The position numbers and the translations under genes were made by a program. A stretch of DNA of 64,000 nt from positions 1,426,001-1,490,000 of the forward strand of contig NZ_CP054052.1 in NCBI RefSeq assembly GCF_013283835.1, written 5' to 3'. The notes under the pieces were generated by a model. The model ran no database searches, was not told the origin of the DNA, and worked only from the letters and a program-made list of their open reading frames with translations. This stretch comes from Poseidonibacter lekithochrous (GTDB lineage Bacteria; Campylobacterota; Campylobacteria; Campylobacterales; Arcobacteraceae). How positions within the stretch are numbered: the stretch's first letter is position 1; the number at the start of each line of letters is the position of its first letter. This document shows positions 1-64,000 of the stretch, piece by piece.

Positions 1-445
1 TTGTTCCTTCTGGAAAAATATAAATGGATTTTCCTTGTTTAACTACTTCTTTTGTATCTTTGAAGAATTTTGACATATTAGAAGCTTCTCTATCAAGTAA
101 AATTGAACCTGCATTTCTAGTGAAGGCTCCAAAAAAGAAAGAGTTATATAGCTCTTTTTTTGCAACCCAAGAACCAGTTATATTTGAGTCTTGAAGAGCT
201 ACTTCTACAATAAGTGGGTCAAGTATACTTCTGTGATTTGATACTAGTAAGTACTGCCCATCTTTTGGTATTTTTTCTTTATTTATAACATCAATAGTAA
301 TATTTAATTTTGAAAGTAAGATTGTTGCATATTCATATCTTAATTTTATTTTTTCTTCTTCATTTCTTGCTTTTTTTAGTTTAAATCCATATTTATTTGT
401 TAGGTAAGTTGCATATATAGCTATGCTTATTTGTTTGAAATTCAA
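1..445 (-). CDS. 1-acyl-glycerol-3-phosphate acyltransferase (PlsC family), C-terminus beyond window
   Basis: Reading from position 445 down to the window edge gives about 148 residues of an open frame. It contains the acyltransferase signature NHRSILDP (the NHx4D catalytic motif, roughly residues 69-76) and ends at FPEGT, the second conserved block of the PlsC/AGPAT family. These enzymes acylate lysophosphatidate at the inner membrane during phospholipid synthesis. The start is a TTG at 445-443, preceded by AGGA on the minus strand (451-454); no ATG lies upstream of the catalytic motif. The C-terminal part lies outside the window. Family assignment is firm from the two motifs; the exact acyl acceptor is not shown. 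Confidence 0.85.
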   Translation of the reverse strand, partial: MNFKQISIAIYATYLTNKYGFKLKKARNEEEKIKLRYEYATILLSKLNITIDVINKEKIPKDGQYLLVSNHRSILDPLIVEVALQDSNITGSWVAKKELYNSFFFGAFTRNAGSILLDREASNMSKFFKDTKEVVKQGKSIYIFPEGT

Positions 446-550
446 TCTAATCCTAGTTAATTTTTGCTATTGTATCTAATTGCATATATAAAGCAATTTT
501 TTTATGAGTGAATATTAGATAAATATCAAAAAATATAACTAGTATAATAA

Positions 551-1477
551 TTATATATTTAATGAAGTTTTGTGATCTATTAATTCAACTATATGTTGGA
601 TTTTTTTATCATTAAAACTAAGCCCTAAAGATTCTTGTTCTTGTGTTGCAAAAGCTGGGATACCATTTACTTCTAAAACAACATATTGTTCTTTTTCTCT
701 ATCATATAATATATCAACACCGGCAATTTCTAAACCTGTGATTTTTGCAGCTTTAAGTGCAAGGTTTATTACATCGTCTTCTGGTTCTCTTAAAAAAATT
801 GAACCCCCACTTGTAATATTTGTTTTCCAATCACCTTTTTTTGCTTTACGTCCATAACAAGCTATATAATTTCCATCAACTATATCTACTCTATAATCTG
901 TATTATCATAGTCAATAAGTTTTTCTATATATACTTTTGTTAAATCTAATTGTTCTAGACTTTTCTTTAGAAGTAAAATATCAGAATTATGATCAATTTT
1001 TGTAAGACCTTGACCACCCCATCCATTAAGAGGTTTACATACTAAACTTGACCATTTATCCATAATAGTCTCTAAATGTAAATGATTGTCTTTATGAAAA
1101 AATTCATAATCAGCAGTTGCTATACCATTGTTTTTTAATAAAAATGATGTTTGAAATTTATCTTCTGTTAGCATAAATGCTTCATAGTTATTAATAGTTG
1201 GCATTAATTTATCTAGGGCTTGATAAAGATAAGTTTGATAAGGAGTTTGCTCACCCGCATTATAAGAAAAAAATAGATCAATACTACTTTTTAAATCATA
1301 ATTACAATTGCCATAAGTGTCACATAATATGGATCCATTACTTACAATTGCTTTATTTAAATCTACACCTGTAATTGAATCTATTTCTCGTTCAAGTAGT
1401 TTGTTTCTTAGTTGGTTTTCAATTTCTTTTCCACCACCGTTTTGGTAAATCCACATTCCTATAGTTCTTTTTTTCAT
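551..1477 (-). CDS. ATP-grasp ligase, RimK-like
   Basis: A 308-residue protein with ATP-grasp architecture. The nucleotide-binding lysine region is SLVCKPLNGWGGQG (about 144-157), a YRVDIVDG strand follows (195-202), and the metal/phosphate residues lie in AGVDILYD and VVLEVNGIP (D255, E269, N271). Members of the RimK/MptN branch join an amino acid, often glutamate, to a carboxylate on a protein or cofactor. The substrate here cannot be read from sequence. A ribosome-binding site AAGG precedes the ATG. It stands alone between the acyltransferase fragment and the cold-shock gene, so context adds little. The first 100 residues are poorly conserved and may bind the acceptor. Confidence 0.75.
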   Translation of the reverse strand: MKKRTIGMWIYQNGGGKEIENQLRNKLLEREIDSITGVDLNKAIVSNGSILCDTYGNCNYDLKSSIDLFFSYNAGEQTPYQTYLYQALDKLMPTINNYEAFMLTEDKFQTSFLLKNNGIATADYEFFHKDNHLHLETIMDKWSSLVCKPLNGWGGQGLTKIDHNSDILLLKKSLEQLDLTKVYIEKLIDYDNTDYRVDIVDGNYIACYGRKAKKGDWKTNITSGGSIFLREPEDDVINLALKAAKITGLEIAGVDILYDREKEQYVVLEVNGIPAFATQEQESLGLSFNDKKIQHIVELIDHKTSLNI

Positions 1478-1579
1478 ATTAAGCCTTATATTATGAATTG
1501 GTAGAATTAAAGAATAATAAAATTAAGTGTTAAAATTGTGGTTAAGAGTAGTAGTTAGTAAATTTTGGGCATAAAAAAA

Positions 1580-1601
1580 GGGAGAAGATAAATCTTCTCC
1601 C
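1580..1601 (-). terminator. Intrinsic terminator of the cold-shock gene
   Basis: A perfect 9-bp stem GGGAGAAGA/TCTTCTCCC with a four-base loop lies 21 bases past the cold-shock stop codon. Read on the minus strand it is followed by seven T residues (complement of 1573-1579), the classical Rho-independent form. Confidence 0.85.
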
Positions 1602-1622
1602 TCTTTTAGAAAAAAGTGCTTA

Positions 1623-1841
1623 TTATAAAGCAGTAACGTTAGTAGCTTGAGGACCTTTTTGACCATCTTCTACTTCGTAAGATACTTTTTGACCTTCAGC
1701 TAATGAAACTCTACCGTAACCACTTCTGTTAACTTGTTTGAAATGTACGAATACATCTTTGCTTCCATCTTCTGGTTGGATAAAACCAAAACCTTTTTCA
1801 TCATTGAACCATTTAACAGTTCCGTTATTTAAATCTGCCAT
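1623..1841 (-). CDS. Cold-shock domain protein
   Basis: A 72-residue single cold-shock domain with RNP1 (KGFGFI, residues 16-21) and RNP2 (VFVHF, 30-34), the length of typical CspA-type RNA chaperones. It binds single-stranded RNA or DNA and melts secondary structure. The ATG is preceded by AAGGAA. GC content is visibly higher than in neighbouring genes, as expected for a highly expressed gene. It is a single-gene transcript, with its own terminator and about 300 bases of untranslated or spacer DNA upstream. Which paralogue it is cannot be stated. Confidence 0.93.
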
Positions 1842-2144
1842 GCAAATTCCTTTTATTGTAAAAATTACTTTATCATAAATAAAGCTTGTGTCAAAATATA
1901 AATTGAGCGTATTCTATAGGTAGTTATACTGTTGTGGTTCAACAAACATATTCCTAAGATGAAACTCCAATCATCTTTCAATTGCCAATATCATAACAAA
2001 ATTTTACTTTGATGTACACCCTTAGGCGCCAAAATTTCAATAAATTTGATAATATTTTTGAAATATTACGAAAAAACACTGTTTTTGCTACCTAGAAGCT
2101 ACTTTTATAGCAAAATTGCTTTACAATTATATGAAGAATTATTA
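1842..2144. other. Gene-free stretch upstream of the cold-shock gene
   Basis: About 300 bases lie between the cold-shock start and the end of the methyltransferase gene, with no credible ORF. On the minus strand a TATGAT (1872-1877) and a TTGACA (1889-1894) are present, but only 11 bases apart, so they are not a standard sigma-70 pair. Part of this stretch could be a cold-shock mRNA leader; no stable long hairpin was evident. Confidence 0.4.
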
Positions 2145-2813
2145 TTAAATCTTTTGATAAATTGCAAAAAAATGAGGAACACTTGGTGTTTGATTATCAT
2201 CATAAGCTAAAAAACTACATTCTTTTAGTTTATCTTCTGTAATAAATTTATCAATTTCCTCTTTATTTAAAGGTAAAGGTATCTCATTTTCTTTCTCATT
2301 TTGCTTTCTACTTCTACAAGAAACTAAAACAAATGCATTTTTACATAATAAATTAGAAATTGATTTTCTTGCTTGTACTCTATATTTACCTGGTAAAACT
2401 TGAATTGTATTACATTCATAAACTAAGTCGAAATTCTCAGACCATTCTTTTGGATAATCAAATAAATCCGCAACTAAATAATTGACTTTAGAATTTGGAT
2501 ATCTATTTTCACATAAATCAATAGCAGTTTGTGAAATATCAAATGCTGTAACTTCGTAACCAAATGTACTTAGTGCTTCAGCATCATCCCCAACACCACA
2601 ACCAATAACTATTGCTTTTTTGTCTGTTTTTTTATTGGGGTTCTTTTCTAACCAATCTACTAAATATGGACTAGGTTCTAAGTCAGCCCAAAATACTGCT
2701 TTGTAATCTCCTTGTGCATCTTGATAAATAGAATCAAACCAGCCAGTTGGATCATCATTTTCTTGATATTCTCTTACCATCTTCTTATAAGCTACGGGAT
2801 CAAATTCTTTCAT
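2145..2813 (-). CDS. Class I SAM-dependent methyltransferase, TPMT-like
   Basis: A 222-residue Rossmann methyltransferase. Motif I is AIVIGCGVGDDAEAL (about 67-81), followed by the acidic strand end VTAFDIS and motif IV FDLVYECNTIQVLP. The N-terminal WFDSIYQ and the segment FWADLEPSPYL resemble the thiopurine methyltransferase/halide methyltransferase group, which methylates small thiols or related nucleophiles. The substrate is not predictable. The start follows AGGA with seven bases of spacing. It is divergent from sodB, with about 130 bases between them that must hold both promoters. Confidence 0.75.
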   Translation of the reverse strand: MKEFDPVAYKKMVREYQENDDPTGWFDSIYQDAQGDYKAVFWADLEPSPYLVDWLEKNPNKKTDKKAIVIGCGVGDDAEALSTFGYEVTAFDISQTAIDLCENRYPNSKVNYLVADLFDYPKEWSENFDLVYECNTIQVLPGKYRVQARKSISNLLCKNAFVLVSCRSRKQNEKENEIPLPLNKEEIDKFITEDKLKECSFLAYDDNQTPSVPHFFAIYQKI

Positions 2814-2944
2814 TAAATAGTCCTATATTATTAATTTTTATTTGTGTAAAAGTTTATTCTACAAAAAAACTAATTTAAAATACTTATATTCTTTTTAAAC
2901 ATATTGCATTAAACTTATTATAAAGAGATAATAAAGGATTTATT

Positions 2945-3625
2945 ATGAAACATGAATTAATGAAATTACCATTTGGTTATGATGATCTTGAACCTTTTAT
3001 GTCTAAAGAGACATTAATGTTTCATCATGATAAACATCACCAAACATATGTAAATAAATTAAATGAATTAATAATAGATACAGACTTTGAAAATATGAGT
3101 ATAAAAGAAATCATTAAAAAAGCAGATGGAGCAATATTTAATAATGCTGCACAAATATATAATCATGATTTTTTCTGGAATGGTCTAACATCTAAAAATA
3201 CAAAACTATCTTTAGAATTAGAACAGTCTATTACTCAATATTTTGGATTAATGGAAGATTTTAAAAAAGAGTTTATTAAAAAAGCAATTGGGCATTTTGG
3301 CTCAGGATGGGTATGGTTAGTTTCTGATGATATGGGAAAACTCAAAATCATCACAAGTGATAATGCTAAAACACCAATGGAATTAGGATTAAAACCTTTA
3401 TTAGTATGTGATGTATGGGAACATGCTTATTATATTGATTATAGAAACCTAAGACCTGAGTATTTAGAAAATTGGTTTAAACTAATAAATTGGAATTTTG
3501 TATCTGAAAATTATAAAGAATTAAAAGGTTTAATTAAACCTAATTATATAGATGATTGTAATGATAATAGTGCTATGTGTAATTATATAGAAACACTAAT
3601 AGAAGAAGAAAGAGTTACAAGCTAA
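2945..3625 (+). CDS. sodB: Superoxide dismutase [Fe]
   Basis: A 226-residue Fe/Mn-family superoxide dismutase that dismutes superoxide to oxygen and peroxide in the cytoplasm. The four metal ligands are visible: H27 (in FHHDKHH), H74 (YNHDFFW), D156 and H160 (DVWEHAYY). The glutamine in NNAAQIYNHDFFW (Q70) is the position typical of iron enzymes. The protein carries a C-terminal tail of about 25 residues beyond the usual end. A strong AAAGGA precedes the ATG. It is a single-gene unit closed by a hairpin that overlaps its stop codon. Confidence 0.94.
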   Translation: MKHELMKLPFGYDDLEPFMSKETLMFHHDKHHQTYVNKLNELIIDTDFENMSIKEIIKKADGAIFNNAAQIYNHDFFWNGLTSKNTKLSLELEQSITQYFGLMEDFKKEFIKKAIGHFGSGWVWLVSDDMGKLKIITSDNAKTPMELGLKPLLVCDVWEHAYYIDYRNLRPEYLENWFKLINWNFVSENYKELKGLIKPNYIDDCNDNSAMCNYIETLIEEERVTS

Positions 3626-3641
3626 GTTTTTTAGCTTGTAA
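3615..3641. terminator. Hairpin terminator overlapping the sodB stop, shared with the convergent gene
   Basis: A perfect 11-bp stem (3615-3625 with 3631-3641) with a five-base loop contains the sodB stop codon in its left arm. The plus-strand tail is TTTTATGTTTTA. The facing methyltransferase gene ends three bases further on, so the same hairpin could stop transcription from both sides. Confidence 0.8.
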
Positions 3642-3643
3642 TT

Positions 3644-4162
3644 TTATGTTTTATATGTATATATTGGTGTTTTATAAATATCCTCTATATATATAATGTC
3701 TCTTGCTTTTATGTTTCTAAAGGCAAAAGTATTGCTTATTATTTGTGTATTTATACAGTCATCAAAAAGTTTATCTTCTAATAACTCCATTCCTTTTGGG
3801 AATAAGTAACATACTAATATCGAGTTATGTAAATCTTCTTTTAAATAGTTCTTTCTATATATATGTAGGTTTTTTATATTTAGTACTTTTTTTAATATTA
3901 TAGATATTGCCCAAGGAACTAATGATAATTCATAAGCAATAATATTTTTATCAGGTAATCTTGAAGCTAAGAATATACTAAGTATCCCAAATCCACTGCC
4001 TAAATCAATGATATTATTATTTGAACTATCTTTTAATAAATTCAAAATTTGTAAACGTGATTTAAAAGAGCTTGGCATTGGAGAGATTCCAATTTTAAAA
4101 GTATATATGATTATACTAATTAGATTAAGAAGTAAGAATAGTAATAAAATAGCTTCAATCAT
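3644..4162 (-). CDS. Membrane-anchored class I methyltransferase
   Basis: A 172-residue protein with one N-terminal hydrophobic helix (about residues 1-20), then a SAM-binding motif I, NNIIDLGSGFGILSIFLA (48-65), and an acidic strand end (AYE). A post-motif FPKG segment is seen near residue 122. The layout, one transmembrane helix followed by a short methyltransferase with DLGSG, recalls the FAM173/ATPSC-KMT lysine methyltransferase group, but this is inference from layout only. It starts two bases after the stop of the gene at 4165-4473, so the two are probably translationally coupled. Confidence 0.6.
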   Translation of the reverse strand: MIEAILLLFLLLNLISIIIYTFKIGISPMPSSFKSRLQILNLLKDSSNNNIIDLGSGFGILSIFLASRLPDKNIIAYELSLVPWAISIILKKVLNIKNLHIYRKNYLKEDLHNSILVCYLFPKGMELLEDKLFDDCINTQIISNTFAFRNIKARDIIYIEDIYKTPIYTYKT

Positions 4163-4164
4163 TC

Positions 4165-4473
4165 CTAACTACACTTCCTACATTCTGTTTTATAAGTGGC
4201 TTCATTTTTTGAGCATAAAACACATTTTTGAACAAATACACTCATATCTCTTTTAATTGAACACTTATAATTCATCAAAGCTGTATAAGATACATTTTGA
4301 ACAGGATCGTAAGCTAATTTATCTATTATCTCTTTTGGAGTTTTACTATTTTTTGATACAACTCTTCTTACATTTGTATATTGGCTTCTACTTAGTTTTT
4401 TTAAAAGTTCAATATCATTTGTTCTTTGAGCTATCATTATAAGTTCATGTTCATCTGTTGAGATATTTGTCAT
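4165..4473 (-). CDS. Small helical-repeat protein with C-terminal zinc-knuckle cysteines
   Basis: A 102-residue protein not assigned to a named function. The first 70 residues contain helix-rich units resembling variant leucine-rich or HEAT-type repeats (SRSQYTNVRRVVSKNSKTP and LAYDPVQNVSYTALMN, in which a short hydrophobic helix follows a surface helix). The C-terminus holds CVLC and CRKC pairs about 12 residues apart, a likely zinc ribbon. An AAGGA lies 11 bases before the ATG. It is the first gene of a two-gene unit with the membrane methyltransferase. Confidence 0.55.
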   Translation of the reverse strand: MTNISTDEHELIMIAQRTNDIELLKKLSRSQYTNVRRVVSKNSKTPKEIIDKLAYDPVQNVSYTALMNYKCSIKRDMSVFVQKCVLCSKNEATYKTECRKCS

Positions 4474-4550
4474 TGTGTATTTAATCCTTGTATTATATAA
4501 ATTTTGCGGATTATATAATACAAAGGTATTAAAAAAGTATCAAATTAGAT

Positions 4551-4928
4551 TTATTTAACTTCTTCAATTATATTAAGTAAGATTTCTTGAACTTCTTGAG
4601 CTAATTCAATTAAATCAGGATTAATATCGTCAACTAATTGTACTAATGAGTTCATAGCAATTGTAGTTAGTCCCTCATCTGTATATACTGAAATCTTACA
4701 TGGCATAATTACAGATAAAGACATATCTGTTTCTAAAAACTGCTTAGCATAAGCTGGATTACAAATATCTAAGATTTGACACTCTTTATTGAAGTCGACA
4801 CCTTTTGATTTTAATGTTTCTTTTACATTATGAATATGTAAAACTCCAAATTTATAGTTTGGTACAGTAGCTAAAATAGTATCAACTACTTCTTGTACAG
4901 ATTTATTTGATTTCTCAATATATTGCAT
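4551..4928 (-). CDS. DUF302 family protein
   Basis: A 125-residue protein with the DUF302 pattern: an N-terminal KSVQEVVDTILATV helix, FGVLHIHNVKETLKSKG, ILDICNPAYAKQFLETD and a central VIMPCKISVYTDEG segment. The family has a known fold but no settled biochemical role. The ATG follows AGGAAA at good spacing. It lies alone between the zinc-knuckle gene and the DUF2721 gene, on the same strand as both, with 66 bases to the latter. Confidence 0.75.
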   Translation of the reverse strand: MQYIEKSNKSVQEVVDTILATVPNYKFGVLHIHNVKETLKSKGVDFNKECQILDICNPAYAKQFLETDMSLSVIMPCKISVYTDEGLTTIAMNSLVQLVDDINPDLIELAQEVQEILLNIIEEVK

Positions 4929-4994
4929 TTTATTTCCTATGTTAATTTCAGAACAGATTATAGTGAAAATTGATTTAAATGATATTATTGAATA

Positions 4995-5474
4995 TCATAA
5001 TTCTTTTTTTAAAGTTGCCTTTTTACTTTTAATAAAAGAGGTTGTATAATATATCTCTCTTAAAAATAGAAGTAATGACATAATAAAAGATATCATTGCA
5101 ATTATAAATAAAGTGGCAATAAATATAGAATCCTTAAAATCAAAAAGAGAACTAAGAAACATTGTTACAATAACAAGAGCTATTAATAATCCAGTTGTTG
5201 TACAAAAGAAAATAGCATAATTTGTATTTTGCATTCTCATAGTAAGAAATCTTCTTCTCTCTGAGAGTTTCTCTTCTGCTTTTTCTATAGCCTCAGGAGT
5301 TTTTTGATTTGCTACATAATTATCTATTTTCTCTAACTTGTCAATAATTCTTGATAATCTTCCTGTAAAAACATTAAGTAATCCAGCAACACCTGCTAAT
5401 AAAAAAACTGGAGCAACGGCTAATTGTATTAATTGTGATACTGTATTTACTGTTTCGTGAGTATTCCCTAGCAT
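4995..5474 (-). CDS. DUF2721 integral membrane protein
   Basis: A 159-residue protein with hydrophobic segments near residues 12-36, 83-105 and 113-137. The long polar linker between the first and second carries the RLSRIIDKL segment typical of DUF2721. A second DUF2721-type gene lies at 38616-39113, sharing the layout of one N-terminal segment, a basic linker and two C-terminal segments. Function unknown; probably an inner-membrane protein. The ATG follows AGG with seven bases of spacing. Confidence 0.7.
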   Translation of the reverse strand: MLGNTHETVNTVSQLIQLAVAPVFLLAGVAGLLNVFTGRLSRIIDKLEKIDNYVANQKTPEAIEKAEEKLSERRRFLTMRMQNTNYAIFFCTTTGLLIALVIVTMFLSSLFDFKDSIFIATLFIIAMISFIMSLLLFLREIYYTTSFIKSKKATLKKEL

Positions 5475-5594
5475 GATATAACCTATATTTTATGAGTTGT
5501 TTTATTTTACTCTTTCTTCTTTAATTATTATTTAAAACTACACAAGTAATAAACATTAAAGTTTTATACTGAGTATATGAATAAGGAGGATGTT

Positions 5595-6146
5595 ATGAAA
5601 AAAAGTATAATTAGTTTAATAGCATTTATATTTATTTTATCTTCTACCTCATTATTTGCAGAAATGAAAATGCAAGCTGCATTTGGTGGAGAAAAAGACA
5701 TTGAATATTCAAAATATTTATGGCAAAAATTAGAAGATGGTAAATTTAACTCTACAGCATCAAACCTATATTTAGGACCGCCTCCTCATGGTGGAGTAAG
5801 AGAAGTCTTAGAAGGTAAAATTGATGGAAAAAGAGTCTTATTAAAAAGAAATTACGGTGGAGCTGGTATTACTATTGAAAAAGTAGAAGCTAATAGAGAC
5901 TTATACTTAAAAGCAATTACAGTAATGATTAAAAAAGATGGCTTTGATCCTAAAAATGGAGATTGGTTCTGGGCAAAATATAAAGCTGATGGAACTTTAG
6001 ATAAAACTCCAAAAAAACAAGCAATTGTTGGTAAATTCCCTGGATGTATTGGATGTCATCAAGCAGCTAAAAAAACTGACTTTGTTTTTATTCATAATAA
6101 TGAATTAAACGGAGAAGTTACACTAGTTGAATCTCTTAAAAAATAG
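5595..6146 (+). CDS. Periplasmic haem c protein, cytochrome P460-like
   Basis: A 183-residue exported protein. A signal peptide ends near LFA/EM (about residue 22). A single haem c site CIGCH is at 151-155, and the DWFWAKY segment upstream (123-129) with the haem near the C-terminus matches the cytochrome P460 layout. Members oxidise hydroxylamine or bind NO in some bacteria, but here the substrate is unknown. An ATG at 5577 is in frame, but AAGGAGG at 5583-5589 sits just before the ATG at 5595, which also gives a clean signal peptide. A TATACT box at 5565-5570 would place the transcript start close to 5577, again favouring 5595. Confidence 0.75.
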   Translation: MKKSIISLIAFIFILSSTSLFAEMKMQAAFGGEKDIEYSKYLWQKLEDGKFNSTASNLYLGPPPHGGVREVLEGKIDGKRVLLKRNYGGAGITIEKVEANRDLYLKAITVMIKKDGFDPKNGDWFWAKYKADGTLDKTPKKQAIVGKFPGCIGCHQAAKKTDFVFIHNNELNGEVTLVESLKK

Positions 6147-6172
6147 ATATTTTTTGGCACAAAGGATTAATG

Positions 6173-6673
6173 ATGAAAAAGATTGGATTATTTTATGCTA
6201 CAGAGGGTGGAACTTGTGAAGATGTATCTAAAAGATTAGTTAAGCTTTTAGGTGAAGATAATGTAGACTTAATTGAAGTAGTAGATGCTTCAATTTCTGA
6301 TATTGAAAACTATGATAGTTTAATACTTGCAAGCTCTACTTCTGGAGTTGGTGAATTACAACCTGATTGGGATGAACTTTATAATGAGTTTGACAACATT
6401 GATTTTTCCAATAAAACTGTTGCCTTATTAGGACTTGGCGATCAAGATTCTTATCCTGACTCTTTTGCTGGTGGTGTTTCATTTTTTTATGAAAAACTAA
6501 AAGATGCAAAATTAGTTGGACAAACTTCTACAGATGGTTATGAATTTGATGAAACTGACTCTCTAGTAGATGGAATGTTTGTTGGATTATTAATTGATGA
6601 GGTAAACCAAGAAGAATTAACTCAAAAAAGATTAGAAGACTGGGGAGAGCAAATCAAAAATGATTTACTCTGA
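6173..6673 (+). CDS. fldA: Flavodoxin
   Basis: A 166-residue long-chain flavodoxin, a soluble FMN electron carrier. The N-terminal strand and phosphate loop are IGLFYATEGGTCEDV, the aromatic flavin loop is near SSTSGVGELQPDWDE, and the classical GLGDQDSYPDSFAGG segment follows. In this phylum flavodoxin commonly serves pyruvate:acceptor oxidoreductase; that is family knowledge. Two ATGs sit side by side; the second (6173) is six bases from AAAGGA and is preferred. Its end is four bases from the convergent receiver gene, with no short hairpin evident between them. Confidence 0.9.
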   Translation: MKKIGLFYATEGGTCEDVSKRLVKLLGEDNVDLIEVVDASISDIENYDSLILASSTSGVGELQPDWDELYNEFDNIDFSNKTVALLGLGDQDSYPDSFAGGVSFFYEKLKDAKLVGQTSTDGYEFDETDSLVDGMFVGLLIDEVNQEELTQKRLEDWGEQIKNDLL

Positions 6674-6677
6674 AATC

Positions 6678-7697
6678 CTAAAAGAATTCTAAATCATTAT
6701 CATCTTCTTTTTCTTTCTGATTTATTGTATTTTCAAAGAAGGTGATATTTTCTCTATATGAATCATGAAAATAGTTTACGTCTTGAACATTCTCTTCCAT
6801 AAACATATCTAAGATATATTGTTTTATATCATTAATTAAAAACTCTAAAATACTAAATGCTTCTTCTTTAGTTCCATAATTAATATCATCTAGTTTAATA
6901 TCATCTAAAACTTCAGCAAGTCTTAGCACTTCTGATGTAACTTTTTCAACTCTATCAAAATAACTAAGAGTAGAGTGCAGTTTATGAATGTCATTAATTA
7001 ACTCTTCTAAATGTTCCTCTTCTTTGTACTCTTTATAAACAAAACTATCAAAATTATCACTCATATCATATAATGTATCCATTAATATTTCTTTTTGATT
7101 TTCAAAAAAGTAATAACTCTCAGGATCTTCAATTTTGATTTTTTCTAAGAACTCTTTTACTGATACTTTTGCATTTTGTTCTATGTCTTGTTCAATTTTT
7201 ACTTGAGTAGGGCTTTTTCTAGTTTCATCAATTGTTCTTTTTGAGATCTGTTTTACATAAGTATTAAATTTTACTCTTTCTAGTTCTTTTTTTGATTGGA
7301 TTTTTTTTAGTATTTTGGTAATTGTATTTTTCAGATTTGAAGTACTAATAGGTTTCTTTAAAAAACCATCAACTCCTATATCTATTAATTCTAATAAATA
7401 TTTTTCATCTGTATATGCAGATGTAATTAATATATTTTGCTCAGGAGTATGGGCTTTAATACCTTTACTTAACATGATGCCATTGGTGTTTGGCATTTGT
7501 ATATCACTTACAATTAAATCAAAATGTTCTTTTCGAAATAAATCCCAAGCTTCTTTGCCATCTGCTGCTGTCTTTACAAGAGAAAAGTATGTTTCTAGTG
7601 CAACTTTAAAAATTTCTAGAATCTGCTCATCATCTTCTATTAAAAGTACTTTTTTACCTTTTGCTAGTTTTATTAATAAATTCACATCTGTTTTCAT
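6678..7697 (-). CDS. Receiver domain protein with C-terminal helical domain and LEFF tail
   Basis: A 339-residue protein, last in the chemosensory operon. Residues 15-130 are a complete receiver: acidic pocket E21-D22-D23, phospho-acceptor D65 (VSDIQMP), T92 and K115 (LKKP). Residues 150-325 are predicted helical with no known output domain. The last residues are acidic and end DNDLEFF. The C-terminal half aligns by eye with the protein encoded at 8729-9601, which ends DDSSLEFFE, so the two are paralogues on either side of cheB. The gene starts three bases after the cheB stop, with AAGGA. A role in CheY or receptor control is inferred from position only. Confidence 0.7.
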   Translation of the reverse strand: MKTDVNLLIKLAKGKKVLLIEDDEQILEIFKVALETYFSLVKTAADGKEAWDLFRKEHFDLIVSDIQMPNTNGIMLSKGIKAHTPEQNILITSAYTDEKYLLELIDIGVDGFLKKPISTSNLKNTITKILKKIQSKKELERVKFNTYVKQISKRTIDETRKSPTQVKIEQDIEQNAKVSVKEFLEKIKIEDPESYYFFENQKEILMDTLYDMSDNFDSFVYKEYKEEEHLEELINDIHKLHSTLSYFDRVEKVTSEVLRLAEVLDDIKLDDINYGTKEEAFSILEFLINDIKQYILDMFMEENVQDVNYFHDSYRENITFFENTINQKEKEDDNDLEFF

Positions 7698-7700
7698 TGT

Positions 7701-8732
7701 TTATCCTTCTAAAGAGTTTATAATTTTTATTATCTCATTAGTGGATACTTCTTTGTTTACTCCACCAATTTGATTAGCAATATTTGACATACCGTATACA
7801 ATACAACTTTCTTCATCTTGCCCATAAGTGTTATATCCCATTTCTTTTAATTTTTTTATACCTAAAGCACCATCATCACCCATTCCAGTTAATATAAATG
7901 CTGTAATCTCTTGAGGTTTTATTTTTGATACAGATTTAAATAATGCATTAGCACTTGGCTTATGACTATTGATTTTTGGGTAATCTTTTAGAACTGTAAA
8001 ATACTCATCTCCTTTTTTTATGATTTCAGTGTGAATACCACCTTTTGAAATAATTACTTTATTAAGATCAATTGATTCATCATCTTTTGATTCTACTACA
8101 TTTGAATTAGTGATTTTGTTTAATCTTGTTGCAAAAGATGCCGTAAAACCCTCAGGCATATGTTGTGTGATTACTATACCAATATGGTTCTCTTTTAGTT
8201 TTGATATTATCTCTTCTAGAATTTGAACCCCACCAGTACTTGAGCCAATAACAACAAACTTTTTAGAAGATTTATTTCCAATACTATTTTTACTTAGATC
8301 TTTTTTTTCAATAATATTTGGTGTATATTTTACTGTCGCTTTTGAAGCTGAATAAATTGCACGTATAATTTCTTCTTTTTGTTCATTAAAAAAGTCTTTT
8401 AAATTTAGTTTTGGTTTTAAGATAATATCTAAAGCCCCAAGTCTAAGGGAATCAATAGCAGAACTTGAACCATCACTAACTAAAGTTGAGCAAATAATAA
8501 CAGGAATATGTTTTTGTTTATTAATTTGCTTTAAAAATGTTAAACCATCCATTTTTGGCATTTCTATATCTAATATAAACACATCAGGTAGTCCTACTTT
8601 TTTGAAGATTTCAAAAGCATCTACTGGATTGGCTGATTCACCAATTACTTTGATGTTTTGTTCATATTGTAAGATTTTATTTAATGCATTCCTAACAATC
8701 ATAGAATCATCAATTATAAATACTTTTATCAT
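7701..8732 (-). CDS. cheB: Chemotaxis response regulator protein-glutamate methylesterase
   Basis: A 343-residue CheB with both domains. The receiver has DD at 8-9 and acceptor D55 (FILDIEMP). The catalytic domain has GSSTGG (catalytic Ser about 165), the histidine in TQHMP (H191) and the aspartate in GMGDDG (about 286). It removes methyl groups from, and deamidates, receptor glutamyl sites, opposing CheR. Many Campylobacterota CheB proteins lack the receiver; this one keeps it. Its start overlaps the stop of the preceding gene as ATGA, which implies translational coupling, and GGAG precedes the start. Confidence 0.95.
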   Translation of the reverse strand: MIKVFIIDDSMIVRNALNKILQYEQNIKVIGESANPVDAFEIFKKVGLPDVFILDIEMPKMDGLTFLKQINKQKHIPVIICSTLVSDGSSSAIDSLRLGALDIILKPKLNLKDFFNEQKEEIIRAIYSASKATVKYTPNIIEKKDLSKNSIGNKSSKKFVVIGSSTGGVQILEEIISKLKENHIGIVITQHMPEGFTASFATRLNKITNSNVVESKDDESIDLNKVIISKGGIHTEIIKKGDEYFTVLKDYPKINSHKPSANALFKSVSKIKPQEITAFILTGMGDDGALGIKKLKEMGYNTYGQDEESCIVYGMSNIANQIGGVNKEVSTNEIIKIINSLEG

Positions 8733-9601
8733 TCAAAAAACTCCAGACTACTGTCATCAGTACTTGTTTCTTTTGCTTTAAAAGAATTTTTAAGAAATTT
8801 TAATGAATTCTCCAAAGAATCCTCAACCACGTAAAGATCAGTAAAGTTACGTTTAATAAAATAATTATCTAAGAATATTGCTATATCTTCAATAATTCGA
8901 GATAGATAAGTAAAACTTTCAATATTATCAACAGAAGCCTTTTTTAAATCTACTTTATTAAGCATTGCAGCGAAATATTTCATAGAGTTTTTGATTTTTT
9001 TTGAATACATTAGATAGTTTTCAAAAATTTTATTTATTCTGTTTATTGACTGTTTTACTTTATGTATATTGCCTTCTGATATATCACCTTCATCTATTAT
9101 TTTAGATAAATGATGAAGCTCATCTCTAATGAAAATTATTTGAATTTCAAAAGAGTCAACATATGTATTACTTGTATCTTCTAATGTTTTTGTTTCATCA
9201 AAAGCTTTTTCTTGTAATAGTGAGTACATTTTATAACTTAGAAGTTCTTCATTTATACTCTTTGTAAAAGATGTATTTGAAAGATTTAACATTTCAAAGT
9301 GAACTTCTTCCTCTTCATTCTGACAGTATAAAACTTTTATATCTTCATACTTCAAAATTTCAAGAAGATATAAACAAATTTCTTCTTTATTCTCTTTGGA
9401 ATTAATGATTATTACATCAATATTGTTATTTAATATTGTTGTATTTAAATTACTTAGAGTATAAGGTGTAGATTCTTGAATTAAAATGTCATTAAACATA
9501 TTAAATAAACCATTTAAATGTTTAAGGTTATCTTCTCCAAATAGTAATAAATTTTTATTTTTCGCAATAAATTTTAAGTTTATTTTTTCTTGTTCAAACA
9601 T
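8729..9601 (-). CDS. Pseudo-receiver protein with helical domain and LEFF tail
   Basis: A 290-residue protein between cheR and cheB. The N-terminal 120 residues follow the receiver pattern (LLLFGEDN, then DVIIINSKE, then SFTKSIN), but the phospho-acceptor position is N67 rather than Asp, while the acidic E23/D24 and K114 remain. Residues 145-275 are helical and align with the C-terminal domain of the protein at 6678-7697, for example DIAIFLDNYF with DIKQYILDMF. The end is DDSSLEFFE. It cannot be phosphorylated in the normal way, so a structural or adaptor role in the array is likely. This is inference; no named family was recognised. Confidence 0.65.
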   Translation of the reverse strand: MFEQEKINLKFIAKNKNLLLFGEDNLKHLNGLFNMFNDILIQESTPYTLSNLNTTILNNNIDVIIINSKENKEEICLYLLEILKYEDIKVLYCQNEEEEVHFEMLNLSNTSFTKSINEELLSYKMYSLLQEKAFDETKTLEDTSNTYVDSFEIQIIFIRDELHHLSKIIDEGDISEGNIHKVKQSINRINKIFENYLMYSKKIKNSMKYFAAMLNKVDLKKASVDNIESFTYLSRIIEDIAIFLDNYFIKRNFTDLYVVEDSLENSLKFLKNSFKAKETSTDDSSLEFFE

Positions 9602-9603
9602 AA

Positions 9604-10389
9604 TTAAACCTTTTTATAAATAGAATCTTTTACATATTGTAATGTCTTGAATTCTTCACTATGAAAATAGTCAGTCATTCCAACTATTAAATAACCACCT
9701 TTTTTTAGGTTATGAAGAATGTTTTTAATTACCTTGTTTTTTGTTTCTTCTGTAAAATAGATTAAAACATTTCTTAAAAAAATAACATCAAATTTTCCTA
9801 GTTCATCATTTTTGATCATTAAGTTATTTTCTAAAAAATTAGTCTGAAACTGTAGTTTTCTATCTACTAACATTTTTCCTTCATATTGTTGTCTTCCTAT
9901 TAGACAATATTTTTCTTGATATTTCTTAGGAATCTTTTCTAATAGAGCTACTTGATATAATCCTAATCTTGCAATATCTAAAACATGAGTATTTATATCT
10001 GTTCCAACAACTTCCCAATTGAATAAATTAGAATCTAAAACCATTGATATAGAATAGGCTTCTGCTCCAAATGATGCTGCTGCACTCCAAACCCTTAAAC
10101 TTTTTGATTTTTTTGCAAGTTGTTCTAAAAAATCAAAATGAGCCGTTTCTCTAAAGAAATATGTTTCATTTGTACTTATTTGATTTAAAAATTGTGATTT
10201 TTCAAATTTTGATAATTGAACTATTTTTAAATAATGAGAAAAATCTTTTATTTGATAATAGTTCAATCTTTTAAATAATCTTGTTTGAACCATATCTTTT
10301 TTTGAATCATTTAAAGTAATTCCAATTTCATTAAAAACTAATTTTTTGATAATGGCAAATTCGCTGTTTTTTAGGGATATATTAAACAT
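9604..10389 (-). CDS. cheR: Chemotaxis protein methyltransferase
   Basis: A 261-residue CheR that methylates receptor glutamates using SAM. The N-terminal helical domain runs to about residue 75, then TNETYFFRE (73-81), the SAM loop RVWSAAASFGAEAYS (98-112), the acidic GTDIN strand end and FLRNVLIYF (206-214). The SAM loop differs from the usual ACSTGEEPYS by having alanines at two positions. No beta-subdomain insertion problem or C-terminal TPR is seen. It sits between the cheV and pseudo-receiver genes with gaps of only a few bases. Confidence 0.93.
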   Translation of the reverse strand: MFNISLKNSEFAIIKKLVFNEIGITLNDSKKDMVQTRLFKRLNYYQIKDFSHYLKIVQLSKFEKSQFLNQISTNETYFFRETAHFDFLEQLAKKSKSLRVWSAAASFGAEAYSISMVLDSNLFNWEVVGTDINTHVLDIARLGLYQVALLEKIPKKYQEKYCLIGRQQYEGKMLVDRKLQFQTNFLENNLMIKNDELGKFDVIFLRNVLIYFTEETKNKVIKNILHNLKKGGYLIVGMTDYFHSEEFKTLQYVKDSIYKKV

Positions 10390-10393
10390 AATT

Positions 10394-11332
10394 TTACTTT
10401 ATGTATTTTTTAATTGCCATACTTAATGACTGAATATCTACTTTACAAACAATTTCATTTGCACCTAGTGTCATTAACTCATTTCTCATAATGTCATTTG
10501 CCATATTAGTATGAACTAGAATATTTAACTCATCATATTTAGCTTCATTTCTAACTTTTTTTATTACTTCTTTTCCACCAATTATTGGCATTTCAACATC
10601 TGTTACAACTAAACCTATTTCTTCTTGTGTATATTTGTCTATCTCATTTAATAATTGTTCTCCATTACTTAAAATTTTGTAATTGAGATTTAATTCTAAA
10701 CATACTTTTTTTAGTAGATTTTGAATTAACTTACTATCATCAGCAAGAAGAACCATTTTTTGGTTATCTATGGATTTTATATTTTGTAAATCATTTAAAG
10801 AAGATTCATTTTGATCTTCAAAAGTATCAAAAAGTAGTTTGTCTGAATCAATAATAGTACATAAATGTTCACTATTATTAAGTGCAATTTTTGTAGTAAA
10901 CGTAGATTTTGAATTTCCACTTGTAGTTGATTGCATCATGTTTGGTTCAATTGTAGTAATATATTCAACATTTTTTACAAGTAAACCAAATTTTTCACCA
11001 CCATAATTTACAATAATTACAAATTCAGTATCATTTTCATTAAAGTCACCAACGCCTAACCAGCAATCAAAACTAACTAAACTTAGCATTTCTCCTCTTA
11101 CATCAGCTACTCCAACAATAAGATTGTCATCATAGTTTCTAACCATTGTAAGAGTTTTGAAAACTACAATCTCTTCAATTTTTGATACATTTTTAGCATA
11201 ATATTGTTCATCTTTCCCATGAAAAAGTAGATATTGATTTGCATCATTTGCATTTGTAGATACAAGTTTTACTATATCAATTTCTTCTTCATCTAGATAA
11301 TCATATTCACTTTCATAACTTGTAGCATCCAT
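10394..11332 (-). CDS. cheV: Chemotaxis coupling protein CheV (CheW domain plus receiver)
   Basis: A 312-residue CheV. Residues 28-180 form a CheW-like coupling domain (VGVADVRGEMLSLVSF, GLLVKNVEYI), and residues 190-312 a receiver with DD in LLADDSK, acceptor Asp in VVTDVEMP and Lys in IVCKVD. CheV couples receptors to CheA and is thought to tune signalling through phosphorylation. An acidic N-terminal leader of about 25 residues is unusual. It starts after AAAGGA, two bases past the cheW stop. Confidence 0.9.
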   Translation of the reverse strand: MDATSYESEYDYLDEEEIDIVKLVSTNANDANQYLLFHGKDEQYYAKNVSKIEEIVVFKTLTMVRNYDDNLIVGVADVRGEMLSLVSFDCWLGVGDFNENDTEFVIIVNYGGEKFGLLVKNVEYITTIEPNMMQSTTSGNSKSTFTTKIALNNSEHLCTIIDSDKLLFDTFEDQNESSLNDLQNIKSIDNQKMVLLADDSKLIQNLLKKVCLELNLNYKILSNGEQLLNEIDKYTQEEIGLVVTDVEMPIIGGKEVIKKVRNEAKYDELNILVHTNMANDIMRNELMTLGANEIVCKVDIQSLSMAIKKYIK

Positions 11333-11334
11333 AA

Positions 11335-11826
11335 CTAATCCTTTATAGCAGATAGTTCTGAGATTTTTAAAACCTCTTCATGATTAATAATACAAACTTC
11401 TTTATCATTATATTTAGCAATATTTTTTATAAATTTTGTATCAATTTTAGTTCCAAATAAAGGTGTATCACAAAGACTGTTTTCATCTAATCCATCTACT
11501 TCATAAATTTCATCAATCATTATTGCAATATCATGAACTTTGCTATTTTGATTTACTTGTACAATTGCAAAAGAAGTACGATCTAGAACTTGTGTCTCTT
11601 GTACTTCAAACCTATCTAATAAATCAATTACTGCAACTATATTTCCTCTAATATTTGTAACACCTTTTACATAGGAGTTAAGTTTTGGTACCTTTGTAAT
11701 ATCTTGATATTCAACAATTTCTCTAACTATTAATACAGGTAAAGCATATAAATCATTGTTACTTAGAAACAAAAAATACTGTTCCCCTGTATTATTAATA
11801 AGTTCTTCTTCTTGTTCATCATACAT
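11335..11826 (-). CDS. cheW: Chemotaxis coupling protein CheW
   Basis: A 163-residue single CheW domain linking receptors to CheA. The first beta strands are YFLFLSNNDLYALPV; the conserved core is KGVTNIRGNIVAVIDLLDRF (about 64-83), followed by IAIMIDEIYEV. It follows the receptor gene by 12 bases and precedes cheV, with AGGA at correct spacing, so it is part of the same operon and is probably the coupler for that receptor. Confidence 0.93.
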   Translation of the reverse strand: MYDEQEEELINNTGEQYFLFLSNNDLYALPVLIVREIVEYQDITKVPKLNSYVKGVTNIRGNIVAVIDLLDRFEVQETQVLDRTSFAIVQVNQNSKVHDIAIMIDEIYEVDGLDENSLCDTPLFGTKIDTKFIKNIAKYNDKEVCIINHEEVLKISELSAIKD

Positions 11827-11838
11827 GATTAAGTCCTA

Positions 11839-13644
11839 TTACAATCTACTAAACTCTCTTAAATCCATTGTTTCTTCTAATTGTGAATCCAATGAGTTTG
11901 GAGTTAAAATAGCATTGTTATTAATATTTGAAGTTTTGAAGAACTCCATTAGTTTTACTAATCCATTTGATTGTCCATCAAGCTCTTCTGCTGCACTTGA
12001 TAACTCTTGTGCACTTGTAGAATTACTTTGTGTTACACCATCTAATTGAACCATTGCATGGCTAATTTGTTCGATCCCTTTACTTTGTTCATTACTAGCA
12101 TTTGAAATACTTTGGATTAAATGTGCAGTTCTCTCAATTTTTGGAACTAGTGAGTTAATAAGTTCACCAGCTTCTTCACTTACTTTAACACTACTTTTTG
12201 TAATACTACTAATCTCTTTTGCTGCTACTTGAGACCTTTTAGCTAGTTTTCGCACCTCTGCTGCTACTACTGCAAAACCTTTTCCATGCTCTCCAGCTCT
12301 TGCTGCTTCAATAGCTGCATTTAATGCAAGAAGATTTGTTTGATATACAATATCCTCAATAATTATAATTCTATCTGCAATAATTTGCATAGATTCAACT
12401 GTCTGAGATACAGCCTCTCCACCTTTTTTCGCCATTTGTGAAGCTTCTGTTGCAATACCATTTGTTTCATTAGCATTTTTTGTATTCTCATCAATTGCAC
12501 CATTTAGTTGCTCAACGGCTGCTGTTGTTTGTCCAAGTGAGCTTTCTTGTTGCTCAGCTCCTAAAGATAGAGTTTGTGAAGTTTTATTTACTTCACTTGA
12601 GGCAACTCCCATTTCAGAAGCATTAGTTCTAATTTTTTCTACCATTTGTGTTAAGTTATCAACAAACTCATTTATATTTAGTTTGATAGCATTAAAGTCA
12701 CCAGGTAGTTCTATCTCAATTTTTGCAAGTAAATTACCATTACTCATTTTTCCTAGAATCTCTTTGATTTCTGTAATAATATTTCCTAAAATATAAACCA
12801 GTTCATTAATTGAATTTTTACTAATTTCAAAAGTACCTTTATAGTTTTTTACAATTTGAGCATCAAAATCTCCATCTTTGATTTTTAATAAACTCTCATT
12901 AATATCATTTAAAGTCATTTGTACATTATTGGCAAATGTATTGATACTATCTTTTGTATATTTGAATTGACCTGTATATTCATTCTCAATTCTTTGTGAA
13001 AAATCACCTTCTTGCATCATTGAAAGATTACTATTAACATCACTTATAAATAATTCAATATTATCTATAATTTTGTTAGTAGCAGTATGTATTTTAATAA
13101 AATCATTTTGATACTTACTAGTATCAACTCTAAGACCAAGCTCACCTGCATCAATTGCTTCATCAATCATTTCTGTATCAATAACTAGTTCCATTAGGCT
13201 TTCACCTAAGTTATTTACAATTTGTTTGAAATAACCTAAACTTCCAAGGTACTCGCTAGTAATTCTTGCGCTCATATCACCATTTGCTAGTTTTTCAACT
13301 GTCTCTCCTAAATCTCTAAATGCACTTACTGTTAGATCAACTGTATAGTTATTATTTTCCATTAACACTGCATATGAACCACTTAGACTTAAAGTATCAA
13401 TTCTCTCATCAACTTCACCTTGTGATACTTGATCTACTAAAGTTGTTGAGCTTTGTAGTGAATAAGATAATTGTGATTTAATCTCATTTATATAGTTACA
13501 AATATTATTTAAACTTTCATCTTCACATTCAAGCTCTTGAAAATCAAATTCACCTTGAGATAAACTTTTTAATGATTCTTCAATAAGTGTTAAATTCTCA
13601 TTCCCAGCAATTCGCTGTTCTCTTGTTTTTCTTATCTTTTCCAT
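11839..13644 (-). CDS. Soluble chemoreceptor with seven tandem HAMP-like repeats
   Basis: A 601-residue methyl-accepting chemotaxis protein with no transmembrane segment and no separate sensor domain. From about residue 25 to 330 it is a chain of HAMP-like units whose conserved glycine (as in QGEF, QGEV, NGDM, AGEL, EGDF, DGDF, NGNL) occurs at 31, 76, 122, 167, 213, 258 and 303, a spacing of 45 or 46. The signalling hairpin tip reads [21 protein letters not shown]. It must be cytoplasmic. Input may come through the neighbouring Aer-like PAS protein or STAS protein. No CheR-tethering pentapeptide is seen at the C-terminus. Confidence 0.88.
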
Positions 13645-13653
13645 GATAGACTC

Positions 13654-14529
13654 CTAATATTTATCTCTGATGATTGTTAGATTATTAAACATATTATTTA
13701 TGTCACAACTCAAATCTTCTGCCATATTTTTAAAAGAACTCATATTTTCATTTTCTTTTGCTTTTTGTATATATTTATCAACACTTGCATGAAATTTAGA
13801 ATGATTTTGAACTAGCTGAATCCATGCTTCATCGCTTGTGAAACTTTCATTCTTCATATTTTCAAAGATTTCTCTGAATTTATATACACTATGTTTTTTA
13901 TCCTCTAACTCCTGAATCTGTCCATTTTTAATACAACTATTTAGATACTCTTTAAATATTAAATGTGTATTTCTCTCTTTGTTATAATCAATATTTCGTA
14001 TAGCAATATTTTCAACACTTTTTTCTAATGATAATCTATCAATAAATTGATCATAAGTTAAGTTTCTTTCTTTCAAATAAGCTTGAACAAATTGTAATGA
14101 TTCATCTACTGAATGAGTTTTTTCATACTCTAATAAAGTGTTATAAAGCTTTGTTATATAATCTTTTGCAAAACTATTTAATGGTTTTCTATATGAAGTT
14201 ATTTTTACAACTTCCCCATTAACAATAATAGGTTTTACATAGGCTTTAACCCAATAATAATCCCCATTTCTTGCAATATTTTTAACAAAAGCATAAATAA
14301 CTTCGCCATTTAGAACCCTGTTCCAAAGGAGTTTGAATATAGCTTTAGGCATTTGTGGATGTCTAATCATATTATGAGGCTGACCAATTACTTCTGATCT
14401 TTTGTACCCAGCAATGTCACAAAAAATATCATTTGCATAAATGATTGTTCCTTTTTTATCTGTAGTACTTACAATCATATCTTTTTCAGTAATTTCGATT
14501 TCATTACCTGTATTAATTTCTAAGTTCAT
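13654..14529 (-). CDS. Aer-like PAS domain protein
   Basis: A 291-residue protein whose first 125 residues are a PAS domain of the Aer/CetB type: DIFCDIAGYKRSEVIG, then NMIRHPQMPKAIFKLLW, then NGDYYWVKAYVKPI. In Aer and CetB such domains bind FAD and report redox or energy state; whether FAD is bound here is not shown. Residues 130-291 are helical, with no recognised domain and no transmembrane helix. It lies between cheA and the soluble receptor with strong AAGGAG. A plausible role is redox input to the receptor, in the way CetB works with CetA, but that is inference from order. Confidence 0.8.
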   Translation of the reverse strand: MNLEINTGNEIEITEKDMIVSTTDKKGTIIYANDIFCDIAGYKRSEVIGQPHNMIRHPQMPKAIFKLLWNRVLNGEVIYAFVKNIARNGDYYWVKAYVKPIIVNGEVVKITSYRKPLNSFAKDYITKLYNTLLEYEKTHSVDESLQFVQAYLKERNLTYDQFIDRLSLEKSVENIAIRNIDYNKERNTHLIFKEYLNSCIKNGQIQELEDKKHSVYKFREIFENMKNESFTSDEAWIQLVQNHSKFHASVDKYIQKAKENENMSSFKNMAEDLSCDINNMFNNLTIIRDKY

Positions 14530-14530
14530 A

Positions 14531-16636
14531 TCATTCTCCTTGTTTGATTCGATATTCTAATAATCTTGGAATATCAAAAATTAATGCTACATCACCTGTA
14601 CCAAGAATCGATCCTCCACTAATCCCTGGCACGTTTTCAAATATCTCACCAAGGGGTTTAATTACAGTTTGTTGTCCACCAAATAATTCATCAACTTGAA
14701 GACCAACTTTGTAATTACCATATTTAACTATCACAACATTTTTTCGTATTTCCTTTATGACTTTTTCATTATAAAAGGAGCGGATATCTAAAAGAGGTAA
14801 GACTTCACCTCTTACATTAATAGTGCTAGAACCTTCTATGCTAGTTTGACATTCAGGAGTTAATTCCATACATTCACTTATTAAATCTAAGGGAATAATA
14901 TATTTTGTTTCACCTGCTTGAACTAAGAAACCATCAATAATTGCGAGTGTTAAAGGTAAACGTATTGTAATTTTACTCCCTTTATTCTCACTACTATCAA
15001 CATCAATTACACCTCTTAACTCTTCAATATTTCTTTTTACAACATCCATTCCTACGCCACGACCAGAAATATCTGATACTTCTGATGCTGTTGATAATCC
15101 AGCTTCAAATATTAATTTATATATTTGTTTATCACTTAATTTATGATTTTTATCAACAACTCCATTTTCGATGGCTTTTTGTAAAACAATATTTTTATTT
15201 ATACCTGCTCCATCATCTTGAATTTCGATAATAATACTTCCTGAATCAGGATATGCTCGTAAATATACTGTTCCTTTTGCTTTTTTACCTTTTTGTTCTC
15301 TAACCTCAGGCATTTCAACACCATGATCGATTGAGTTTCTAAGCATATGAACTAGTGGATCACTTAGTTTTTCAACTACACTTTTATCAAGTTCTGTATC
15401 CCCACCTTCAATAATAAAATCAATATCTTTACCTAATTTTTTGGCTGTATCATTTACAATTCTTTTAAACTTTACAAAGGAATCTTTTACTTGAACCATT
15501 CTAATATTCATTACAGCTTCTCTTATTTCTTCAAGTAATAATGAAATGCCTTCTGATACTTCTTCTAAATCCTCGTCAGCATTTTGTTCTGCAATTTGCA
15601 TAAGTTTTGCATTTTGAATTACCATTTCACCCATTTTATTAATTAATAAATCAACCTTTGAAGAATCAACTCTTAATGAAAAAGACTTATTAGTAATTTC
15701 AGGATTTGCTTTTGATTCTTCTTTAATTGTTTCATTGTTAATTGTTACTTGAGTACTAGGAGTTTTCACTTCAATAATTTCTTGTTTTATCTCTTCTTGA
15801 ATAGCAGGTGTTTGTTTTATTTCAAATGATTCTTCATTATATGAGCAGTTTTCGATTAATACTTCTTTTAAATTTTCATTTTCTCTATGTGTAAGAAGTG
15901 TCAATAAAGAATCAATATCATTGTGTTTAAATACAAATAAATCTACATCATCTTCAACAAATTCAAATATTTCTAAGATGTCATCCTTAGAACAATCTGA
16001 TTCAAAATCAAATTCAAAACCAATATATGTTTTAAAACAATTAATATTTTCTAAATTTGGAATAGAAGATGTAATTGGTATATTAATTAATATTTCACCC
16101 ATTTTGTTAAAGAATCTAAAAATTGAAATAATGTCCATTCCCGAATTAAAAAAGTCTTCATCAAATCTAAGTGAGATATGCCATAATAATTCATCTTCAT
16201 TACTTACAGCTTTTTCTTCAACTTCTATTATTTGATTATCAATAGTAATTGGTTCATTTAAAAATGATGATAATTCAATTTGTAGATTCTGTGTTTGACT
16301 TGTTAATTCCTCTGAAAAATCTTGATTATTTACACAACATTCCACCATATTTTGAGTATTGTCTTTTACATTCATAAATAAAGAAGATAATGTTGCATCT
16401 AATTTTGTATTACCGCATCTTACATCATCTAATAAATTCTCAGCAATATGAGTAAAGCTAACAATGTTATCAAATTCAAACATTCCAGCAGTACCCTTAA
16501 TTGTATGCATTGCACGAAATATTTCCCCGATTTTTTCAATATCATCAGTTCCATCTTTTGCATCTAATAATGCATTTTCCATTAGTTGTAATTGTTCAGT
16601 TGCATCTTCATAAAAAAGTGTTAGTTCTTCTTCCAT
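14531..16636 (-). CDS. cheA: Chemotaxis histidine kinase CheA (no receiver domain)
   Basis: A 701-residue CheA. HPt domain with H44 in AMHTIKGTAG; a middle domain around residues 150-245 (WHISLRFDEDFF) of the kind found in several non-enteric CheA proteins; dimerisation helices about 335-390; kinase domain with HMLRNSIDHGVE, DDGAGIN and GRGVGMDVV; and a C-terminal CheW-like domain ending near 700. No receiver follows, whereas the main CheA of Campylobacterota is usually a CheA-receiver fusion. This marks a separate chemosensory system. The start is one base from the STAS gene stop, after AGGAG. Confidence 0.95.
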   Translation of the reverse strand: MEEELTLFYEDATEQLQLMENALLDAKDGTDDIEKIGEIFRAMHTIKGTAGMFEFDNIVSFTHIAENLLDDVRCGNTKLDATLSSLFMNVKDNTQNMVECCVNNQDFSEELTSQTQNLQIELSSFLNEPITIDNQIIEVEEKAVSNEDELLWHISLRFDEDFFNSGMDIISIFRFFNKMGEILINIPITSSIPNLENINCFKTYIGFEFDFESDCSKDDILEIFEFVEDDVDLFVFKHNDIDSLLTLLTHRENENLKEVLIENCSYNEESFEIKQTPAIQEEIKQEIIEVKTPSTQVTINNETIKEESKANPEITNKSFSLRVDSSKVDLLINKMGEMVIQNAKLMQIAEQNADEDLEEVSEGISLLLEEIREAVMNIRMVQVKDSFVKFKRIVNDTAKKLGKDIDFIIEGGDTELDKSVVEKLSDPLVHMLRNSIDHGVEMPEVREQKGKKAKGTVYLRAYPDSGSIIIEIQDDGAGINKNIVLQKAIENGVVDKNHKLSDKQIYKLIFEAGLSTASEVSDISGRGVGMDVVKRNIEELRGVIDVDSSENKGSKITIRLPLTLAIIDGFLVQAGETKYIIPLDLISECMELTPECQTSIEGSSTINVRGEVLPLLDIRSFYNEKVIKEIRKNVVIVKYGNYKVGLQVDELFGGQQTVIKPLGEIFENVPGISGGSILGTGDVALIFDIPRLLEYRIKQGE

Positions 16637-16637
16637 T

Positions 16638-16895
16638 TTATACTCCTAAAACGTAAGCGATTCCTGTTATCTCAAAAGAAGATAATACTTCTTGTTTGAG
16701 ATTTTTAATTTCAAATTCTTTTTTTGATTCTTCACAACTTTTTTTTAAAGCAATTAAAAGTTGCATTGCACTCATATCAATTTTTGTTATATTCTCAAGG
16801 TCAAGTACAACTTTGTCTTGTTCTAAAAGTTTTGAAAAATCTTTTTTAATTTCTTCTACTTCATATATTGTGAAGTTATTATTTTCAAGTTTCAT
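16638..16895 (-). CDS. STAS domain protein
   Basis: An 85-residue single STAS (anti-sigma antagonist-like) domain. It shows the conserved block VVLDLENITKIDMSAMQLLIALKKSCE, in which the DMSAMQ serine is at the position phosphorylated in SpoIIAA proteins, and ends in the usual FEITGIAYVLG helix-strand. STAS genes accompany several non-enteric chemosensory operons, between cheY and cheA as here. Its partner is unknown; it may hold or release another operon product in response to nucleotide or kinase state. Confidence 0.85.
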   Translation of the reverse strand: MKLENNNFTIYEVEEIKKDFSKLLEQDKVVLDLENITKIDMSAMQLLIALKKSCEESKKEFEIKNLKQEVLSSFEITGIAYVLGV

Positions 16896-16898
16896 GTT

Positions 16899-17264
16899 TT
16901 ATCCTAGAAGCTTTTCAAGGGCAATAAGAAATTTAGCTTTATTAAAAGGTTTTACTAACCAAGCTTTAACACCTAATGCTTTTCCTTTTGCTTTTAAGTC
17001 ATCTTTAGATTCAGTTGTCAACATAACAATAGGTAAAAATTTGTATGCAGGATCTTTTTTGATTTCTGCAACCATTTCTAGTCCACCCATATTAGGCATA
17101 TTTACATCACTAAATACAATATCAATTTCATGTTGTTTGATTTTTTCTAAGCCTTCACTACCATCAGTTGCTAAAACTACGTTATAACCTGCTTCGATTG
17201 CAGCTTTTGAAGAGACACTTCTAATTAAACTAGCATCATCTACTAATAAAATTGTTTTTGCCAT
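16899..17264 (-). CDS. cheY: Chemotaxis response regulator CheY
   Basis: A 121-residue single receiver. All catalytic positions are present: D9-D10, phospho-acceptor D53 (FSDVNMP), T83/T84 and K105 (VKPF). As first gene of the chemosensory operon it is the likely phosphorylation output of this CheA, either to a flagellar motor or to another target. AAAGGA precedes the ATG. The upstream region contains the sequence TTTTGCCACA, also found in front of the kinase-like gene at 18217. Confidence 0.9.
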   Translation of the reverse strand: MAKTILLVDDASLIRSVSSKAAIEAGYNVVLATDGSEGLEKIKQHEIDIVFSDVNMPNMGGLEMVAEIKKDPAYKFLPIVMLTTESKDDLKAKGKALGVKAWLVKPFNKAKFLIALEKLLG

Positions 17265-17320
17265 GATAAATCCTTTTTTTAAAAAATAAAATAGCTTATT
17301 TTGAAATGTTAAATGAATTA

Positions 17321-17330
17321 TGTGGCAAAA
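17321..17330 (-). promoter_or_regulatory. Shared 10-mer TTTTGCCACA upstream of cheY
   Basis: On the minus strand this 10-base word lies 57-66 bases before the cheY start. An identical word stands at 18175-18184 on the plus strand between the divergent OmpR-type regulator gene and the kinase-like gene. Flanking AATT context is partly shared. A binding site for the regulator encoded between them is possible but unproven. Confidence 0.3.
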
Positions 17331-17378
17331 TTGTGTTTATTAAAATTATTATTTTGAGAGTTTTTTCCAGAAGAGAAA

Positions 17379-18083
17379 TTATGCGATTATTAGTTTATAT
17401 CCTTGTCCTGATATATTTCTAATAAAATCAGTAGAGATCTTCTTTCTTAAGTTTTTAACGACAGTTCGAAGTGCCATACTCGTCATTACTTCATCGAATT
17501 GCATCCAAACGTGTTGTTCTATTTCTGAGTATGTTACAACCCTGTTTTGATTTGCAAGTAATAAATCAATAAGGTTTTTTTCTTTTCTGTTTAATTTTAT
17601 TTTTTTGTCATCTAAAGATAGAATTTCTGAATTAGTTTTATCATATTTAAGAGAATGTGTTATTTTTACATATATATTAGAGTTTATATTTAAAATCTCA
17701 ACAGCATTAAAAAGTACTTCTTTTAATTGTCTAATATTAATAGGCTTTACTATATATGATTGAATATTTAAGTTTGCAGCAGGTAATAAATAATCAACAT
17801 CTGCATGTGCTGTAAGTAAGATTATTGGAATTTGTATATTTTCATTTCTAACTTTTCTTATAAATTCTATTCCATTTAAATTTGGCATTGCAATATCTGA
17901 AATAATTATCTGTGGAGTTTTTTCATAGTAGTACTCTAATGCTTCTGAGCCACTTGTTGCTACTGTTATATTATCTGAAACTTCTAAAAGAATTTTTGTC
18001 ATTTCTTCTCGAGTATCATAATCATCTTCTACATATAATATGGAGATATTTTTAAGTAATATAGCTAATTCTTTCATTTGCAT
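17379..18083 (-). CDS. OmpR-type response regulator
   Basis: A 234-residue regulator with an N-terminal receiver (ISILYVEDD, acceptor Asp in IIISDIAMP, VKP lysine in SYIVKPINI) and a C-terminal winged helix with IDLLLANQNRVVTYSEIEQHVW and ALRTVVKNLRKKIS, the OmpR/PhoB DNA-binding fold. The frame is open upstream, but AAAGGT stands just before the ATG at 18083, and the added N-terminus would be hydrophobic and atypical, so the shorter form is chosen. It is divergent from the kinase-like gene and lies directly upstream of the chemosensory operon on the same strand. Confidence 0.88.
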   Translation of the reverse strand: MQMKELAILLKNISILYVEDDYDTREEMTKILLEVSDNITVATSGSEALEYYYEKTPQIIISDIAMPNLNGIEFIRKVRNENIQIPIILLTAHADVDYLLPAANLNIQSYIVKPINIRQLKEVLFNAVEILNINSNIYVKITHSLKYDKTNSEILSLDDKKIKLNRKEKNLIDLLLANQNRVVTYSEIEQHVWMQFDEVMTSMALRTVVKNLRKKISTDFIRNISGQGYKLIIA

Positions 18084-18174
18084 AATAACTACCTTTATAA
18101 ATAAATAACTTAATAATAACAAATAATTATAGAAAATAATATTAATAATCGTATAAATTTCAAAAGTGTCTTCT

Positions 18175-18199
18175 TTTTGCCACAATTTTTTTCTATAAT
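18175..18199 (+). promoter_or_regulatory. Divergent regulatory region: TTTTGCCACA word and TATAAT box
   Basis: TTTTGCCACA lies at 18175-18184 and TATAAT at 18194-18199, 17 bases before the ATG of the kinase-like gene at 18217. This gives a short leader with AAAGGA. The word repeats the one before cheY. It sits where an activator or repressor of the downstream promoter could bind. Confidence 0.4.
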
Positions 18200-18216
18200 T
18201 ACTCAAAGGATTTTTG

Positions 18217-19242
18217 ATGAATATATTATTTGTTAGCCAAGAAAAATATGGTGAAGAAAATATTAGAGATTTTTTTAGAGAGATTAATATTGATATTCAA
18301 TATATAACTTTTAGAGAATACACTAAAAACTTAGAAAAAATAGATTTTGTAAGTTTAGATTTTATATTTATTGAATTACTAGGAAAAGAAAAAAGAAAGA
18401 TAAATTATATTAAAAATTGTCAAACTCAGAATATTTCTTCTTTTGTAAATATTATTTATATTTTTGAAGATGTAAACCTAAATACTCTAATTAAAGGATT
18501 GAGATTAGAAAAATTTGACTATTTAATTAAACCTTTGGAATCAAATGATGTTTTATCAAAAATAAACTTATATAGCGAAGAGCGAATTCAAACTTTATAT
18601 GAGAGTTATAAGATGATTGTAAAAGGAAAACTTCTAAGACCTTTAGAGCATCAATGGAAACAACCTCTAAATTTAATTGCTACAAATTTAGTAAACTTAG
18701 AAATTAAATCAGAGTTATCAAAATTAGATCATGAAGATATTACTGAAACTAATAACAAAATAGAAAAAGCAATCGGCACTATTTCTAATACCTTAACAAA
18801 TTTAAATGATTGTTTTAAAAATTCTGTATCAAAAAATGAATTTAATGTAAATTCTGCTTTTGAAAAAATATTAGAATTTGTAACTCCTCAAATGATGAAA
18901 CATAATATTGTTTTAAACTATAAAAAAAATGAAAAGAATATAAGAGTAAATAACTATGAAAATGAATTCTCATTAAGTTTATTAGTATTTTTATTTATTT
19001 TTACTCATTGGATAATTGATTCAAAAGAGGAAACACAAAAAGTTTATATTGATTTTGCGTATTTAGATGAGAATGAAAAGACAGTAATTAACATTAAATT
19101 TAGAGAAGAATTACCAATGTACCAAATTTATAATAAATTTGACTTGGAATTTTTTGTTGTAAAAGAATTATTAAAAAGATTAGGATTTATTTATCAAAGT
19201 AGTTCTGTTGATAATATGACATTAGTAAAACTCATTTTATAA
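18217..19242 (+). CDS. Degenerate receiver-histidine kinase
   Basis: A 341-residue protein with kinase layout but missing catalytic parts. Residues 1-120 resemble a receiver with the lysine (LIKP, K105), but the acceptor Asp is replaced by Glu in FIFIELL. H145 sits in an HQWKQPL box like that of active kinases in this window. In the C-terminal part the N-box asparagines are absent (LLVFLFIFTHWIID), and the DxGxG and GTGxGL loops are missing. It therefore should not bind ATP normally and probably modulates a partner kinase, for example the large sensor encoded 10 bases downstream. The ATG at 18217 is six bases from AAAGGA. Confidence 0.7.
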   Translation: MNILFVSQEKYGEENIRDFFREINIDIQYITFREYTKNLEKIDFVSLDFIFIELLGKEKRKINYIKNCQTQNISSFVNIIYIFEDVNLNTLIKGLRLEKFDYLIKPLESNDVLSKINLYSEERIQTLYESYKMIVKGKLLRPLEHQWKQPLNLIATNLVNLEIKSELSKLDHEDITETNNKIEKAIGTISNTLTNLNDCFKNSVSKNEFNVNSAFEKILEFVTPQMMKHNIVLNYKKNEKNIRVNNYENEFSLSLLVFLFIFTHWIIDSKEETQKVYIDFAYLDENEKTVINIKFREELPMYQIYNKFDLEFFVVKELLKRLGFIYQSSSVDNMTLVKLIL

Positions 19243-19252
19243 TGGAGGGATT

Positions 19253-22200
19253 ATGTTTAAGAAATATCTATTATTTATTTTTATTACTATAAACCTTTTT
19301 GCTCTAGAAAAGGTCTCTTTACAATTAGCTTGGTTGGATCAATTCCAGTTTGCTGGTTATTATATTGCTAAAGAAAAAGGCTATTATGAAGATTATGGCT
19401 TAGATGTGGAGTTCAAAAAGTTTGACTTAGAATATTCAAGAAATAGAAATATTATTAATGATGTTTTAAACGGCAATGCTAATTATGGAATAAGCCACTC
19501 AAATCTTATTGTTGATAAATCTAATGGCAAAAAAGTAATTGCATTAGCTTCAATTTTTCAATCCTCACCTTTAGTATTAGTTTCTCTAAAATCTTCTGGA
19601 ATAACGTCTTTATCCAATATAAAAGATAAAGTTATATCACTTACAAAATCTGATTTAGGTACAACTGCATTAAGAGCAATGCTAGCTTCTCAAGGATTTG
19701 ATGTAAATAAGAATAATATTAAAGAATATTCTTTTAATGTGGATGAACTTATTAATAAAGAGTCTGATTTAGTAAATGTGTATATGTCAAATGAATTATA
19801 TGGTTTAGATGAAAAGGGTATTGAATATGATGTTTTTGCCCCAAAAGATGAAGGATATGATTTTTATAGTGATATTTTGTTTACTAGTCATATGGAATAC
19901 AGTAATAATCCCCAAAGAGTAGAAAAGTTTAGAACAGCTTCCTTAAAAGGATGGAAATATGCTTTTGATAATATAGATGAATCTATTAATATAATATATG
20001 AAAAATATAATAGTCAAAAGAAAACAAAAGATGCATTACTTTATGAAGCATACCAATTAAAAAAACTAGCATATTATAAAACTTCAGAAATTGGTGAAAT
20101 TAATATTAAAAAAATGCAAAGAATATATGATATTTATAAAATCATGGGAGAAGTAAAAGGTAAGATTGATTTAAATGATTTTATTTATAGTAATTTAAAA
20201 TTAAACCTTAGCACTGAAGAAAAAAAGTTTATAAAGAATCTTACGAAACTAAGAATTCATAATGAGAGTAAATGGCCTCCATATAATTATAATGAATTTG
20301 GTTTACCGAAGGGTTTTTCTATTGATTATATGAATATACTATCTAGAAAACTTGGAATTGAAATTGAATATATTTCAAATAAAAGTTGGAATGAATATTT
20401 GACTATGATTAAGAATAGAGACTTAGATATTATGCTTAATATTGTAAATACTCCCAATAGAAGAAGTTATATAAACTTTACAAAACAATATGCTGAATCT
20501 TTACCTACTATATATGTTTTGGGTACTAGAACAGATATTACAAGTATTAAAGATCTTGATGGAAAAACGGTATCGGTTCCAAAAGGTTTTTATACAAGTG
20601 AAATTATAAAAAAACATTATCCTAATATAAAACTCAAATTAACAAAAAATAGTTTAGAAGCATTAAAAGATGTGGCTTTTAGAAGAGCAGATGCAACAAT
20701 TAGTGATTTTGCAGTGGCTAGTTATCTTATTAAAAATCACGGGATTATAAATATAAAAGGTATTGTTGATACAACAGATCATAGATTTGTTAGTAGGCTT
20801 AATATTGGGGTTAGAAGTGATATGCCTATTTTAAAAGAAATTATTGAAAAAGGCATGAAAAATATAAAAGATGAGGAGTTAATAAAACTTAGACATAAAT
20901 GGTTTGGAAATGAACTAATTTTAATGAATAAGGAAATTTTATTTACTAAAAAAGAAAAAAACTATTTACATAATAAATCAAGTATAAATATATGTATTGA
21001 TCCTAATTGGGCACCTTATGAATATCTTCATGAAGGGGAACACTTAGGTGTTACATCTGATTATATGAAATATTTTTCTGATGTTTTAAATCTTCCTTTT
21101 AAATTAATAAAAACTGATTCTTTTTATAATTCTCTTTTATTATTAAGAGAAAAGAAATGTGATTTAATTCCAGCTGCTGCTATTACTTTAAATCGATTAA
21201 ATTATATAAATTTTACTAAGCCATATTTATCTTCATCCTTTGCTTTAGCTACATTAAAATCTCACAAAAAAGTACCTAGAATAAATAACTTATTAGAGAA
21301 AACGTTTGGAATGGTAAAAGGTTATGCTTCTATTGATATCTTTTTGAAAAAATATCCTTCTATTAGAATTAGAGAATTTGATACTATTTCTAATGGTTTA
21401 GCAGCAGTTCGAAAAGGTGAAATATTTGGCTTTATTGATATTCCTACTACTTTAAGTAGTGTTATTACGAAAGAGTATTTTACAAATATTAAAATAGCTA
21501 GAGAATTAGATACAAAATTGGAGCTTTCAGTTGCACTAAGAAATGATTCTCCTGATTTATTATCTATTTTTCAAAAATTAATTACTTCAATAACAAAAAA
21601 AGAAAAAGATAGAATCTTAAATAAATGGATTACTGTTAAATATGAACACAAATTTGATTACTCATTAGTAGGAAAAGTATTTTTACCAATATTCTTTTTC
21701 TTAGGAATGATAATATTCTATCTTTGGACTGTAAAATTAAAAAGAGAAATTAAACATAGAAAATCAATAGAAAAAGAGTTACAAAGCTCACTAGATAATT
21801 TTAAGATGCTAGTAGATTCTACAATTGAGGCAATATTCTTAATTGAAAAAAGTGGTAAATGTATTGAAGCTAATCATGAAGCGAGAAAGCTATTTAAGTT
21901 TTCAAAAAAATCTGATTATATTGGAAGACATATATATTTTATTATTGCTCAAGATGATAAAGAAAAAGTGCGTAAAGAGATAAAAAAGAATAAATCTTTT
22001 CCTAGAGAAATTAGACTAGTTAAAAAAGATGGTACATTATTCCCTGGTTTAGTAAAAGGTGAAAATGTAAGAAAATCAAACCAAACAATGAGAATTGTAT
22101 CTATTGTAGATTTAACAGAATTGAAAGAGAAAGAACACTTACTTTTTCAACAATCTAAACTTGCATCAATGGGTGAGATGATGAGTGCTATTGCTCATCA

Positions 22201-22828
22201 GTGGAGACAACCACTTAATGCCTTAGCTGCTTTAAATATGAAAGTTGAAACTAAGTTGGAATTTCAAGATACTATGGATTTAGAAGAGTATAAACCAATC
22301 TGTGAGAATATTAATAATCAGCTAAATTATATGTCTAAAACCATTGATGATTTTAGAGATTTTTTTATTCCTTCTAAGAAAAGAACTCATTTTAATATTT
22401 GTGATGTTATTGAGAGTGTTTTTTCAATGTTAAAACCTCAATTAGAGAGTTATAATATTGAATATACTTTTGATTGTAATAATATATATATTGACGGTTT
22501 TCCAAATGAATTTAAACAAGTAATTATTAATATTCTAAACAATGCAAAAGATGCAATTGTAATGAATAATATTAGCAATGGAAAAATTGATGTTAATATC
22601 ATAAAAGGAAAAAATAAATTTGTTATTTTTATAAAAGATAATGGTGGTGGTGTAAGTATGGAAATTATTAATAAAATATTTAATCCTTATTTTACGACTA
22701 AATTTGAATCTAAGGGGACAGGAATTGGTCTTTATATGTCTAAAATGATTATAGAAAAAAGTATGAATGGGGAATTAAAAGTCGAAAGTAAAGATGGTGA
22801 AACTATTTTCAGTATTACTATTTCTTAG
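19253..22828 (+). CDS. Large sensor histidine kinase with NMT1 and two SBP3 periplasmic domains
   Basis: A 1191-residue membrane kinase. A signal peptide (1-17) is followed by an NMT1/THI5-like binding domain (about 20-300, LAWLDQFQFAGYYIAKEKGYY), then two type-3 solute-binding domains (about 330-555 and 575-805), a transmembrane helix (about 825-845), a PAS domain (865-965), an H-box with H982 (AHQWRQPL) and an ATPase domain with NILNNAKDA, DNGGG and GTGIGL. All catalytic boxes are intact. The tandem binding domains recall BvgS/EvgS sensors, with an added NMT1 module. Ligands are unknown; NMT1 domains bind pyrimidine or thiamine-related compounds in known members. GGAGGG precedes the ATG. 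Confidence 0.9.
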   Translation: MFKKYLLFIFITINLFALEKVSLQLAWLDQFQFAGYYIAKEKGYYEDYGLDVEFKKFDLEYSRNRNIINDVLNGNANYGISHSNLIVDKSNGKKVIALASIFQSSPLVLVSLKSSGITSLSNIKDKVISLTKSDLGTTALRAMLASQGFDVNKNNIKEYSFNVDELINKESDLVNVYMSNELYGLDEKGIEYDVFAPKDEGYDFYSDILFTSHMEYSNNPQRVEKFRTASLKGWKYAFDNIDESINIIYEKYNSQKKTKDALLYEAYQLKKLAYYKTSEIGEINIKKMQRIYDIYKIMGEVKGKIDLNDFIYSNLKLNLSTEEKKFIKNLTKLRIHNESKWPPYNYNEFGLPKGFSIDYMNILSRKLGIEIEYISNKSWNEYLTMIKNRDLDIMLNIVNTPNRRSYINFTKQYAESLPTIYVLGTRTDITSIKDLDGKTVSVPKGFYTSEIIKKHYPNIKLKLTKNSLEALKDVAFRRADATISDFAVASYLIKNHGIINIKGIVDTTDHRFVSRLNIGVRSDMPILKEIIEKGMKNIKDEELIKLRHKWFGNELILMNKEILFTKKEKNYLHNKSSINICIDPNWAPYEYLHEGEHLGVTSDYMKYFSDVLNLPFKLIKTDSFYNSLLLLREKKCDLIPAAAITLNRLNYINFTKPYLSSSFALATLKSHKKVPRINNLLEKTFGMVKGYASIDIFLKKYPSIRIREFDTISNGLAAVRKGEIFGFIDIPTTLSSVITKEYFTNIKIARELDTKLELSVALRNDSPDLLSIFQKLITSITKKEKDRILNKWITVKYEHKFDYSLVGKVFLPIFFFLGMIIFYLWTVKLKREIKHRKSIEKELQSSLDNFKMLVDSTIEAIFLIEKSGKCIEANHEARKLFKFSKKSDYIGRHIYFIIAQDDKEKVRKEIKKNKSFPREIRLVKKDGTLFPGLVKGENVRKSNQTMRIVSIVDLTELKEKEHLLFQQSKLASMGEMMSAIAHQWRQPLNALAALNMKVETKLEFQDTMDLEEYKPICENINNQLNYMSKTIDDFRDFFIPSKKRTHFNICDVIESVFSMLKPQLESYNIEYTFDCNNIYIDGFPNEFKQVIINILNNAKDAIVMNNISNGKIDVNIIKGKNKFVIFIKDNGGGVSMEIINKIFNPYFTTKFESKGTGIGLYMSKMIIEKSMNGELKVESKDGETIFSITIS

Positions 22829-22878
22829 TACCACATAAATACCACAAATTTGATTTATAATTTGATATGGAGTTAGTT

Positions 22879-23274
22879 ATGAATAGAGTTTTAGTAAAAG
22901 ATAAAATCAAAGATTTGAGTGTTTTATTTATTGATGATGAGAAAATTGTTATTGATATTATGAAAGAGATTTTGCCTATGTTATTTAAAGAAGCTTATTA
23001 TGCTTTAGATGGAGTAGAAGGTATTAATCAATTTAAAATGAATGAACCTGATATTATCATTACTGATTTAAGTATGCCAAAACTAGATGGTATAGAAATG
23101 ATAAAAGAAATAAAAATACTTAATGAAAATATAAAAGTGATATGTATTAGTGGTCATAATGAGCACTCTGAAATTGATAAGTGTTTAGCCTTAGGATGTA
23201 CTTATATTGTAAAACCTATAAGTTCCACTGTACTATTTAAAGCTTTCGAAGAAATCTTAGATATAACTGAGTAA
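22879..23274 (+). CDS. Single-domain response regulator
   Basis: A 131-residue CheY-like protein: VLFIDDEK, acceptor Asp in IIITDLSMPKLDG, serine in ICISGHNE and lysine in YIVKPIS. It is the likely phosphoacceptor of the large kinase encoded 50 bases upstream. An in-frame ATG lies at 22867, but GGAG between the two ATGs gives six-base spacing to 22879, which is preferred. The gene is followed after nine bases by a receiver-GGDEF-EAL gene, so the three probably form one signalling operon. Confidence 0.85.
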   Translation: MNRVLVKDKIKDLSVLFIDDEKIVIDIMKEILPMLFKEAYYALDGVEGINQFKMNEPDIIITDLSMPKLDGIEMIKEIKILNENIKVICISGHNEHSEIDKCLALGCTYIVKPISSTVLFKAFEEILDITE

Positions 23275-23283
23275 GGAAATATT

Positions 23284-25032
23284 ATGAATTTAAAAGACCT
23301 TTTACAATATTCAAAAAATCTAACTGTTTTATATGTGGAAGATGATATTTCAAAAGAAGTAACAGCAAAACTATTAGAAGAAATCTTTGCAATAGTTGAT
23401 ATTGCTTCCGATGGATTAGATGGTTTATCAAAATATAATGAATATTATCAAACACATAATTTATTTTATGATGTGGTTATTAGTGATATTAATATGCCAA
23501 AAATGAATGGTGTTGAACTTAGTAAAAATATTTTTGAAATAAATGATAAACAAGAATTAGTAATTGTTTCAGCTTACAATGACCCAAGAAACCTTATTGA
23601 TCTTCTCAATATTGGAGTAAGTTCTTTTATACAAAAGCCTATGAGTTTTGAGAATACTATTAAAACGTTAACAAAAGTTTGTCAAGATATTTATAATTCA
23701 AATATTGTTAAACAATATAATGAAAATATGAAAGAACAAAATGAAGATTTAACTGATTCTAATCAATTATTAGAAAAAAAAGTAAGTGAAAGAACACAAG
23801 ATTTAGAGAATTTACTTTACAATGATAAATTAACTGGTTTGAAAAGTTATTACTCTTTAATGAAAAATATAGATGACTCAGCTTTATCCATATTCTTTGT
23901 TGTTAATTTAGATTCTTTTCATAATATTAATAATCTGTATGGTTTTAAAAACTCGAACTCTTTATTGTATCAATTTGCTCAATGTCTAAACATTTTCAAT
24001 TCCACTTTAGATTATAACTTATATAGAGTTTATGCTGATGAATTTGTTTTATTTAAAGAGATAGATGATAACTACTATTTACAATCTTATGAAAAAGATT
24101 TATTTAAATTAATATCAACTATAAAAGAGTATAACTTTACAGTAAATGATAGGGATTCAATTGATTTAAATGCAACTATTGGTCTATCTATTGCTGAAAA
24201 GAATCCTTATGTTAGTGCGGGAATGGCTTTAAGGCATGCAAAAAAACATAGATTAAACTATGTGATTTATAATAATACTTTAGACTTATCAAGCTCAATT
24301 AATGATGTTTTAAAATGGTCTCCAAGACTTAAAACAGCTATTGAGAATGATATGATATTGACAGCCTTTCAACCAATTGTTGATAAAGAAGAAAATGTAT
24401 TGAAATTTGAAGTTTTAATGAGAGTAGGGGAAAAGGCCAATGAAAGTTTTAATATAATTTCTCCTTACGAATTCCTCGAACCATCTAAAAAAACTAAGCA
24501 TTACAATTCTATGATGGCTATTTTAATTGAAAAAAGTTTTATTACTATGTATAACAGAAAAGAAGACTTTTCAATAAACTTGTCTTATGAAGATATATAT
24601 AATAGAACTCTAATTAATATTATAAAAGAAAACCTAACTAGATTTAAAAAAATTGGAAGTAGGTTAATAATAGAAATATTAGAGACAGAAAGTATTGAAG
24701 ATTTAGAAATCATGCAAAAATTTGTTACTGAGTTTAGAAAATTTGGTGTTAGAATTGCCATTGATGATTTTGGTACTGGGCATTCAAACTTTTCTAATAT
24801 TATTGCTATTGAACCTGACTATATAAAAATTGATGGTTCGTTTATTAAAAATATTCATAATGATGCAAAAGCATATACAATAGTAAAAGGAATAATATCA
24901 GCATCAAAAGAGTTAAATATTAAAACAATTGCTGAATTTGTTCATAATAAAGAAGTATTTGATGTTTTAGTAGAACTAGGAATTGATGAATTTCAAGGTT
25001 ATTATTTCTCTGAACCATTATTAAATATATAA
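23284..25032 (+). CDS. Receiver-GGDEF-EAL protein, probable c-di-GMP phosphodiesterase
   Basis: A 582-residue protein. The receiver (1-130) has acceptor D68 (VISDINMP) and lysine in IQKPM. A GGDEF domain follows (about 178-330) in which the signature is YADEF (250-254) instead of GGDEF, and the metal-binding first strand NLDSF is altered, so cyclase activity is unlikely. The EAL domain (350-582) keeps E376 (FEVLMR), N432, D494-D495 (IDDFGTG) and K515 (IKIDGSF), so hydrolysis of c-di-GMP is likely. The degenerate GGDEF may bind GTP as a regulatory site. It follows the CheY-like gene and probably converts kinase signalling into a c-di-GMP change. Confidence 0.88.
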   Translation: MNLKDLLQYSKNLTVLYVEDDISKEVTAKLLEEIFAIVDIASDGLDGLSKYNEYYQTHNLFYDVVISDINMPKMNGVELSKNIFEINDKQELVIVSAYNDPRNLIDLLNIGVSSFIQKPMSFENTIKTLTKVCQDIYNSNIVKQYNENMKEQNEDLTDSNQLLEKKVSERTQDLENLLYNDKLTGLKSYYSLMKNIDDSALSIFFVVNLDSFHNINNLYGFKNSNSLLYQFAQCLNIFNSTLDYNLYRVYADEFVLFKEIDDNYYLQSYEKDLFKLISTIKEYNFTVNDRDSIDLNATIGLSIAEKNPYVSAGMALRHAKKHRLNYVIYNNTLDLSSSINDVLKWSPRLKTAIENDMILTAFQPIVDKEENVLKFEVLMRVGEKANESFNIISPYEFLEPSKKTKHYNSMMAILIEKSFITMYNRKEDFSINLSYEDIYNRTLINIIKENLTRFKKIGSRLIIEILETESIEDLEIMQKFVTEFRKFGVRIAIDDFGTGHSNFSNIIAIEPDYIKIDGSFIKNIHNDAKAYTIVKGIISASKELNIKTIAEFVHNKEVFDVLVELGIDEFQGYYFSEPLLNI

Positions 25033-25113
25033 AATATTACAAAATGACATATAATTAAGTAGTAAAAATTTATTGTTATATAATTCCTTTAGTTTAATTA
25101 AGAAGGAATTATT

Positions 25114-25545
25114 ATGAAATTATGTGGTATCGAATTGAAAGCTAGTAATACAATATTAAGTGTAATAGATTTTAGAGAAGATGATGATATTATTGACTAT
25201 ATTGATTTAAAAATAAAGAAAATTACTTTGGAAGATGATGAAAATCAAGAAGACATATCAAAGTTTTCTTCTTCAATTAGTTCATTTCTAAAAGAAAATG
25301 AAATTGAAAAAGTTTTTATTAAAAAAAGAGCAAAAAAAGGTACTTTTTCAGGTGGTGCAGTTACCTTTAAAATGGAAGCTTTAATACAGTTAAATAGTAT
25401 ATGTGAAGTTGAACTTATCTCATCACAAAGTATAAGCTCTTTTGAAAAAAAGAACTCAATCATATTTCCTAAAGCATTAAAAAAATATCAGGAACAATCA
25501 TATTTAGGTATATTAGCAACAAAAAGAATAGAAAATGTTATTTAG
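25114..25545 (+). CDS. DUF3010 family protein
   Basis: A 143-residue protein matching DUF3010: it starts MKLCGIELK, has an acidic stretch before the KVFIKKRAKKGTFSGGAVTFKMEALIQL core (about 68-95), then VELISSQSI, and ends with FPKALKKYQEQSYLGILAT. The RNase H-like resemblance suggested by GIELKAS at the start is only an impression. Function is unknown for the family. AAGGAA precedes the ATG. It lies between the GGDEF-EAL gene and the tandem receiver-PAS genes without an obvious functional link. Confidence 0.75.
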   Translation: MKLCGIELKASNTILSVIDFREDDDIIDYIDLKIKKITLEDDENQEDISKFSSSISSFLKENEIEKVFIKKRAKKGTFSGGAVTFKMEALIQLNSICEVELISSQSISSFEKKNSIIFPKALKKYQEQSYLGILATKRIENVI

Positions 25546-25634
25546 ATCATAGATATTTGATAAAAAGGACAAAAAAGAGTTATTTTTATAAGATATAGTT
25601 AAAATTATTATTGTAACATATAAACATAAATTCG

Positions 25635-25671
25635 AAAAAGGAGAATTTATATATATATTTTATATATATAA
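25635..25671 (+). promoter_or_regulatory. Ribosome-binding site separated from the start by an AT hairpin
   Basis: AAAAAGGAG (25635-25643) is followed by a perfect 11-bp AT-only stem (25647-25657 with 25661-25671, loop TTT), and only then by GTG at 25672 and ATG at 25684. Without folding, the ribosome-binding site is 40 bases from the ATG. Folding would bring it to about 15 bases. An all-AT stem is weak and should melt with temperature, so translation of the downstream gene could depend on structure. Confidence 0.5.
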
Positions 25672-25683
25672 GTGATAATAACT

Positions 25684-26937
25684 ATGCTGAATGAGAATTT
25701 TTTTAAAACACTTACAATTTTATATGTAGAGAATGATTTAGAGTTAAAAACTGAATTTTCTTCTATTTTAAATAAATTTTTTAAAAAAGTTTTTATAGCT
25801 AATGATGCAAAAGAAGCATTAATTATATTTAATCAATGTAATAAAGATAATATTACTATTGATGTAATTGTTAGTGAATCTCAATTTGATGATTTTTCAG
25901 GACTTGATTTACTAACAAAAATTAGGACTTTTGATAAAAATCTACCTTTTATATTCTTTACTGAAAGTAATGATATTGATTTATTACTTGAATCCCTAAG
26001 ACAAGACGTAACAGCATATTTTATGAAACCTTTGAACTTAGATGAGGTACTAAAAAAAGTCCAAGAAGTCTGTCTAACAAAAAAACAAGAAGACGAAATT
26101 ACAGACTCTCAAAATGAAGTAGAAGATTACTTAAATATCATAAATAAAGTTGCAGTTGTTTTTATTTTTGATGTAGAAGGGAATATCGTATATATAAATG
26201 ACTTCTTACGAGAACTAGTAAAATGTGAAGATGAAGATATTATAGGCTTTAATTATAGAATAATCTTTCATCCTGATATGGCTACTTCCATTCTAGACGA
26301 ACAATGGAGAGTTTTACAATCAAAAGAAAAATGGCAAGGTAAAAGTAAATATATTACAAAAAGTGGAGCTGCGTTTTTCTCTAACTGTACAATTATTCCT
26401 GTTTTAGATGAAGTGACACAGGAGCTTAGAAAGTTTATTAGTGTTAATTTTCTTACTACAAAAGAAGAGAGTGAAAAAAGAGAATATAAAAAGAAAGTAC
26501 TTTTTAATTTACAAGAAACAAAAAGAGTAAATAAAGTAGCTCAACAAAAAATTGATGAGTTAGAACATATGTTAGAGCGGTATAAAGGATACGAAAATGT
26601 TGTGGAGTATTTTAATAAACAAAAAGTATCAAATATTGAACAATATTCAGAATTACAAAAGTTAGAAAATAAGCTTAAAGCTGGAAGAAGAAGGTTTGAA
26701 CAACTTACCTTTGGAGTAAATGACAAAATTAATAAAATATCAATATTAACAGCAGATATGAGAGATTCGGAAGAAAAAGCCTCTAAGAAAATAGTAAAAG
26801 TTTCAGAAGAAATAAAAATTAGAGAAGCTTATATCTTAAAAATAAAAGATGAGATAAAAGAGAAGTCATTAAAAATTAAAGATTTAGAAGATGTTGTAAA
26901 ACATAGAACTGAACAATTAGTTGAAAAGAAAGGTTAA
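25684..26937 (+). CDS. Receiver-PAS-coiled-coil protein with Glu at the phospho-acceptor site
   Basis: A 417-residue protein. The receiver (8-130) keeps E16-D18, T93 and K115, but the phospho-acceptor is E65 in VIVSESQF, a natural phosphomimic. A PAS domain follows (about 145-265: DVEGNIVYINDFLRE, FHPDMATSILDEQW). The remainder is coiled coil with no enzymatic output. It is a tandem paralogue of the next gene, and both begin MxNxxFxKTLxILYVE, which supports the ATG at 25684 over GTG at 25672. It may be constitutively in the active-like state. Output unknown; heterodimer formation with the next gene product is a reasonable inference. Confidence 0.75.
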   Translation: MLNENFFKTLTILYVENDLELKTEFSSILNKFFKKVFIANDAKEALIIFNQCNKDNITIDVIVSESQFDDFSGLDLLTKIRTFDKNLPFIFFTESNDIDLLLESLRQDVTAYFMKPLNLDEVLKKVQEVCLTKKQEDEITDSQNEVEDYLNIINKVAVVFIFDVEGNIVYINDFLRELVKCEDEDIIGFNYRIIFHPDMATSILDEQWRVLQSKEKWQGKSKYITKSGAAFFSNCTIIPVLDEVTQELRKFISVNFLTTKEESEKREYKKKVLFNLQETKRVNKVAQQKIDELEHMLERYKGYENVVEYFNKQKVSNIEQYSELQKLENKLKAGRRRFEQLTFGVNDKINKISILTADMRDSEEKASKKIVKVSEEIKIREAYILKIKDEIKEKSLKIKDLEDVVKHRTEQLVEKKG

Positions 26938-26943
26938 TAAAAA

Positions 26944-28179
26944 ATGTTTAATTATGCTTTTCTAAAAACTCTAGATATTTTATATGTAGAGAGTGATACT
27001 GAAATAAATACATACTTTAGTGAAATCTTAAGTAAACAATTCAAAACAGTTAATTCTTTAGTTTCTGGAAGTGAAGCTTTAGAAGCTTTTAAAAAAGATC
27101 ACAATAGTGAAAATATTCTTAATTTAGTTATTATTGATGTTGCTTTAAAAGATATGTCAGGAGTTAAACTTCTTGAAGAAATTAGAAATATTGATAAGAA
27201 TATTCCTATTATTCTAACTACGGATAAAATCGAAGTAGATCCTTTACTTAGTGCAATTGAGTATAAAGCTAGTGATTATTTACAAAAACCTATAAATGCA
27301 AAGGATTTAGTTTTTTCAGTTGAAAGAATTTGTCAAAATAAATACTTTGATAAATTAAGAGAAGAAACACAAAAAGATTTAGAAGATATAAGAAGTGTAA
27401 TAAATGAAGTTGCCCTTGTAAGTAAAACTAACCTTGAGGGTGAAATAATCTTCTGTAATAATTACTTTACAGAAATTACTGAATATACACAAGAAGAGTT
27501 AGCAAGTAATAAACATGAATTAATAAAAGATGATGCAACAAATAAGCTTATTTATGAGGGTTTATACAAAAGTATTAAAGATGGTAATATTTGGGAAGGT
27601 AAATTAAAACAGCTTACTAAATCTAAGAGTGAATTCTATGTTTACCTAACAGTAATTCCTGTATTAAAGAAAAACTCTAATGAAATATGTGAGTTTATGT
27701 GGATATCTTTTTTAGCAACAGATGATGAATTAGAACAAAAAGAGTTTAAGAAAAAAGTTGCAAAGAATATTCATACTAATAGAAGAATAAATATGGAAGC
27801 AAGAGAAAAAATTGATGCTTTAATAAATAAAATCAATTTTTATAAAAACTTAGAATCAAATGTTAAAACAGAACAACAACGTGGGGCTAAATTTAAGAAC
27901 CAAATAAAGTTTTTTAAAGATGAACTTGTTGGAGTAGAAGAAAAACTAAAAGTTACTAGTGATAAAGCTAGTAAGAAAATAAAAGTAGTATTAGCTGATG
28001 AAAAGGAAGTAAGAAAGAAAAATGATGTTGCAATGTTGAGTTTAGAGAAATTAACTGGTGAACTTAATGATAAAAATAAAAGTATTAAAACACTTACAAA
28101 AGAATTAGCAGAACAAGTAAAAATTATTGAAAAACTTATGAATTCAATTGATAGTAAAGAGAACCAACTTGATATGTAA
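26944..28179 (+). CDS. Receiver-PAS-coiled-coil protein (phosphorylatable paralogue)
   Basis: A 411-residue paralogue of the preceding protein, beginning six bases after its stop. The receiver keeps the acceptor D65 (VIIDVALKD), T92/T93 and K115 (LQKPIN) at the same residue numbers where the upstream copy has E65. The PAS domain spans about 145-265 (NLEGEIIFCNNYFTEITEYTQEEL). The C-terminal 130 residues are coiled coil (KLKVTSDKASKKIKVVLADE is clearly similar to the first copy). No output domain is present. The pair looks like a duplication in which one copy lost phosphorylation. Confidence 0.75.
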   Translation: MFNYAFLKTLDILYVESDTEINTYFSEILSKQFKTVNSLVSGSEALEAFKKDHNSENILNLVIIDVALKDMSGVKLLEEIRNIDKNIPIILTTDKIEVDPLLSAIEYKASDYLQKPINAKDLVFSVERICQNKYFDKLREETQKDLEDIRSVINEVALVSKTNLEGEIIFCNNYFTEITEYTQEELASNKHELIKDDATNKLIYEGLYKSIKDGNIWEGKLKQLTKSKSEFYVYLTVIPVLKKNSNEICEFMWISFLATDDELEQKEFKKKVAKNIHTNRRINMEAREKIDALINKINFYKNLESNVKTEQQRGAKFKNQIKFFKDELVGVEEKLKVTSDKASKKIKVVLADEKEVRKKNDVAMLSLEKLTGELNDKNKSIKTLTKELAEQVKIIEKLMNSIDSKENQLDM

Positions 28180-28618
28180 AAAAATAGTTCTTATATTTCT
28201 TTTTTCATCTATTGCTGTTTTATCAAATGACAAATGGATGAAAATTTCTCCTATTGGTTCAGCTACAAATTCAAATCAAAAAAAAGAAACAATAAAAGTA
28301 TCAAAACCAAATCTTTTATATAAAAAAGAAAATATTAAAGGCTCGCAAAATAAACTGTTAAGTCTTCCTCTTGAAGATAAATTATCAAAAGATCATATTG
28401 TAAAAAAAGAATATTACAAAAGAGGTGTTTTAAAAAAATCAACTTCATATTTAAAATCTAAAAAAGATGGAGTTGAAAAAGAGTTTTATATTAATGGAAA
28501 AGTTATGATTAAAACTAATTATCTTAATGGGAAAAAACATGGTATTGAAAGAATATATGATGAATCAGGAAAAGTTTATAAAAGTATTTTTTATAAAAAT
28601 GGGGAAAAACTAGAATAA
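28169..28618 (+). CDS. Exported MORN-repeat (YwqK-like) protein
   Basis: About 149 residues with a signal-like N-terminus (KKIVLIFLFSSIAVLS) and, from about residue 80, repeats of the YwqK/MORN type: KKSTSYLKSKKDGVEKEFYINGK, then the units KTNYLNGKKHGIERIYDESGK and KSIFYKNGEK. These repeats form small beta hairpins and usually act in binding. The start is probably the TTG at 28169, inside the 3' end of the previous gene; an upstream in-frame TTG at 28148 gives a less typical signal peptide. It ends three bases before the tRNA-Ser gene on the other strand. Confidence 0.6.
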   Translation: MICKKIVLIFLFSSIAVLSNDKWMKISPIGSATNSNQKKETIKVSKPNLLYKKENIKGSQNKLLSLPLEDKLSKDHIVKKEYYKRGVLKKSTSYLKSKKDGVEKEFYINGKVMIKTNYLNGKKHGIERIYDESGKVYKSIFYKNGEKLE

Positions 28619-28620
28619 AA

Positions 28621-28709
28621 TGGCAGAGAGTGGGGGATTCGAACCCCCGGAGGCGTGAACCTCGCCGGTTTTCAAAACCGGTACATTCGACCAACTCTGT
28701 CAACTCTCT
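28621..28709 (-). tRNA. tRNA-Ser (anticodon UGA)
   Basis: Minus-strand tRNA of 89 bases including an encoded CCA (28621-28623). The 7-bp acceptor stem, a D arm, an anticodon arm with loop TTTGAAA giving anticodon UGA, a long variable arm typical of class II tRNAs and a T arm GGGGG/CCCCC with loop TTCGAAT are all visible. Discriminator base is G as expected for serine. Confidence 0.95.
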
Positions 28710-28723
28710 GCAATTAATAATAA

Positions 28724-28810
28724 TGGTGCGAATGGTGAGAATCGAACTCACACTCCGAAACCGGAATTGGATTTTAAGTCCAACGCGTCTACCTATTCCG
28801 CCACACTCGC
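28724..28810 (-). tRNA. tRNA-Leu (anticodon UAA)
   Basis: Minus-strand class II tRNA of 87 bases with encoded CCA (28724-28726). Acceptor stem GCGAGTG pairs with CATTCGC allowing one G-T, the anticodon loop CTTAAAA gives UAA, a long variable arm is present and the T arm is GTGAG/CTCAC with loop TTCGATT. Discriminator A fits leucine. Confidence 0.95.
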
Positions 28811-28820
28811 ACTATATATA

Positions 28821-28905
28821 TGGTGGTGAGAGAAGGATTTGAACCTTCGAAGCCGTAGGCGGCGGATTTACAATCCGCAGGATTTGACCACTCTCCAACC
28901 TCACC
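28821..28905 (-). tRNA. tRNA-Tyr (anticodon GUA)
   Basis: Minus-strand class II tRNA of 85 bases with encoded CCA (28821-28823). Acceptor stem GGTGAGG pairs with TCTCACC with one G-T; anticodon loop TTGTAAA gives GUA; the variable arm is long and the T arm is GAAGG/CCTTC. It is the first of three tRNAs probably transcribed together as Tyr-Leu-Ser. Confidence 0.95.
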
Positions 28906-28972
28906 GTTTGTTTGAAGGTTGAAATAATATATTAATTAATATTAATTTAGTATTAAATTTTATATTTTGTGT

Positions 28973-28978
28973 TATAAT
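28973..28978 (+). promoter_or_regulatory. -10 box of ridA
   Basis: TATAAT preceded by TGTGT, 28 bases before the TTG start, in the position and T-rich context typical of sigma-70 promoters in this phylum. No conserved -35 element is visible. Confidence 0.5.
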
Positions 28979-29006
28979 TTTCAAAAATAATTTATAAGGA
29001 GTACTT

Positions 29007-29357
29007 TTGATTAATAGAATGGAAGTAAATGATAGAATGAGTAGAATTGTTGAGCATAATGGAACAGTATATTTAGCTGGTATAGTATCTGATGATAAAA
29101 CTTTAGATATTCATGGTCAAGCTAAAAGAGTTTTTGAAATTGCTGATAAAAGATTAGCTGATGTTGGTGCTAATAAAGGTAATATCTTAAGAGCTGAGAT
29201 TTTCTTAAAAGATATTTATAGAGATTTCGCTGATTTTAATTCTCAATGGGATTTATGGATTGCTGATGTTAATGCTCCTGCAAGAGCTTGTGTTGAAGCA
29301 AATATGGCAAGTGAAGGTACGCTTGTAGAAATTATATTCACAGCTGTTAAAGCTTAG
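29007..29357 (+). CDS. RidA/YjgF family protein
   Basis: A 116-residue RidA-fold protein. RidA proteins hydrolyse reactive 2-aminoacrylate and other enamine/imine intermediates from PLP enzymes. The active-site arginine is in the NAPARACVEANMASEG block (about 90-105), and the C-terminal EGTLVEIIFTAV strand is typical. Its sequence is closer to the broader Rid group than to canonical RidA, so activity as an imine deaminase is likely but not certain. The start is a TTG at 29007, five bases after AAGGAG. Confidence 0.85.
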   Translation: MINRMEVNDRMSRIVEHNGTVYLAGIVSDDKTLDIHGQAKRVFEIADKRLADVGANKGNILRAEIFLKDIYRDFADFNSQWDLWIADVNAPARACVEANMASEGTLVEIIFTAVKA

Positions 29358-29362
29358 GTTAT

Positions 29363-29388
29363 AGTGTGATATTATTTGATATCACACT
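29363..29388. terminator. Symmetric hairpin between ridA and a small convergent ORF
   Basis: A 10-bp stem (29363-29372 with 29379-29388) with a six-base loop, five bases after the ridA stop. Its loop and left arm contain the stop codon of the minus-strand small ORF. Only a short T run follows on the plus strand. Confidence 0.6.
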
Positions 29389-29476
29389 TTCCAAATCTAC
29401 ATTTTAAAAATCTAATTAACATAAAAATAAAAAATATTACAATACCTACTTCAAATATTTTATAAATAATTTCCAT
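29372..29476 (-). CDS. Small single-span membrane protein, 34 residues
   Basis: A short ORF with ATG at 29476-29474 and AAGGGA six bases upstream on the minus strand. The product has a charged start (MEIIYKIFE), one hydrophobic helix of about 14 residues (VGIVIFFIFMLIRF) and a basic cysteine-containing tail (LKCRFGKCDIK). It ends inside the hairpin that follows ridA, as other convergent genes in this window do. No homologue is recognised. Codon content is too short for statistics; the ribosome-binding site and topology are the support. Confidence 0.45.
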   Translation of the reverse strand: MEIIYKIFEVGIVIFFIFMLIRFLKCRFGKCDIK

Positions 29477-29618
29477 TTATTTTCCCTTACTTTTGTATTT
29501 GTTCCTTGAATATATAAAAAAATACTTTTTTTGTCAAATTTAGGATTAAAAATGTATAAATAATAAAAGTTGTTTTAAGATTTTTACATTAAAATAATGA
29601 AAAAATTGAAGGCATATT

Positions 29619-30656
29619 ATGTATAAACAAATAGTAGGTGCAACTTTTAATGGGATTTTTGAAAAGAAGTATCAACTTCTAAAAGCTTTGTTAATTCCAT
29701 TTTTTATAATAGTTTTATTTGAGCAAGTATTACCTTATTCTGTTTTAGCTCAAAATAAAATAATTTTATTTACATCTGCGATAGTTTTATTCTGTATTAA
29801 TATTTTAATTGCCATTACAACTCATAGAGTTTTATTAATAGAAGAAAATGCTGTTCCTACTTGGGGTTTATATAAATTTACAAGTAGAGAGATAAAGTTC
29901 TTTTTTTATTCTTTATTAATTGTATTATTTGTAATGATTATTATTTTCCCAGTTGTCTTACTTTTTAGTGTAATACTAGATTCTTCAAATGAATTGGTTT
30001 ATCCTTTATTGATTATATCATCAGGTATTATCTCAATATTTGTCTTTTCAAGATTATCTTTGGTTTTACCATCAATAGCACTGGATCATGACTTGTCTTT
30101 TGCTGATTCTTGGAAGTTAACTTCTAAACATAAAATTTTATGTATGTTTACAATTATTATAATTCCTTCTTTAATTGCTATATTAATTTCATTAGTTTAT
30201 GGAATTGCCATTGAATTTTTAACGGCAGTTATTTCAACAAAATTAAACTTTTTAAATTCATTATTAACTTTATTTGTAAATGTATTTATTATTAGTGCAT
30301 TATCTGCAACTTATAAATTTTTAGTTCCAGATAATTATTCTGAAAAAGAAGAAGTTTTTGTAGAGCAATCACGTGAAATTAAAACATCAAGTAAAGATGA
30401 TACTTTTGATATTTTTTTACCATTTTCTTTAGGCTTGGATTTTGATGAGATTAAAGAGCTACTATACGAAGAGTATTCAAGGTTTGGCTTTGATAATGTA
30501 GTAATTAATAAAGATAACTCTTGGATGATTAAAACTACAAGAGAAGGGCAATCTTATGTTAGTGTGTCTGTATTGGAAGATAGTTTTAAAATTGAGTCAT
30601 TTAATACACAAAAACCTGATATAGAAATTTTTAAAAATAAAGATGAAAAGTTATAA
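29619..30656 (+). CDS. Multi-span membrane protein with C-terminal soluble domain
   Basis: A 345-residue protein of unknown function. It has about six hydrophobic segments between residues 20 and 232 (for example 22-40, 46-66, 95-118, 126-150, 171-195 and 205-230), resembling membrane proteins of the glycerophosphodiester-type or YciC-like groups, though not clearly any. Residues 245-345 are soluble and include FDIFLPFSLGLDFDEIKELLYEEYSRFGFDNV. GAAGG precedes the ATG. Its 3' end overlaps the convergent gene by six bases inside a small hairpin. Confidence 0.55.
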   Translation: MYKQIVGATFNGIFEKKYQLLKALLIPFFIIVLFEQVLPYSVLAQNKIILFTSAIVLFCINILIAITTHRVLLIEENAVPTWGLYKFTSREIKFFFYSLLIVLFVMIIIFPVVLLFSVILDSSNELVYPLLIISSGIISIFVFSRLSLVLPSIALDHDLSFADSWKLTSKHKILCMFTIIIIPSLIAILISLVYGIAIEFLTAVISTKLNFLNSLLTLFVNVFIISALSATYKFLVPDNYSEKEEVFVEQSREIKTSSKDDTFDIFLPFSLGLDFDEIKELLYEEYSRFGFDNVVINKDNSWMIKTTREGQSYVSVSVLEDSFKIESFNTQKPDIEIFKNKDEKL

Positions 30657-30666
30657 TATAACTTTT
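30646..30666. terminator. Hairpin at the overlapping ends of two convergent genes
   Basis: A perfect 9-bp stem AAAAGTTAT/ATAACTTTT with loop AAT contains the stop codons of both the plus-strand membrane protein gene and the minus-strand small gene, which overlap by six bases here. The stem carries U-rich ends in both directions, consistent with a weak bidirectional terminator. Confidence 0.5.
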
Positions 30667-30875
30667 GCATCTTTAATAAATTTATCCATTCCATAATCAT
30701 CTTGAACTAAAAAACTAATTTCATTTTTTTCATCTATAATAGCTTTTGCTAAAGTTTTTTCAATATTTTCATCCCCATTAAAATAATCCCTATTTAAATA
30801 TTGAATTGTATATTGTTCATCATTTTTAATATTAAGTTTTTTTAGTTCTTCTTGAGTATTTTTAACAAAGTTCAT
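30651..30875 (-). CDS. Hypothetical small protein
   Basis: A 74-residue acidic-basic mixed protein (KNTQEELKKLNIKNDEQY, EISFLVQDDYGMDKFIKD) with no signal peptide, membrane span or recognised motif. It begins directly after the stop of the upstream 90-residue gene, which suggests translational coupling in a two-gene unit. No function proposed. Confidence 0.55.
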   Translation of the reverse strand: MNFVKNTQEELKKLNIKNDEQYTIQYLNRDYFNGDENIEKTLAKAIIDEKNEISFLVQDDYGMDKFIKDAKVIL

Positions 30876-31148
30876 TTATTCTTCTTCGTGTTTATGTTCT
30901 TTTACATTAGCCATAATTTGATCGTAAATTCTTTGATATTCACTTTCAGGCATTTTGTCTTTTTTTATTACTTCAATAATATTTTGTAATTCAACTAAAA
31001 AAGATTCTAACTCTTTTATTGCTGTCATATCATCTTCTGTTTGTTCATTATTTTCTAAAAGTTTGTGTAAATCTTCTAAGTATGATTCCACTTCTGGTAT
31101 CATTAAGTTTTCTACAACATCGTTTAATTCAGTTTTAATATCTTTCAT
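30876..31148 (-). CDS. Hypothetical helical protein
   Basis: A 90-residue highly acidic protein predicted almost entirely helical (KTELNDVVENLMIPEVESYLEDLHKLLENN, then ELESFLVELQNIIEVIKKD), ending in a histidine-containing acidic tail, KEHKHEEE. It may form a coiled coil. AAGGAA lies before the ATG. It is the first gene of a pair with the 74-residue gene. No family was recognised. Confidence 0.55.
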   Translation of the reverse strand: MKDIKTELNDVVENLMIPEVESYLEDLHKLLENNEQTEDDMTAIKELESFLVELQNIIEVIKKDKMPESEYQRIYDQIMANVKEHKHEEE

Positions 31149-31292
31149 TTAATTCCTTTTCTATGTGTAATTATATAATTAATTTGAAATAATAAGCTTA
31201 TATGAAGAATATTATAATTTAAAGCTATTATTTGATTATTTTTAAGAATAACTATTGTACAATTTTTTTTAATTATTTTTTAAGGTTTTGAT

Positions 31293-33140
31293 GTGCGTAA
31301 AAATATTATTTTTAAATATATAATAATGGTTGCTGTTCTTGCTATTGTTATAACTGCTCTTAGTTTGTACAATTTGAGAAATATTGGAATTAAATCTGCT
31401 ATCCATAATGCAGAAGCCTTATCTGAAGTGATAAAAAGTGGATTAACATCCCATATGTTAAATAATAATATGCATCAAGTAGATACCTTTATTGACTCTG
31501 TATCTAATATAAAAAATGTAGATAAAATCTGGTTAGTTCGAGGAGATCTTGTAAGTAATCAATTTAAAAATATTGATAAAACGAAACTCCCAAAAGATGC
31601 CTTAGATAAAAGTGTTTTACTAACAGGTAAAATGCAATATGAAATTCAAGAAACATTTACTACAACAAATGTAAGAGTTACAATTCCTTACAACGCAATT
31701 GCTGAAAAAAATATTGACTGTTTACAGTGTCATAATGTAAAACAGGGAGAAACTTTAGGTGCAGTATCTTTAATGTTAGATATAAGTACTCTTAAGCAAA
31801 TCGGTATAGAATCAATTTATATTATTTCTCTTATTGTTATATTAACCATTGTGATTATTATATTTCTATCAAGAAAAATATTAAGACCTTATATTTCATT
31901 ATTTAACAGATTTAGTAATAACATTAATTGTGCAGTAACTGGTAAGTTTAATCAGATACAACCACCTCGTGGAATTACAAGTGAGATGTTAACTTTAACC
32001 CAAGAGTATAATAAGCTAATTGTAAACTTTAGAGAAACTTCTGTAGATATAGAAAAGAAACTACAAGGATTTATTGGTTACAACAATATTAATAATGGAA
32101 AAGACCCATTAAATGATTCTAAAGAAATTATTGATAATTTATCAAATTTATATCAATTTAAAAAAGAGATAGAATTAGACAATACAAGAGATGAAATATA
32201 TGCAAGATTATCTCAGATTTTCTTGAATAAATTTGGAATCAAAAACTTCTCTTTTGTTGAAATAGATATGTTAAAACAAAAAATGTCTGCTGTTGTAAAA
32301 GAAGGAAATATGTTCCACTGTGAAAAAACTATGAGTGAATCACCAGAGTTATGTAGAGCAGCTAGAACAAAAAGTGATGTAATGTCTATGGACTTCCATA
32401 GTACATGTCCATATTTTGAAAACAAAGACAAGTATTATTACTGTACCAACATAGATATTAGCAAAAATATCTATTTAATTATAAACTTTGTTTTTGATAC
32501 AAAAGAAGAGTTAGAGAACTTAAAGGAACAATTTACTTTTATAAAAAGTTATATTAATGAAGCAGCACCTTCTTTAGAAGTTAAATTATTAATGAATGCA
32601 CTTAAAGAATCAGCATTTAGAGATGGCTTAACAGGTCTTTATAATAGAAAGTTCTTAGAAGAACACACTAAAAAACTTATTCCTCAAGCTAAAAGAGAAA
32701 ATATTAATGTTGGTGTATTAATGTTAGATATGGATCACTTTAAAGCTGTTAATGATGAGTATGGACATGATATTGGTGATAAAGTGTTAAAAGAACTTGC
32801 ACGAATTTTAGATGAAACAGTTAGAGAGTCAGATTTAGTAATTAGATATGGTGGAGAAGAATTTATTGTATTACTAGTTGGTGTTAAATCTGAAGAAGAT
32901 ACTATTACTGTTGCTAATAAAATAGGGCAAAGAGTAAGAGAAAATGAAATCGATGTATACGCAGGTGCTAAACTTAAAAAGACTATTAGTATTGGTGTTT
33001 CGATGTTCCCTCAAGATTCAACTTCATTTAATGGTGTTGTTAAAAATGCTGATATTGCATTATATGAAGCAAAAAGTACAGGACGAGATAAAGTTGTAAG
33101 ATTCAAAGAAGAACAAGTATCAAGTGTAGACTTATTCTAA
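31293..33140 (+). CDS. Membrane diguanylate cyclase with periplasmic haem c sensor
   Basis: A 615-residue c-di-GMP synthase. A signal/TM helix (8-25) is followed by a periplasmic domain with a haem c site CLQCH (C143, C146, H147), in a context like the DUF3365/Tll0287 sensor fold, then a second TM helix (175-193), a HAMP-like stretch, and a cytoplasmic GAF-like region (about 295-425) with four cysteines (343, 354, 372, 384). The GGDEF domain starts near 443 (RDGLTGLYNR) and has an intact GGEEF (520-524). It can thus sense redox state or a diatomic gas at the haem, by inference, and make c-di-GMP. The start is GTG at 31293 after AAGG. Confidence 0.9.
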   Translation: MRKNIIFKYIIMVAVLAIVITALSLYNLRNIGIKSAIHNAEALSEVIKSGLTSHMLNNNMHQVDTFIDSVSNIKNVDKIWLVRGDLVSNQFKNIDKTKLPKDALDKSVLLTGKMQYEIQETFTTTNVRVTIPYNAIAEKNIDCLQCHNVKQGETLGAVSLMLDISTLKQIGIESIYIISLIVILTIVIIIFLSRKILRPYISLFNRFSNNINCAVTGKFNQIQPPRGITSEMLTLTQEYNKLIVNFRETSVDIEKKLQGFIGYNNINNGKDPLNDSKEIIDNLSNLYQFKKEIELDNTRDEIYARLSQIFLNKFGIKNFSFVEIDMLKQKMSAVVKEGNMFHCEKTMSESPELCRAARTKSDVMSMDFHSTCPYFENKDKYYYCTNIDISKNIYLIINFVFDTKEELENLKEQFTFIKSYINEAAPSLEVKLLMNALKESAFRDGLTGLYNRKFLEEHTKKLIPQAKRENINVGVLMLDMDHFKAVNDEYGHDIGDKVLKELARILDETVRESDLVIRYGGEEFIVLLVGVKSEEDTITVANKIGQRVRENEIDVYAGAKLKKTISIGVSMFPQDSTSFNGVVKNADIALYEAKSTGRDKVVRFKEEQVSSVDLF

Positions 33141-33168
33141 AAAGAAAAAAGTATTTACTTTTTTCTTT
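33141..33168 (+). terminator. Terminator after the diguanylate cyclase gene
   Basis: A 13-bp stem (33141-33153 with 33156-33168) with a two-base loop begins just after the stop codon; the right arm is T-rich (TACTTTTTTCTTT), serving as the U tract. Confidence 0.65.
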
Positions 33169-33235
33169 CATATTATATAAACTAATTTTATTGTAGACTA
33201 ATCCAAACTAATATCTTTTATATTGGAGTTTTTAA

Positions 33236-34327
33236 ATGTTTCAAATTTCTGAAGAAAAAATCCATCATTTACCTCGATTTTTTATGTTGTTATCAATACC
33301 GGCACTTTTATATATAGGTCTTTTAAGTATTGATTATTTTAATTTAGTATCCTTAAAACTTGAACTTCATTCAATTATTATAATTCTAATTATTCTTTTA
33401 ATTTTTATGTTTTTTATTATTCATAATGCTTGGTATGCATTCTCCTTTTTTCGTAATTCTTTTAATGGTGTTATTGAGAATGTGGAAGTATTCCTTACTA
33501 AGAATCAATTAATGATTGCTGGAAAAAGTAAAGCTTTTGGAAATATTGATTTCTTTTTTGATGAACATGAAAGAAAAGTGAGAAATGACCACTTTGCAAG
33601 TGTCGCTGCTTCTATATTCCCAACTCTTGGTATTCTTGGTACTTTTATAGCAATTGCAATATCAATGCCTGATTTCTCTGTTGAGTCACAAGAGGCATTA
33701 GAGAGTGAAATCACTGTTTTATTAAGTGGAATTGGTACTGCTTTTTATGCTTCTATTTATGGGATATTTTTATCTTTATGGTGGACGTTTTTTGAAAAAA
33801 GAGGACTTACTAAAATCCAAAAAGAAATAGATGAAGCAAAAGCATATTATAAAACTAAAATATGGAATGAAGATGAAATCAAAATTTTATCGCTAACTCA
33901 AAATCAAACTTCAAATGAGAACTTGATTAATAAACTAGAGAGTATTGTAACTCCTGAATTTTTATTTACTTTAGATAATGTTGCTAAATCAAAAATACAG
34001 TCAGTTGAAAAATTACAAGAAGAACATATTGCATTAGAGAATAAACTATCTAATAATTATATTAATATTGCACAACTTTTTGAGCAAACAGCAATTAAAC
34101 AAAAAGAGTTATTAGAAGATTTTGATATTTTAAATAAATCAATATCTAATACAAATGAGAACCTTTCAACTTCTGTTTTTGAACAATCTAAACATTCAAA
34201 AGCTATGAAAGCTGAAATTTATTCTGTTCTATCTTCTTTTGAGTTAATATCAAATGATTTAAAAACTTTAGGGCAAGATTTAATTAAAAAAGATATAGAA
34301 ATAAGTAGACAAGATGAACAAAGATAA
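33236..34327 (+). CDS. MotA/TolQ/ExbB-family proton channel subunit
   Basis: A 363-residue inner-membrane protein. Hydrophobic segments lie at about 14-33, 43-66, 122-143 and 162-187; the last two carry the MotA/TolQ/ExbB signature (FPTLGILGTFIAIAIS and LLSGIGTAFYASIYGIFLSLWW). The C-terminal 160 residues form a cytoplasmic, mostly coiled-coil tail. With the overlapping downstream gene it forms a stator-type pair driven by ion flow. No flagellar, Tol or siderophore genes are adjacent. Zorya ZorA has a similar plan with a longer tail, but no zorC, zorD or zorE follows. GGAG precedes the ATG. Confidence 0.82.
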   Translation: MFQISEEKIHHLPRFFMLLSIPALLYIGLLSIDYFNLVSLKLELHSIIIILIILLIFMFFIIHNAWYAFSFFRNSFNGVIENVEVFLTKNQLMIAGKSKAFGNIDFFFDEHERKVRNDHFASVAASIFPTLGILGTFIAIAISMPDFSVESQEALESEITVLLSGIGTAFYASIYGIFLSLWWTFFEKRGLTKIQKEIDEAKAYYKTKIWNEDEIKILSLTQNQTSNENLINKLESIVTPEFLFTLDNVAKSKIQSVEKLQEEHIALENKLSNNYINIAQLFEQTAIKQKELLEDFDILNKSISNTNENLSTSVFEQSKHSKAMKAEIYSVLSSFELISNDLKTLGQDLIKKDIEISRQDEQR

Positions 34328-35522
34328 CAATAACACAAGTTTCTGGATATCTTATGCTGATTTAATGGCAGGATTATTATTTGTATTTATACTACTAGTA
34401 GGTGCTATTATTATTAAGTACTCTTTTCTTGAAACAGAATCTAAGATACTTGAAAAAACTCTAAGTGTTGAAAAGACAGCACTAGAGAAAAGTAAAAAAG
34501 AGTTAATGAAAAAAGAAGATGAAATATCTAGAACGTTAATTGCCTTAGAAAAAAGTAGGAAAAATCTTGATTACTTAAAAGAGACAATAACTTTATTAAA
34601 CTCGAATTTAGAAGAATCTACAAAAACAAACGAAGATTTAAATCAAACTATAAAAAAAGATAAAAGCGCAATTTCTTCTTTTGAAACAGAACTACAAAGT
34701 AAGAAAGTGCAAATTGAATTATTAACAAATCTAAAATTAGAAAATAAAGAAAAAATTTCTGAACTTTTATTAACAGAAATAAAACTAAAAGAGACTCTTG
34801 ATTTATTAAATCTTAATGTAAAACAAAAAGACACAGAACTAGATAATTATTCAGAAGATATTCTTTTAAAAGAGAAACTAATTGTCGCATTACAAGATAA
34901 GAATCAACTTTTAGATGATGAGTTACAAGTAATTTTAGAGAGATTAAAAACAACAGAATCAAAACACTCTTTAGCTATTCAAGATTTAAGTAATACAAAA
35001 CAAAAAATTAAAAACCTAACAGGAATTAAAATAAAGGTTATTACACTTTTAAAAAATGCTTTAGGTAATAATATGCAAATTGATCCAAAAAATGGTGCTA
35101 TTAGTCTATCTTCTAATATTTTATTTGATGAAGGACAATTTACATTAAAAGATAATTCTAAAGAGGCTTTAAAAAATGCTGTATATGACTATTTTAATAC
35201 TATTTTAGAAAATAAAGATATAAATAAACATATTGATAAAATCATAATTGAGGGACATACTAACTCAAAAGGTTCTTTTCTTTACAACTTAGAATTATCT
35301 CAAAAAAGAGCATATTCAGTAATGTCTTTTCTTTTAGATTTAGATTTTGATAAAAGAGATAATCTAAAAAAACTTGTAGTTGCAAGTGGACGGTCTTTCT
35401 TAGATCCAATATATGATAATAATGGTTTAGAATTAAAAGATGAATCAAGAAGAATTGAGATTAAATTTAGACTTAAAAATGAAGATGCTATAAAAGAAAT
35501 AGAATCGATTTTAGATAAATAA
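34314..35522 (+). CDS. MotB/OmpA-domain stator partner
   Basis: A 402-residue protein with one N-terminal membrane helix containing the expected ion-carrying aspartate, D16, in FWISYADLMAGLLFVFILL. A long coiled coil (about 45-240) is far longer than in MotB. The C-terminal OmpA/MotB peptidoglycan-binding domain spans about 255-395 (ILFDEGQFTLKDNS, IEGHTNSKGSFLYNLELSQKRA, ESRRIEIKF). The gene overlaps the proton-channel gene by 14 bases, so the subunits are made together. The long coiled coil would span a large distance between membrane and wall. Substrate or task unknown. Confidence 0.82.
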   Translation: MNKDNNNTSFWISYADLMAGLLFVFILLVGAIIIKYSFLETESKILEKTLSVEKTALEKSKKELMKKEDEISRTLIALEKSRKNLDYLKETITLLNSNLEESTKTNEDLNQTIKKDKSAISSFETELQSKKVQIELLTNLKLENKEKISELLLTEIKLKETLDLLNLNVKQKDTELDNYSEDILLKEKLIVALQDKNQLLDDELQVILERLKTTESKHSLAIQDLSNTKQKIKNLTGIKIKVITLLKNALGNNMQIDPKNGAISLSSNILFDEGQFTLKDNSKEALKNAVYDYFNTILENKDINKHIDKIIIEGHTNSKGSFLYNLELSQKRAYSVMSFLLDLDFDKRDNLKKLVVASGRSFLDPIYDNNGLELKDESRRIEIKFRLKNEDAIKEIESILDK

Positions 35523-35630
35523 AATATCTTTAGTTTCACTATGTGAGAGTGAAAAAAACTAGTTTAAAAATAAATTTTTATTTAAAATATATTGATATAA
35601 AATCTCCTTACTTAATAAAAGGAGAGACTT

Positions 35631-36194
35631 ATGTCAAAAAAGATTTTAATACTAGCTGGTGATTTTGTAGAAGATTATGAATTAATGGTTCCTTTTCAAG
35701 CTCTAAAGATGTTAGGGCATGAAGTGGATGTTGTATGTCCTGATAAAAAAGCAGGCGATATAATTAAAACTGCTATTCATGACTTTGAAGGGGATCAAAC
35801 CTATACAGAAAAACCAGGGCATAACTTTGCCTTAAATGCTTCTTTTGAGGATGTAAATGAATCAAATTATGATGCTTTACTAATTCCTGGTGGACGTGCT
35901 CCTGAGTACATTAGATTAAATTCAAGAGTTATTGAAATTGTTCAAGAATTTAATTCACATAATAAACCTATTGCTTCTGTTTGTCATGGAATACTACTTC
36001 TAGTAGCAGCTGATGTTATAAAAGGTAAAACTTGTTCTTGTTATCCAGCTTGTTCTCCTGATGTGGAACTTGTGGGTGGAAAGTGGGCAGATATTGGTTT
36101 TGAAAATGCAATAGTAGATTCTAATCTAGTAACAGCAGCAGCATGGCCAGCACATCCCCAATGGTTAGCAAAATTTAATGAGATGCTAAAATAA
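35631..36194 (+). CDS. DJ-1/PfpI family protein
   Basis: A 187-residue DJ-1/PfpI domain. The nucleophile cysteine is in [10 protein letters not shown] (about 119) and the glutamate in the early strand ([10 protein letters not shown]) is the usual partner. [15 protein letters not shown] is the family GG motif. Members act as proteases, glyoxalases, deglycases or amidases; the exact activity cannot be assigned. A second cysteine cluster, [14 protein letters not shown], is typical of the longer PfpI-like subgroup. AAAGGAGA gives a strong start. The IclR regulator gene follows after 27 bases and may control it. Confidence 0.85.
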
Positions 36195-36221
36195 GTTATA
36201 TAATAAATAAAAAGAAATAAA

Positions 36222-36956
36222 ATGCCAAATCAAATAAAGTCTTTATCTAAGGGATTAAAAGTATATAAAACAATTGTTGATTATGGGAAACCAGTACAAG
36301 CAAAAGAGTTATGCTCCAAACTTGCTATTGATAAAAGTACTATGTCTCGATTGTTACAAACTCTTAAGGATGAAGGCTTTATTTCTTATTTAGAAAACTC
36401 AAATGAAATCATATCAAATGATATTTTTATAAAAACAAATCAAGCTACAAAAATTGAACTTTTAATAAAGAAAACAAATTATCTTTTAGAAGAAATCGCA
36501 AAATTAACAGGAGAATGTTCATACCTTGGCATTTTTGATGATTATCGGGTTTTATATATTAATCAGTTGGATTTATCCAAAAGAGAGATTAAAACTAGAA
36601 ATAATATAGGAGTTCAAACTCAGCTTCATACAAGTGCTTTAGGAAAATCTATACTTGCTTTTGGAAATTATGACTTAAAGAAATTGAAATTAAATCAATA
36701 TACTAATAACACAATAACAGATGTGAAGTCTTTAGAAAATGAATTAGAACAAGTGAGAAGCAGAGGCTTTTCTTTGGATAATAGAGAATACCAAGACGGT
36801 ATGAGATGTATTGCAGTTCCTTTATTTAATGAGGATAATATCTTGATAGGAGCGGTTGGAATATCTGGCTCTTGTGAAAGACTAAGTGCATCTGTAATGT
36901 TAGAATTTGGTGAAAAATTATCTGATTTGGTATCTTTACAAAAAATAGTATATTAG
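36222..36956 (+). CDS. IclR-family transcriptional regulator
   Basis: A 244-residue regulator with an N-terminal winged helix (SLSKGLKVYKTIVDYGKPVQAKELCSKLAIDKSTMSRLLQTLKDEGFI, residues about 6-54) and the IclR effector domain (LHTSALGKSILAF, GFSLDNREYQDGMRCIAVPLF, GAVGISG). IclR proteins sense small organic acids or similar metabolites. The ribosome-binding site is weak, so it may be expressed with the DJ-1 gene. Target unknown. Confidence 0.88.
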   Translation: MPNQIKSLSKGLKVYKTIVDYGKPVQAKELCSKLAIDKSTMSRLLQTLKDEGFISYLENSNEIISNDIFIKTNQATKIELLIKKTNYLLEEIAKLTGECSYLGIFDDYRVLYINQLDLSKREIKTRNNIGVQTQLHTSALGKSILAFGNYDLKKLKLNQYTNNTITDVKSLENELEQVRSRGFSLDNREYQDGMRCIAVPLFNEDNILIGAVGISGSCERLSASVMLEFGEKLSDLVSLQKIVY

Positions 36957-37002
36957 TATTAAAATTAAAATAATAAGTATATATTTTATGATAAACTTTT
37001 TT

Positions 37003-37629
37003 ATGAAAAAAATTATGCTATTTATCGTTCTTATTTCAAATGTATATGCTCTTGAAATAATTAATAAACCTATTGAATTTACTCAATTAAGAGTAGAACT
37101 TACAAAAGAATATATCAAAAAAAGATACAACAAAGTTGTTGAAGATATTAATATTATTCCAAAAATGATAGTTATTCATCACACAGCGCTAGATGATTTC
37201 TCAAAATCTTATGATCGATTAAATCCAGAAATTTTATTAAGTGATAGAAAAGATATTTCAAATGCTAGTAAATTAAATGTCTCAGCTCACTTTCTTGTAG
37301 ATTCTAATGGAAAGATATATTCTTTAATGCCAGAGACTTATATGGCAAGACATGTAATAGGTTTAAATTATTCTAGTATTGGTATTGAAAATGTTGGTGG
37401 ACAGAAAAAAGGTGATAAATTAACATCTAAACAATTAGAAGCAAATATCAAGTTAGTTAAATATCTTAAAAATAAATATAAAAGTATTGAGTATTTAATT
37501 GGTCATTATGAATACAGAAAGTTTGAAAATAGTAAATTATGGTTGGAAAAAGACAAAAATTATAGAACTATTAAAAATGATCCCCATAAGTCTTTTATGG
37601 AAAAACTAAGGAAAAACCTTAGTTTTTAA
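37003..37629 (+). CDS. Periplasmic N-acetylmuramoyl-L-alanine amidase (Amidase_2)
   Basis: A 208-residue exported enzyme with a short signal peptide (MKKIMLFIVLISNVYA). Zinc-ligand and catalytic elements of the T7 lysozyme/AmpD fold are visible: MIVIHHTALDDF (first histidines), AHFLVDSNGKIYSLMPE, ARHVIGLNYSSIGIENVG (second histidine) and DPHKSF near the end (third). It should cleave the lactyl-L-alanine bond of peptidoglycan. Either ATG (36988 or 37003) could be used; neither has a ribosome-binding site, and the shorter gives a normal signal peptide. The 3' end overlaps the convergent gene by 11 bases. Confidence 0.85.
   Translation: MKKIMLFIVLISNVYALEIINKPIEFTQLRVELTKEYIKKRYNKVVEDINIIPKMIVIHHTALDDFSKSYDRLNPEILLSDRKDISNASKLNVSAHFLVDSNGKIYSLMPETYMARHVIGLNYSSIGIENVGGQKKGDKLTSKQLEANIKLVKYLKNKYKSIEYLIGHYEYRKFENSKLWLEKDKNYRTIKNDPHKSFMEKLRKNLSF
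37601..37627. terminator. Bidirectional hairpin inside the overlapping ends of two genes
   Basis: A perfect 11-bp stem AAAAACTAAGG/CCTTAGTTTTT with loop AAAAA lies in the last codons of the amidase gene and covers the end of the minus-strand gene, which overlap by 11 bases. The stem is U-rich at its 3' end in both directions. Confidence 0.7.
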
Positions 37630-37858
37630 AATCATTGTCCTCTAGATTACCTTCAATTAAGCTAGGGTCAGTTTGATCAGGATCTTCATTTGATGTAATA
37701 CCTACATTGTTCTTATCAATATTATTGGGTTGAACGTTTGTTTCCTTTTTTACATCATTAGGTTTTGTCATTTCATTTTTATCTTGCATATTTGAAGCAA
37801 ATGCATTAAATGAGAATATAACACCAAGACAAATTGTTAAAGCAAAAATAGTTTTCAT
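37619..37858 (-). CDS. Exported small acidic protein
   Basis: A 79-residue protein with a clear signal peptide (MKTIFALTICLGVIFSFNAFA, cleavage before SN). The mature part is about 57 residues of low complexity rich in Asn, Asp, Glu and Lys (KNEMTKPNDVKKETNVQPNN), likely disordered. No family recognised. GGAG lies before the ATG. The gene converges on and overlaps the amidase gene. Confidence 0.6.
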   Translation of the reverse strand: MKTIFALTICLGVIFSFNAFASNMQDKNEMTKPNDVKKETNVQPNNIDKNNVGITSNEDPDQTDPSLIEGNLEDNDFKN

Positions 37859-37918
37859 GATTAACTCCTTTTTATCTTGGAATATTATATAGTAAATTAT
37901 TAAATTAATAAAGTATTT

Positions 37919-38401
37919 TTATACTAGTTTTTCTTTTGAAATTACAATTCCATCATTATCAGCATAAATATAATCACCTCGATTAAAAGTTAAACCTTCA
38001 AAAGAAATTTCTTCTCCTCTTGATGATTCAGTTTTATCAAAATTTCTTAATGGGCAAGTACCGATTGCAAATAGTCCAACATTAATATTTTTAGTTTCGT
38101 CAGTATCTCTTACATATCCATTAAGAATAATAGCTTTCCAGTTATTTTTTGCCGCAAATGCCATAAGTTTATCACCTACAACACCAAAAAACTCCTGTGC
38201 ATTATCAACAACAACGATCTTTCCTTCACCGTTCTCATCTCTTAACATCTCTAGAAGTCTCCAGTTGCTCTTATCAAGTTTAATTGTTTCAATTTGTCCG
38301 TAAAATCTTTTTAATCCACCATAGTTGTTAAATTTTGGTGATAATATTTGTAACTCTTTATCTTTGTTCTCATCGCATAAATCAGCTGTATGTATATTCA
38401 T
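37919..38401 (-). CDS. rraA: RraA family protein (regulator of ribonuclease E activity A-like)
   Basis: A 160-residue RraA-fold protein. The family core is GEGKIVVVDNAQEFFGVVGDKLMAFAAKNNWKAIILNGYVRD (about 58-99), and the N-terminus MNIHTADLCDEN is the RraA form. RraA binds and inhibits RNase E in enterobacteria; related proteins are aldolases or oxaloacetate decarboxylases, and since the RD residues of the metal site are present (NGYVRDTDE), an aldolase-type activity is also possible. AAGGAGAA precedes the ATG. Single gene, divergent from the DUF2721 gene. Confidence 0.82.
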   Translation of the reverse strand: MNIHTADLCDENKDKELQILSPKFNNYGGLKRFYGQIETIKLDKSNWRLLEMLRDENGEGKIVVVDNAQEFFGVVGDKLMAFAAKNNWKAIILNGYVRDTDETKNINVGLFAIGTCPLRNFDKTESSRGEEISFEGLTFNRGDYIYADNDGIVISKEKLV

Positions 38402-38615
38402 TATTTCTCCTTCTACTTATGGTGCAATACTAGTATAAAGTAATGTATCAAAAGTGTATAAATTAAAAAAACTTTAAAAAAAAATATTAATTTATAAAAA
38501 TAAGTGAAAAAGTAACACTTAAATAGTTTTTATAAAAAATATTAATAAAAGTAAAATATCACATGAATACAATATTAAAGTGTTATCATTAGCATTATTT
38601 ACACAAAGGCCTTAT

Positions 38616-39113
38616 ATGGATTTAGCCATAACAACACCCGCTTTACTTTTTCCTGCAATTTCACTGCTTCTATTAGCCTATACAAGTAGGTTTTTAGCCA
38701 CTGCACAACTAATTAGAGGTTTAAGTGCAAATGCAAGAGATGGTAAAGTCCCAAAAGCATCAAAACAGATTAAGAATTTAAAAAGAAGAGTTGATTTAAT
38801 TAAGTTAATGCAGATTCTTGGAGTATTATCTCTATTATTATGTACACTTTCAATGTTTTTAATATTTATTGAATATAAAACTTTTGGAAATATTATTTTT
38901 GGAATTAGTTTAGTTTTGATGTGTGCATCACTGGTAACTGCAATTACTGAAATATCTATTTCTACAAACGCAATTGAAATGGAACTTGAAGGAATTAAAA
39001 GAAATTCTAAAGAACATAAACAAAAAAGTCAAAAAACTAATGACGTAGAGAACGAAACAAAAGTTGAACTAGCTGAGAATAAAACAGAAATAAAAGAAGA
39101 AATAAAAAATTAA
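38616..39113 (+). CDS. DUF2721 integral membrane protein (second copy)
   Basis: About 165 residues with the same plan as the protein at 4995-5474: a hydrophobic segment at the N-terminus (TTPALLFPAISLLLLAYTSRFL), a basic linker (LKRRVDLIKLMQI) and two further segments (74-97 and 102-123), then a long charged tail, EHKQKSQKTNDVENETKVE. The upstream GTG at 38580 has no ribosome-binding site, while AAAGG is six bases from the ATG at 38616. Function unknown. Confidence 0.7.
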   Translation: MDLAITTPALLFPAISLLLLAYTSRFLATAQLIRGLSANARDGKVPKASKQIKNLKRRVDLIKLMQILGVLSLLLCTLSMFLIFIEYKTFGNIIFGISLVLMCASLVTAITEISISTNAIEMELEGIKRNSKEHKQKSQKTNDVENETKVELAENKTEIKEEIKN

Positions 39114-39166
39114 CTTAATATTTTACGTATTTTATTATATAATCACGAAAAAATAAAAAGATATAA

Positions 39167-40099
39167 ATGAAGAAGTTTACAAATGAATCTATGTATGAAA
39201 TTATTGATTACATGGAAGAAAAATTAAAAATAGATGATTTACTTAGTATTGAAGTACTAAACCCTGACTTAGGTATTAACAATTATGCTGGTGAGATAGT
39301 AGATTTAGATGAAGAGTATACATATCACTCTTATAAAGCTTGGAATGATTTAGCTGAATTAATGTTTTGTAAACTTCTTACTCCCCTTAAAGTATCAGAA
39401 TACACAGTTAATTTAAAATTCAAAAAGATAAATAGAAGTGACTCTTTTCATAAAACAATTAATAGTTCTGATAATGAAAAATATGGTGAAGAGTCTATAT
39501 TTTTTAGAATCAATAAAAATGAAGAACCAGCATTTTTATACTATTACAAACAAGCCTTAGCTAATGTAAAAATACAAACAAGAAATTCTGTTTTAAATTT
39601 AGGTATTAATAAAGCTGATGAATTCCAAACTATTAAAGACTGTTTAGATGAAGATGAGTTTTTAAAAAAAGATTTTGTTGGAATTGACTTTTGTCCTAGT
39701 GCAATAGAGTTTGCAAAAAATAGATTTCCTACAAATAACTTTTCATTTTTTACCCATGATATTAATAAACTTGATGAGTTAAATCTAAAAAAATTTGATT
39801 TAATTATATCAATTGGAACACTACAAAGTTCATCTTTGAATTTCAAAGAAGCATTTATGAGTTTAATTCAAAACTATTTAGATGAAAATGGATCAATAAT
39901 ATTAGGTTTTCCAAACTGTAGATGGATTGATACAGAGATGATATATGGGGCTAAAGCACCTAATTATTCTTTTAGTGAACAATCAATTTTATACAAAGAT
40001 GTATACTTTTGTAAAAAGTATTTACAACAGAAAAAATTTAGGGTTACTCTAACTGGAAAAAATTACTTATTTCTAACTGCAACATCTATAAAAAAATAA
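39167..40099 (+). CDS. SAM-dependent methyltransferase domain protein
   Basis: A 310-residue protein. Residues 1-130 form an N-terminal domain not recognised, and residues 138-260 resemble a class I methyltransferase: SVLNLGINKADEF is a weak motif I, VGIDFCPSAIEFAKNRF the acidic strand end, and FDLIISIGTLQSSS motif IV. The glycine-rich loop is degenerate (NLGINKADE instead of DLGxGxG), so SAM binding may be altered. Downstream FPNCRWIDTEMIYG looks like a substrate pocket segment. No neighbour suggests a substrate. Confidence 0.6.
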   Translation: MKKFTNESMYEIIDYMEEKLKIDDLLSIEVLNPDLGINNYAGEIVDLDEEYTYHSYKAWNDLAELMFCKLLTPLKVSEYTVNLKFKKINRSDSFHKTINSSDNEKYGEESIFFRINKNEEPAFLYYYKQALANVKIQTRNSVLNLGINKADEFQTIKDCLDEDEFLKKDFVGIDFCPSAIEFAKNRFPTNNFSFFTHDINKLDELNLKKFDLIISIGTLQSSSLNFKEAFMSLIQNYLDENGSIILGFPNCRWIDTEMIYGAKAPNYSFSEQSILYKDVYFCKKYLQQKKFRVTLTGKNYLFLTATSIKK

Positions 40100-40130
40100 A
40101 AGTTGTTTTTTAATTGCTATAGTTTTATGA

Positions 40131-40136
40131 TACAAT
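40131..40136 (+). promoter_or_regulatory. -10-like box before the 94-residue gene
   Basis: TACAAT in the context TATGATACAATATTC, 28 bases before the ATG at 40165, with an AAGGAG ribosome-binding site between. Confidence 0.4.
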
Positions 40137-40164
40137 ATTCTTAAATAATCTCAAGGAGTATATT

Positions 40165-40449
40165 ATGGCAAGTCAACATATAGAAGTTAAAACATTAAAA
40201 TTAGCACATTCTACTGATGATACAATTAGGATTGAACATGTAGAAAAACCTTATGGTGAGTATAGTAGTCCCGTAGTTAGCATAGCTATCTACTCTCATG
40301 GAAAAGAAAAAGTTTCAGAGATTGAGATTCCCTATGAAAATATCGAAGGATTTTTCAAAGCACTAAATGAATCAGTAGCTTTATGTGATTCAATTCCAAG
40401 AACAGAACCTCATGCTGAGTTAAATTCTGATGTTGGAGGAGGGGCTTAA
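40165..40449 (+). CDS. Conserved-looking small hypothetical protein
   Basis: A 94-residue soluble protein with well-spaced alternating strands (VKTLKLAHSTDDTIRIEHVEKP, SSPVVSIAIYSHGKEKVSEIEIPYENIEGFFKAL) and a Gly-rich end DVGGGA. The pattern of strands followed by one helix resembles small single-domain beta proteins, but no family can be named. Strong AAGGAG and its own promoter-like box indicate a real gene expressed alone. Confidence 0.6.
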   Translation: MASQHIEVKTLKLAHSTDDTIRIEHVEKPYGEYSSPVVSIAIYSHGKEKVSEIEIPYENIEGFFKALNESVALCDSIPRTEPHAELNSDVGGGA

Positions 40450-40544
40450 GTATTAAGTTTCTTCAAGTATAAATTTTAATTATACTAATTATTAATTCTG
40501 AGAAAAAATACATTAATTGCAAAAAATGGTTAACTAAACTTTGA

Positions 40545-40550
40545 TATAAT
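40545..40550 (+). promoter_or_regulatory. -10 box of the dsbB-dsbA operon
   Basis: TATAAT in the context TTTGATATAATTTC, 24 bases before the TTG start at 40575; a run of A residues and AGGAG follow. Confidence 0.55.
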
Positions 40551-40574
40551 TTCAAAAAAATTTAGGAGATTATT

Positions 40575-41000
40575 TTGACTAAGTCAAGTTTTTTTGTTCT
40601 TATTAGCTTCTTTGTTGCAAGTATAGCAACAATGGGGAGTCTGTTTTTCTCAGAAATAATGCAGTTTATACCATGCAGTATGTGTTGGTATCAACGTATC
40701 TTCATGTATCCTCTTGTTCTAATCTTTTTGATTAATCTATTATACCCTGATGATAAAGTTTATAAATATGCTATGCCAATTGTTGTAGTAGGTTTATTAT
40801 TCTCAATTTACCATAACTTATTAATGTTTGGTATTATTCCTGAAAGTGTTGTACCTTGTGTTCAAGGTGTTCCTTGTTCTACTGAATATATTAATTGGTT
40901 TGGATTTATTACTATTCCATTTTTATCTTTAGTTTCTTATTCTATAATTTTCTTCTCATTACTTATGATGAATAAAGGTGGTTCTAAAAATGAAAAATAA
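40575..41000 (+). CDS. Disulfide bond formation protein, DsbB/BdbC type
   Basis: A 141-residue inner-membrane protein with four hydrophobic segments (about 6-28, 42-57, 66-84 and 112-134). Two cysteine pairs are visible: C34/C37 in FIPCSMCWYQR (a DsbB/BdbC signature) and C95/C101 in the second periplasmic loop. It reoxidises a DsbA-type partner and passes electrons to quinone. The partner is the next gene, overlapping by 11 bases. The start is TTG at 40575, seven bases after AGGAG. Confidence 0.9.
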   Translation: MTKSSFFVLISFFVASIATMGSLFFSEIMQFIPCSMCWYQRIFMYPLVLIFLINLLYPDDKVYKYAMPIVVVGLLFSIYHNLLMFGIIPESVVPCVQGVPCSTEYINWFGFITIPFLSLVSYSIIFFSLLMMNKGGSKNEK

Positions 41001-41634
41001 AAGTGTTGTACTTATTTCAATTGTTGTTTTAATAGCTCTATTTATTGGAGGAATTTCTTTTTATAATAATTCTCAAGATACACAAAGACAATCTTTATCT
41101 CAAGGTGAAGCACCTTTTGTTAGAGATCATTCAATTTCATTTGGTGATAACAAAAAGAATATTACAGTTGTTGAGTTTTTAGATCCTGAGTGTGAAGCTT
41201 GTGCATATTTTAGTGGTGCAGTTAATGCAATGTTTAAAGAAAACTATGAAGATATTAGATTAGTAATTAGATATTTAGATAATCATAAGAACTCTAAATA
41301 TGCAATTAAAATACTAGAATCTGCTAGAAAACAAAATATGTATAAAGAAGTATTAGATGTTGTGTTCTCTTCTCAAGGAAAATGGGCAAAACATAATAAT
41401 GAAGCTCCTGAATTATTATGGACTGAATTAGCAATAATTGATGGTTTAGATATGCAAAAACTAAAAAAAGATTTTGAAACTATAAATGTTGATGAAATGC
41501 TTTCTTTAGATAGAAAAGATGCAACAACTCTTCAAGTAAGAGGTACTCCAACATTTTTTGTAAATGGAATTAAACTAAAAAGATTATCTCCACAATCTCT
41601 TATGGATTTAGTTGAATCAGAAATATATAAATAA
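40990..41634 (+). CDS. Periplasmic thiol-disulfide oxidoreductase, DsbA/BdbD type
   Basis: A 214-residue membrane-anchored or exported thioredoxin-fold protein. The N-terminal hydrophobic helix spans about 6-25. The active site is DPECEACAYFSG (C68, C71) and the cis-proline loop is RGTPTFFVNG. Such proteins introduce disulfides into secreted proteins. The ATG at 40990 lies eight bases after AAAGGTGG and overlaps the end of the dsbB-type gene, so an oxidase/reoxidase pair is encoded as one unit. A GTG at 40978 is in frame but is itself part of the ribosome-binding site. Confidence 0.9.
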   Translation: MKNKSVVLISIVVLIALFIGGISFYNNSQDTQRQSLSQGEAPFVRDHSISFGDNKKNITVVEFLDPECEACAYFSGAVNAMFKENYEDIRLVIRYLDNHKNSKYAIKILESARKQNMYKEVLDVVFSSQGKWAKHNNEAPELLWTELAIIDGLDMQKLKKDFETINVDEMLSLDRKDATTLQVRGTPTFFVNGIKLKRLSPQSLMDLVESEIYK

Positions 41635-41691
41635 GTTTATACATTTCTAAAAGTAATTATTATAAAATATAATAAAAAATAGGGCAGTCTC

Positions 41692-42573
41692 ATGAAATTA
41701 ATAACAATTCTTTTCCTATTTTTTATTACACTTACAAACTTATGGTCAAAAGATACTCTTGATGTGGCTTTATATGGTGTAGATAAAAAGATAGCTACTG
41801 AAAAAACCGTTAAGACCTTACTTACAAATCTATTTAAAAAGATTGATAAATTAAGAGACTTAGAATTAAATACATTTTTTTATAAAGACAAAAATGAATT
41901 AATTAATGACTTTAAATCAAAAAATAATAAATTTGATATTTTATATACAATGCCTTCGTTATATATTGAAAACTATGAACTATTTAATAAAGGCTCAAAA
42001 AATTTAGTTAGCCTAAATTTTAATAATGAAAAATATATTCAATACTATTTAATTACTAATAAAAAAACAGGTTTAAATAGTGTAAAAGACTTAAAAGGTA
42101 AAAAATTAGTTCTTGCAGGTACTGATAATTTATCAAAAATTTGGTTTGACAAAATATCTTATGAAAGTACACAAAAATCTTATACAACATATATAAAAAA
42201 AGAGATTTCCAATTATAGTAGACATAAAAAAGTGTTAGATATATACTTTAATAAAGTAGACATTGCTATTGTTTCTAAGAGTACTTATGATGTAATGGTT
42301 GATTTAAATCCAACTATTGCTAAGAATATTAAAATATTAAAAAAATCACCAGCAATATTTCCTTATGTTTTAGGGATAGTTCACTCTTCAGCTGGCTCTT
42401 CTGTAATTGATGAATATAATAAGTTTATTTTGGATGAATCTAATAATGATTATATATCAAGTTTATTAAATCTTGTAAAACTTAAGAACTTAGAAAACTG
42501 TACAAAAAGTGACTTTGAAGAAACATATAAACTTTATAATGAATATCTTAAACTAAAAAATAAATATAACTAG
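41692..42573 (+). CDS. Exported PhnD-like solute-binding protein
   Basis: A 293-residue protein with a signal peptide (LITILFLFFITLTNLWS) and the PhnD/type-2 periplasmic fold: DTLDVALYGVDKKIATEKT at the start, FDILYTMPSLYIENYE (ligand loop), TGLNSVKDLKGKKLVLAGT (the typical hinge segment) and a C-terminal region DIAIVSKSTYD. No permease or ATPase is adjacent, so it may be an orphan binding protein or feed a sensor. Ligand unknown. Confidence 0.75.
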   Translation: MKLITILFLFFITLTNLWSKDTLDVALYGVDKKIATEKTVKTLLTNLFKKIDKLRDLELNTFFYKDKNELINDFKSKNNKFDILYTMPSLYIENYELFNKGSKNLVSLNFNNEKYIQYYLITNKKTGLNSVKDLKGKKLVLAGTDNLSKIWFDKISYESTQKSYTTYIKKEISNYSRHKKVLDIYFNKVDIAIVSKSTYDVMVDLNPTIAKNIKILKKSPAIFPYVLGIVHSSAGSSVIDEYNKFILDESNNDYISSLLNLVKLKNLENCTKSDFEETYKLYNEYLKLKNKYN

Positions 42574-42695
42574 TTTATTTTTGTATCACCTAATAATTTA
42601 TACTAAATCTACATAGAATATATAGTAATAACATTAAGTATAATTATGTATACTAATATTAAATATACGCAAGAGAGAATAGAAAGGAAATTTCA

Positions 42696-43877
42696 ATGTC
42701 ATTTTTAGAGAATCTAAAAGAGTTTTTTTCAGTAGCAAAAGAGACAAATTTTGATTTAGGACAAATCTATACACAAACACCAGATGGGGTTTATAGTGTA
42801 GTACTAGTATTAGCAGCTATTTTATTAATAGTAGTGTTTTTTATAAGAAGATCTGTAAAGATATCTTCAACAGTAAAACTTGTATCTCAGATTCAAAACG
42901 CAAAGAGTTTCGATGAGTATAATTCAGGGCTTAGTAAGCTAGCAGCTGAACTTCCTAAAAGAGGTAAAAAAGTTGCTGACAGTATTAATGTTCAAAAGAA
43001 TGATATTTTAAATAAAGAATTAGAATTATTAAAAGACTTTAATATTAAAGAGAAGATTGAAAAATATCAACAAATCTCTTCTCAATATGCACTTATTGCT
43101 AGTAATTCTAAGAAATATAGCATGGATGAGTTAACTTCATATTATGAAGAAACATCAAAAACTTTATTATCTCAAAATCTTGCAGCTGAAATAGAAGAAT
43201 ACTATACAAACTCATACTTTACTTTAGATGACGTTGAATTTGTTAATTCTATTGTTACATTTGCTAACTCACAAGAAAATACTGATGAAATTTTAAATCC
43301 TATGATTAGAGAAATAAACTCTTATAGTTATGCATTTAATTTAGATTTATTCAAATTTACAAAAGCATTAAGTAAAGATGAATCTAATCAAGTTTACACA
43401 AACTGTACAGAAAAATTAAGTGATGTTCTAAGCTCTAAAGAAGATAAAGTATCTGATGTAGTTTTATCTTACATGTTAGATAATGGATATGAAGAAGATG
43501 TATATGCTTATGTTTCAGGATTAGAAAATGCTATATATTTACAAGATATTTCAAATAACTTATTTGCTAAAAAAGATAATATTAATTTAGATTTAGCTTT
43601 TGTTGCAAATGAAACAAAAATTGATGTAGATTATGCATTCCATATTGATTCTTTAATTACTGATAATTGGAGAGATTTAGGATATATAAAACATATCATT
43701 GCATCACCAAGAGTTTTAGAAACTATAGGACATATTAGTTATAGAAATGTTCTAGAAAGAATTGAAAGACTTGAAACAGAAGAAGAAAACAATAAAGCAA
43801 TTGCAGAAGCTCTTGAAACAGCAAGAAGAGCTGAGAGTATTGCTAATGAAGCAAAAGCAATAGCAAGACAAAAATAA
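42696..43877 (+). CDS. Membrane-anchored helical protein of unknown function
   Basis: A 393-residue protein with one transmembrane helix (about 33-50, VVLVLAAILLIVVFFIRR) and a large helical cytoplasmic part. Heptad-like stretches occur at 78-130 and 345-393 (the tail LETARRAESIANEAKAIARQK is strongly coiled-coil and Ala-rich). No catalytic motif is seen. AAAGGAAA precedes the ATG. The gene is followed by a terminator hairpin and another short single-span gene. Likely a scaffold or membrane-associated factor, but this is a guess. Confidence 0.6.
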   Translation: MSFLENLKEFFSVAKETNFDLGQIYTQTPDGVYSVVLVLAAILLIVVFFIRRSVKISSTVKLVSQIQNAKSFDEYNSGLSKLAAELPKRGKKVADSINVQKNDILNKELELLKDFNIKEKIEKYQQISSQYALIASNSKKYSMDELTSYYEETSKTLLSQNLAAEIEEYYTNSYFTLDDVEFVNSIVTFANSQENTDEILNPMIREINSYSYAFNLDLFKFTKALSKDESNQVYTNCTEKLSDVLSSKEDKVSDVVLSYMLDNGYEEDVYAYVSGLENAIYLQDISNNLFAKKDNINLDLAFVANETKIDVDYAFHIDSLITDNWRDLGYIKHIIASPRVLETIGHISYRNVLERIERLETEEENNKAIAEALETARRAESIANEAKAIARQK

Positions 43878-43890
43878 ATACTTAAATATT

Positions 43891-43919
43891 AAAGATAAAA
43901 ACAAAAAGTTTTTATCTTT
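43891..43919 (+). terminator. Terminator after the helical membrane protein gene
   Basis: A 12-bp stem (43891-43902 with 43908-43919) with loop AAAAA and a T-rich right arm, 13 bases past the stop. It lies only 16 bases before the next start, so some readthrough is needed if the two genes are co-transcribed. Confidence 0.65.
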
Positions 43920-43934
43920 TGAAAGACTTATCAC

Positions 43935-44228
43935 ATGGAAATCTCAACACTACTTTTATTAATACTTATTCCTTTAGCAATATTTCTTATTATTAAACAA
44001 CAAAAAAAGACAAATATTAAGTCAGCAGTTGTTAAAAAAGAAGAAATAATTGAAGAATATAAAAGACAAATAAGAGAAGTTATCTCAAAAAATAAAAATG
44101 ACCAATCAGCCCTTCTTAGGGAAAAAACTATACTTTTAAAGAAAATTAACTACGAATTATCAATGAATTTGTTTTTTGATGAAAAAGAAAGCAAAAAAAT
44201 AATTTTAGAACTTCTAGAAATAAGCTAA
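43935..44228 (+). CDS. Small single-span membrane protein
   Basis: A 97-residue protein: N-terminal transmembrane helix (about 4-20, LLLLILIPLAIFLIIKQQ) followed by a basic, helical cytoplasmic part (SAVVKKEEIIEEYKRQIREVISKN, LLKKINYELSMNLFFDEKESKKIILELLEI). GAAAG lies before the ATG. It follows the larger helical membrane protein and may work with it, but no family is recognised. Confidence 0.6.
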   Translation: MEISTLLLLILIPLAIFLIIKQQKKTNIKSAVVKKEEIIEEYKRQIREVISKNKNDQSALLREKTILLKKINYELSMNLFFDEKESKKIILELLEIS

Positions 44229-44299
44229 TACTTTATATAATATGTTTATCTTTTATTAATGGTTTTATACTATTATTTAAAAAAAGTTAGAGGATTAAT

Positions 44300-44878
44300 A
44301 TGAAAACAAAATATTTATTTGCTAGCGCCTTAGCTGCGCTATTTTTATTTACAGGTTGTGATTCAAAAAGTGAAATCGATGAAAGCTTAATTGCTAGTTC
44401 TTCAAAGAATAAAAAAGTTGGAGGATCTTATGAATCAAAGAAATTTGTATTAGATAGTGTAAATGCAAATAGTATTGAAGTTAGTACAAAATTAAATGGT
44501 TTAGATTTTAAAGACTTCAAAGGTAAGAAAGTAGTTTTAGTTGATGTTTTTGCTACATGGTGTCCTCCTTGTATTGAGGGAATACCTGTTTTAAAAGGAC
44601 TAAAAGAAAAATATAAAGACCAATTTGAAATAGTTTCTGTTTTATTTGAAGAAGGTAAAACAAAAGAAGAAATTACTGCATTTGTAAAAAAACATGATAT
44701 TACTTACCCAGTTGCAATGGGTGATACAACTATGAAATTTATTAAAGATTTAGGTGATATTCAAAAAGTACCTGAATTATATCTATTTACAAAAGATGGA
44801 ACATTCTCTAAGAAATTTGTTGGAGAAACGGACAAGGAAACATTTGAAAGGTATATAGATAACGCTTTAACAAAATAA
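44300..44878 (+). CDS. TlpA-like thioredoxin lipoprotein
   Basis: A 192-residue lipoprotein with lipobox LFTGC (C20) and a thioredoxin/TlpA domain whose active site is FATWCPPCIEG (C88, C91), with cis-proline near VPELYLF. TlpA/ResA-type proteins reduce disulfides in the periplasm, for example on apocytochromes c; the window encodes at least two c-type haem proteins, which fits. AGAGGA precedes the ATG. The reductant partner (DsbD/CcdA) is not in the window. Confidence 0.88.
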   Translation: MKTKYLFASALAALFLFTGCDSKSEIDESLIASSSKNKKVGGSYESKKFVLDSVNANSIEVSTKLNGLDFKDFKGKKVVLVDVFATWCPPCIEGIPVLKGLKEKYKDQFEIVSVLFEEGKTKEEITAFVKKHDITYPVAMGDTTMKFIKDLGDIQKVPELYLFTKDGTFSKKFVGETDKETFERYIDNALTK

Positions 44879-44911
44879 TTAGTAATTCAAAATAACAAGG
44901 AAACATAGATT

Positions 44912-46027
44912 TTGAGATATGAAAATATGAGTTCATTTATTGTAATGGACATAGTTAGAGAAGCACAAAAGTATAATGATTCAATTCATTTTGAAATAGG
45001 TCAACCAGACCTTTGTCCAAGTCCTAAAGTAAAAGAAAAACTGCAAGAGGCTATTTGCCATAATAAATTTTCTTATACGGAATCAAAAGGATTAGAACAG
45101 CTTAGGGAAAAAATTGCTTTAAGTTATAAAGAAAACTATAACGTAGATATTAGTAAAGATCAAATAATAATGACTCCTGGTACTTCTGGAGCCTTTTTAA
45201 TTGCATATACTTTAACATTAAAGCATAAAGAGAGTTTAGGTTTATCTGATCCCTCATATCCTTGTTATAAAAACTTTGCAAATATGTTGGATATTAATCC
45301 ATGTTTTATGGATATAGATAAAAGTACAAACTATGAGTTAACTCCTAAGCATTTAGAAGGTAATGATATTCAAGCATTACAAATTTCATCTCCTTGTAAT
45401 CCAACAGGAAATGTATATGATAAAAAGAATTTAGAAGAGTTAATTAAATATTGTGATGATAATGATATTGCTTTTATCTCAGATGAGTTATATCATGGTT
45501 TGTCTTATGAAAAAGAAGCAAATACAGCTTTAGAATTTTCTGATAATGTATTTGTAATTAATGGTTTTTCAAAATATTATTGTATGCCAGGTATTAGACT
45601 AGGGTGGATTATTGTTCCTAAATCATTAAGTAGGGAAGCAGAGATTATTGCGCAGAATGTATTTATTTCTGCACCTACATTATCTCAATATGGAGCTTTA
45701 GAAGCTTTTGATGATGAATACTTAGAAGAAGTTAAATCAAAGTTTAAAGAGCGTAGAGACTATCTATATGCTGAATTAAATGAAATCTTTGATGTAGATG
45801 CAAAACCTGAAGGTGCTTTTTATATTTGGGCTAATGTTTCTAAATATACAGATGATAGTTTTGTTTTTGCTAAAGAGTTATTAGAAAATATTCATATTGC
45901 TACAACTCCAGGAGTTGATTTTGGATCTAATAAGACAAACCATTATCTACGGTTTGCCTATACACGAGATATTGAACATATGAGTGAAGGTATAACTCGA
46001 CTTAAAGAGTATTTGAAAACTAGATAG
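44912..46027 (+). CDS. PLP-dependent aminotransferase, class I/II
   Basis: A 371-residue fold-type I aminotransferase. Conserved points: FEIGQPDLCPSPKV at the N-terminus, MTPGTSGAFLIAYT, ISSPCNPTGNVYD, FISDELYHGLSYE, the PLP lysine in INGFSKYYCMPGIRLGW, and the substrate arginine in NHYLRFAY. Likely substrates are aspartate or aromatic/branched amino acids; not resolvable. Start is TTG at 44912, eight bases after AAGGAAA; a downstream ATG at 44927 would cut the MRYENMSSF segment. Its 3' end lies in a symmetric hairpin shared with the convergent gene. Confidence 0.88.
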   Translation: MRYENMSSFIVMDIVREAQKYNDSIHFEIGQPDLCPSPKVKEKLQEAICHNKFSYTESKGLEQLREKIALSYKENYNVDISKDQIIMTPGTSGAFLIAYTLTLKHKESLGLSDPSYPCYKNFANMLDINPCFMDIDKSTNYELTPKHLEGNDIQALQISSPCNPTGNVYDKKNLEELIKYCDDNDIAFISDELYHGLSYEKEANTALEFSDNVFVINGFSKYYCMPGIRLGWIIVPKSLSREAEIIAQNVFISAPTLSQYGALEAFDDEYLEEVKSKFKERRDYLYAELNEIFDVDAKPEGAFYIWANVSKYTDDSFVFAKELLENIHIATTPGVDFGSNKTNHYLRFAYTRDIEHMSEGITRLKEYLKTR

Positions 46028-46038
46028 TTTTCAAATAC
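46009..46038. terminator. Symmetric hairpin at the end of the aminotransferase gene
   Basis: A perfect 12-bp stem (46009-46020 with 46027-46038) and loop TAGATA contains the aminotransferase stop codon and stops one base before the end of the convergent gene. Arms are A/T-rich at their ends. Likely bidirectional. Confidence 0.6.
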
Positions 46039-46039
46039 A

Positions 46040-47065
46040 TCATACTATAAAATCAACACCAGTTATAAGTCCTGGTTGTCCATTCTCTTTTAGATAAAAA
46101 CTACTTTGTTTTAAGTGTGCAATTTTATCTTCAATAGATGTATGATAGTCAAAATTACTTTGTGCACTTGCTAAATAAATTGCTCCAACTCCAGCTTGAG
46201 CTAAAGTAATTAAATTATCTTCCCCATTTTCAGTTTTTTCCCAAATTCTTAGATTTTGAAAAATATTATCATTTTCGTCAATCCAATCATTATTGTCATT
46301 GTCAAACTCTTTTAGGTCTGCAAAACCATTCCCTGATTTGGTACCAAATAATTCACTTCCTGTATCAATTTTTCCATTAGCATTTTTATCTAAGGCTAAA
46401 AAACCTGAACCATCTTTTACTAGTGGAATTCGCTCAATTTCTCCATCATCATTTAAATCAAAAGAAAAACGTAAATCTGTACTAATATTATCAAAACTTT
46501 TTACATCACCTTTATAATTAATAATAAGAGGATCAATAAAGTTCTCACTTGATAAATCAATCTGTTCTTCATGTACTTCTCTAAATTCTTTAGAGAATGC
46601 AAAGGATACATTAAAATCAATATTTTTATTATCCTCAGTTCTAATTTTTGCTGTTGTATGGAATTCAATACTATTTTTTTGATAGTATTCAACTTTTCTA
46701 TTAACTGAAATACCCCATAGATTACTCATCTCTGACATATTATGTGCTAGTTCATCATTTGAGCTTTCTTGGTGTGTTTGTTCATCATTAGGAAGTAGTT
46801 TTATATCTTTTATATATATTCGTCCTAAAAGTTCTTCTAAGATACCTTTTTTTATTCTATCATCAAGTCCTAGTTCTGATTCCATACTATAGGCCATTCT
46901 GATTCTACTAAGTTCTATTCTTGAGGTAGTTTTAATTGGGACGTTATCTGGTTGATTTAAGGCTTTAAGTTCATTCATCCAAGAAGATGAAGTAATTGAA
47001 ACTTTTTGCTCACTTACATTACTGCTTTTCGTACTTAAATTTATACTTGAAGATTCTATTCTCAT
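46040..47065 (-). CDS. Calcium-binding-like repeat protein
   Basis: A 341-residue protein without a signal peptide. Residues 205-290 carry EF-hand or dockerin-like acidic loops: DLNDDGEIERI, DKNANGKIDTGSELFG and DNDNNDWIDENDNIF, plus the linking segment GNGFADLKEFD, a pattern known from large families of secreted or surface-related bacterial proteins. The first 150 residues are Ser-rich then helical. Calcium binding is likely; role unknown. AAAGGA precedes the ATG. Export could be by type I secretion, but no such transporter is here. Confidence 0.7.
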   Translation of the reverse strand: MRIESSSINLSTKSSNVSEQKVSITSSSWMNELKALNQPDNVPIKTTSRIELSRIRMAYSMESELGLDDRIKKGILEELLGRIYIKDIKLLPNDEQTHQESSNDELAHNMSEMSNLWGISVNRKVEYYQKNSIEFHTTAKIRTEDNKNIDFNVSFAFSKEFREVHEEQIDLSSENFIDPLIINYKGDVKSFDNISTDLRFSFDLNDDGEIERIPLVKDGSGFLALDKNANGKIDTGSELFGTKSGNGFADLKEFDNDNNDWIDENDNIFQNLRIWEKTENGEDNLITLAQAGVGAIYLASAQSNFDYHTSIEDKIAHLKQSSFYLKENGQPGLITGVDFIV

Positions 47066-47158
47066 TAAAAATCCTTTATATTAAACCATACTTAAAAATT
47101 ATATGATATTTAATATAAATAAGACTTAAAATAATTTAAAAATGAAAAATAAAATTAT

Positions 47159-47797
47159 TTATTTTATTTCTAATAACTCTTCTAGTTCTTCAAGTTTATT
47201 AATAGAATAGCTTGCTTTTGAAAAATCATGACTTACTGTAAATTCATTATAAACAATTGCACATTCTATTTGAGCATTATATGCAGAAGTAAGACCTCTT
47301 TGAGAATCTTCTACAATTATTGTTTCTGATTTTTTTGCATTAAATTTTTTGATACCTGCTAAATAAGGATCAGGGTAGGGTTTTGCTCTTTTATACTCTT
47401 CTACACATAGTGTAAAGTCCATATAATCTACTATACCTCTATTTTGATGTATAAGGTCAAAATCAACTCTTCTAGACGTTGTAATAATAGCCATTTTGTA
47501 TTTTTTTGAGAGTTTATCTAATACTTTTTTTACATTAGGGATTTCTATATCTTTAGTTTTTAAAAACTCTTGATAATAAATATCTCTTTTAAAACGTTGT
47601 TTATCCACAATTTCTTTTGAAAAACCAGCTTCAAATGCAACTTCCCAAGCAGTTCCACCTCTTGCCATAATTTCTAGGTAAGTAGGCAGATCTAATGTCA
47701 GATTTAATTCTTTTAATGCAATTTTATTGGCTTCGTAGTACCATTTTTCAGTTTCTACTAATACGCCATCGTTATCGAATAATATGTATTTTTTCAA
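47159..47797 (-). CDS. HAD-superfamily hydrolase (subfamily IA, phosphoglucomutase-like)
   Basis: A 212-residue HAD enzyme. The nucleophile motif is FDNDGVLVETE (D8, D10), motif II is AIITTSR, motif III lysine near EYKRAKPYPDPYLAG, and motif IV is IIVEDSQRGLTSA. The cap domain is helical. Members are sugar-phosphate phosphatases or beta-phosphoglucomutases. Start is TTG at 47797 without a clear ribosome-binding site, six bases after the stop of the upstream gene, so it is probably translated by coupling. Confidence 0.88.
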   Translation of the reverse strand: MKKYILFDNDGVLVETEKWYYEANKIALKELNLTLDLPTYLEIMARGGTAWEVAFEAGFSKEIVDKQRFKRDIYYQEFLKTKDIEIPNVKKVLDKLSKKYKMAIITTSRRVDFDLIHQNRGIVDYMDFTLCVEEYKRAKPYPDPYLAGIKKFNAKKSETIIVEDSQRGLTSAYNAQIECAIVYNEFTVSHDFSKASYSINKLEELEELLEIK

Positions 47798-47803
47798 ATT
47801 AAG

Positions 47804-48217
47804 TTAGTTTCTTGCTCTTTCAAATTTTTCGTATTCTTCATCATAAAATACACCTAATTGACAATGTGTCACTTTTAGATCTGAGTGTTTAATTGAAGCT
47901 CCAACTTTTTTAAGTGTACTTCCTTTTTCTTGTGCTAACTTCCATGCAATTTCACATTCAACTTTTTTGTTCTCTTGAGAACCTTTTGCTAATGTGTCAT
48001 AAATATCTTCATTCATTTGAGAAAATTGAAGTTTACCAAATACTCCAAGTTCACAATTTGTAATCTTGATATTCATACTTTTTGCAACTTGTGCCATATC
48101 TTTTGGTTTCATACCAATTAGTTTAGCAACTTTAAAAGCTTGGATACACGATAATTCACCATTCTTATCAAGATTTGTTAACACTAATTCTGTCTGTGTT
48201 GAGTCTAACTTAATCAT
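47804..48217 (-). CDS. Internal-repeat protein with paired CxLGVF motifs
   Basis: A 137-residue protein built of two copies of one unit of about 45 residues. Copy one runs from C24 through AFKVAKLIGMKPKDMAQVA to ITNCELGVFGK, copy two from VECEIAWKLAQEKGSTLKKVG to VTHCQLGVFYD. Each copy has a cysteine at its start and a T-N/H-C-E/Q-LGVF end, so four cysteines could bind a metal or cluster. The helical middle may be helix-turn-helix-like. No family was recognised. AAAGGA precedes the ATG, and the HAD gene follows in the same unit. Confidence 0.65.
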   Translation of the reverse strand: MIKLDSTQTELVLTNLDKNGELSCIQAFKVAKLIGMKPKDMAQVAKSMNIKITNCELGVFGKLQFSQMNEDIYDTLAKGSQENKKVECEIAWKLAQEKGSTLKKVGASIKHSDLKVTHCQLGVFYDEEYEKFERARN

Positions 48218-48380
48218 AAAAAAAAATAATCCTTTAAATTTTCGTAATTATAAAACAAAAAACTTATAATTACTTTATACTATAATTATAGATTATATCT
48301 ATAATTTACATATCATTATACATGAGCATTTATTATACAATTAATAAAATTAATATATAAGTAAACGAAAAAATTTGACA

Positions 48381-48496
48381 AAAAAAAAGAGAACGCTTTA
48401 GGGGGAAGCGTTCTCAAGCGATTTGTATATTATTATGTAGGAGAGTCAAGTTGAAAAACTTGAGTATCAAAATTAAGTCTTTTTACTTAATCGATA
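48381..48496 (-). ncRNA. Candidate small RNA with three hairpins and an intrinsic terminator
   Basis: On the minus strand a TATAAT box (complement of 48502-48507) is followed by about 115 bases with no ORF but three perfect stem-loops in succession: 48472-48491 (7 bp), 48446-48463 (7 bp) and 48389-48415 (10 bp, followed by eight T residues). The linker before the last hairpin reads CUCUCCUA on the RNA, complementary to AGGAGAG ribosome-binding sites, and the last loop is UCCCCCUA-like. The order of promoter, hairpins and terminator in an otherwise empty 420-base gap supports a small RNA. Start site is an estimate. Confidence 0.55.
48389..48415 (-). terminator. Strong intrinsic terminator with C-rich loop
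   Basis: Stem GAGAACGCTT/AAGCGTTCTC (10 bp, perfect), seven-base loop (CCCCCTA on the minus strand), then eight T residues on the minus strand. It is more than 220 bases from the nearest minus-strand gene, so it fits a separate transcript better than a distal terminator for the kinase gene at 48640. Confidence 0.8.
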
Positions 48497-48639
48497 CAGT
48501 AATTATAAACTATGAGTATTAACCTTTTATAAATAAATAGTTAACAATAGGTAAACAGGATATAAAGTGTCCTATTTAAATTATTCCCTAAATAGGGTAG
48601 TTATATTAATACTTACTAATTAATGTAAAATTGAAAATT

Positions 48640-50241
48640 TTAAATATTTATAGGAATTGATAGTTTAAAGGAAGCTCCATGAAAATCTTCATCAGTATTT
48701 TTACTACTTATATTCTCAACTTTGATATCACCTTTTAATTGTCTAGTTAGTAAACTTTGTACTATATATAAGCCTAAGCCTGTACCATGGAATTTATCTT
48801 TTGTTGTAAAGTATGGTTCAAAAATTCTATTGATTATATCTTGATGAATACCTTTTGCATTATCAGAAATTATTATAATACAATTAAATTCTTCTTTAAT
48901 AACATTTATAGATATTTCTGGCTCATGAATATTATTTTTAATAAATGCATCATTACAATTATTTATTAATACAAGTAATACACTAATTATTTCATTTTCA
49001 TAACTATTTAGTGTAATGTCATAGATATTATGATTGAATTTTATTCTTTTATCAATTTTTGAATCTAAGATATTTATTGCTTTTTCTATAGTAGATCTGA
49101 TTTCAAAAGAACGTTTTGCATTGTTTTTAATAAAATAGTTTTTAAATTTATCAATTGTTACTGATAAGTCTTTTGTTGTTTTTATTATTTTTTCTAGAGA
49201 TTTATCGTATTCTTCAATTTCGTTTTGACCAGAATTCATATTTATTCTTAATCCACTTGCAATTGTTGATATTAATGATAATGGTTGTCTCCAATGGTGA
49301 GAAATGTTTTCTAGCATATCTCCTAATGAGATTAACTTAGCTTGTTCTATTAATATTACTTCTTGTTCTTTTATAATTGCCTGCTCTTTTATTTTATTAA
49401 CGGCAATAGAAACTAAATGAGAAAATGATTCAATTAGTTCTAATTCAAAAGAATCAGGATGTTTAGATTTTTTATAATAAATTGCAAATGTTCCTAATAC
49501 TTCATTATTCTTTGAAAAGAAAGGTTGAGACCAACATGCATTTAAATCTAAAGGTTTAGTTAGATGAGTGAAACCTTTCCAAAAAGGATGAGTATTAATA
49601 TCTTCTACAATTACTCTTTTTTTCGTGTATGCTGCTGTTCCACATGAACCAATATTTGGTCCAATAATCAGTGATTTTACAGCTTTATTATAGTGTTCTG
49701 GTAAACTTGGTGCAAAACCTTTTTCAAATTGTTTTTTATTTTTATCTAATAGTAGAATTGAACAAATCATATTATTATTAATCTCTTCAGCTCTCTTAAT
49801 TAGAAAAAATAGAATTTCTTCTAAACTATCATCATTGATAATCTTTTCTAAAACTTTTTGATTAATTTTGTATAAGGTTTCATACTCTTTTTGTTTTGTA
49901 ATATCTTTAGCAATACCAAGAGTACCAATAACATTATTTTTCTCATCTATAATTACATCTTTTGTAGATTTAAAATATAAAGTTGTATTTGATTTTATTA
50001 ATGATTCAAAAAATACTAATTCTTTTTTTTCTTTTATTACAAGCTGATCATTAATGCTAAATGCTTTGGCATCTGATTCTTTGAATAAATCATAATCAGT
50101 TTTTCCTATGATTTCTTCTTTTGTAAGTGATATAAAATCGCAATATGCTTTATTACATAGAGTATATACTCCATTTAAGTCTTTGTGAAAAATTATATCT
50201 TCTAAAGAGTCTAATGTTTTGATTAAATTTATATTATTCAT
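48640..50241 (-). CDS. Cytoplasmic PAS-GAF histidine kinase
   Basis: A 533-residue kinase without membrane helices. PAS domain about 8-118 (DIIFHKDLNGVYTLCNKAYCDFI, GTLGIAKDITKQKEYE), GAF domain about 135-290 (IGSCGTAAYTKKRVIVEDINTHPFW, ACWSQPFFSKNNEVLGTFAIYY), H-box with H315 (ENISHHWRQPLS), and an ATPase domain with VLINNCNDAF, DNAKGI, FEPYFTTKD and GTGLGLYIVQ. The G1 box is DNAKGI rather than DNGGG, a mild change. Signal unknown. No ribosome-binding site is clear. No response regulator is adjacent on this strand. Confidence 0.88.
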   Translation of the reverse strand: MNNINLIKTLDSLEDIIFHKDLNGVYTLCNKAYCDFISLTKEEIIGKTDYDLFKESDAKAFSINDQLVIKEKKELVFFESLIKSNTTLYFKSTKDVIIDEKNNVIGTLGIAKDITKQKEYETLYKINQKVLEKIINDDSLEEILFFLIKRAEEINNNMICSILLLDKNKKQFEKGFAPSLPEHYNKAVKSLIIGPNIGSCGTAAYTKKRVIVEDINTHPFWKGFTHLTKPLDLNACWSQPFFSKNNEVLGTFAIYYKKSKHPDSFELELIESFSHLVSIAVNKIKEQAIIKEQEVILIEQAKLISLGDMLENISHHWRQPLSLISTIASGLRINMNSGQNEIEEYDKSLEKIIKTTKDLSVTIDKFKNYFIKNNAKRSFEIRSTIEKAINILDSKIDKRIKFNHNIYDITLNSYENEIISVLLVLINNCNDAFIKNNIHEPEISINVIKEEFNCIIIISDNAKGIHQDIINRIFEPYFTTKDKFHGTGLGLYIVQSLLTRQLKGDIKVENISSKNTDEDFHGASFKLSIPINI

Positions 50242-50323
50242 AATTAAAATGTAACATGTTTAATTTTTAATTATTCTTAATAAGTAATAATTAGTGACTA
50301 AATAGTAACAGGTGTAACTGTTA

Positions 50324-52813
50324 CTATCTAGAAAAAGGTTTAAAAGTGATTAATAGTTTTGGTAATAAAAGAAGTGCTGAAGCTAAGATTGTAGCCATTA
50401 CAACTACTGTTAATAAACCAAAATAGATTGTTGGAATTAGATTTGATAAAACTAAAATAGAGAAACCAACGATTACTACTAAAGATGTATAATACATCGC
50501 ATACCCAATACTTTCATGGGATCTTTTCATTGCATTAAGATAATTATGGTCATGTTTAAACTCTTCTTTAAATCTATGAATATAGTGAATTGTATCATCA
50601 ACTCCAATACCAATTGAAATAGCTGCTATTGTTATAGTCATAATATCAAGAGGAATTCCTAACCATCCCATAATTCCAAAAATTGCAGAAATAGGAATAA
50701 TATTAGCAAGTATTGCAACCACTGCTATTTTTATAGATCTAAATAAAACTAAGAACATGAAAAATAGAATTACTACAACAAAACCTAATGTAGAAATCTG
50801 TGAATCAAAAAGAGATTGAAGCATATTATTATATAAAATCATTAGGTTTGATAATCTATATGTTGTCTCTTTATTTTTAATAATATCTCTTAGATCATGA
50901 TTAATTTTATTAATCAAATCATTTCTTCTAAGATTTGGATTAGAATCCATAATTCTCATTGTAACTCTAGCTTCATTATATTCAATATTGATATATGGTG
51001 CCAAAATCATATTTTTATATTTTTGAGGTAACTTATTATAAAGTAAAGCTAGTGTAACACCATCTAGTTCTTTATTTTCATTTAGTATTTTTCCAAGCTT
51101 TAATAAACTAGCTAATGATTGAACTTTTCCTACTTCATCCAGTGAGTCTAAGTAATTATGAACATCAATAATTGTTTGCATCTTATCAGATGAGAACCAA
51201 TATTGTTCATCGTTTGCACTTTGTTCAAATTCATCTTCAAAGTCATCAAAATCATCTGCTTCCTCTTCTACTGAAGCTTCAACAGATATTTCCTCAATCT
51301 TTTCGTCTTTGAATTTAATTACTACATCTAAAGGTGTAGTTCCACCTAAACTTTCATCAATTACTTTCATACCCTTATATATTTCAGTATCTTTTTTAAA
51401 GTAATTAATAAAGCTATTTTCAACTATAAGTTTAGATGCTCCTGTTAGTGAAAATATTACTAATAAAACACTTCCTATAATAATTCCTAAACCATTATGC
51501 TCTACTAGATTTGAAGAGCTTTTAATTATTGAGAATTTAGAGTTTGACTCTTTTCTTTCATACTCTTTAACTCTTTTTAACATAATTAAAACAAGAGGGA
51601 ATAAAATAAATGAAATCAAAAGTGATATAGCAATACCAGCACTCATCATTAACCCAAGGTTTTTAACAGGTTCAATACTTGATAATACTAAAGATGCAAA
51701 TCCCGTAATAGTAGTAATTATTGCAAAAAATGAAGGGCTTAGTTTTGATAGAACAGTATTTATAACTAGTTTATATTGACTTGCATTTTTAAATCTAACA
51801 TTTAATTCTCTATATCTTACAATTAAGTGTAAAACAATTGATAAAGTAATAATTAATTGTAAAGATATAAAGTTAGATGAAATTACAGTAACTTCAAGAC
51901 TAAATAGACCTAATATTCCTGCTGTTGATATAACTGATAATAAACATATAACAATAGGTAAAACAACCCATCTAGCTTTTCTAAAGATAATCCATAAAAT
52001 TAATATTAATAAAAATACTAAAGTTGAACCGTAAATTACTAAATCACTTTTAACATAACCAACAACGTCGTTGGCTATCATATTTACTCCACCAAGGAAA
52101 ATAGTAGCAGATGATTTATAGTTCTTTACAATATCTCTTAACTCCTGAATATTTTGACTCTCTTTTTCTCTTATTTCATCTCTATACTCTTTGAATTGAG
52201 TTATAGTATTTTTAAGAGTAAGTTTTTCATTTTCATCAAGAGTTGATGTTCTTTTTTTCTTTAATAAAGCATTTCTTTTTTCTAAAAGTTCTGCATATTT
52301 TGTATCATCTTTTAAACTTAGTATTAAAGCTGTTGTTTTAAAATCACTACTTACTAAGTTATTTGAATAAAGCTCAGAGCTTAGAAATTCATCTTTAACT
52401 AGTTGTTTATCAAATTCTCCATCTTCAATAGCCTTAACCCCATCTACAAGCTGTGCAATGGGTTTAATTGGAGATTGAACTAAAGGAACATTTAAAATAG
52501 ATGTAACACTGCTTATATAATCAAGTTTTTCAAAATCATTTGAAATTGATTTGATTGTATCAAGACTGTTTTTTGATAAAAGTTCATCATTAGGTGAAAA
52601 TGTAACAATTAAAAAATTAGGATTTTCATATCTTTTATTTATCTCTCGAACAAATTTTAAGTCTTTATCATCATCTAAAAGTAGAGTTTCAGCAGAAGCA
52701 TCAATTTGAAGTTTTGTAGCGTTATATCCTAAAACAGAAATTCCAATCATTAAGATTAGAATTACCGCTAATGGATATCTAAGTATATATTTATCGTAGA
52801 AATTTTTTATCAT
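50324..52813 (-). CDS. RND/MMPL-family transporter, lipid trafficking
   Basis: An 829-residue RND protein with the duplicated plan: TM helix (11-30), large periplasmic domain, six-helix block (about 258-415), TM at about 440-460, second periplasmic domain with an acidic DDFDDFEDEFEQ stretch, and a final TM block (665-825) that includes GIGVDDTIHYIHRFKEE, an RND signature. It is of the MMPL/HpnN type rather than a drug pump. It lies directly after mlaC and mlaA, the same order as Cj1371-Cj1373 in Campylobacter jejuni, and probably moves phospholipid between membranes. The start abuts the mlaC stop. Confidence 0.88.
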   Translation of the reverse strand: MIKNFYDKYILRYPLAVILILMIGISVLGYNATKLQIDASAETLLLDDDKDLKFVREINKRYENPNFLIVTFSPNDELLSKNSLDTIKSISNDFEKLDYISSVTSILNVPLVQSPIKPIAQLVDGVKAIEDGEFDKQLVKDEFLSSELYSNNLVSSDFKTTALILSLKDDTKYAELLEKRNALLKKKRTSTLDENEKLTLKNTITQFKEYRDEIREKESQNIQELRDIVKNYKSSATIFLGGVNMIANDVVGYVKSDLVIYGSTLVFLLILILWIIFRKARWVVLPIVICLLSVISTAGILGLFSLEVTVISSNFISLQLIITLSIVLHLIVRYRELNVRFKNASQYKLVINTVLSKLSPSFFAIITTITGFASLVLSSIEPVKNLGLMMSAGIAISLLISFILFPLVLIMLKRVKEYERKESNSKFSIIKSSSNLVEHNGLGIIIGSVLLVIFSLTGASKLIVENSFINYFKKDTEIYKGMKVIDESLGGTTPLDVVIKFKDEKIEEISVEASVEEEADDFDDFEDEFEQSANDEQYWFSSDKMQTIIDVHNYLDSLDEVGKVQSLASLLKLGKILNENKELDGVTLALLYNKLPQKYKNMILAPYINIEYNEARVTMRIMDSNPNLRRNDLINKINHDLRDIIKNKETTYRLSNLMILYNNMLQSLFDSQISTLGFVVVILFFMFLVLFRSIKIAVVAILANIIPISAIFGIMGWLGIPLDIMTITIAAISIGIGVDDTIHYIHRFKEEFKHDHNYLNAMKRSHESIGYAMYYTSLVVIVGFSILVLSNLIPTIYFGLLTVVVMATILASALLLLPKLLITFKPFSR

Positions 52814-53407
52814 CTATTTTTGTGTATTATTTGCTTTTAATAGTTCTAACATTTCATCAAAAGATTTCTCTTTTAAAAGTCCACTAAATTGTTTTCTGTA
52901 TGTTTGAATAATACTTATACCTAATAAATCAACATCATAAATAAACCATTCGTTTAATTTTTTGTTTTTATAAAAATTATAATTAATAATATAAGATTCA
53001 TCACTACCAACTACTTCTGATTGTAATTGTAATCTAGATTTTTTATATGGTACTAAATCATTAATTTTAACTTTTTGATCTGTATATAGCTCTAACTTAT
53101 CAACATAAGAGTTTTTTAATTTATTTTCAAATACTTCAACAAACTCAGCTTTTTTTTCACTTGATAAACTTTTCCAAGTCTTTTTCCCAAGAGCGATTCT
53201 AGCCATTACATTGTAGTCAAAAACATCATCAATTAAATTCATAATATCTTGAGCTTTTTCTTCTTTTTTTATCTCTTTATTTTTTAATATTACTAAAGCT
53301 GAATCAATTTTTTGACTCATTTGTGTTTTAATATCATCTTTTTTAAGGGCATTAGCTGATGTTAGTATTAAAGCTAAAGCTAAAAATAGTTTTATTATAT
53401 TTTTCAT
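52814..53407 (-). CDS. mlaC: Periplasmic phospholipid-binding protein MlaC (Ttg2D family)
   Basis: A 197-residue exported protein (signal peptide to about SANA) of the MlaC/toluene-tolerance Ttg2 family: FDYNVMARIALGKKTWKSLSSEKKAEFVEVFENKLKNSYVDKL is the family core, followed by QSEVVGSDESYIINYNFYKNKKLNEWFIYDVDLLGISIIQTYRKQF. MlaC carries phospholipid across the periplasm. In E. coli it works with an MlaFEDB ABC transporter; here the neighbour is an RND protein instead. Confidence 0.92.
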   Translation of the reverse strand: MKNIIKLFLALALILTSANALKKDDIKTQMSQKIDSALVILKNKEIKKEEKAQDIMNLIDDVFDYNVMARIALGKKTWKSLSSEKKAEFVEVFENKLKNSYVDKLELYTDQKVKINDLVPYKKSRLQLQSEVVGSDESYIINYNFYKNKKLNEWFIYDVDLLGISIIQTYRKQFSGLLKEKSFDEMLELLKANNTQK

Positions 53408-53409
53408 GA

Positions 53410-54225
53410 TTATTCCTCAATCTCTTTTTTTCTTTTTTGTTCATAAATATCTCTTAAGAATGGATATAAGTCTAAAGCATCTTTTTTGATATTTTCATAT
53501 TGACCTAATCTTAGTGATGTTTTGTTTACTATTTTTCCAGCACTTAATCCCATTGCTTCTAAACTATTATTTGGAATTTTATATCCAATATCACTAGCTC
53601 CTGTATATGAAATAGGATCAATATACGCATCAGGAACAATAGATATCATATCTCTTAAGTTTGAAGGACCAAGTAGAGGTAATACAATATGGAATCCACT
53701 TCCAACTCCATAGAAACCTAATGTTTGACCAAAGTCTTCATCATGTTCTTCCCATCCTAATTGGCTTTTTGCTGGGTCAAAAATACCTGCAATACCAACT
53801 GTACTATTTACTACAAATCTACCTAACTCTTCTCCTGCATTTTGGAATTTTAGTTGAAGTAGGTTGTTTGTAAATCTCATAGGGAACATTAGGTTGTCAA
53901 ATACATTTGAGATTCCAACTCTTACAGGTTTAGGAATTACATAAGCATAACCTTTTGCTACTGGGTTTAAAGCATAAATGTACATAAAGTCATTAACGCT
54001 TGTCATTACTCTGTTATAACCACTTAATGGGTCAAATAATTCTTCTTTTTCTTCACTTGCAAACTCATTATCAAATTCATCGTCAAAGTCCGATTCTTCT
54101 GCTGTATTGTTTGTTTGCAGTTCAACTTGTTGTTTATTTACAGTATTATTTGCAGATACTGGTTCCTTTGAGCTACAGGCTGTAAATACGAATGCAGCTA
54201 AAATTACGAAAATAATATTTTTCAA
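53410..54225 (-). CDS. mlaA: Outer-membrane lipoprotein MlaA (VacJ)
   Basis: A 271-residue lipoprotein with lipobox FTAC (C17). After an acidic linker (EESDFDDEFDNEF) the VacJ domain is clear: DPLSGYNRVMTSVNDFMYIYALNPVAKGYAYVIPKPVRVGISNVFDNL, GRFVVNSTVGIAGIFDPA, LGWEEHDEDFGQTLGFYGVGSGFHIVLPLLGPSNLRD. MlaA removes mislocalised phospholipid from the outer leaflet. The start is a TTG after AAAGGAAA. It is the first gene of the mlaA-mlaC-RND operon. Confidence 0.93.
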   Translation of the reverse strand: MKNIIFVILAAFVFTACSSKEPVSANNTVNKQQVELQTNNTAEESDFDDEFDNEFASEEKEELFDPLSGYNRVMTSVNDFMYIYALNPVAKGYAYVIPKPVRVGISNVFDNLMFPMRFTNNLLQLKFQNAGEELGRFVVNSTVGIAGIFDPAKSQLGWEEHDEDFGQTLGFYGVGSGFHIVLPLLGPSNLRDMISIVPDAYIDPISYTGASDIGYKIPNNSLEAMGLSAGKIVNKTSLRLGQYENIKKDALDLYPFLRDIYEQKRKKEIEE

Positions 54226-54295
54226 GTTGTTTCCTTTCTGTTAATATAATTAATATATTATATAAAAAAAATGTGAAAATAATGTTGAAGCGTTT

Positions 54296-55171
54296 TTATT
54301 TGCTTGTAAGTTTGTTAAGAATATCTATTGCTTGTAGAGGATCTACTTGAATTGAATTAATTCTAAATGAGAAGTGTAAATGAGGTCCTGTAATTCTTCC
54401 TGTATCTCCACTAAGACCTATTATTTGGCCTTTATTAATACTATCACCTACCTTATAATACATCTTGCTTAAATGATAATAACATGAATAAACCCCTTGT
54501 CCATGATCTATTACAATAGAGTTTCCAGAGTAAAATCTATTTTGAGCAATTTTCACAATACCTGAGTTAACGGCAATTATATGAGTACCTATTTTTGCAC
54601 GATAATCTGTTCCTGAATGGTAAGATTTCAAAAAGCCATTATAAACTCTTTTTGTTCCAAAAGCACTTGTGATTTTAGAATTCATTGGGTAAATAAACTT
54701 TTCATTCCACAAAAGTTCACTACTTTGAGTTTTGTATATATTCATAGCTTCTATATATTCTTGTTTAGTTCTTTTAGCTCTTTGTTTATTTGGTTTTAGT
54801 TTTGATTTTGATACGTTTATTACTTCTGATTTGTATTTTCCATCTAGAACTTTTAGTTTTATAGATTTAAATACTTTTTTGCCATCTTTGATATATGAAA
54901 TAATAACCTTGTACTCTTTTGGGGATAAATAGTAAGAAATAGGAACTAACGCATAATATGTATTATCTAAAAACTTATTCTTATAGAATTTCTGATTAAC
55001 TTTTGTTTTGCTCATTAAAGTAAGTTTAGGCTCAATAATATTTTTGGCTTCTAAAAATAGCAAGGCAGTTTGGGCATTCTTAACTGTATTGTTTTTGAAA
55101 TATAGTTTCACATCATTTGCATTTGCAACAATTATAAATAAAAAAAGTAGTATTAGTTTTTTGTAAATCAT
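54296..55171 (-). CDS. M23 family (LytM-type) peptidoglycan endopeptidase
   Basis: About 291 residues with a signal peptide (KKLILLFLFIIVANA). The C-terminal 120 residues are a LytM/M23 domain: SAFGTKRVYNGFLKSYHSGTDYRAKIGT (zinc His and Asp), GNSIVIDHGQGVYSCYYHLSK and TGPHLHFSFR (catalytic His-x-His). A metal ligand set of H-D-H is complete, so the enzyme is probably active on cross-bridges. The N-terminal 150 residues have a bacterial Ig-like pattern. ATG at 55171 is preferred to TTG at 55186; neither has a good ribosome-binding site. Confidence 0.88.
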   Translation of the reverse strand: MIYKKLILLFLFIIVANANDVKLYFKNNTVKNAQTALLFLEAKNIIEPKLTLMSKTKVNQKFYKNKFLDNTYYALVPISYYLSPKEYKVIISYIKDGKKVFKSIKLKVLDGKYKSEVINVSKSKLKPNKQRAKRTKQEYIEAMNIYKTQSSELLWNEKFIYPMNSKITSAFGTKRVYNGFLKSYHSGTDYRAKIGTHIIAVNSGIVKIAQNRFYSGNSIVIDHGQGVYSCYYHLSKMYYKVGDSINKGQIIGLSGDTGRITGPHLHFSFRINSIQVDPLQAIDILNKLTSK

Positions 55172-55250
55172 GGCTAATTGTATCAAAAATATTTGAAACT
55201 TAAATCATTCGCTAAGAAAAAATAATAAATTTGACTTAAGATATGAGTGT

Positions 55251-55256
55251 TATAAT
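55251..55256 (+). promoter_or_regulatory. -10 box of the Lon-type protease gene
   Basis: TATAAT following TGAGTGT, 43 bases before the ATG at 55299; TTGACT is at 55231-55236 with a 14-base spacer, shorter than standard. Confidence 0.45.
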
Positions 55257-55298
55257 TTATATAGGTTTAAGGGATTGTTTACTTAAAAAGGATTTAAC

Positions 55299-57701
55299 AT
55301 GATCAAATTATTAAAATTAAACCAACTATATACAAAATGTGATACTTCGATATTTAAGTTTAGAACAACAGAACAATTAAAAATTACAAATAAAATATTA
55401 GGACAAGATAGAGCCTTAAACTCAATAGACACAGCTCTTGGAATTAAACATGAGGGTTATAATCTTTTTATTATGGGAAACTCAGGAGTTGGGAAACACT
55501 CACTTCTTGATAAAATATTAAAAGAAAAATCCAAAAAAGATTTTGTTTTACATGATTGGTGTTATGTAAACAATTTTACTGAAGATATAAAACCTTTAGT
55601 TTTAAAACTCCCCGCAGGAGTTGGAACTAGATTTAAAAAAGATATGCAAAACCTTATAAAAAACCTACAAGAGAAAATACCCCAAACCTTTAAACAAAAA
55701 GAGTATATTACAATACGTAAAAACCTAGAAGATAAGATGAAAGAAGATCAAGATTATCTATTTTATAAATTAAAAGATGAAGCAAAAAAAGATGATATTT
55801 TTATTAATGACACAACAAGCGGAATAACAATATCTCCTCTAAAAGATGGGAAAACTTTAAGTGCTGAAGAGTTCCAGTCTTTAAATATAACACAAAGAGA
55901 AGTAATTGAAAAGAACATTATCTTTTATAAAGCAAAAGTAGATGCTAACTCAAAATTAGAAATGGCATTTAGTAAATCTTTTATTGAAGATATGAAAGAG
56001 ATTGATAGTGGTTTTATAGATGATGTAGTTCAAAAATCAATGAAAGTAATAAAAGAAAAATATAAAAGTTATGAAAATGTAATTTCTTATTTAGATGAAG
56101 TTGAAGATGATGTTATTGAAAACTTTGAAGACTTTACTATTGATGAAAATGCTGGAACTGAAAATCCAATGGAAGCTCTTTTTGCTCAAAATGTTGATCA
56201 AAGTGCTAGTTTTGAGATTTATAATGTAAATATAATTGTAAATAATACAAAACAAAAAACAGCACCAATTGTTTATGAACATAATCCAACATACTCTAAT
56301 TTATTTGGTCGTATTGAGCATGTAAATCATATGGGTACATTAACTACAGATTTTAACTTTATTAAAGCAGGAGCACTACATAGAGCAAATGGAGGCTATT
56401 TAGTAATAGATGCTAGAGCTTTATTATTTCAACCATACTCATGGGAAGGTTTAAAACGAATGTTGCACTCTGGTGAAATTCATTTAGAAACTATAGAAGA
56501 GTCAATGGGACTTACAAATAGTGTGACTTTAAACCCTCAAAGTATTGAGCTTGAGACAAAAATTATTCTAGTTGGTTCTAGATATATTTATTATTTACTA
56601 TTTGATGAAGATGAAGATTTTAAACGTCTATTTAAAATAGAGGCAGATTTTGAAGATAAAACTTTCAGAGATAATGATGCAATAATTTCTTATGGGAATA
56701 TAATTGCTTCTTTAATAGATAAATACTCACTACTTCCTCTAACAAAAAAAGCTTTAGGAAGAATAGTTGAGTTTAGTTCGAGATTAGTAAATGACTCAAC
56801 AAGTTTGTCTTTAGATTTTAGCTCAATCATAGATTTATTACATGAATCAAATCTTATTGCAAAAAGAAGAAAAGCAAAAACAATTAAAAATGAAGATATT
56901 TTAGAAGCCTTAGATTCAAGAGCAAAAAGAAGCCAAAGAATAAAAGATGAAATTTATAAAGAGATAAAAGATGAAACAATACTTATTGATACAAATGGAA
57001 GTAAAGTAGGGCAGATTAATGGTCTTACTGTAATAGATTATGGAAATTTTGTTTTTTCAATGCCTGTTAAAATCTCTGCACTTACAAGAGTAGGGAAAGA
57101 AGGTGTTGTTGATATAGAAAGAGAAGTAGATTTAAGTGGAGCTATTCACTCAAAAGGAGTTATGATTCTATCTTCATTTTTAGCAGCAAGATATTCCCAT
57201 GATTTTTCAATGAGTTTAAGTGCATCTTTGGTGTTTGAACAATCATACTCACCCATAGATGGTGATAGTGCTTCTTTAGCTGAGCTTTATACTCTTTTAT
57301 CATCAATTTCAAATATTCCAATTAAACAAAACTTTGCATTAACTGGCTCAATTAATCAAAATGGACAAGTTCAAGCAATTGGTGGCGTAAATGAAAAGAT
57401 AGAAGGTTTTTATGATGTGTGTAAATTAAAAGATGAAAACTTCAATGCAAGTGTGATAATACCTTTTTCAAATATTAAAAATTTAATGTTAAAAGAAGAA
57501 GTACTAAATAGTGTAAGAAAAGGACAGTTTAGAATCTATGCTATTAAACATGTGGACGAAGGAGTAAAACTACTAATGGATATAGACGCAGGAGTAAGAG
57601 GAGCTAGTGGTAAATTTCCCAAAAACTCACTTAATTATTTAGTGGAGAATAGACTTATTGAATTTAGCGAACTAAGCCTAGGAAAGAAAATAAGTAAATA
57701 A
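55299..57701 (+). CDS. Lon-like ATP-dependent protease (AAA_32 / LonB-like type)
   Basis: An 800-residue protein of the uncharacterised Lon-like group without the LAN substrate domain. Walker A is NLFIMGNSGVGKHS (residues about 55-68); a long helical insertion runs from about 100 to 300; HRANGGYLVIDARALLFQPYSWEGLKRML is the family segment with Walker B. The C-terminal Lon protease domain has the catalytic Ser657 (SPIDGDSASLAE) and Lys700 (GGVNEKIEGF), so the Ser-Lys dyad is intact. Substrates unknown; probably protein quality control. AAAGGA precedes the ATG. Confidence 0.9.
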   Translation: MIKLLKLNQLYTKCDTSIFKFRTTEQLKITNKILGQDRALNSIDTALGIKHEGYNLFIMGNSGVGKHSLLDKILKEKSKKDFVLHDWCYVNNFTEDIKPLVLKLPAGVGTRFKKDMQNLIKNLQEKIPQTFKQKEYITIRKNLEDKMKEDQDYLFYKLKDEAKKDDIFINDTTSGITISPLKDGKTLSAEEFQSLNITQREVIEKNIIFYKAKVDANSKLEMAFSKSFIEDMKEIDSGFIDDVVQKSMKVIKEKYKSYENVISYLDEVEDDVIENFEDFTIDENAGTENPMEALFAQNVDQSASFEIYNVNIIVNNTKQKTAPIVYEHNPTYSNLFGRIEHVNHMGTLTTDFNFIKAGALHRANGGYLVIDARALLFQPYSWEGLKRMLHSGEIHLETIEESMGLTNSVTLNPQSIELETKIILVGSRYIYYLLFDEDEDFKRLFKIEADFEDKTFRDNDAIISYGNIIASLIDKYSLLPLTKKALGRIVEFSSRLVNDSTSLSLDFSSIIDLLHESNLIAKRRKAKTIKNEDILEALDSRAKRSQRIKDEIYKEIKDETILIDTNGSKVGQINGLTVIDYGNFVFSMPVKISALTRVGKEGVVDIEREVDLSGAIHSKGVMILSSFLAARYSHDFSMSLSASLVFEQSYSPIDGDSASLAELYTLLSSISNIPIKQNFALTGSINQNGQVQAIGGVNEKIEGFYDVCKLKDENFNASVIIPFSNIKNLMLKEEVLNSVRKGQFRIYAIKHVDEGVKLLMDIDAGVRGASGKFPKNSLNYLVENRLIEFSELSLGKKISK

Positions 57702-57747
57702 TACTCTTTTTGTAGTCAAATTGTTAATTTAATAATATAAAATGAGT

Positions 57748-57753
57748 TATAAT
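57748..57753 (+). promoter_or_regulatory. -10 box of aspA
   Basis: TATAAT in the context GAGTTATAATTTATATT, 25 bases before the ATG at 57779 and followed by TTAAGGAAAC. Confidence 0.5.
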
Positions 57754-57778
57754 TTATATTATTGCCTTAAGGAAACAA

Positions 57779-59197
57779 ATGGAAACAGAAGTTAGACAAG
57801 AACATGATTTAATAGGTGGAAAAGAGATCTCAAATGAGTTTTATTATGGTATTCAAACACTAAGAGCAAAAGAGAACTTCAATATCTCAGGAGTTCCTTT
57901 AGCCAACTTCCCAAAACTAATAGTAGCTTTAGCACAAGTAAAAAAAGCATCAGCATTAGCAAATAATGAATTAGGATTATTAGAAGAAGATTTATGTAAT
58001 GCTATTTGTAGTGCTTGTGATGAGGTATCTGCTAAGAAATATAATGAACAATTTATTGTTGATGTTATTCAAGGAGGAGCAGGGACTTCTACGAATATGA
58101 ATGCAAATGAAGTTATTACAAATATTGCATTAGAAATGATGGGACATAAAAAAGGTGAATATGAATTTTTACATCCTAATAATCATGTAAATATGAGTCA
58201 ATCAACAAATGATGTTTATCCAACAGCAGTTAGACTTGCTTTATATGAGTATCTTTGTAAACTACAAAATAAAATGGAAATATTAAGAGATTCTTTTTTG
58301 AATAAATCAAAAGAGTTTGATTTGATTATCAAAATGGGAAGAACTCAGCTTCAAGATGCAGTTCCAATGACTTTAGGACAAGAGTTTCACTCTTTTGCTT
58401 TAATGATTGATGATGATTTAAAAATCATTGAAATGGCAAAAGATTTAGTAACTCAAATGAATTTAGGTGGTACTGCTATTGGAACTGGAATTAATACAGA
58501 TTCAAAATATGCATCCCTAGTAAAAACAAAACTTCAAGAAGTAACAAATAGACCTTTTGTAACTGCTTGTGATTTAGTAAAAGCTACACAAGATACTTCT
58601 ACTTTTGTGCAGGTATCAGGGGTTCTAAAATCTATTGCTACAAAAATATCAAAGATTTGTAATGATTTAAGATTATTAAGCTCAGGACCTAGAACTGGAT
58701 TCAATGAAATCAATCTTCCGAAAATGCAACCAGGTTCTTCAATAATGCCTGGAAAAGTAAATCCTGTTATTCCAGAAGTTGTAAATCAAGTAGCCTTTCA
58801 AGTAATAGGTTATGATACTACTATCTCTATGGCAAGTGAAGGTGGACAATTACAACTAAATGTATTTGAGCCTATTATTGCTTATAATTTATTTCAATCA
58901 ATTTCTATGATGTGTAATGCTTTTGAAGCTTTAGCTTTTAAATGTGTCGATGGAATTACTGCAAATGAGGAAAGATGTAAAGAATTAGTATTAAACTCAA
59001 TAGGACTAGTTACTGCACTTAATCCATATATTGGATACCAAAATGCAACAGCAGTTGCAAAAGAAGCATTAGAGAGTAATAAAAGTGTATATGATATTGT
59101 TTTAGAGAAAAAATTATTAAGTAAAGAACAGCTTGATGAGTACTTAAAACCAGAAAATATGACACATCCTACTTATTCTAATGAGTGTGAAATCTAA
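57779..59197 (+). CDS. aspA: Aspartate ammonia-lyase
   Basis: A 472-residue fumarase/aspartase superfamily enzyme converting L-aspartate to fumarate and ammonia. Seen: EHDLIGGKEISNEFYYGIQTLRAKENF (aspartase start), QGGAGTSTNMNANEVI, NMSQSTNDVYPTA, and the catalytic-loop signature GSSIMPGKVNPVIPE (the loop serine is in the SS pair). The length and YYGIQT favour aspartase over fumarase. In this phylum it feeds amino-acid carbon into the TCA cycle and fumarate respiration. Clear AAGGAA and own promoter box. Confidence 0.94.
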   Translation: METEVRQEHDLIGGKEISNEFYYGIQTLRAKENFNISGVPLANFPKLIVALAQVKKASALANNELGLLEEDLCNAICSACDEVSAKKYNEQFIVDVIQGGAGTSTNMNANEVITNIALEMMGHKKGEYEFLHPNNHVNMSQSTNDVYPTAVRLALYEYLCKLQNKMEILRDSFLNKSKEFDLIIKMGRTQLQDAVPMTLGQEFHSFALMIDDDLKIIEMAKDLVTQMNLGGTAIGTGINTDSKYASLVKTKLQEVTNRPFVTACDLVKATQDTSTFVQVSGVLKSIATKISKICNDLRLLSSGPRTGFNEINLPKMQPGSSIMPGKVNPVIPEVVNQVAFQVIGYDTTISMASEGGQLQLNVFEPIIAYNLFQSISMMCNAFEALAFKCVDGITANEERCKELVLNSIGLVTALNPYIGYQNATAVAKEALESNKSVYDIVLEKKLLSKEQLDEYLKPENMTHPTYSNECEI

Positions 59198-59227
59198 AGA
59201 TTAAAGTGTTAATAATTACAAACCTGA

Positions 59228-59233
59228 TATAAT
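59228..59233 (+). promoter_or_regulatory. -10 box of the YebC gene
   Basis: TATAAT in CTGATATAATCGC, 39 bases before the ATG at 59272. The same GATATAAT context precedes the dsbB-type gene. Confidence 0.5.
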
Positions 59234-59271
59234 CGCAAAAAAATTATGTAAATTTATAAATGGAGTTATTT

Positions 59272-59988
59272 ATGGGTAGAGCCTTCGAATATAGAAAAGC
59301 GTCAAAAATGAAAAGATGGGGAGCGATGTCTAGAATTTTCCCTAAACTTGCAAAAGCTATTGAAATGGCAGCAAAAGCGGGAGTTCCAGATCCTGAAATG
59401 AATTCAGCATTAAGAACTGCAATTTTAAATGCAAAAGCTGAAAATATGCCAAAAACAAACATTGAAGCAGCTATTAAAAGAGCAAGCGGAAAAGATGCAG
59501 CAAACTATACTGATGTAAACTTTGAAGGAAAAGGTCCTCACGGTGTTTTAATTTTTGTAGAAACTGCAACAGATAATAATACTAGAACAGTGGCAAATGT
59601 TAAAATGCACTTTAACAAAAATGGTGGACAAATGGCACCTACTGGTTCATTAGAATTTTTCTTTGATAGAAAAGCACTTTTTGAGTTTGAAAAAACTGAA
59701 GAAATGGATTTAGAAGAATTAGAATTAGAATTAATTGATGCTGGTTTAGAAGAAATTGAAGAAGATGAAGAAGAAGGTATTGTTTTAGTTACTGCTGATT
59801 ACAAAGACTTTGGAACATTAAATAAAGCATTTGAAGATATGGGAATTGAACTTAAAAAAGCTAAGTTAGAAAGAATCTCAAATAATCCTCAAGAATTCTC
59901 AGATGAACAACAAGAAGAAATTTCTAAATTATTAGAAAAATTAGATGAAGATGATGATGTTCAGGCTGTATTTACAAATATAGGATAA
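59272..59988 (+). CDS. YebC/PmpR (TACO1) family protein
   Basis: A 238-residue protein starting [37 protein letters not shown], the universal YebC beginning, with [34 protein letters not shown] and [22 protein letters not shown]. Long described as a transcriptional regulator, recent work on family members points to a ribosome-associated role at difficult peptide sequences; the family function is stated from general knowledge. An ATG at 59260 is in frame, but GGAG just after it fits the ATG at 59272. Confidence 0.92.
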
Positions 59989-60000
59989 ATAATTTGTTGA

Positions 60001-60028
60001 TAAAGAAAGCCATTAAAGGCTTTCTTTA
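60001..60028. terminator. Bidirectional terminator between the YebC gene and the large lipoprotein gene
   Basis: An 11-bp stem TAAAGAAAGCC/GGCTTTCTTTA with a six-base loop, in the 40-base gap between convergent genes. GC-rich centre and U-rich ends in both directions. Confidence 0.8.
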
Positions 60029-63000
60029 TTAGTTAGATTTCGAATAAGATAAGTTAGAACTTGTATTTGATTGGTATGCTGTAGGTACATTTTCATATGT
60101 AAAAATATGTGTTCCATCTTGCGATACTGTTCCACCTTTTGTATTGTCTTTTGAAGAGTATTTAAATTCACTCATTTCATTAGAACCATTTACTTTAATA
60201 ATATATACTCCAGAGTTCGTATTTGAAGCAAAAGCGTATAGATAATCTTGCGCGCCAACATTTCTATACTCAAGGTTATTAATAACACCTTCATTACCTA
60301 AATTAAACTCTTGTCTTGAGTCTGCTTCCAATTTCTCATTGTAACTTACAATAATACCATTTGAAGTAGTAGCATATACTCTATTGTTAAAGTAGTATAC
60401 GGCTATTACATTATCGATTCTTACAGATGATACAAGATCATCTTGATGTTTATAGATATTGTTTTTATCAACTTGATAGAAAATACTTCCATCATTGTTA
60501 ATTGCAGGGGCTTTTGTATTAACATAAGCAACACCTGATTTCATTTTTATTTCTTTTTCTTTAGTAATAGTATTACCAGAGATTTTATATATATCTGCAT
60601 AGTAGTCTGAATAATCAAAGTCAAAATGTTTTCTAATTACAAATACCTTGTTTTTATCTCCAGTAAAATTAGCAGCTAAAGGTGTACCTTTATTTCCAAT
60701 ATGTGCTTTAGTTAATACTCTAGTATTGTAACCTTCTTCTAAAGTATTATCAGATTGTACGTCTTGTAAATATATTGACGAGAAAGTAGGGTAGTTCGAA
60801 TTTACTGTAACTACAATGACTTTTTCATCAGTTTTAAATGTCATGTTAAGTAGGTCATCTCTTAATAATCTATTTGTATTATTTTCATTTCCATCTGTAA
60901 ATACTAATTTGTCATTTTCAACTTTAAATAAATTATATCCTTTGAAATAACTATCAAGAGCAGAATAAGAAATAACTGTACTACCATTTGAATTGGCAAT
61001 AACTTTACTCATGATTCCTGCTGTTTTAGCTGTATCTAATTGACTAAATTTTTCTACATTTGAAGTGATTTTAGGAGAATCTTTTAAGATTGTCACATCA
61101 AATTGTTTTACTTTAGTGCTAGTGCTGTCTCTAAATGTTGTACTAGCAGTAACTATTAGTTTTCCAGAATTATTTGAACTTACATCTCTTGTAACTTCTC
61201 CATTAGCAATATTAATATTACTTTGTAATCCACTAAGGCTCCAAGTAAAATTAACATCTTTGTAACTTGGAATTAAATTTAGTTTTGTTTTCACTTCACT
61301 AAAAGAATATCCATTATTAACAGAGTATTTATCAAGAGTAGCTAAAGCAGTGTTTAATTTATTATCCATAGTCATTGGAACTTTTGAATCTACAATATCA
61401 TATGTAACAACAGCATTTTGTTTTTGCTTTTGTGTATATGAAAGAATAGTATCTCCAACAAAACTTAAGTTGTTAATTGTATTCTTTTCGTCTTTTTTAG
61501 CTGCTTCTTTTGAAAGATTTGTAATATCTACTTCAATTGAAGCTTGGAAAGTAAGTTCAGGAGTACTTAGATTGTAAATGTTGATTTTATCTTCACTTGC
61601 AACTGCTAAATATTTCCCATTTTTACTCATAGCGAAATATTGTGCATCAATATCTAGAGTTTTTTCTTGTTCTATTTTCATTGATTCTAAATTTACTAAA
61701 ACTATTTTGTTGTGCTCTTTACTAGCAGTTAAAGCCATTGTCCCGTGTGCATATGTAAAGATTTGACTAGCTTCTAAAGGAAGTTCAATTTCTTGTTTAT
61801 TTTCTAATGTTAGGCTATTAAGTTTTACAAGTTTAGGTTTATTTATATAATCCCCAGAAATTTGTCCAACTATTAAGTTATCATTTGATGTAATAGTAAA
61901 ATCTTTTAAATTATCAATTTCAAGAGCTTTAATTAGATTGAAATCTTTGTCATAAACTCTTAAAATATTTTGCTTTTCATCTTTATCATTTGTAACTTGT
62001 CCATATATAATAACTTTATTGTCACTATTTGCTAATTCAAACTTTTTAATATCTTTTGAGTGAATTCGAAGTGTTGAACTTGAATTATAAGGATAAACTC
62101 CATAAGGACCAACTTCAGTTCTAAATAATCCATATGTTGATTCATCTGGGAATTTAACACTTTCATCTTTCGATCTAATTAATGCATAAACATATTTACC
62201 ATCTTTAGTGATTTTTGCATCTTCAAGTAAATGTTCCCATAATTTTTTTGTATTGTTAGGATCTGTATTTACTGTATAGTCACTTGTTGTAACAGTTTTT
62301 GATTGAGCAGATACTTGTACAACTTGAGCACTAAATGAATTAACAGACATACTTCTAGCTGAGGCACTACCTCCACTTGAACCAGATGCTCCACCTCCTG
62401 TATTACCGCCAGTACTTCCTCCTGCAGAACTAGAAGAATTACCTGTAGAAGGAGTAGCTGTTCCGCCTTGTCCTGCTGCATATGTTCTAAACGCAGCAAA
62501 TTTTTCATATTGGTGTTGTTTATCTGATTGATTAAAATCGATTACTGTAAGTGCATTATGGTATTGACTAGCTGCTACTTGATAATTACCATTACCATGT
62601 AATGAAACAATTCTTTCTCCTCCTTGTGCTTTTACTAAATCTGAATCAAAGCTATCTCTAATTTCACCTACAATATCAGAAGTAGTTTCATTTTCCCAGT
62701 TAACTTCGTGAAGTTTTGTAGGATTAATCGTTGTTAATACTCTTGTTTGTTTTGAAATATCATTTGAAGAAACTGATACTTTTGTTTTTTGTTTTAAGAA
62801 TTTTTCACAAACAGCAGCAATTACACTGTTTTTATTTATTAAAGGATTCGCAGCAATAGCATCTTTAATTGATTCTTCAAGATTCTTACTTTGTTCAACA
62901 GTTAATAGCTCATCACTAGAAACAGCATTTTTACTTAAACTATTTAATTGTGATTTAATATAATCTTTTGCTTTAGTTTCATTATTTTCAACTAAAGGGT

Positions 63001-63343
63001 TATATTTCATTTCATTATATATTAGTGTTGATTCAGCAGAAACAGTTTGTGTCCCTGCAGGTCCTAATAAAAACTTCCCATCATTTTCTTTACTTGTAAC
63101 TGCAATTTCAGGGTATGAACTAGGACTTAGATTTTTTTCACCTTCTTCACAAGTTAAATTTAAATTTAAATCTACGCAAGAATCATAAGTAACACTATTC
63201 TTTGAGAAATTAACACTTTGTGATGATGTTGATGAGCCAGAAGAAGATCCTTCTCCTCCTCCACCTCCACCGCCGCATCCTGCAAGAACAGAAATAAGTA
63301 CAGTACTTAGAGATATTTTTTTGATTTTTGATATTTTATTCAT
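60029..63343 (-). CDS. Large surface lipoprotein with Gly/Ser linkers and propeller-like repeats
   Basis: A 1104-residue lipoprotein with lipobox VLAGC followed immediately by eight glycines and a Ser/Gly stretch. Residues 60-240 include a helical domain; a second Gly/Ser/Ala-rich linker is near 292-330; from about 365 onward there are repeated short strands resembling a beta-propeller (YVYALIRSKDES, KFELANSDNKVIIYGQVTND, YFAMSKNGKYLAVASEDKINIYNLS, GTVSQDGTHIFTYENVP). An Ig-like piece is seen around 690-760. Probably exposed at the outer membrane; function unknown. The second of two adjacent ATGs has the better AGGA spacing and is chosen. Confidence 0.7.
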   Translation of the reverse strand: MNKISKIKKISLSTVLISVLAGCGGGGGGGEGSSSGSSTSSQSVNFSKNSVTYDSCVDLNLNLTCEEGEKNLSPSSYPEIAVTSKENDGKFLLGPAGTQTVSAESTLIYNEMKYNPLVENNETKAKDYIKSQLNSLSKNAVSSDELLTVEQSKNLEESIKDAIAANPLINKNSVIAAVCEKFLKQKTKVSVSSNDISKQTRVLTTINPTKLHEVNWENETTSDIVGEIRDSFDSDLVKAQGGERIVSLHGNGNYQVAASQYHNALTVIDFNQSDKQHQYEKFAAFRTYAAGQGGTATPSTGNSSSSAGGSTGGNTGGGASGSSGGSASARSMSVNSFSAQVVQVSAQSKTVTTSDYTVNTDPNNTKKLWEHLLEDAKITKDGKYVYALIRSKDESVKFPDESTYGLFRTEVGPYGVYPYNSSSTLRIHSKDIKKFELANSDNKVIIYGQVTNDKDEKQNILRVYDKDFNLIKALEIDNLKDFTITSNDNLIVGQISGDYINKPKLVKLNSLTLENKQEIELPLEASQIFTYAHGTMALTASKEHNKIVLVNLESMKIEQEKTLDIDAQYFAMSKNGKYLAVASEDKINIYNLSTPELTFQASIEVDITNLSKEAAKKDEKNTINNLSFVGDTILSYTQKQKQNAVVTYDIVDSKVPMTMDNKLNTALATLDKYSVNNGYSFSEVKTKLNLIPSYKDVNFTWSLSGLQSNINIANGEVTRDVSSNNSGKLIVTASTTFRDSTSTKVKQFDVTILKDSPKITSNVEKFSQLDTAKTAGIMSKVIANSNGSTVISYSALDSYFKGYNLFKVENDKLVFTDGNENNTNRLLRDDLLNMTFKTDEKVIVVTVNSNYPTFSSIYLQDVQSDNTLEEGYNTRVLTKAHIGNKGTPLAANFTGDKNKVFVIRKHFDFDYSDYYADIYKISGNTITKEKEIKMKSGVAYVNTKAPAINNDGSIFYQVDKNNIYKHQDDLVSSVRIDNVIAVYYFNNRVYATTSNGIIVSYNEKLEADSRQEFNLGNEGVINNLEYRNVGAQDYLYAFASNTNSGVYIIKVNGSNEMSEFKYSSKDNTKGGTVSQDGTHIFTYENVPTAYQSNTSSNLSYSKSN

Positions 63344-63355
63344 CATTTATCCTAA

Positions 63356-64000
63356 TTAATCTTTTTTAATACATCTAATAGCTAAACCACTATTTAATGC
63401 CTCATCTTCAATCACTGCATTTAGTGTTTGAATTTTCATTGCTTTTGCATTTCCAAAATTACTAGCTGTTGTAGTATTTGTCCAGAAATATGAATAACTA
63501 TTTCCATCCATTGAAGCATTTTTATGTTTTCTACCATTATTTGAGATTTTTAAGAAGTTATCAAATAGATTAGTTCTAGTAAATCCTTCTAATTCATTTT
63601 CTAGATCATTTGATGAAGGTACAATAAATCCAGTAGGACAAACGTTGTTAGCCCCATCAGTATTCCATAGTGTTTCATCTGTTTTTGTACTCCATCTATT
63701 ATCATTAGATGTAATAAACGAAGCATTATTTTGAACATCATCTGCTAGTTTAATATTTGATGTTATAGCATTGATTTTTTCATGACCATTAGCTTTTCTT
63801 CCCCATTGGAAGTAATCACCATTACAATTATCATTCAAGTCTTCACAAACTTTTAAAGCGCCAAGGTTTCTATCTAACCAAACTTTTCCAGTTTTAGGAG
63901 ATGTGATTTCTTTGTATATGTTTCCATATGTATCTTCAATAGCCAATGTTTCACCAGTTGTAAATGTACTTGTGATCTTTTCAGCAACTTTGATATTATT
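63356..64000 (-). CDS. FISUMP-domain protein, N-terminus beyond window
   Basis: The frame is open through the window edge at 64000, so this is the C-terminal part of a longer gene rather than a gene starting at the TTG at 63946. The 214 residues seen contain the Fibrobacter succinogenes major paralogous (FISUMP) domain: SPKTGKVWLDRNLGALKVCEDLNDNC, DYFQWGRKANGHE, NNVCPTGFIVPSSNDLENEL, SYFWTNTTTAS and GLAIRCIKKD. FISUMP proteins are usually exported. The gene ends 10 bases before the large lipoprotein gene start, so the two form an operon. Confidence 0.8.
   Translation of the reverse strand, partial: NNIKVAEKITSTFTTGETLAIEDTYGNIYKEITSPKTGKVWLDRNLGALKVCEDLNDNCNGDYFQWGRKANGHEKINAITSNIKLADDVQNNASFITSNDNRWSTKTDETLWNTDGANNVCPTGFIVPSSNDLENELEGFTRTNLFDNFLKISNNGRKHKNASMDGNSYSYFWTNTTTASNFGNAKAMKIQTLNAVIEDEALNSGLAIRCIKKD

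Follow-up and report, generated by a model that had tools for sequence, protein, structure and literature searches.

X1 and X2, two proteins encoded on either side of cheB in Poseidonibacter lekithochrous, belong to a Campylobacterota family of chemosensory regulators that are probably non-enzymatic. Both genes lie within a single minus-strand che cluster in the window, the 64,000-nucleotide stretch of DNA that was analyzed. The cluster's first gene encodes a CheY-like single receiver (16899..17264; PF00072, E 6.6e-25) and is followed by genes for a STAS protein (16638..16895), CheA (14531..16636), a PAS protein (13654..14529), a receptor with repeated HAMP_2 matches and the tail DLREFSRL (11839..13644), CheW (11335..11826), CheV with its CheW and receiver domains (10394..11332), CheR (9604..10389; PF01739), X2 (8729..9601), CheB (7701..8732; PF01339, E 2e-47) and X1 (6678..7697). 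The positions and strand given for X1 and X2 in an earlier note on this DNA, and the placement of cheB between them, were correct. All 14 window-type operons read have an X2-type gene between cheR and cheB, and in 11 of them a second family gene follows cheB, counts that are to be read with the fact that these loci were fetched on account of holding the domain, so that the sampling selects for it. A gene for a ParA-like ATPase is present in some of the operons.

The two proteins are built on the same plan. X1 (339 aa) comprises a receiver (7320..7649; PF00072 over residues 17-126, E 6.2e-26), a C-terminal helical domain defined by the AlphaFold (AF2) model and by conservation (residues 180-326, 6720..7160), and an acidic end closing in DDNDLEFF (6681..6710). 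X2 (290 aa) comprises a degenerate receiver (9203..9562), a C-terminal domain assigned by its homology to that of X1 and by helices in the model (residues 146-275, 8777..9166), and an acidic end closing in TDDSSLEFFE (8732..8761). The two C-terminal domains are homologous, as the earlier note had proposed, with a BLAST E of 3.2e-8, or 6.2e-6 with the tails removed, and none of 500 shuffles matched the real score with or without the tails. The description of this domain as unassigned also held, as searches of Pfam, NCBIfam, PHROGs and PDB sequences gave it no family; the PDB sequences that scored best, at E 6e-4 and 3e-3, belong to designed coiled coils. In the available extracts of the literature on this domain and on Campylobacterota and Arcobacter chemotaxis, no description of the domain or the tail was found.

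We found the domain in 77 of 398 genomes across the order. A CheB match is present in 73 of these 77 compared with 245 of the 398 overall (Fisher 2.4e-13, kinship ignored), all four domain-bearing genomes without CheB have CheW domains, and CheW was present in 7 of 7 family-bearing genomes checked. The part in front of the domain varies and can be an intact receiver, a degenerate receiver, a PAS domain, an unassigned region or nothing at all. The suggestion that the pair is specific to this chemosensory class was wrong: che operons of further types contain the domain too, it is also encoded next to PAS-kinase-like genes, and CheD and GGDEF proteins carry the tail. A second branch of the family (21 sequences) has an invariant His in a DIHYL loop and one nearly invariant Gln, residues that leave room for an active role in that branch. 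A scan outside the phylum used the pattern HYLD[SA]SL[LF]S, and of its 88 confirmed matches the 80 best-scoring were retained; the pattern suits the branch without X1 and X2, and X1/X2-like members elsewhere could escape it. The family is common in the phylum, lies in or near che operons and has no match in the libraries scanned.

The N-terminal parts of X1 and X2 show no sequence likeness to each other, with 250 of 500 shuffles reaching the score. As the earlier note had read them, one receiver is intact, with acceptor D65 in X1, and the other is degenerate, with N67 at the acceptor position of X2. The further statement that X2 keeps the other pocket residues was right in part: E23/D24 and K114 are present by motif reading, but C93 stands where Thr or Ser is expected. 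A Pfam Response_reg (PF00072) search of X2 gave no match; its N-terminal model nevertheless has a receiver fold, matching the TadZ receiver 4lda (Z 12.6, rmsd 2.6, 115 aligned). Of 14 X2-type N-termini compared, 4 have D at the acceptor position, 4 have N, 3 have Y, and F, A and Q occur once each; the beta1 acids drift. Judged from these sequences, acceptor loss in X2 is a trait of its clade.

We next consider the C-terminal domain, which in the AF2 model of X1 is all helical (pLDDT 86.7) and is followed by a disordered tail. The top three rows of the structure comparison (VIA) were CheA P1 domains, 3kyj (Z 13.1), 3kyi (Z 12.8) and 2ld6 (Z 11.7), and the row after them scored Z 10.6. The fit to 3kyj, the P1 (HPt) domain of R. 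sphaeroides CheA3, has an rmsd of 3.1 over 129 of 129 aligned residues but a Foldseek E of 4.3; helical bundles can attain Z scores of this size by chance, and Foldseek placed P1 rows at ranks 12 and 36 (E 1.8 and 4.3), below unrelated bundles. Helix order and overall fold in the model may be like those of CheA P1, but the family differs from CheA P1 in having no conserved phospho-His and no profile similarity, and in joining the domain to receivers or sensors and then to a tail. An hhalign comparison of the domain profile with 12 CheA P1 domains returned nothing (probability 0.1), and Pfam Hpt did not match X1 or X2 at E up to 1. Plant pseudo-HPt proteins such as AHP6 have an HPt-like fold without the His; the family may have this in common with them, and differs in being bacterial, in its receiver or sensor fusions and in its conserved tail.

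We consider it highly improbable that either X1 or X2 functions as an HPt in a phosphate relay. This reading can draw on the P1-like model, on His238 and His241, which lie on the matching helix of X1, and on the invariant loop His of the other branch. However, no phospho-His is conserved on the second bundle helix, since just 5 and 3 of the 48 members have His in the columns of His238 and His241, and in place of the loop His X1 has Asn and X2 has Tyr. The earlier note had seen in the pair an adaptor or phosphatase set whose tails could dock a partner such as CheY-P or the receptor array; in the CheZ-like reading the tail would dock on CheY-P and the helical body would serve as a phosphatase or CheY sink. 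There is a likeness to CheZ in the all-helical body and in the acidic-hydrophobic end closing in Phe (QVDDLLDSLGF in E. coli CheZ), an HPt-like body could bind receivers, and the near-invariant Gln of the other branch might be taken for a catalytic residue. Against this, no catalytic Gln or Asn appears in the invariant or near-invariant columns of the 48 members, and X1 and X2 lack the other branch's Gln; the tail spacing is different; and the Pfam CheZ family (PF04344) was not among the X1 or X2 matches at E up to 1. CheZ was also absent from the list of structure matches, although this absence is uninformative. The genome has a CheZ-like protein of its own (locus L173), located by its position beside the flagellar cheY elsewhere in the genome, that matches the active-site helix of E. 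coli CheZ at E 0.005 (Pfam CheZ only at E 2.2; at E <= 0.001 Pfam CheZ found nothing over the whole genome) and carries FliM/CheZ-type peptides and the end DLDKLIAEFGN, unlike LEFF. The tail also occurs on CheD, which is not known to act as a CheY phosphatase. With a P1-like model, no shared Gln or Asn and a separate CheZ-like protein bearing a different tail, we regard a CheY-P phosphatase role for X1 and X2 as quite unlikely. A CheC/CheX assignment was rejected as well, since the C-terminal model is all helical and has no invariant or near-invariant Asn; the mark of CheC/CheX is an ExxN motif in an alpha/beta fold.

The C-terminal ends noted earlier, DDNDLEFF in X1 and DDSSLEFFE in X2, were verified, and the tail proved to be conserved in relatives. 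In an alignment of 48 C-terminal domains, consisting of the best-scoring members after six near-duplicates were dropped, F339 is present in 48 of 48, position 337 is E in 42 and D in 4, position 338 is F in 35 and L in 13, and one Ser is also invariant. The family tail can be written as an acidic flexible end of the form [DE]n-[LIVFM]-[ED]-[FL]-F-COOH. Both tails are disordered in the AlphaFold models, with pLDDT below 50 from residue 277 in X2 and over residues 330-338 in X1, which indicates a flexible linker before the end such as the receptor pentapeptide has. A strict form of the tail closes 113 of 128 family ORFs compared with 4 of 873 other ORFs of the same DNA, the four being one family relative, a CheD and two GGDEF proteins; leaving the tail out of the profile did not change these counts, and when the ORFs were clustered at 60% identity the strict tail was present in 69 of 79 clusters.

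Outside the domain family, the tail is carried by the CheD of the main che cluster, in 49 of 49 loci read in the window's bacterial family, the Arcobacteraceae (50 loci were sampled, 30 from the search and 20 hand-chosen from the rest, and L236 was omitted); four shorter CheD matches of that family stop before the tail region. The tail was absent from CheD of a second operon type in 3 of 3 scanned. Among GGDEF-ending ORFs found by regular expression, 2 of 15 have the tail, and one of these two ends (SSVDLF) may be a coincidence; a GGDEF protein at L065 that the expression missed has none. Two DNA scans of the window's own genome yielded, in open frames of more than 80 codons, only X1, CheD and one GGDEF protein. 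The first pattern, blind to X1 and CheD, gave 9 matches compared with 10 for a backward control; eight of the nine were read, the one open frame of more than 80 codons being the GGDEF protein, and the ninth (L187) ends in TGG and not in a stop. The second gave 8 matches compared with 6 for the control, with only X1 and CheD in open frames of that length, and both patterns are blind to X2 and to the GGDEF protein of the window. Because the strict tail is carried by the family, CheD and GGDEF proteins and is rare among other ORFs, LEFF/LELF resembles, at the level of sequence, a portable tag by which chemosensory proteins could dock.

We suggest, with about even confidence, that these proteins are regulators with a variable N-terminal input, a pseudo-HPt body and a tail that docks them at the sensory array. 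The input would be an acceptor-bearing receiver in X1 and a degenerate receiver in X2; X2 could form a constitutive part and X1 a phosphorylation-gated copy. The body would contact its own receiver or that of CheY or CheB, with no phosphate passed. The tail would be a docking tag recognized by one shared component of the chemosensory system, whose pocket would accept the Phe, and tagged proteins would thereby gather at the array. CheB and CheR bind receptor tails in E. coli, and for this reason we consider one or the other the first candidate tail reader. It is possible, though we advance this more tentatively, that [DE]n-phi-[ED]-[FL]-F-COOH is a Campylobacterota docking code by which one hub gathers pseudo-HPt response regulators, the CheD deamidase of one pathway, the receptors of another and some diguanylate cyclases; if true, two-component input and c-di-GMP synthesis would be linked to adaptation at arrays. 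A docking tag of this kind would offer a simple and testable way to tell which proteins become part of arrays in Campylobacterota, and would show a possible wiring of two-component kinases, adaptation and c-di-GMP synthesis.

The tail itself admits two other readings, which, like those of the body, overlap with the docked-regulator explanation, so that the likelihoods we attach to them need not sum to one. It could be a polar-hub address or a signal for regulated proteolysis and not a dock on Che proteins, as its presence on unlike proteins, GGDEF proteins included, and the ParA-like ATPase of some of these operons would allow; but carriers other than the GGDEF proteins are che-associated or family members, CheW accompanies the family in every genome checked, and we think this unlikely. 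It could also imitate the receptor pentapeptide and tether CheR/CheB within a single pathway, and here the comparison with receptors bears directly. Like the NWETF-type pentapeptide, the family tail is short and acidic with a C-terminal Phe and a flexible stretch before it; it differs in having Leu or Ile for the aromatic at position 2 and in occurring on regulators, CheD and GGDEF proteins besides some receptors. In the available text of PMC7390727, the pentapeptide rule is xZxxZ at the C-terminus (Z = F/W/Y) and the E. coli receptor linker before it is about 35 residues. The X1 end DLEFF does not fit this rule, having Leu at position 2, and the flexible stretch of X1 is shorter than that linker length. 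In the second operon type, 5 of 6 receptors close in DDLKEF or DDLREF, ends that resemble DDLELF and similar family tails and favor a tether, whereas in the window's operon type 10 of 13 receptors bear a canonical pentapeptide of another kind, and a further six receptors of the loci lack such a tail. We doubt the tether reading. CheR also varies among tail-bearing systems in the region where the E. coli protein has its EG stretch: by alignment with E. coli CheR the stretch is kept in the CheR of the window and in 7 of 8 of its operon type (L061 has KD), the second type has GEG in L066 and an altered or missing stretch in the other 4 of 5, and the CheR of the main cluster has GEEV.

The che cluster of the window lies on the minus strand and runs, in gene order, cheY, STAS, cheA, PAS protein, receptor, cheW, cheV, cheR, X2, cheB and X1; its receptor (11839-13644, minus strand) has five HAMP_2 stretches. 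The earlier description of X1 (6678-7697, minus strand) and X2 (8729-9601, minus strand) as receiver proteins with a shared helical C-terminal domain was generally borne out, except for the statement that X2 keeps the remaining receiver-pocket residues. The C-termini are alike (E 3.2e-8, or 6.2e-6 with the tails cut; 0 of 500 shuffles reached either score), confirming the proposed relationship, and the N-terminal parts showed no similarity above shuffles (250 of 500 reached the score). Judged by sequence, X1 and X2 have one domain in common and differ in their front ends, of which that of X2 is modeled as a receiver fold (mean pLDDT 72.1 and pTM 0.50 for the whole protein). Among 104 genomes of the window's bacterial family, the C-terminus of X1 matched in eight and that of X2 in seven, with each query also finding proteins of the other type. 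Only 4 of 14 relatives have D at the acceptor position of X2, which makes the missing acceptor a feature of the clade, and two X2-type proteins (L037, L038) have no front domain.

The shared domain defines a family with a characteristic C-terminal tail, an acidic end closing in [LIVFM]-[ED]-[FL]-F. We surveyed 1001 distinct complete ORFs from the window and neighborhood loci, and found the strict tail pattern on 113 of the 128 ORFs that bear the domain; a profile without the tail recovered the same 128. When family ORFs were clustered at 60% identity, 69 of 79 clusters held at least one strict tail. By eye, nine of the 15 misses end in an F-closing variant (e.g. DDFEMF, DDLVLF, DDDFLF, DEAEFF), two end DLELS or DLEIP, and four bear no likeness to the tail. 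Only 4 of the 873 non-family ORFs carry the strict tail: a relative missed by the profile (BLAST 1e-19 to X1), the CheD of the main che cluster, a PAS-GGDEF protein encoded inside the L175 operon, which is of the window's type, and a 615-residue GGDEF protein of the window (31293-33140, plus strand) ending SSVDLF.

The tail thus also occurs beyond the family. Another GGDEF protein of the same genome ends DEDTIELF, and the tail was present on 2 of 15 ORFs ending in a GGDEF domain, as found by a regular expression that missed at least one GGDEF protein (in L065, without tail). CheD ends [IM][ED][LF]F, mostly MEIELF, in 49 of 49 loci read from the window's bacterial family. Because only 8 of the 104 genomes of that family have an X1-like domain match, compared with 93 having a CheD match, the CheD tail cannot depend on the domain. 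The CheD of the genome's own main che cluster (L172:9804-10478, minus strand) ends GGVDLFG...MEIELF, two similar short motifs of which the second recurs in all 49 relatives read. No such tail was found on CheD of a second operon type in 3 of 3 scanned.

Of 398 genomes from the order, 77 matched a profile of 12 C-termini, as did 53 of 397 from a phylum draw overlapping with that set (both E <= 0.001). A wide scan with one conserved pattern, covering 84,980 species by one genome each, gave 78 loci from the best 80 of 88 matches; 77 are titled Campylobacterota or epsilon groups and the other 'Proteobacteria bacterium CTSoil_042'. In Pfam, the front ends of ten members comprise five receivers (one truncated by a contig end), one PAS domain and four with no family above cut-off, one of which is a free-standing 151-residue domain. 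Members in L053, L055, L056 and L057 have a front of about 150 residues without an assigned family, possibly a sensor domain. Several members lie directly 3′ of a gene that resembles the one for the PAS protein of the window and is often as long as a sensor-kinase gene, a position that fits cognate response regulators.

In an alignment of 48 high-scoring domains, excluding six near-duplicates, S313 and F339 (X1 numbering) are invariant, with D290 conserved in 47, D306 in 46 and F299 in 44. The conserved residues lie near the last two bundle helices and the tail, and none on the helix expected to bear a phospho-His. In the branch without X1 and X2, all 21 sequences share a His in a loop (DIHYL) and nearly all share a Gln; both are missing from X1 and X2. 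The X1 C-terminus was modeled as six helices (mean pLDDT 86.7, pTM 0.80), with residues 161-169 of 170 below pLDDT 50. The top three VIA-align rows for this model were CheA P1 (Z 13.1, 12.8 and 11.7; next 10.6). Foldseek gave no match at E < 0.5 and placed CheA P1 at ranks 12 and 36 (E of 1.8 and 4.3; target-normalized TM 0.59 and 0.72), and a profile comparison of the family with CheA P1 found nothing. We describe the modeled domain as resembling CheA P1 without claiming membership.

It had also been suggested that the pair might be a phosphatase set. The genome encodes a CheZ-like protein beside a flagellar cheY (L173:7938-8975, minus strand). A 33-residue stretch of it matches the active-site helix of E. 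coli CheZ (E 0.005) and keeps the Asp and Gln; Pfam CheZ gave only E 2.2. X1 and X2 thus need not be the CheY phosphatase. By our own reading, the N-terminal part of the CheZ-like protein appears to carry several FliM-like peptides (e.g. SQEEIEALM), and the protein ends DLDKLIAEFGN, so that LEFF is unlike that peptide type. X1 and X2 would most likely be tail-docked regulators of the array. The data establish the family, its tail, its operon link and the wider set of tail bearers; we infer that the tail docks on a partner and that the body, as a pseudo-HPt, contacts a receiver. The consulted portions of a Campylobacterota chemosensory survey (PMC9321776) describe neither domain nor tail, mark genes of unknown function by dots and give only class F7 for Arcobacter.

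Receptor ends were also compared. Published work gives an xZxxZ rule with acidic bias for the receptor pentapeptide (PMC7390727) and tethering of CheB and CheR by it (PMC7698151, PMC8609364). Our survey included 25 receptor-like ORFs: 13 from the window's operon type, six from the second type and six others. Ten of the 13 end in a canonical pentapeptide (e.g. DFDRY, NFERF) and three, including the window's own, in EFSRL; second-type receptors end DDLKEF or DDLREF (five of six) or DTLEF (one), and no such end was found on the six others. Among CheR proteins of the window's type, 7 of 8 keep an EG stretch like that of E. coli (KD in L061), second-type CheR has GEG in L066 and a changed or missing stretch in the other four, and main-cluster CheR has GEEV.

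The family is linked to che operons. All 14 operons read that are of the window's type (window, L060, L061, L065, L067-L072, L175, L177-L179) have an X2-type gene between cheR and cheB, a count that leaves genomes G080 and G083 aside, includes a close relative of the window (L060) and draws on loci chosen for holding the domain, such that operons without it are invisible. Other genes are also interposed there in four (L065, L067, L072, L175), and a further family gene follows 3′ of cheB in 11, the exceptions being L065, L068 and L177. CheB is present in 73 of the 77 domain-bearing genomes and in two or more copies in 69 (uncorrected for relatedness), and CheW domains were found in 7 of 7 checked, including the four without CheB. 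A ParA-like ATPase (KGGVGKST) sits between cheR and the X2-type gene at L065:7579-8394, L067:5075-5887 and L072:11082-11897, which suggests partitioning of a cytoplasmic array; that of L065, the only one scanned, matched Pfam ParA below cut-off. At L065:10302-11561, a receiver-GGDEF protein without tail occupies the slot 3′ of cheB that holds the X1-like gene in other operons.

The domain also occurs in at least one further arrangement (L062) and in the second operon type, which reads cheY, receptor, cheW, cheA, cheR, kinase-like gene, cheD, cheB and a family gene, commonly with a PAS protein before the last; not every locus has all of these parts. The kinase-like protein of this type (weak HisKA, HATPase) adjoins cheR at L074:2066-2962, L075:3223-4113 and L073:2707-3600; these proteins have Asn (FNNP) at the expected phospho-His position and end DDMKEF, FEMKEF or NDVLEM.
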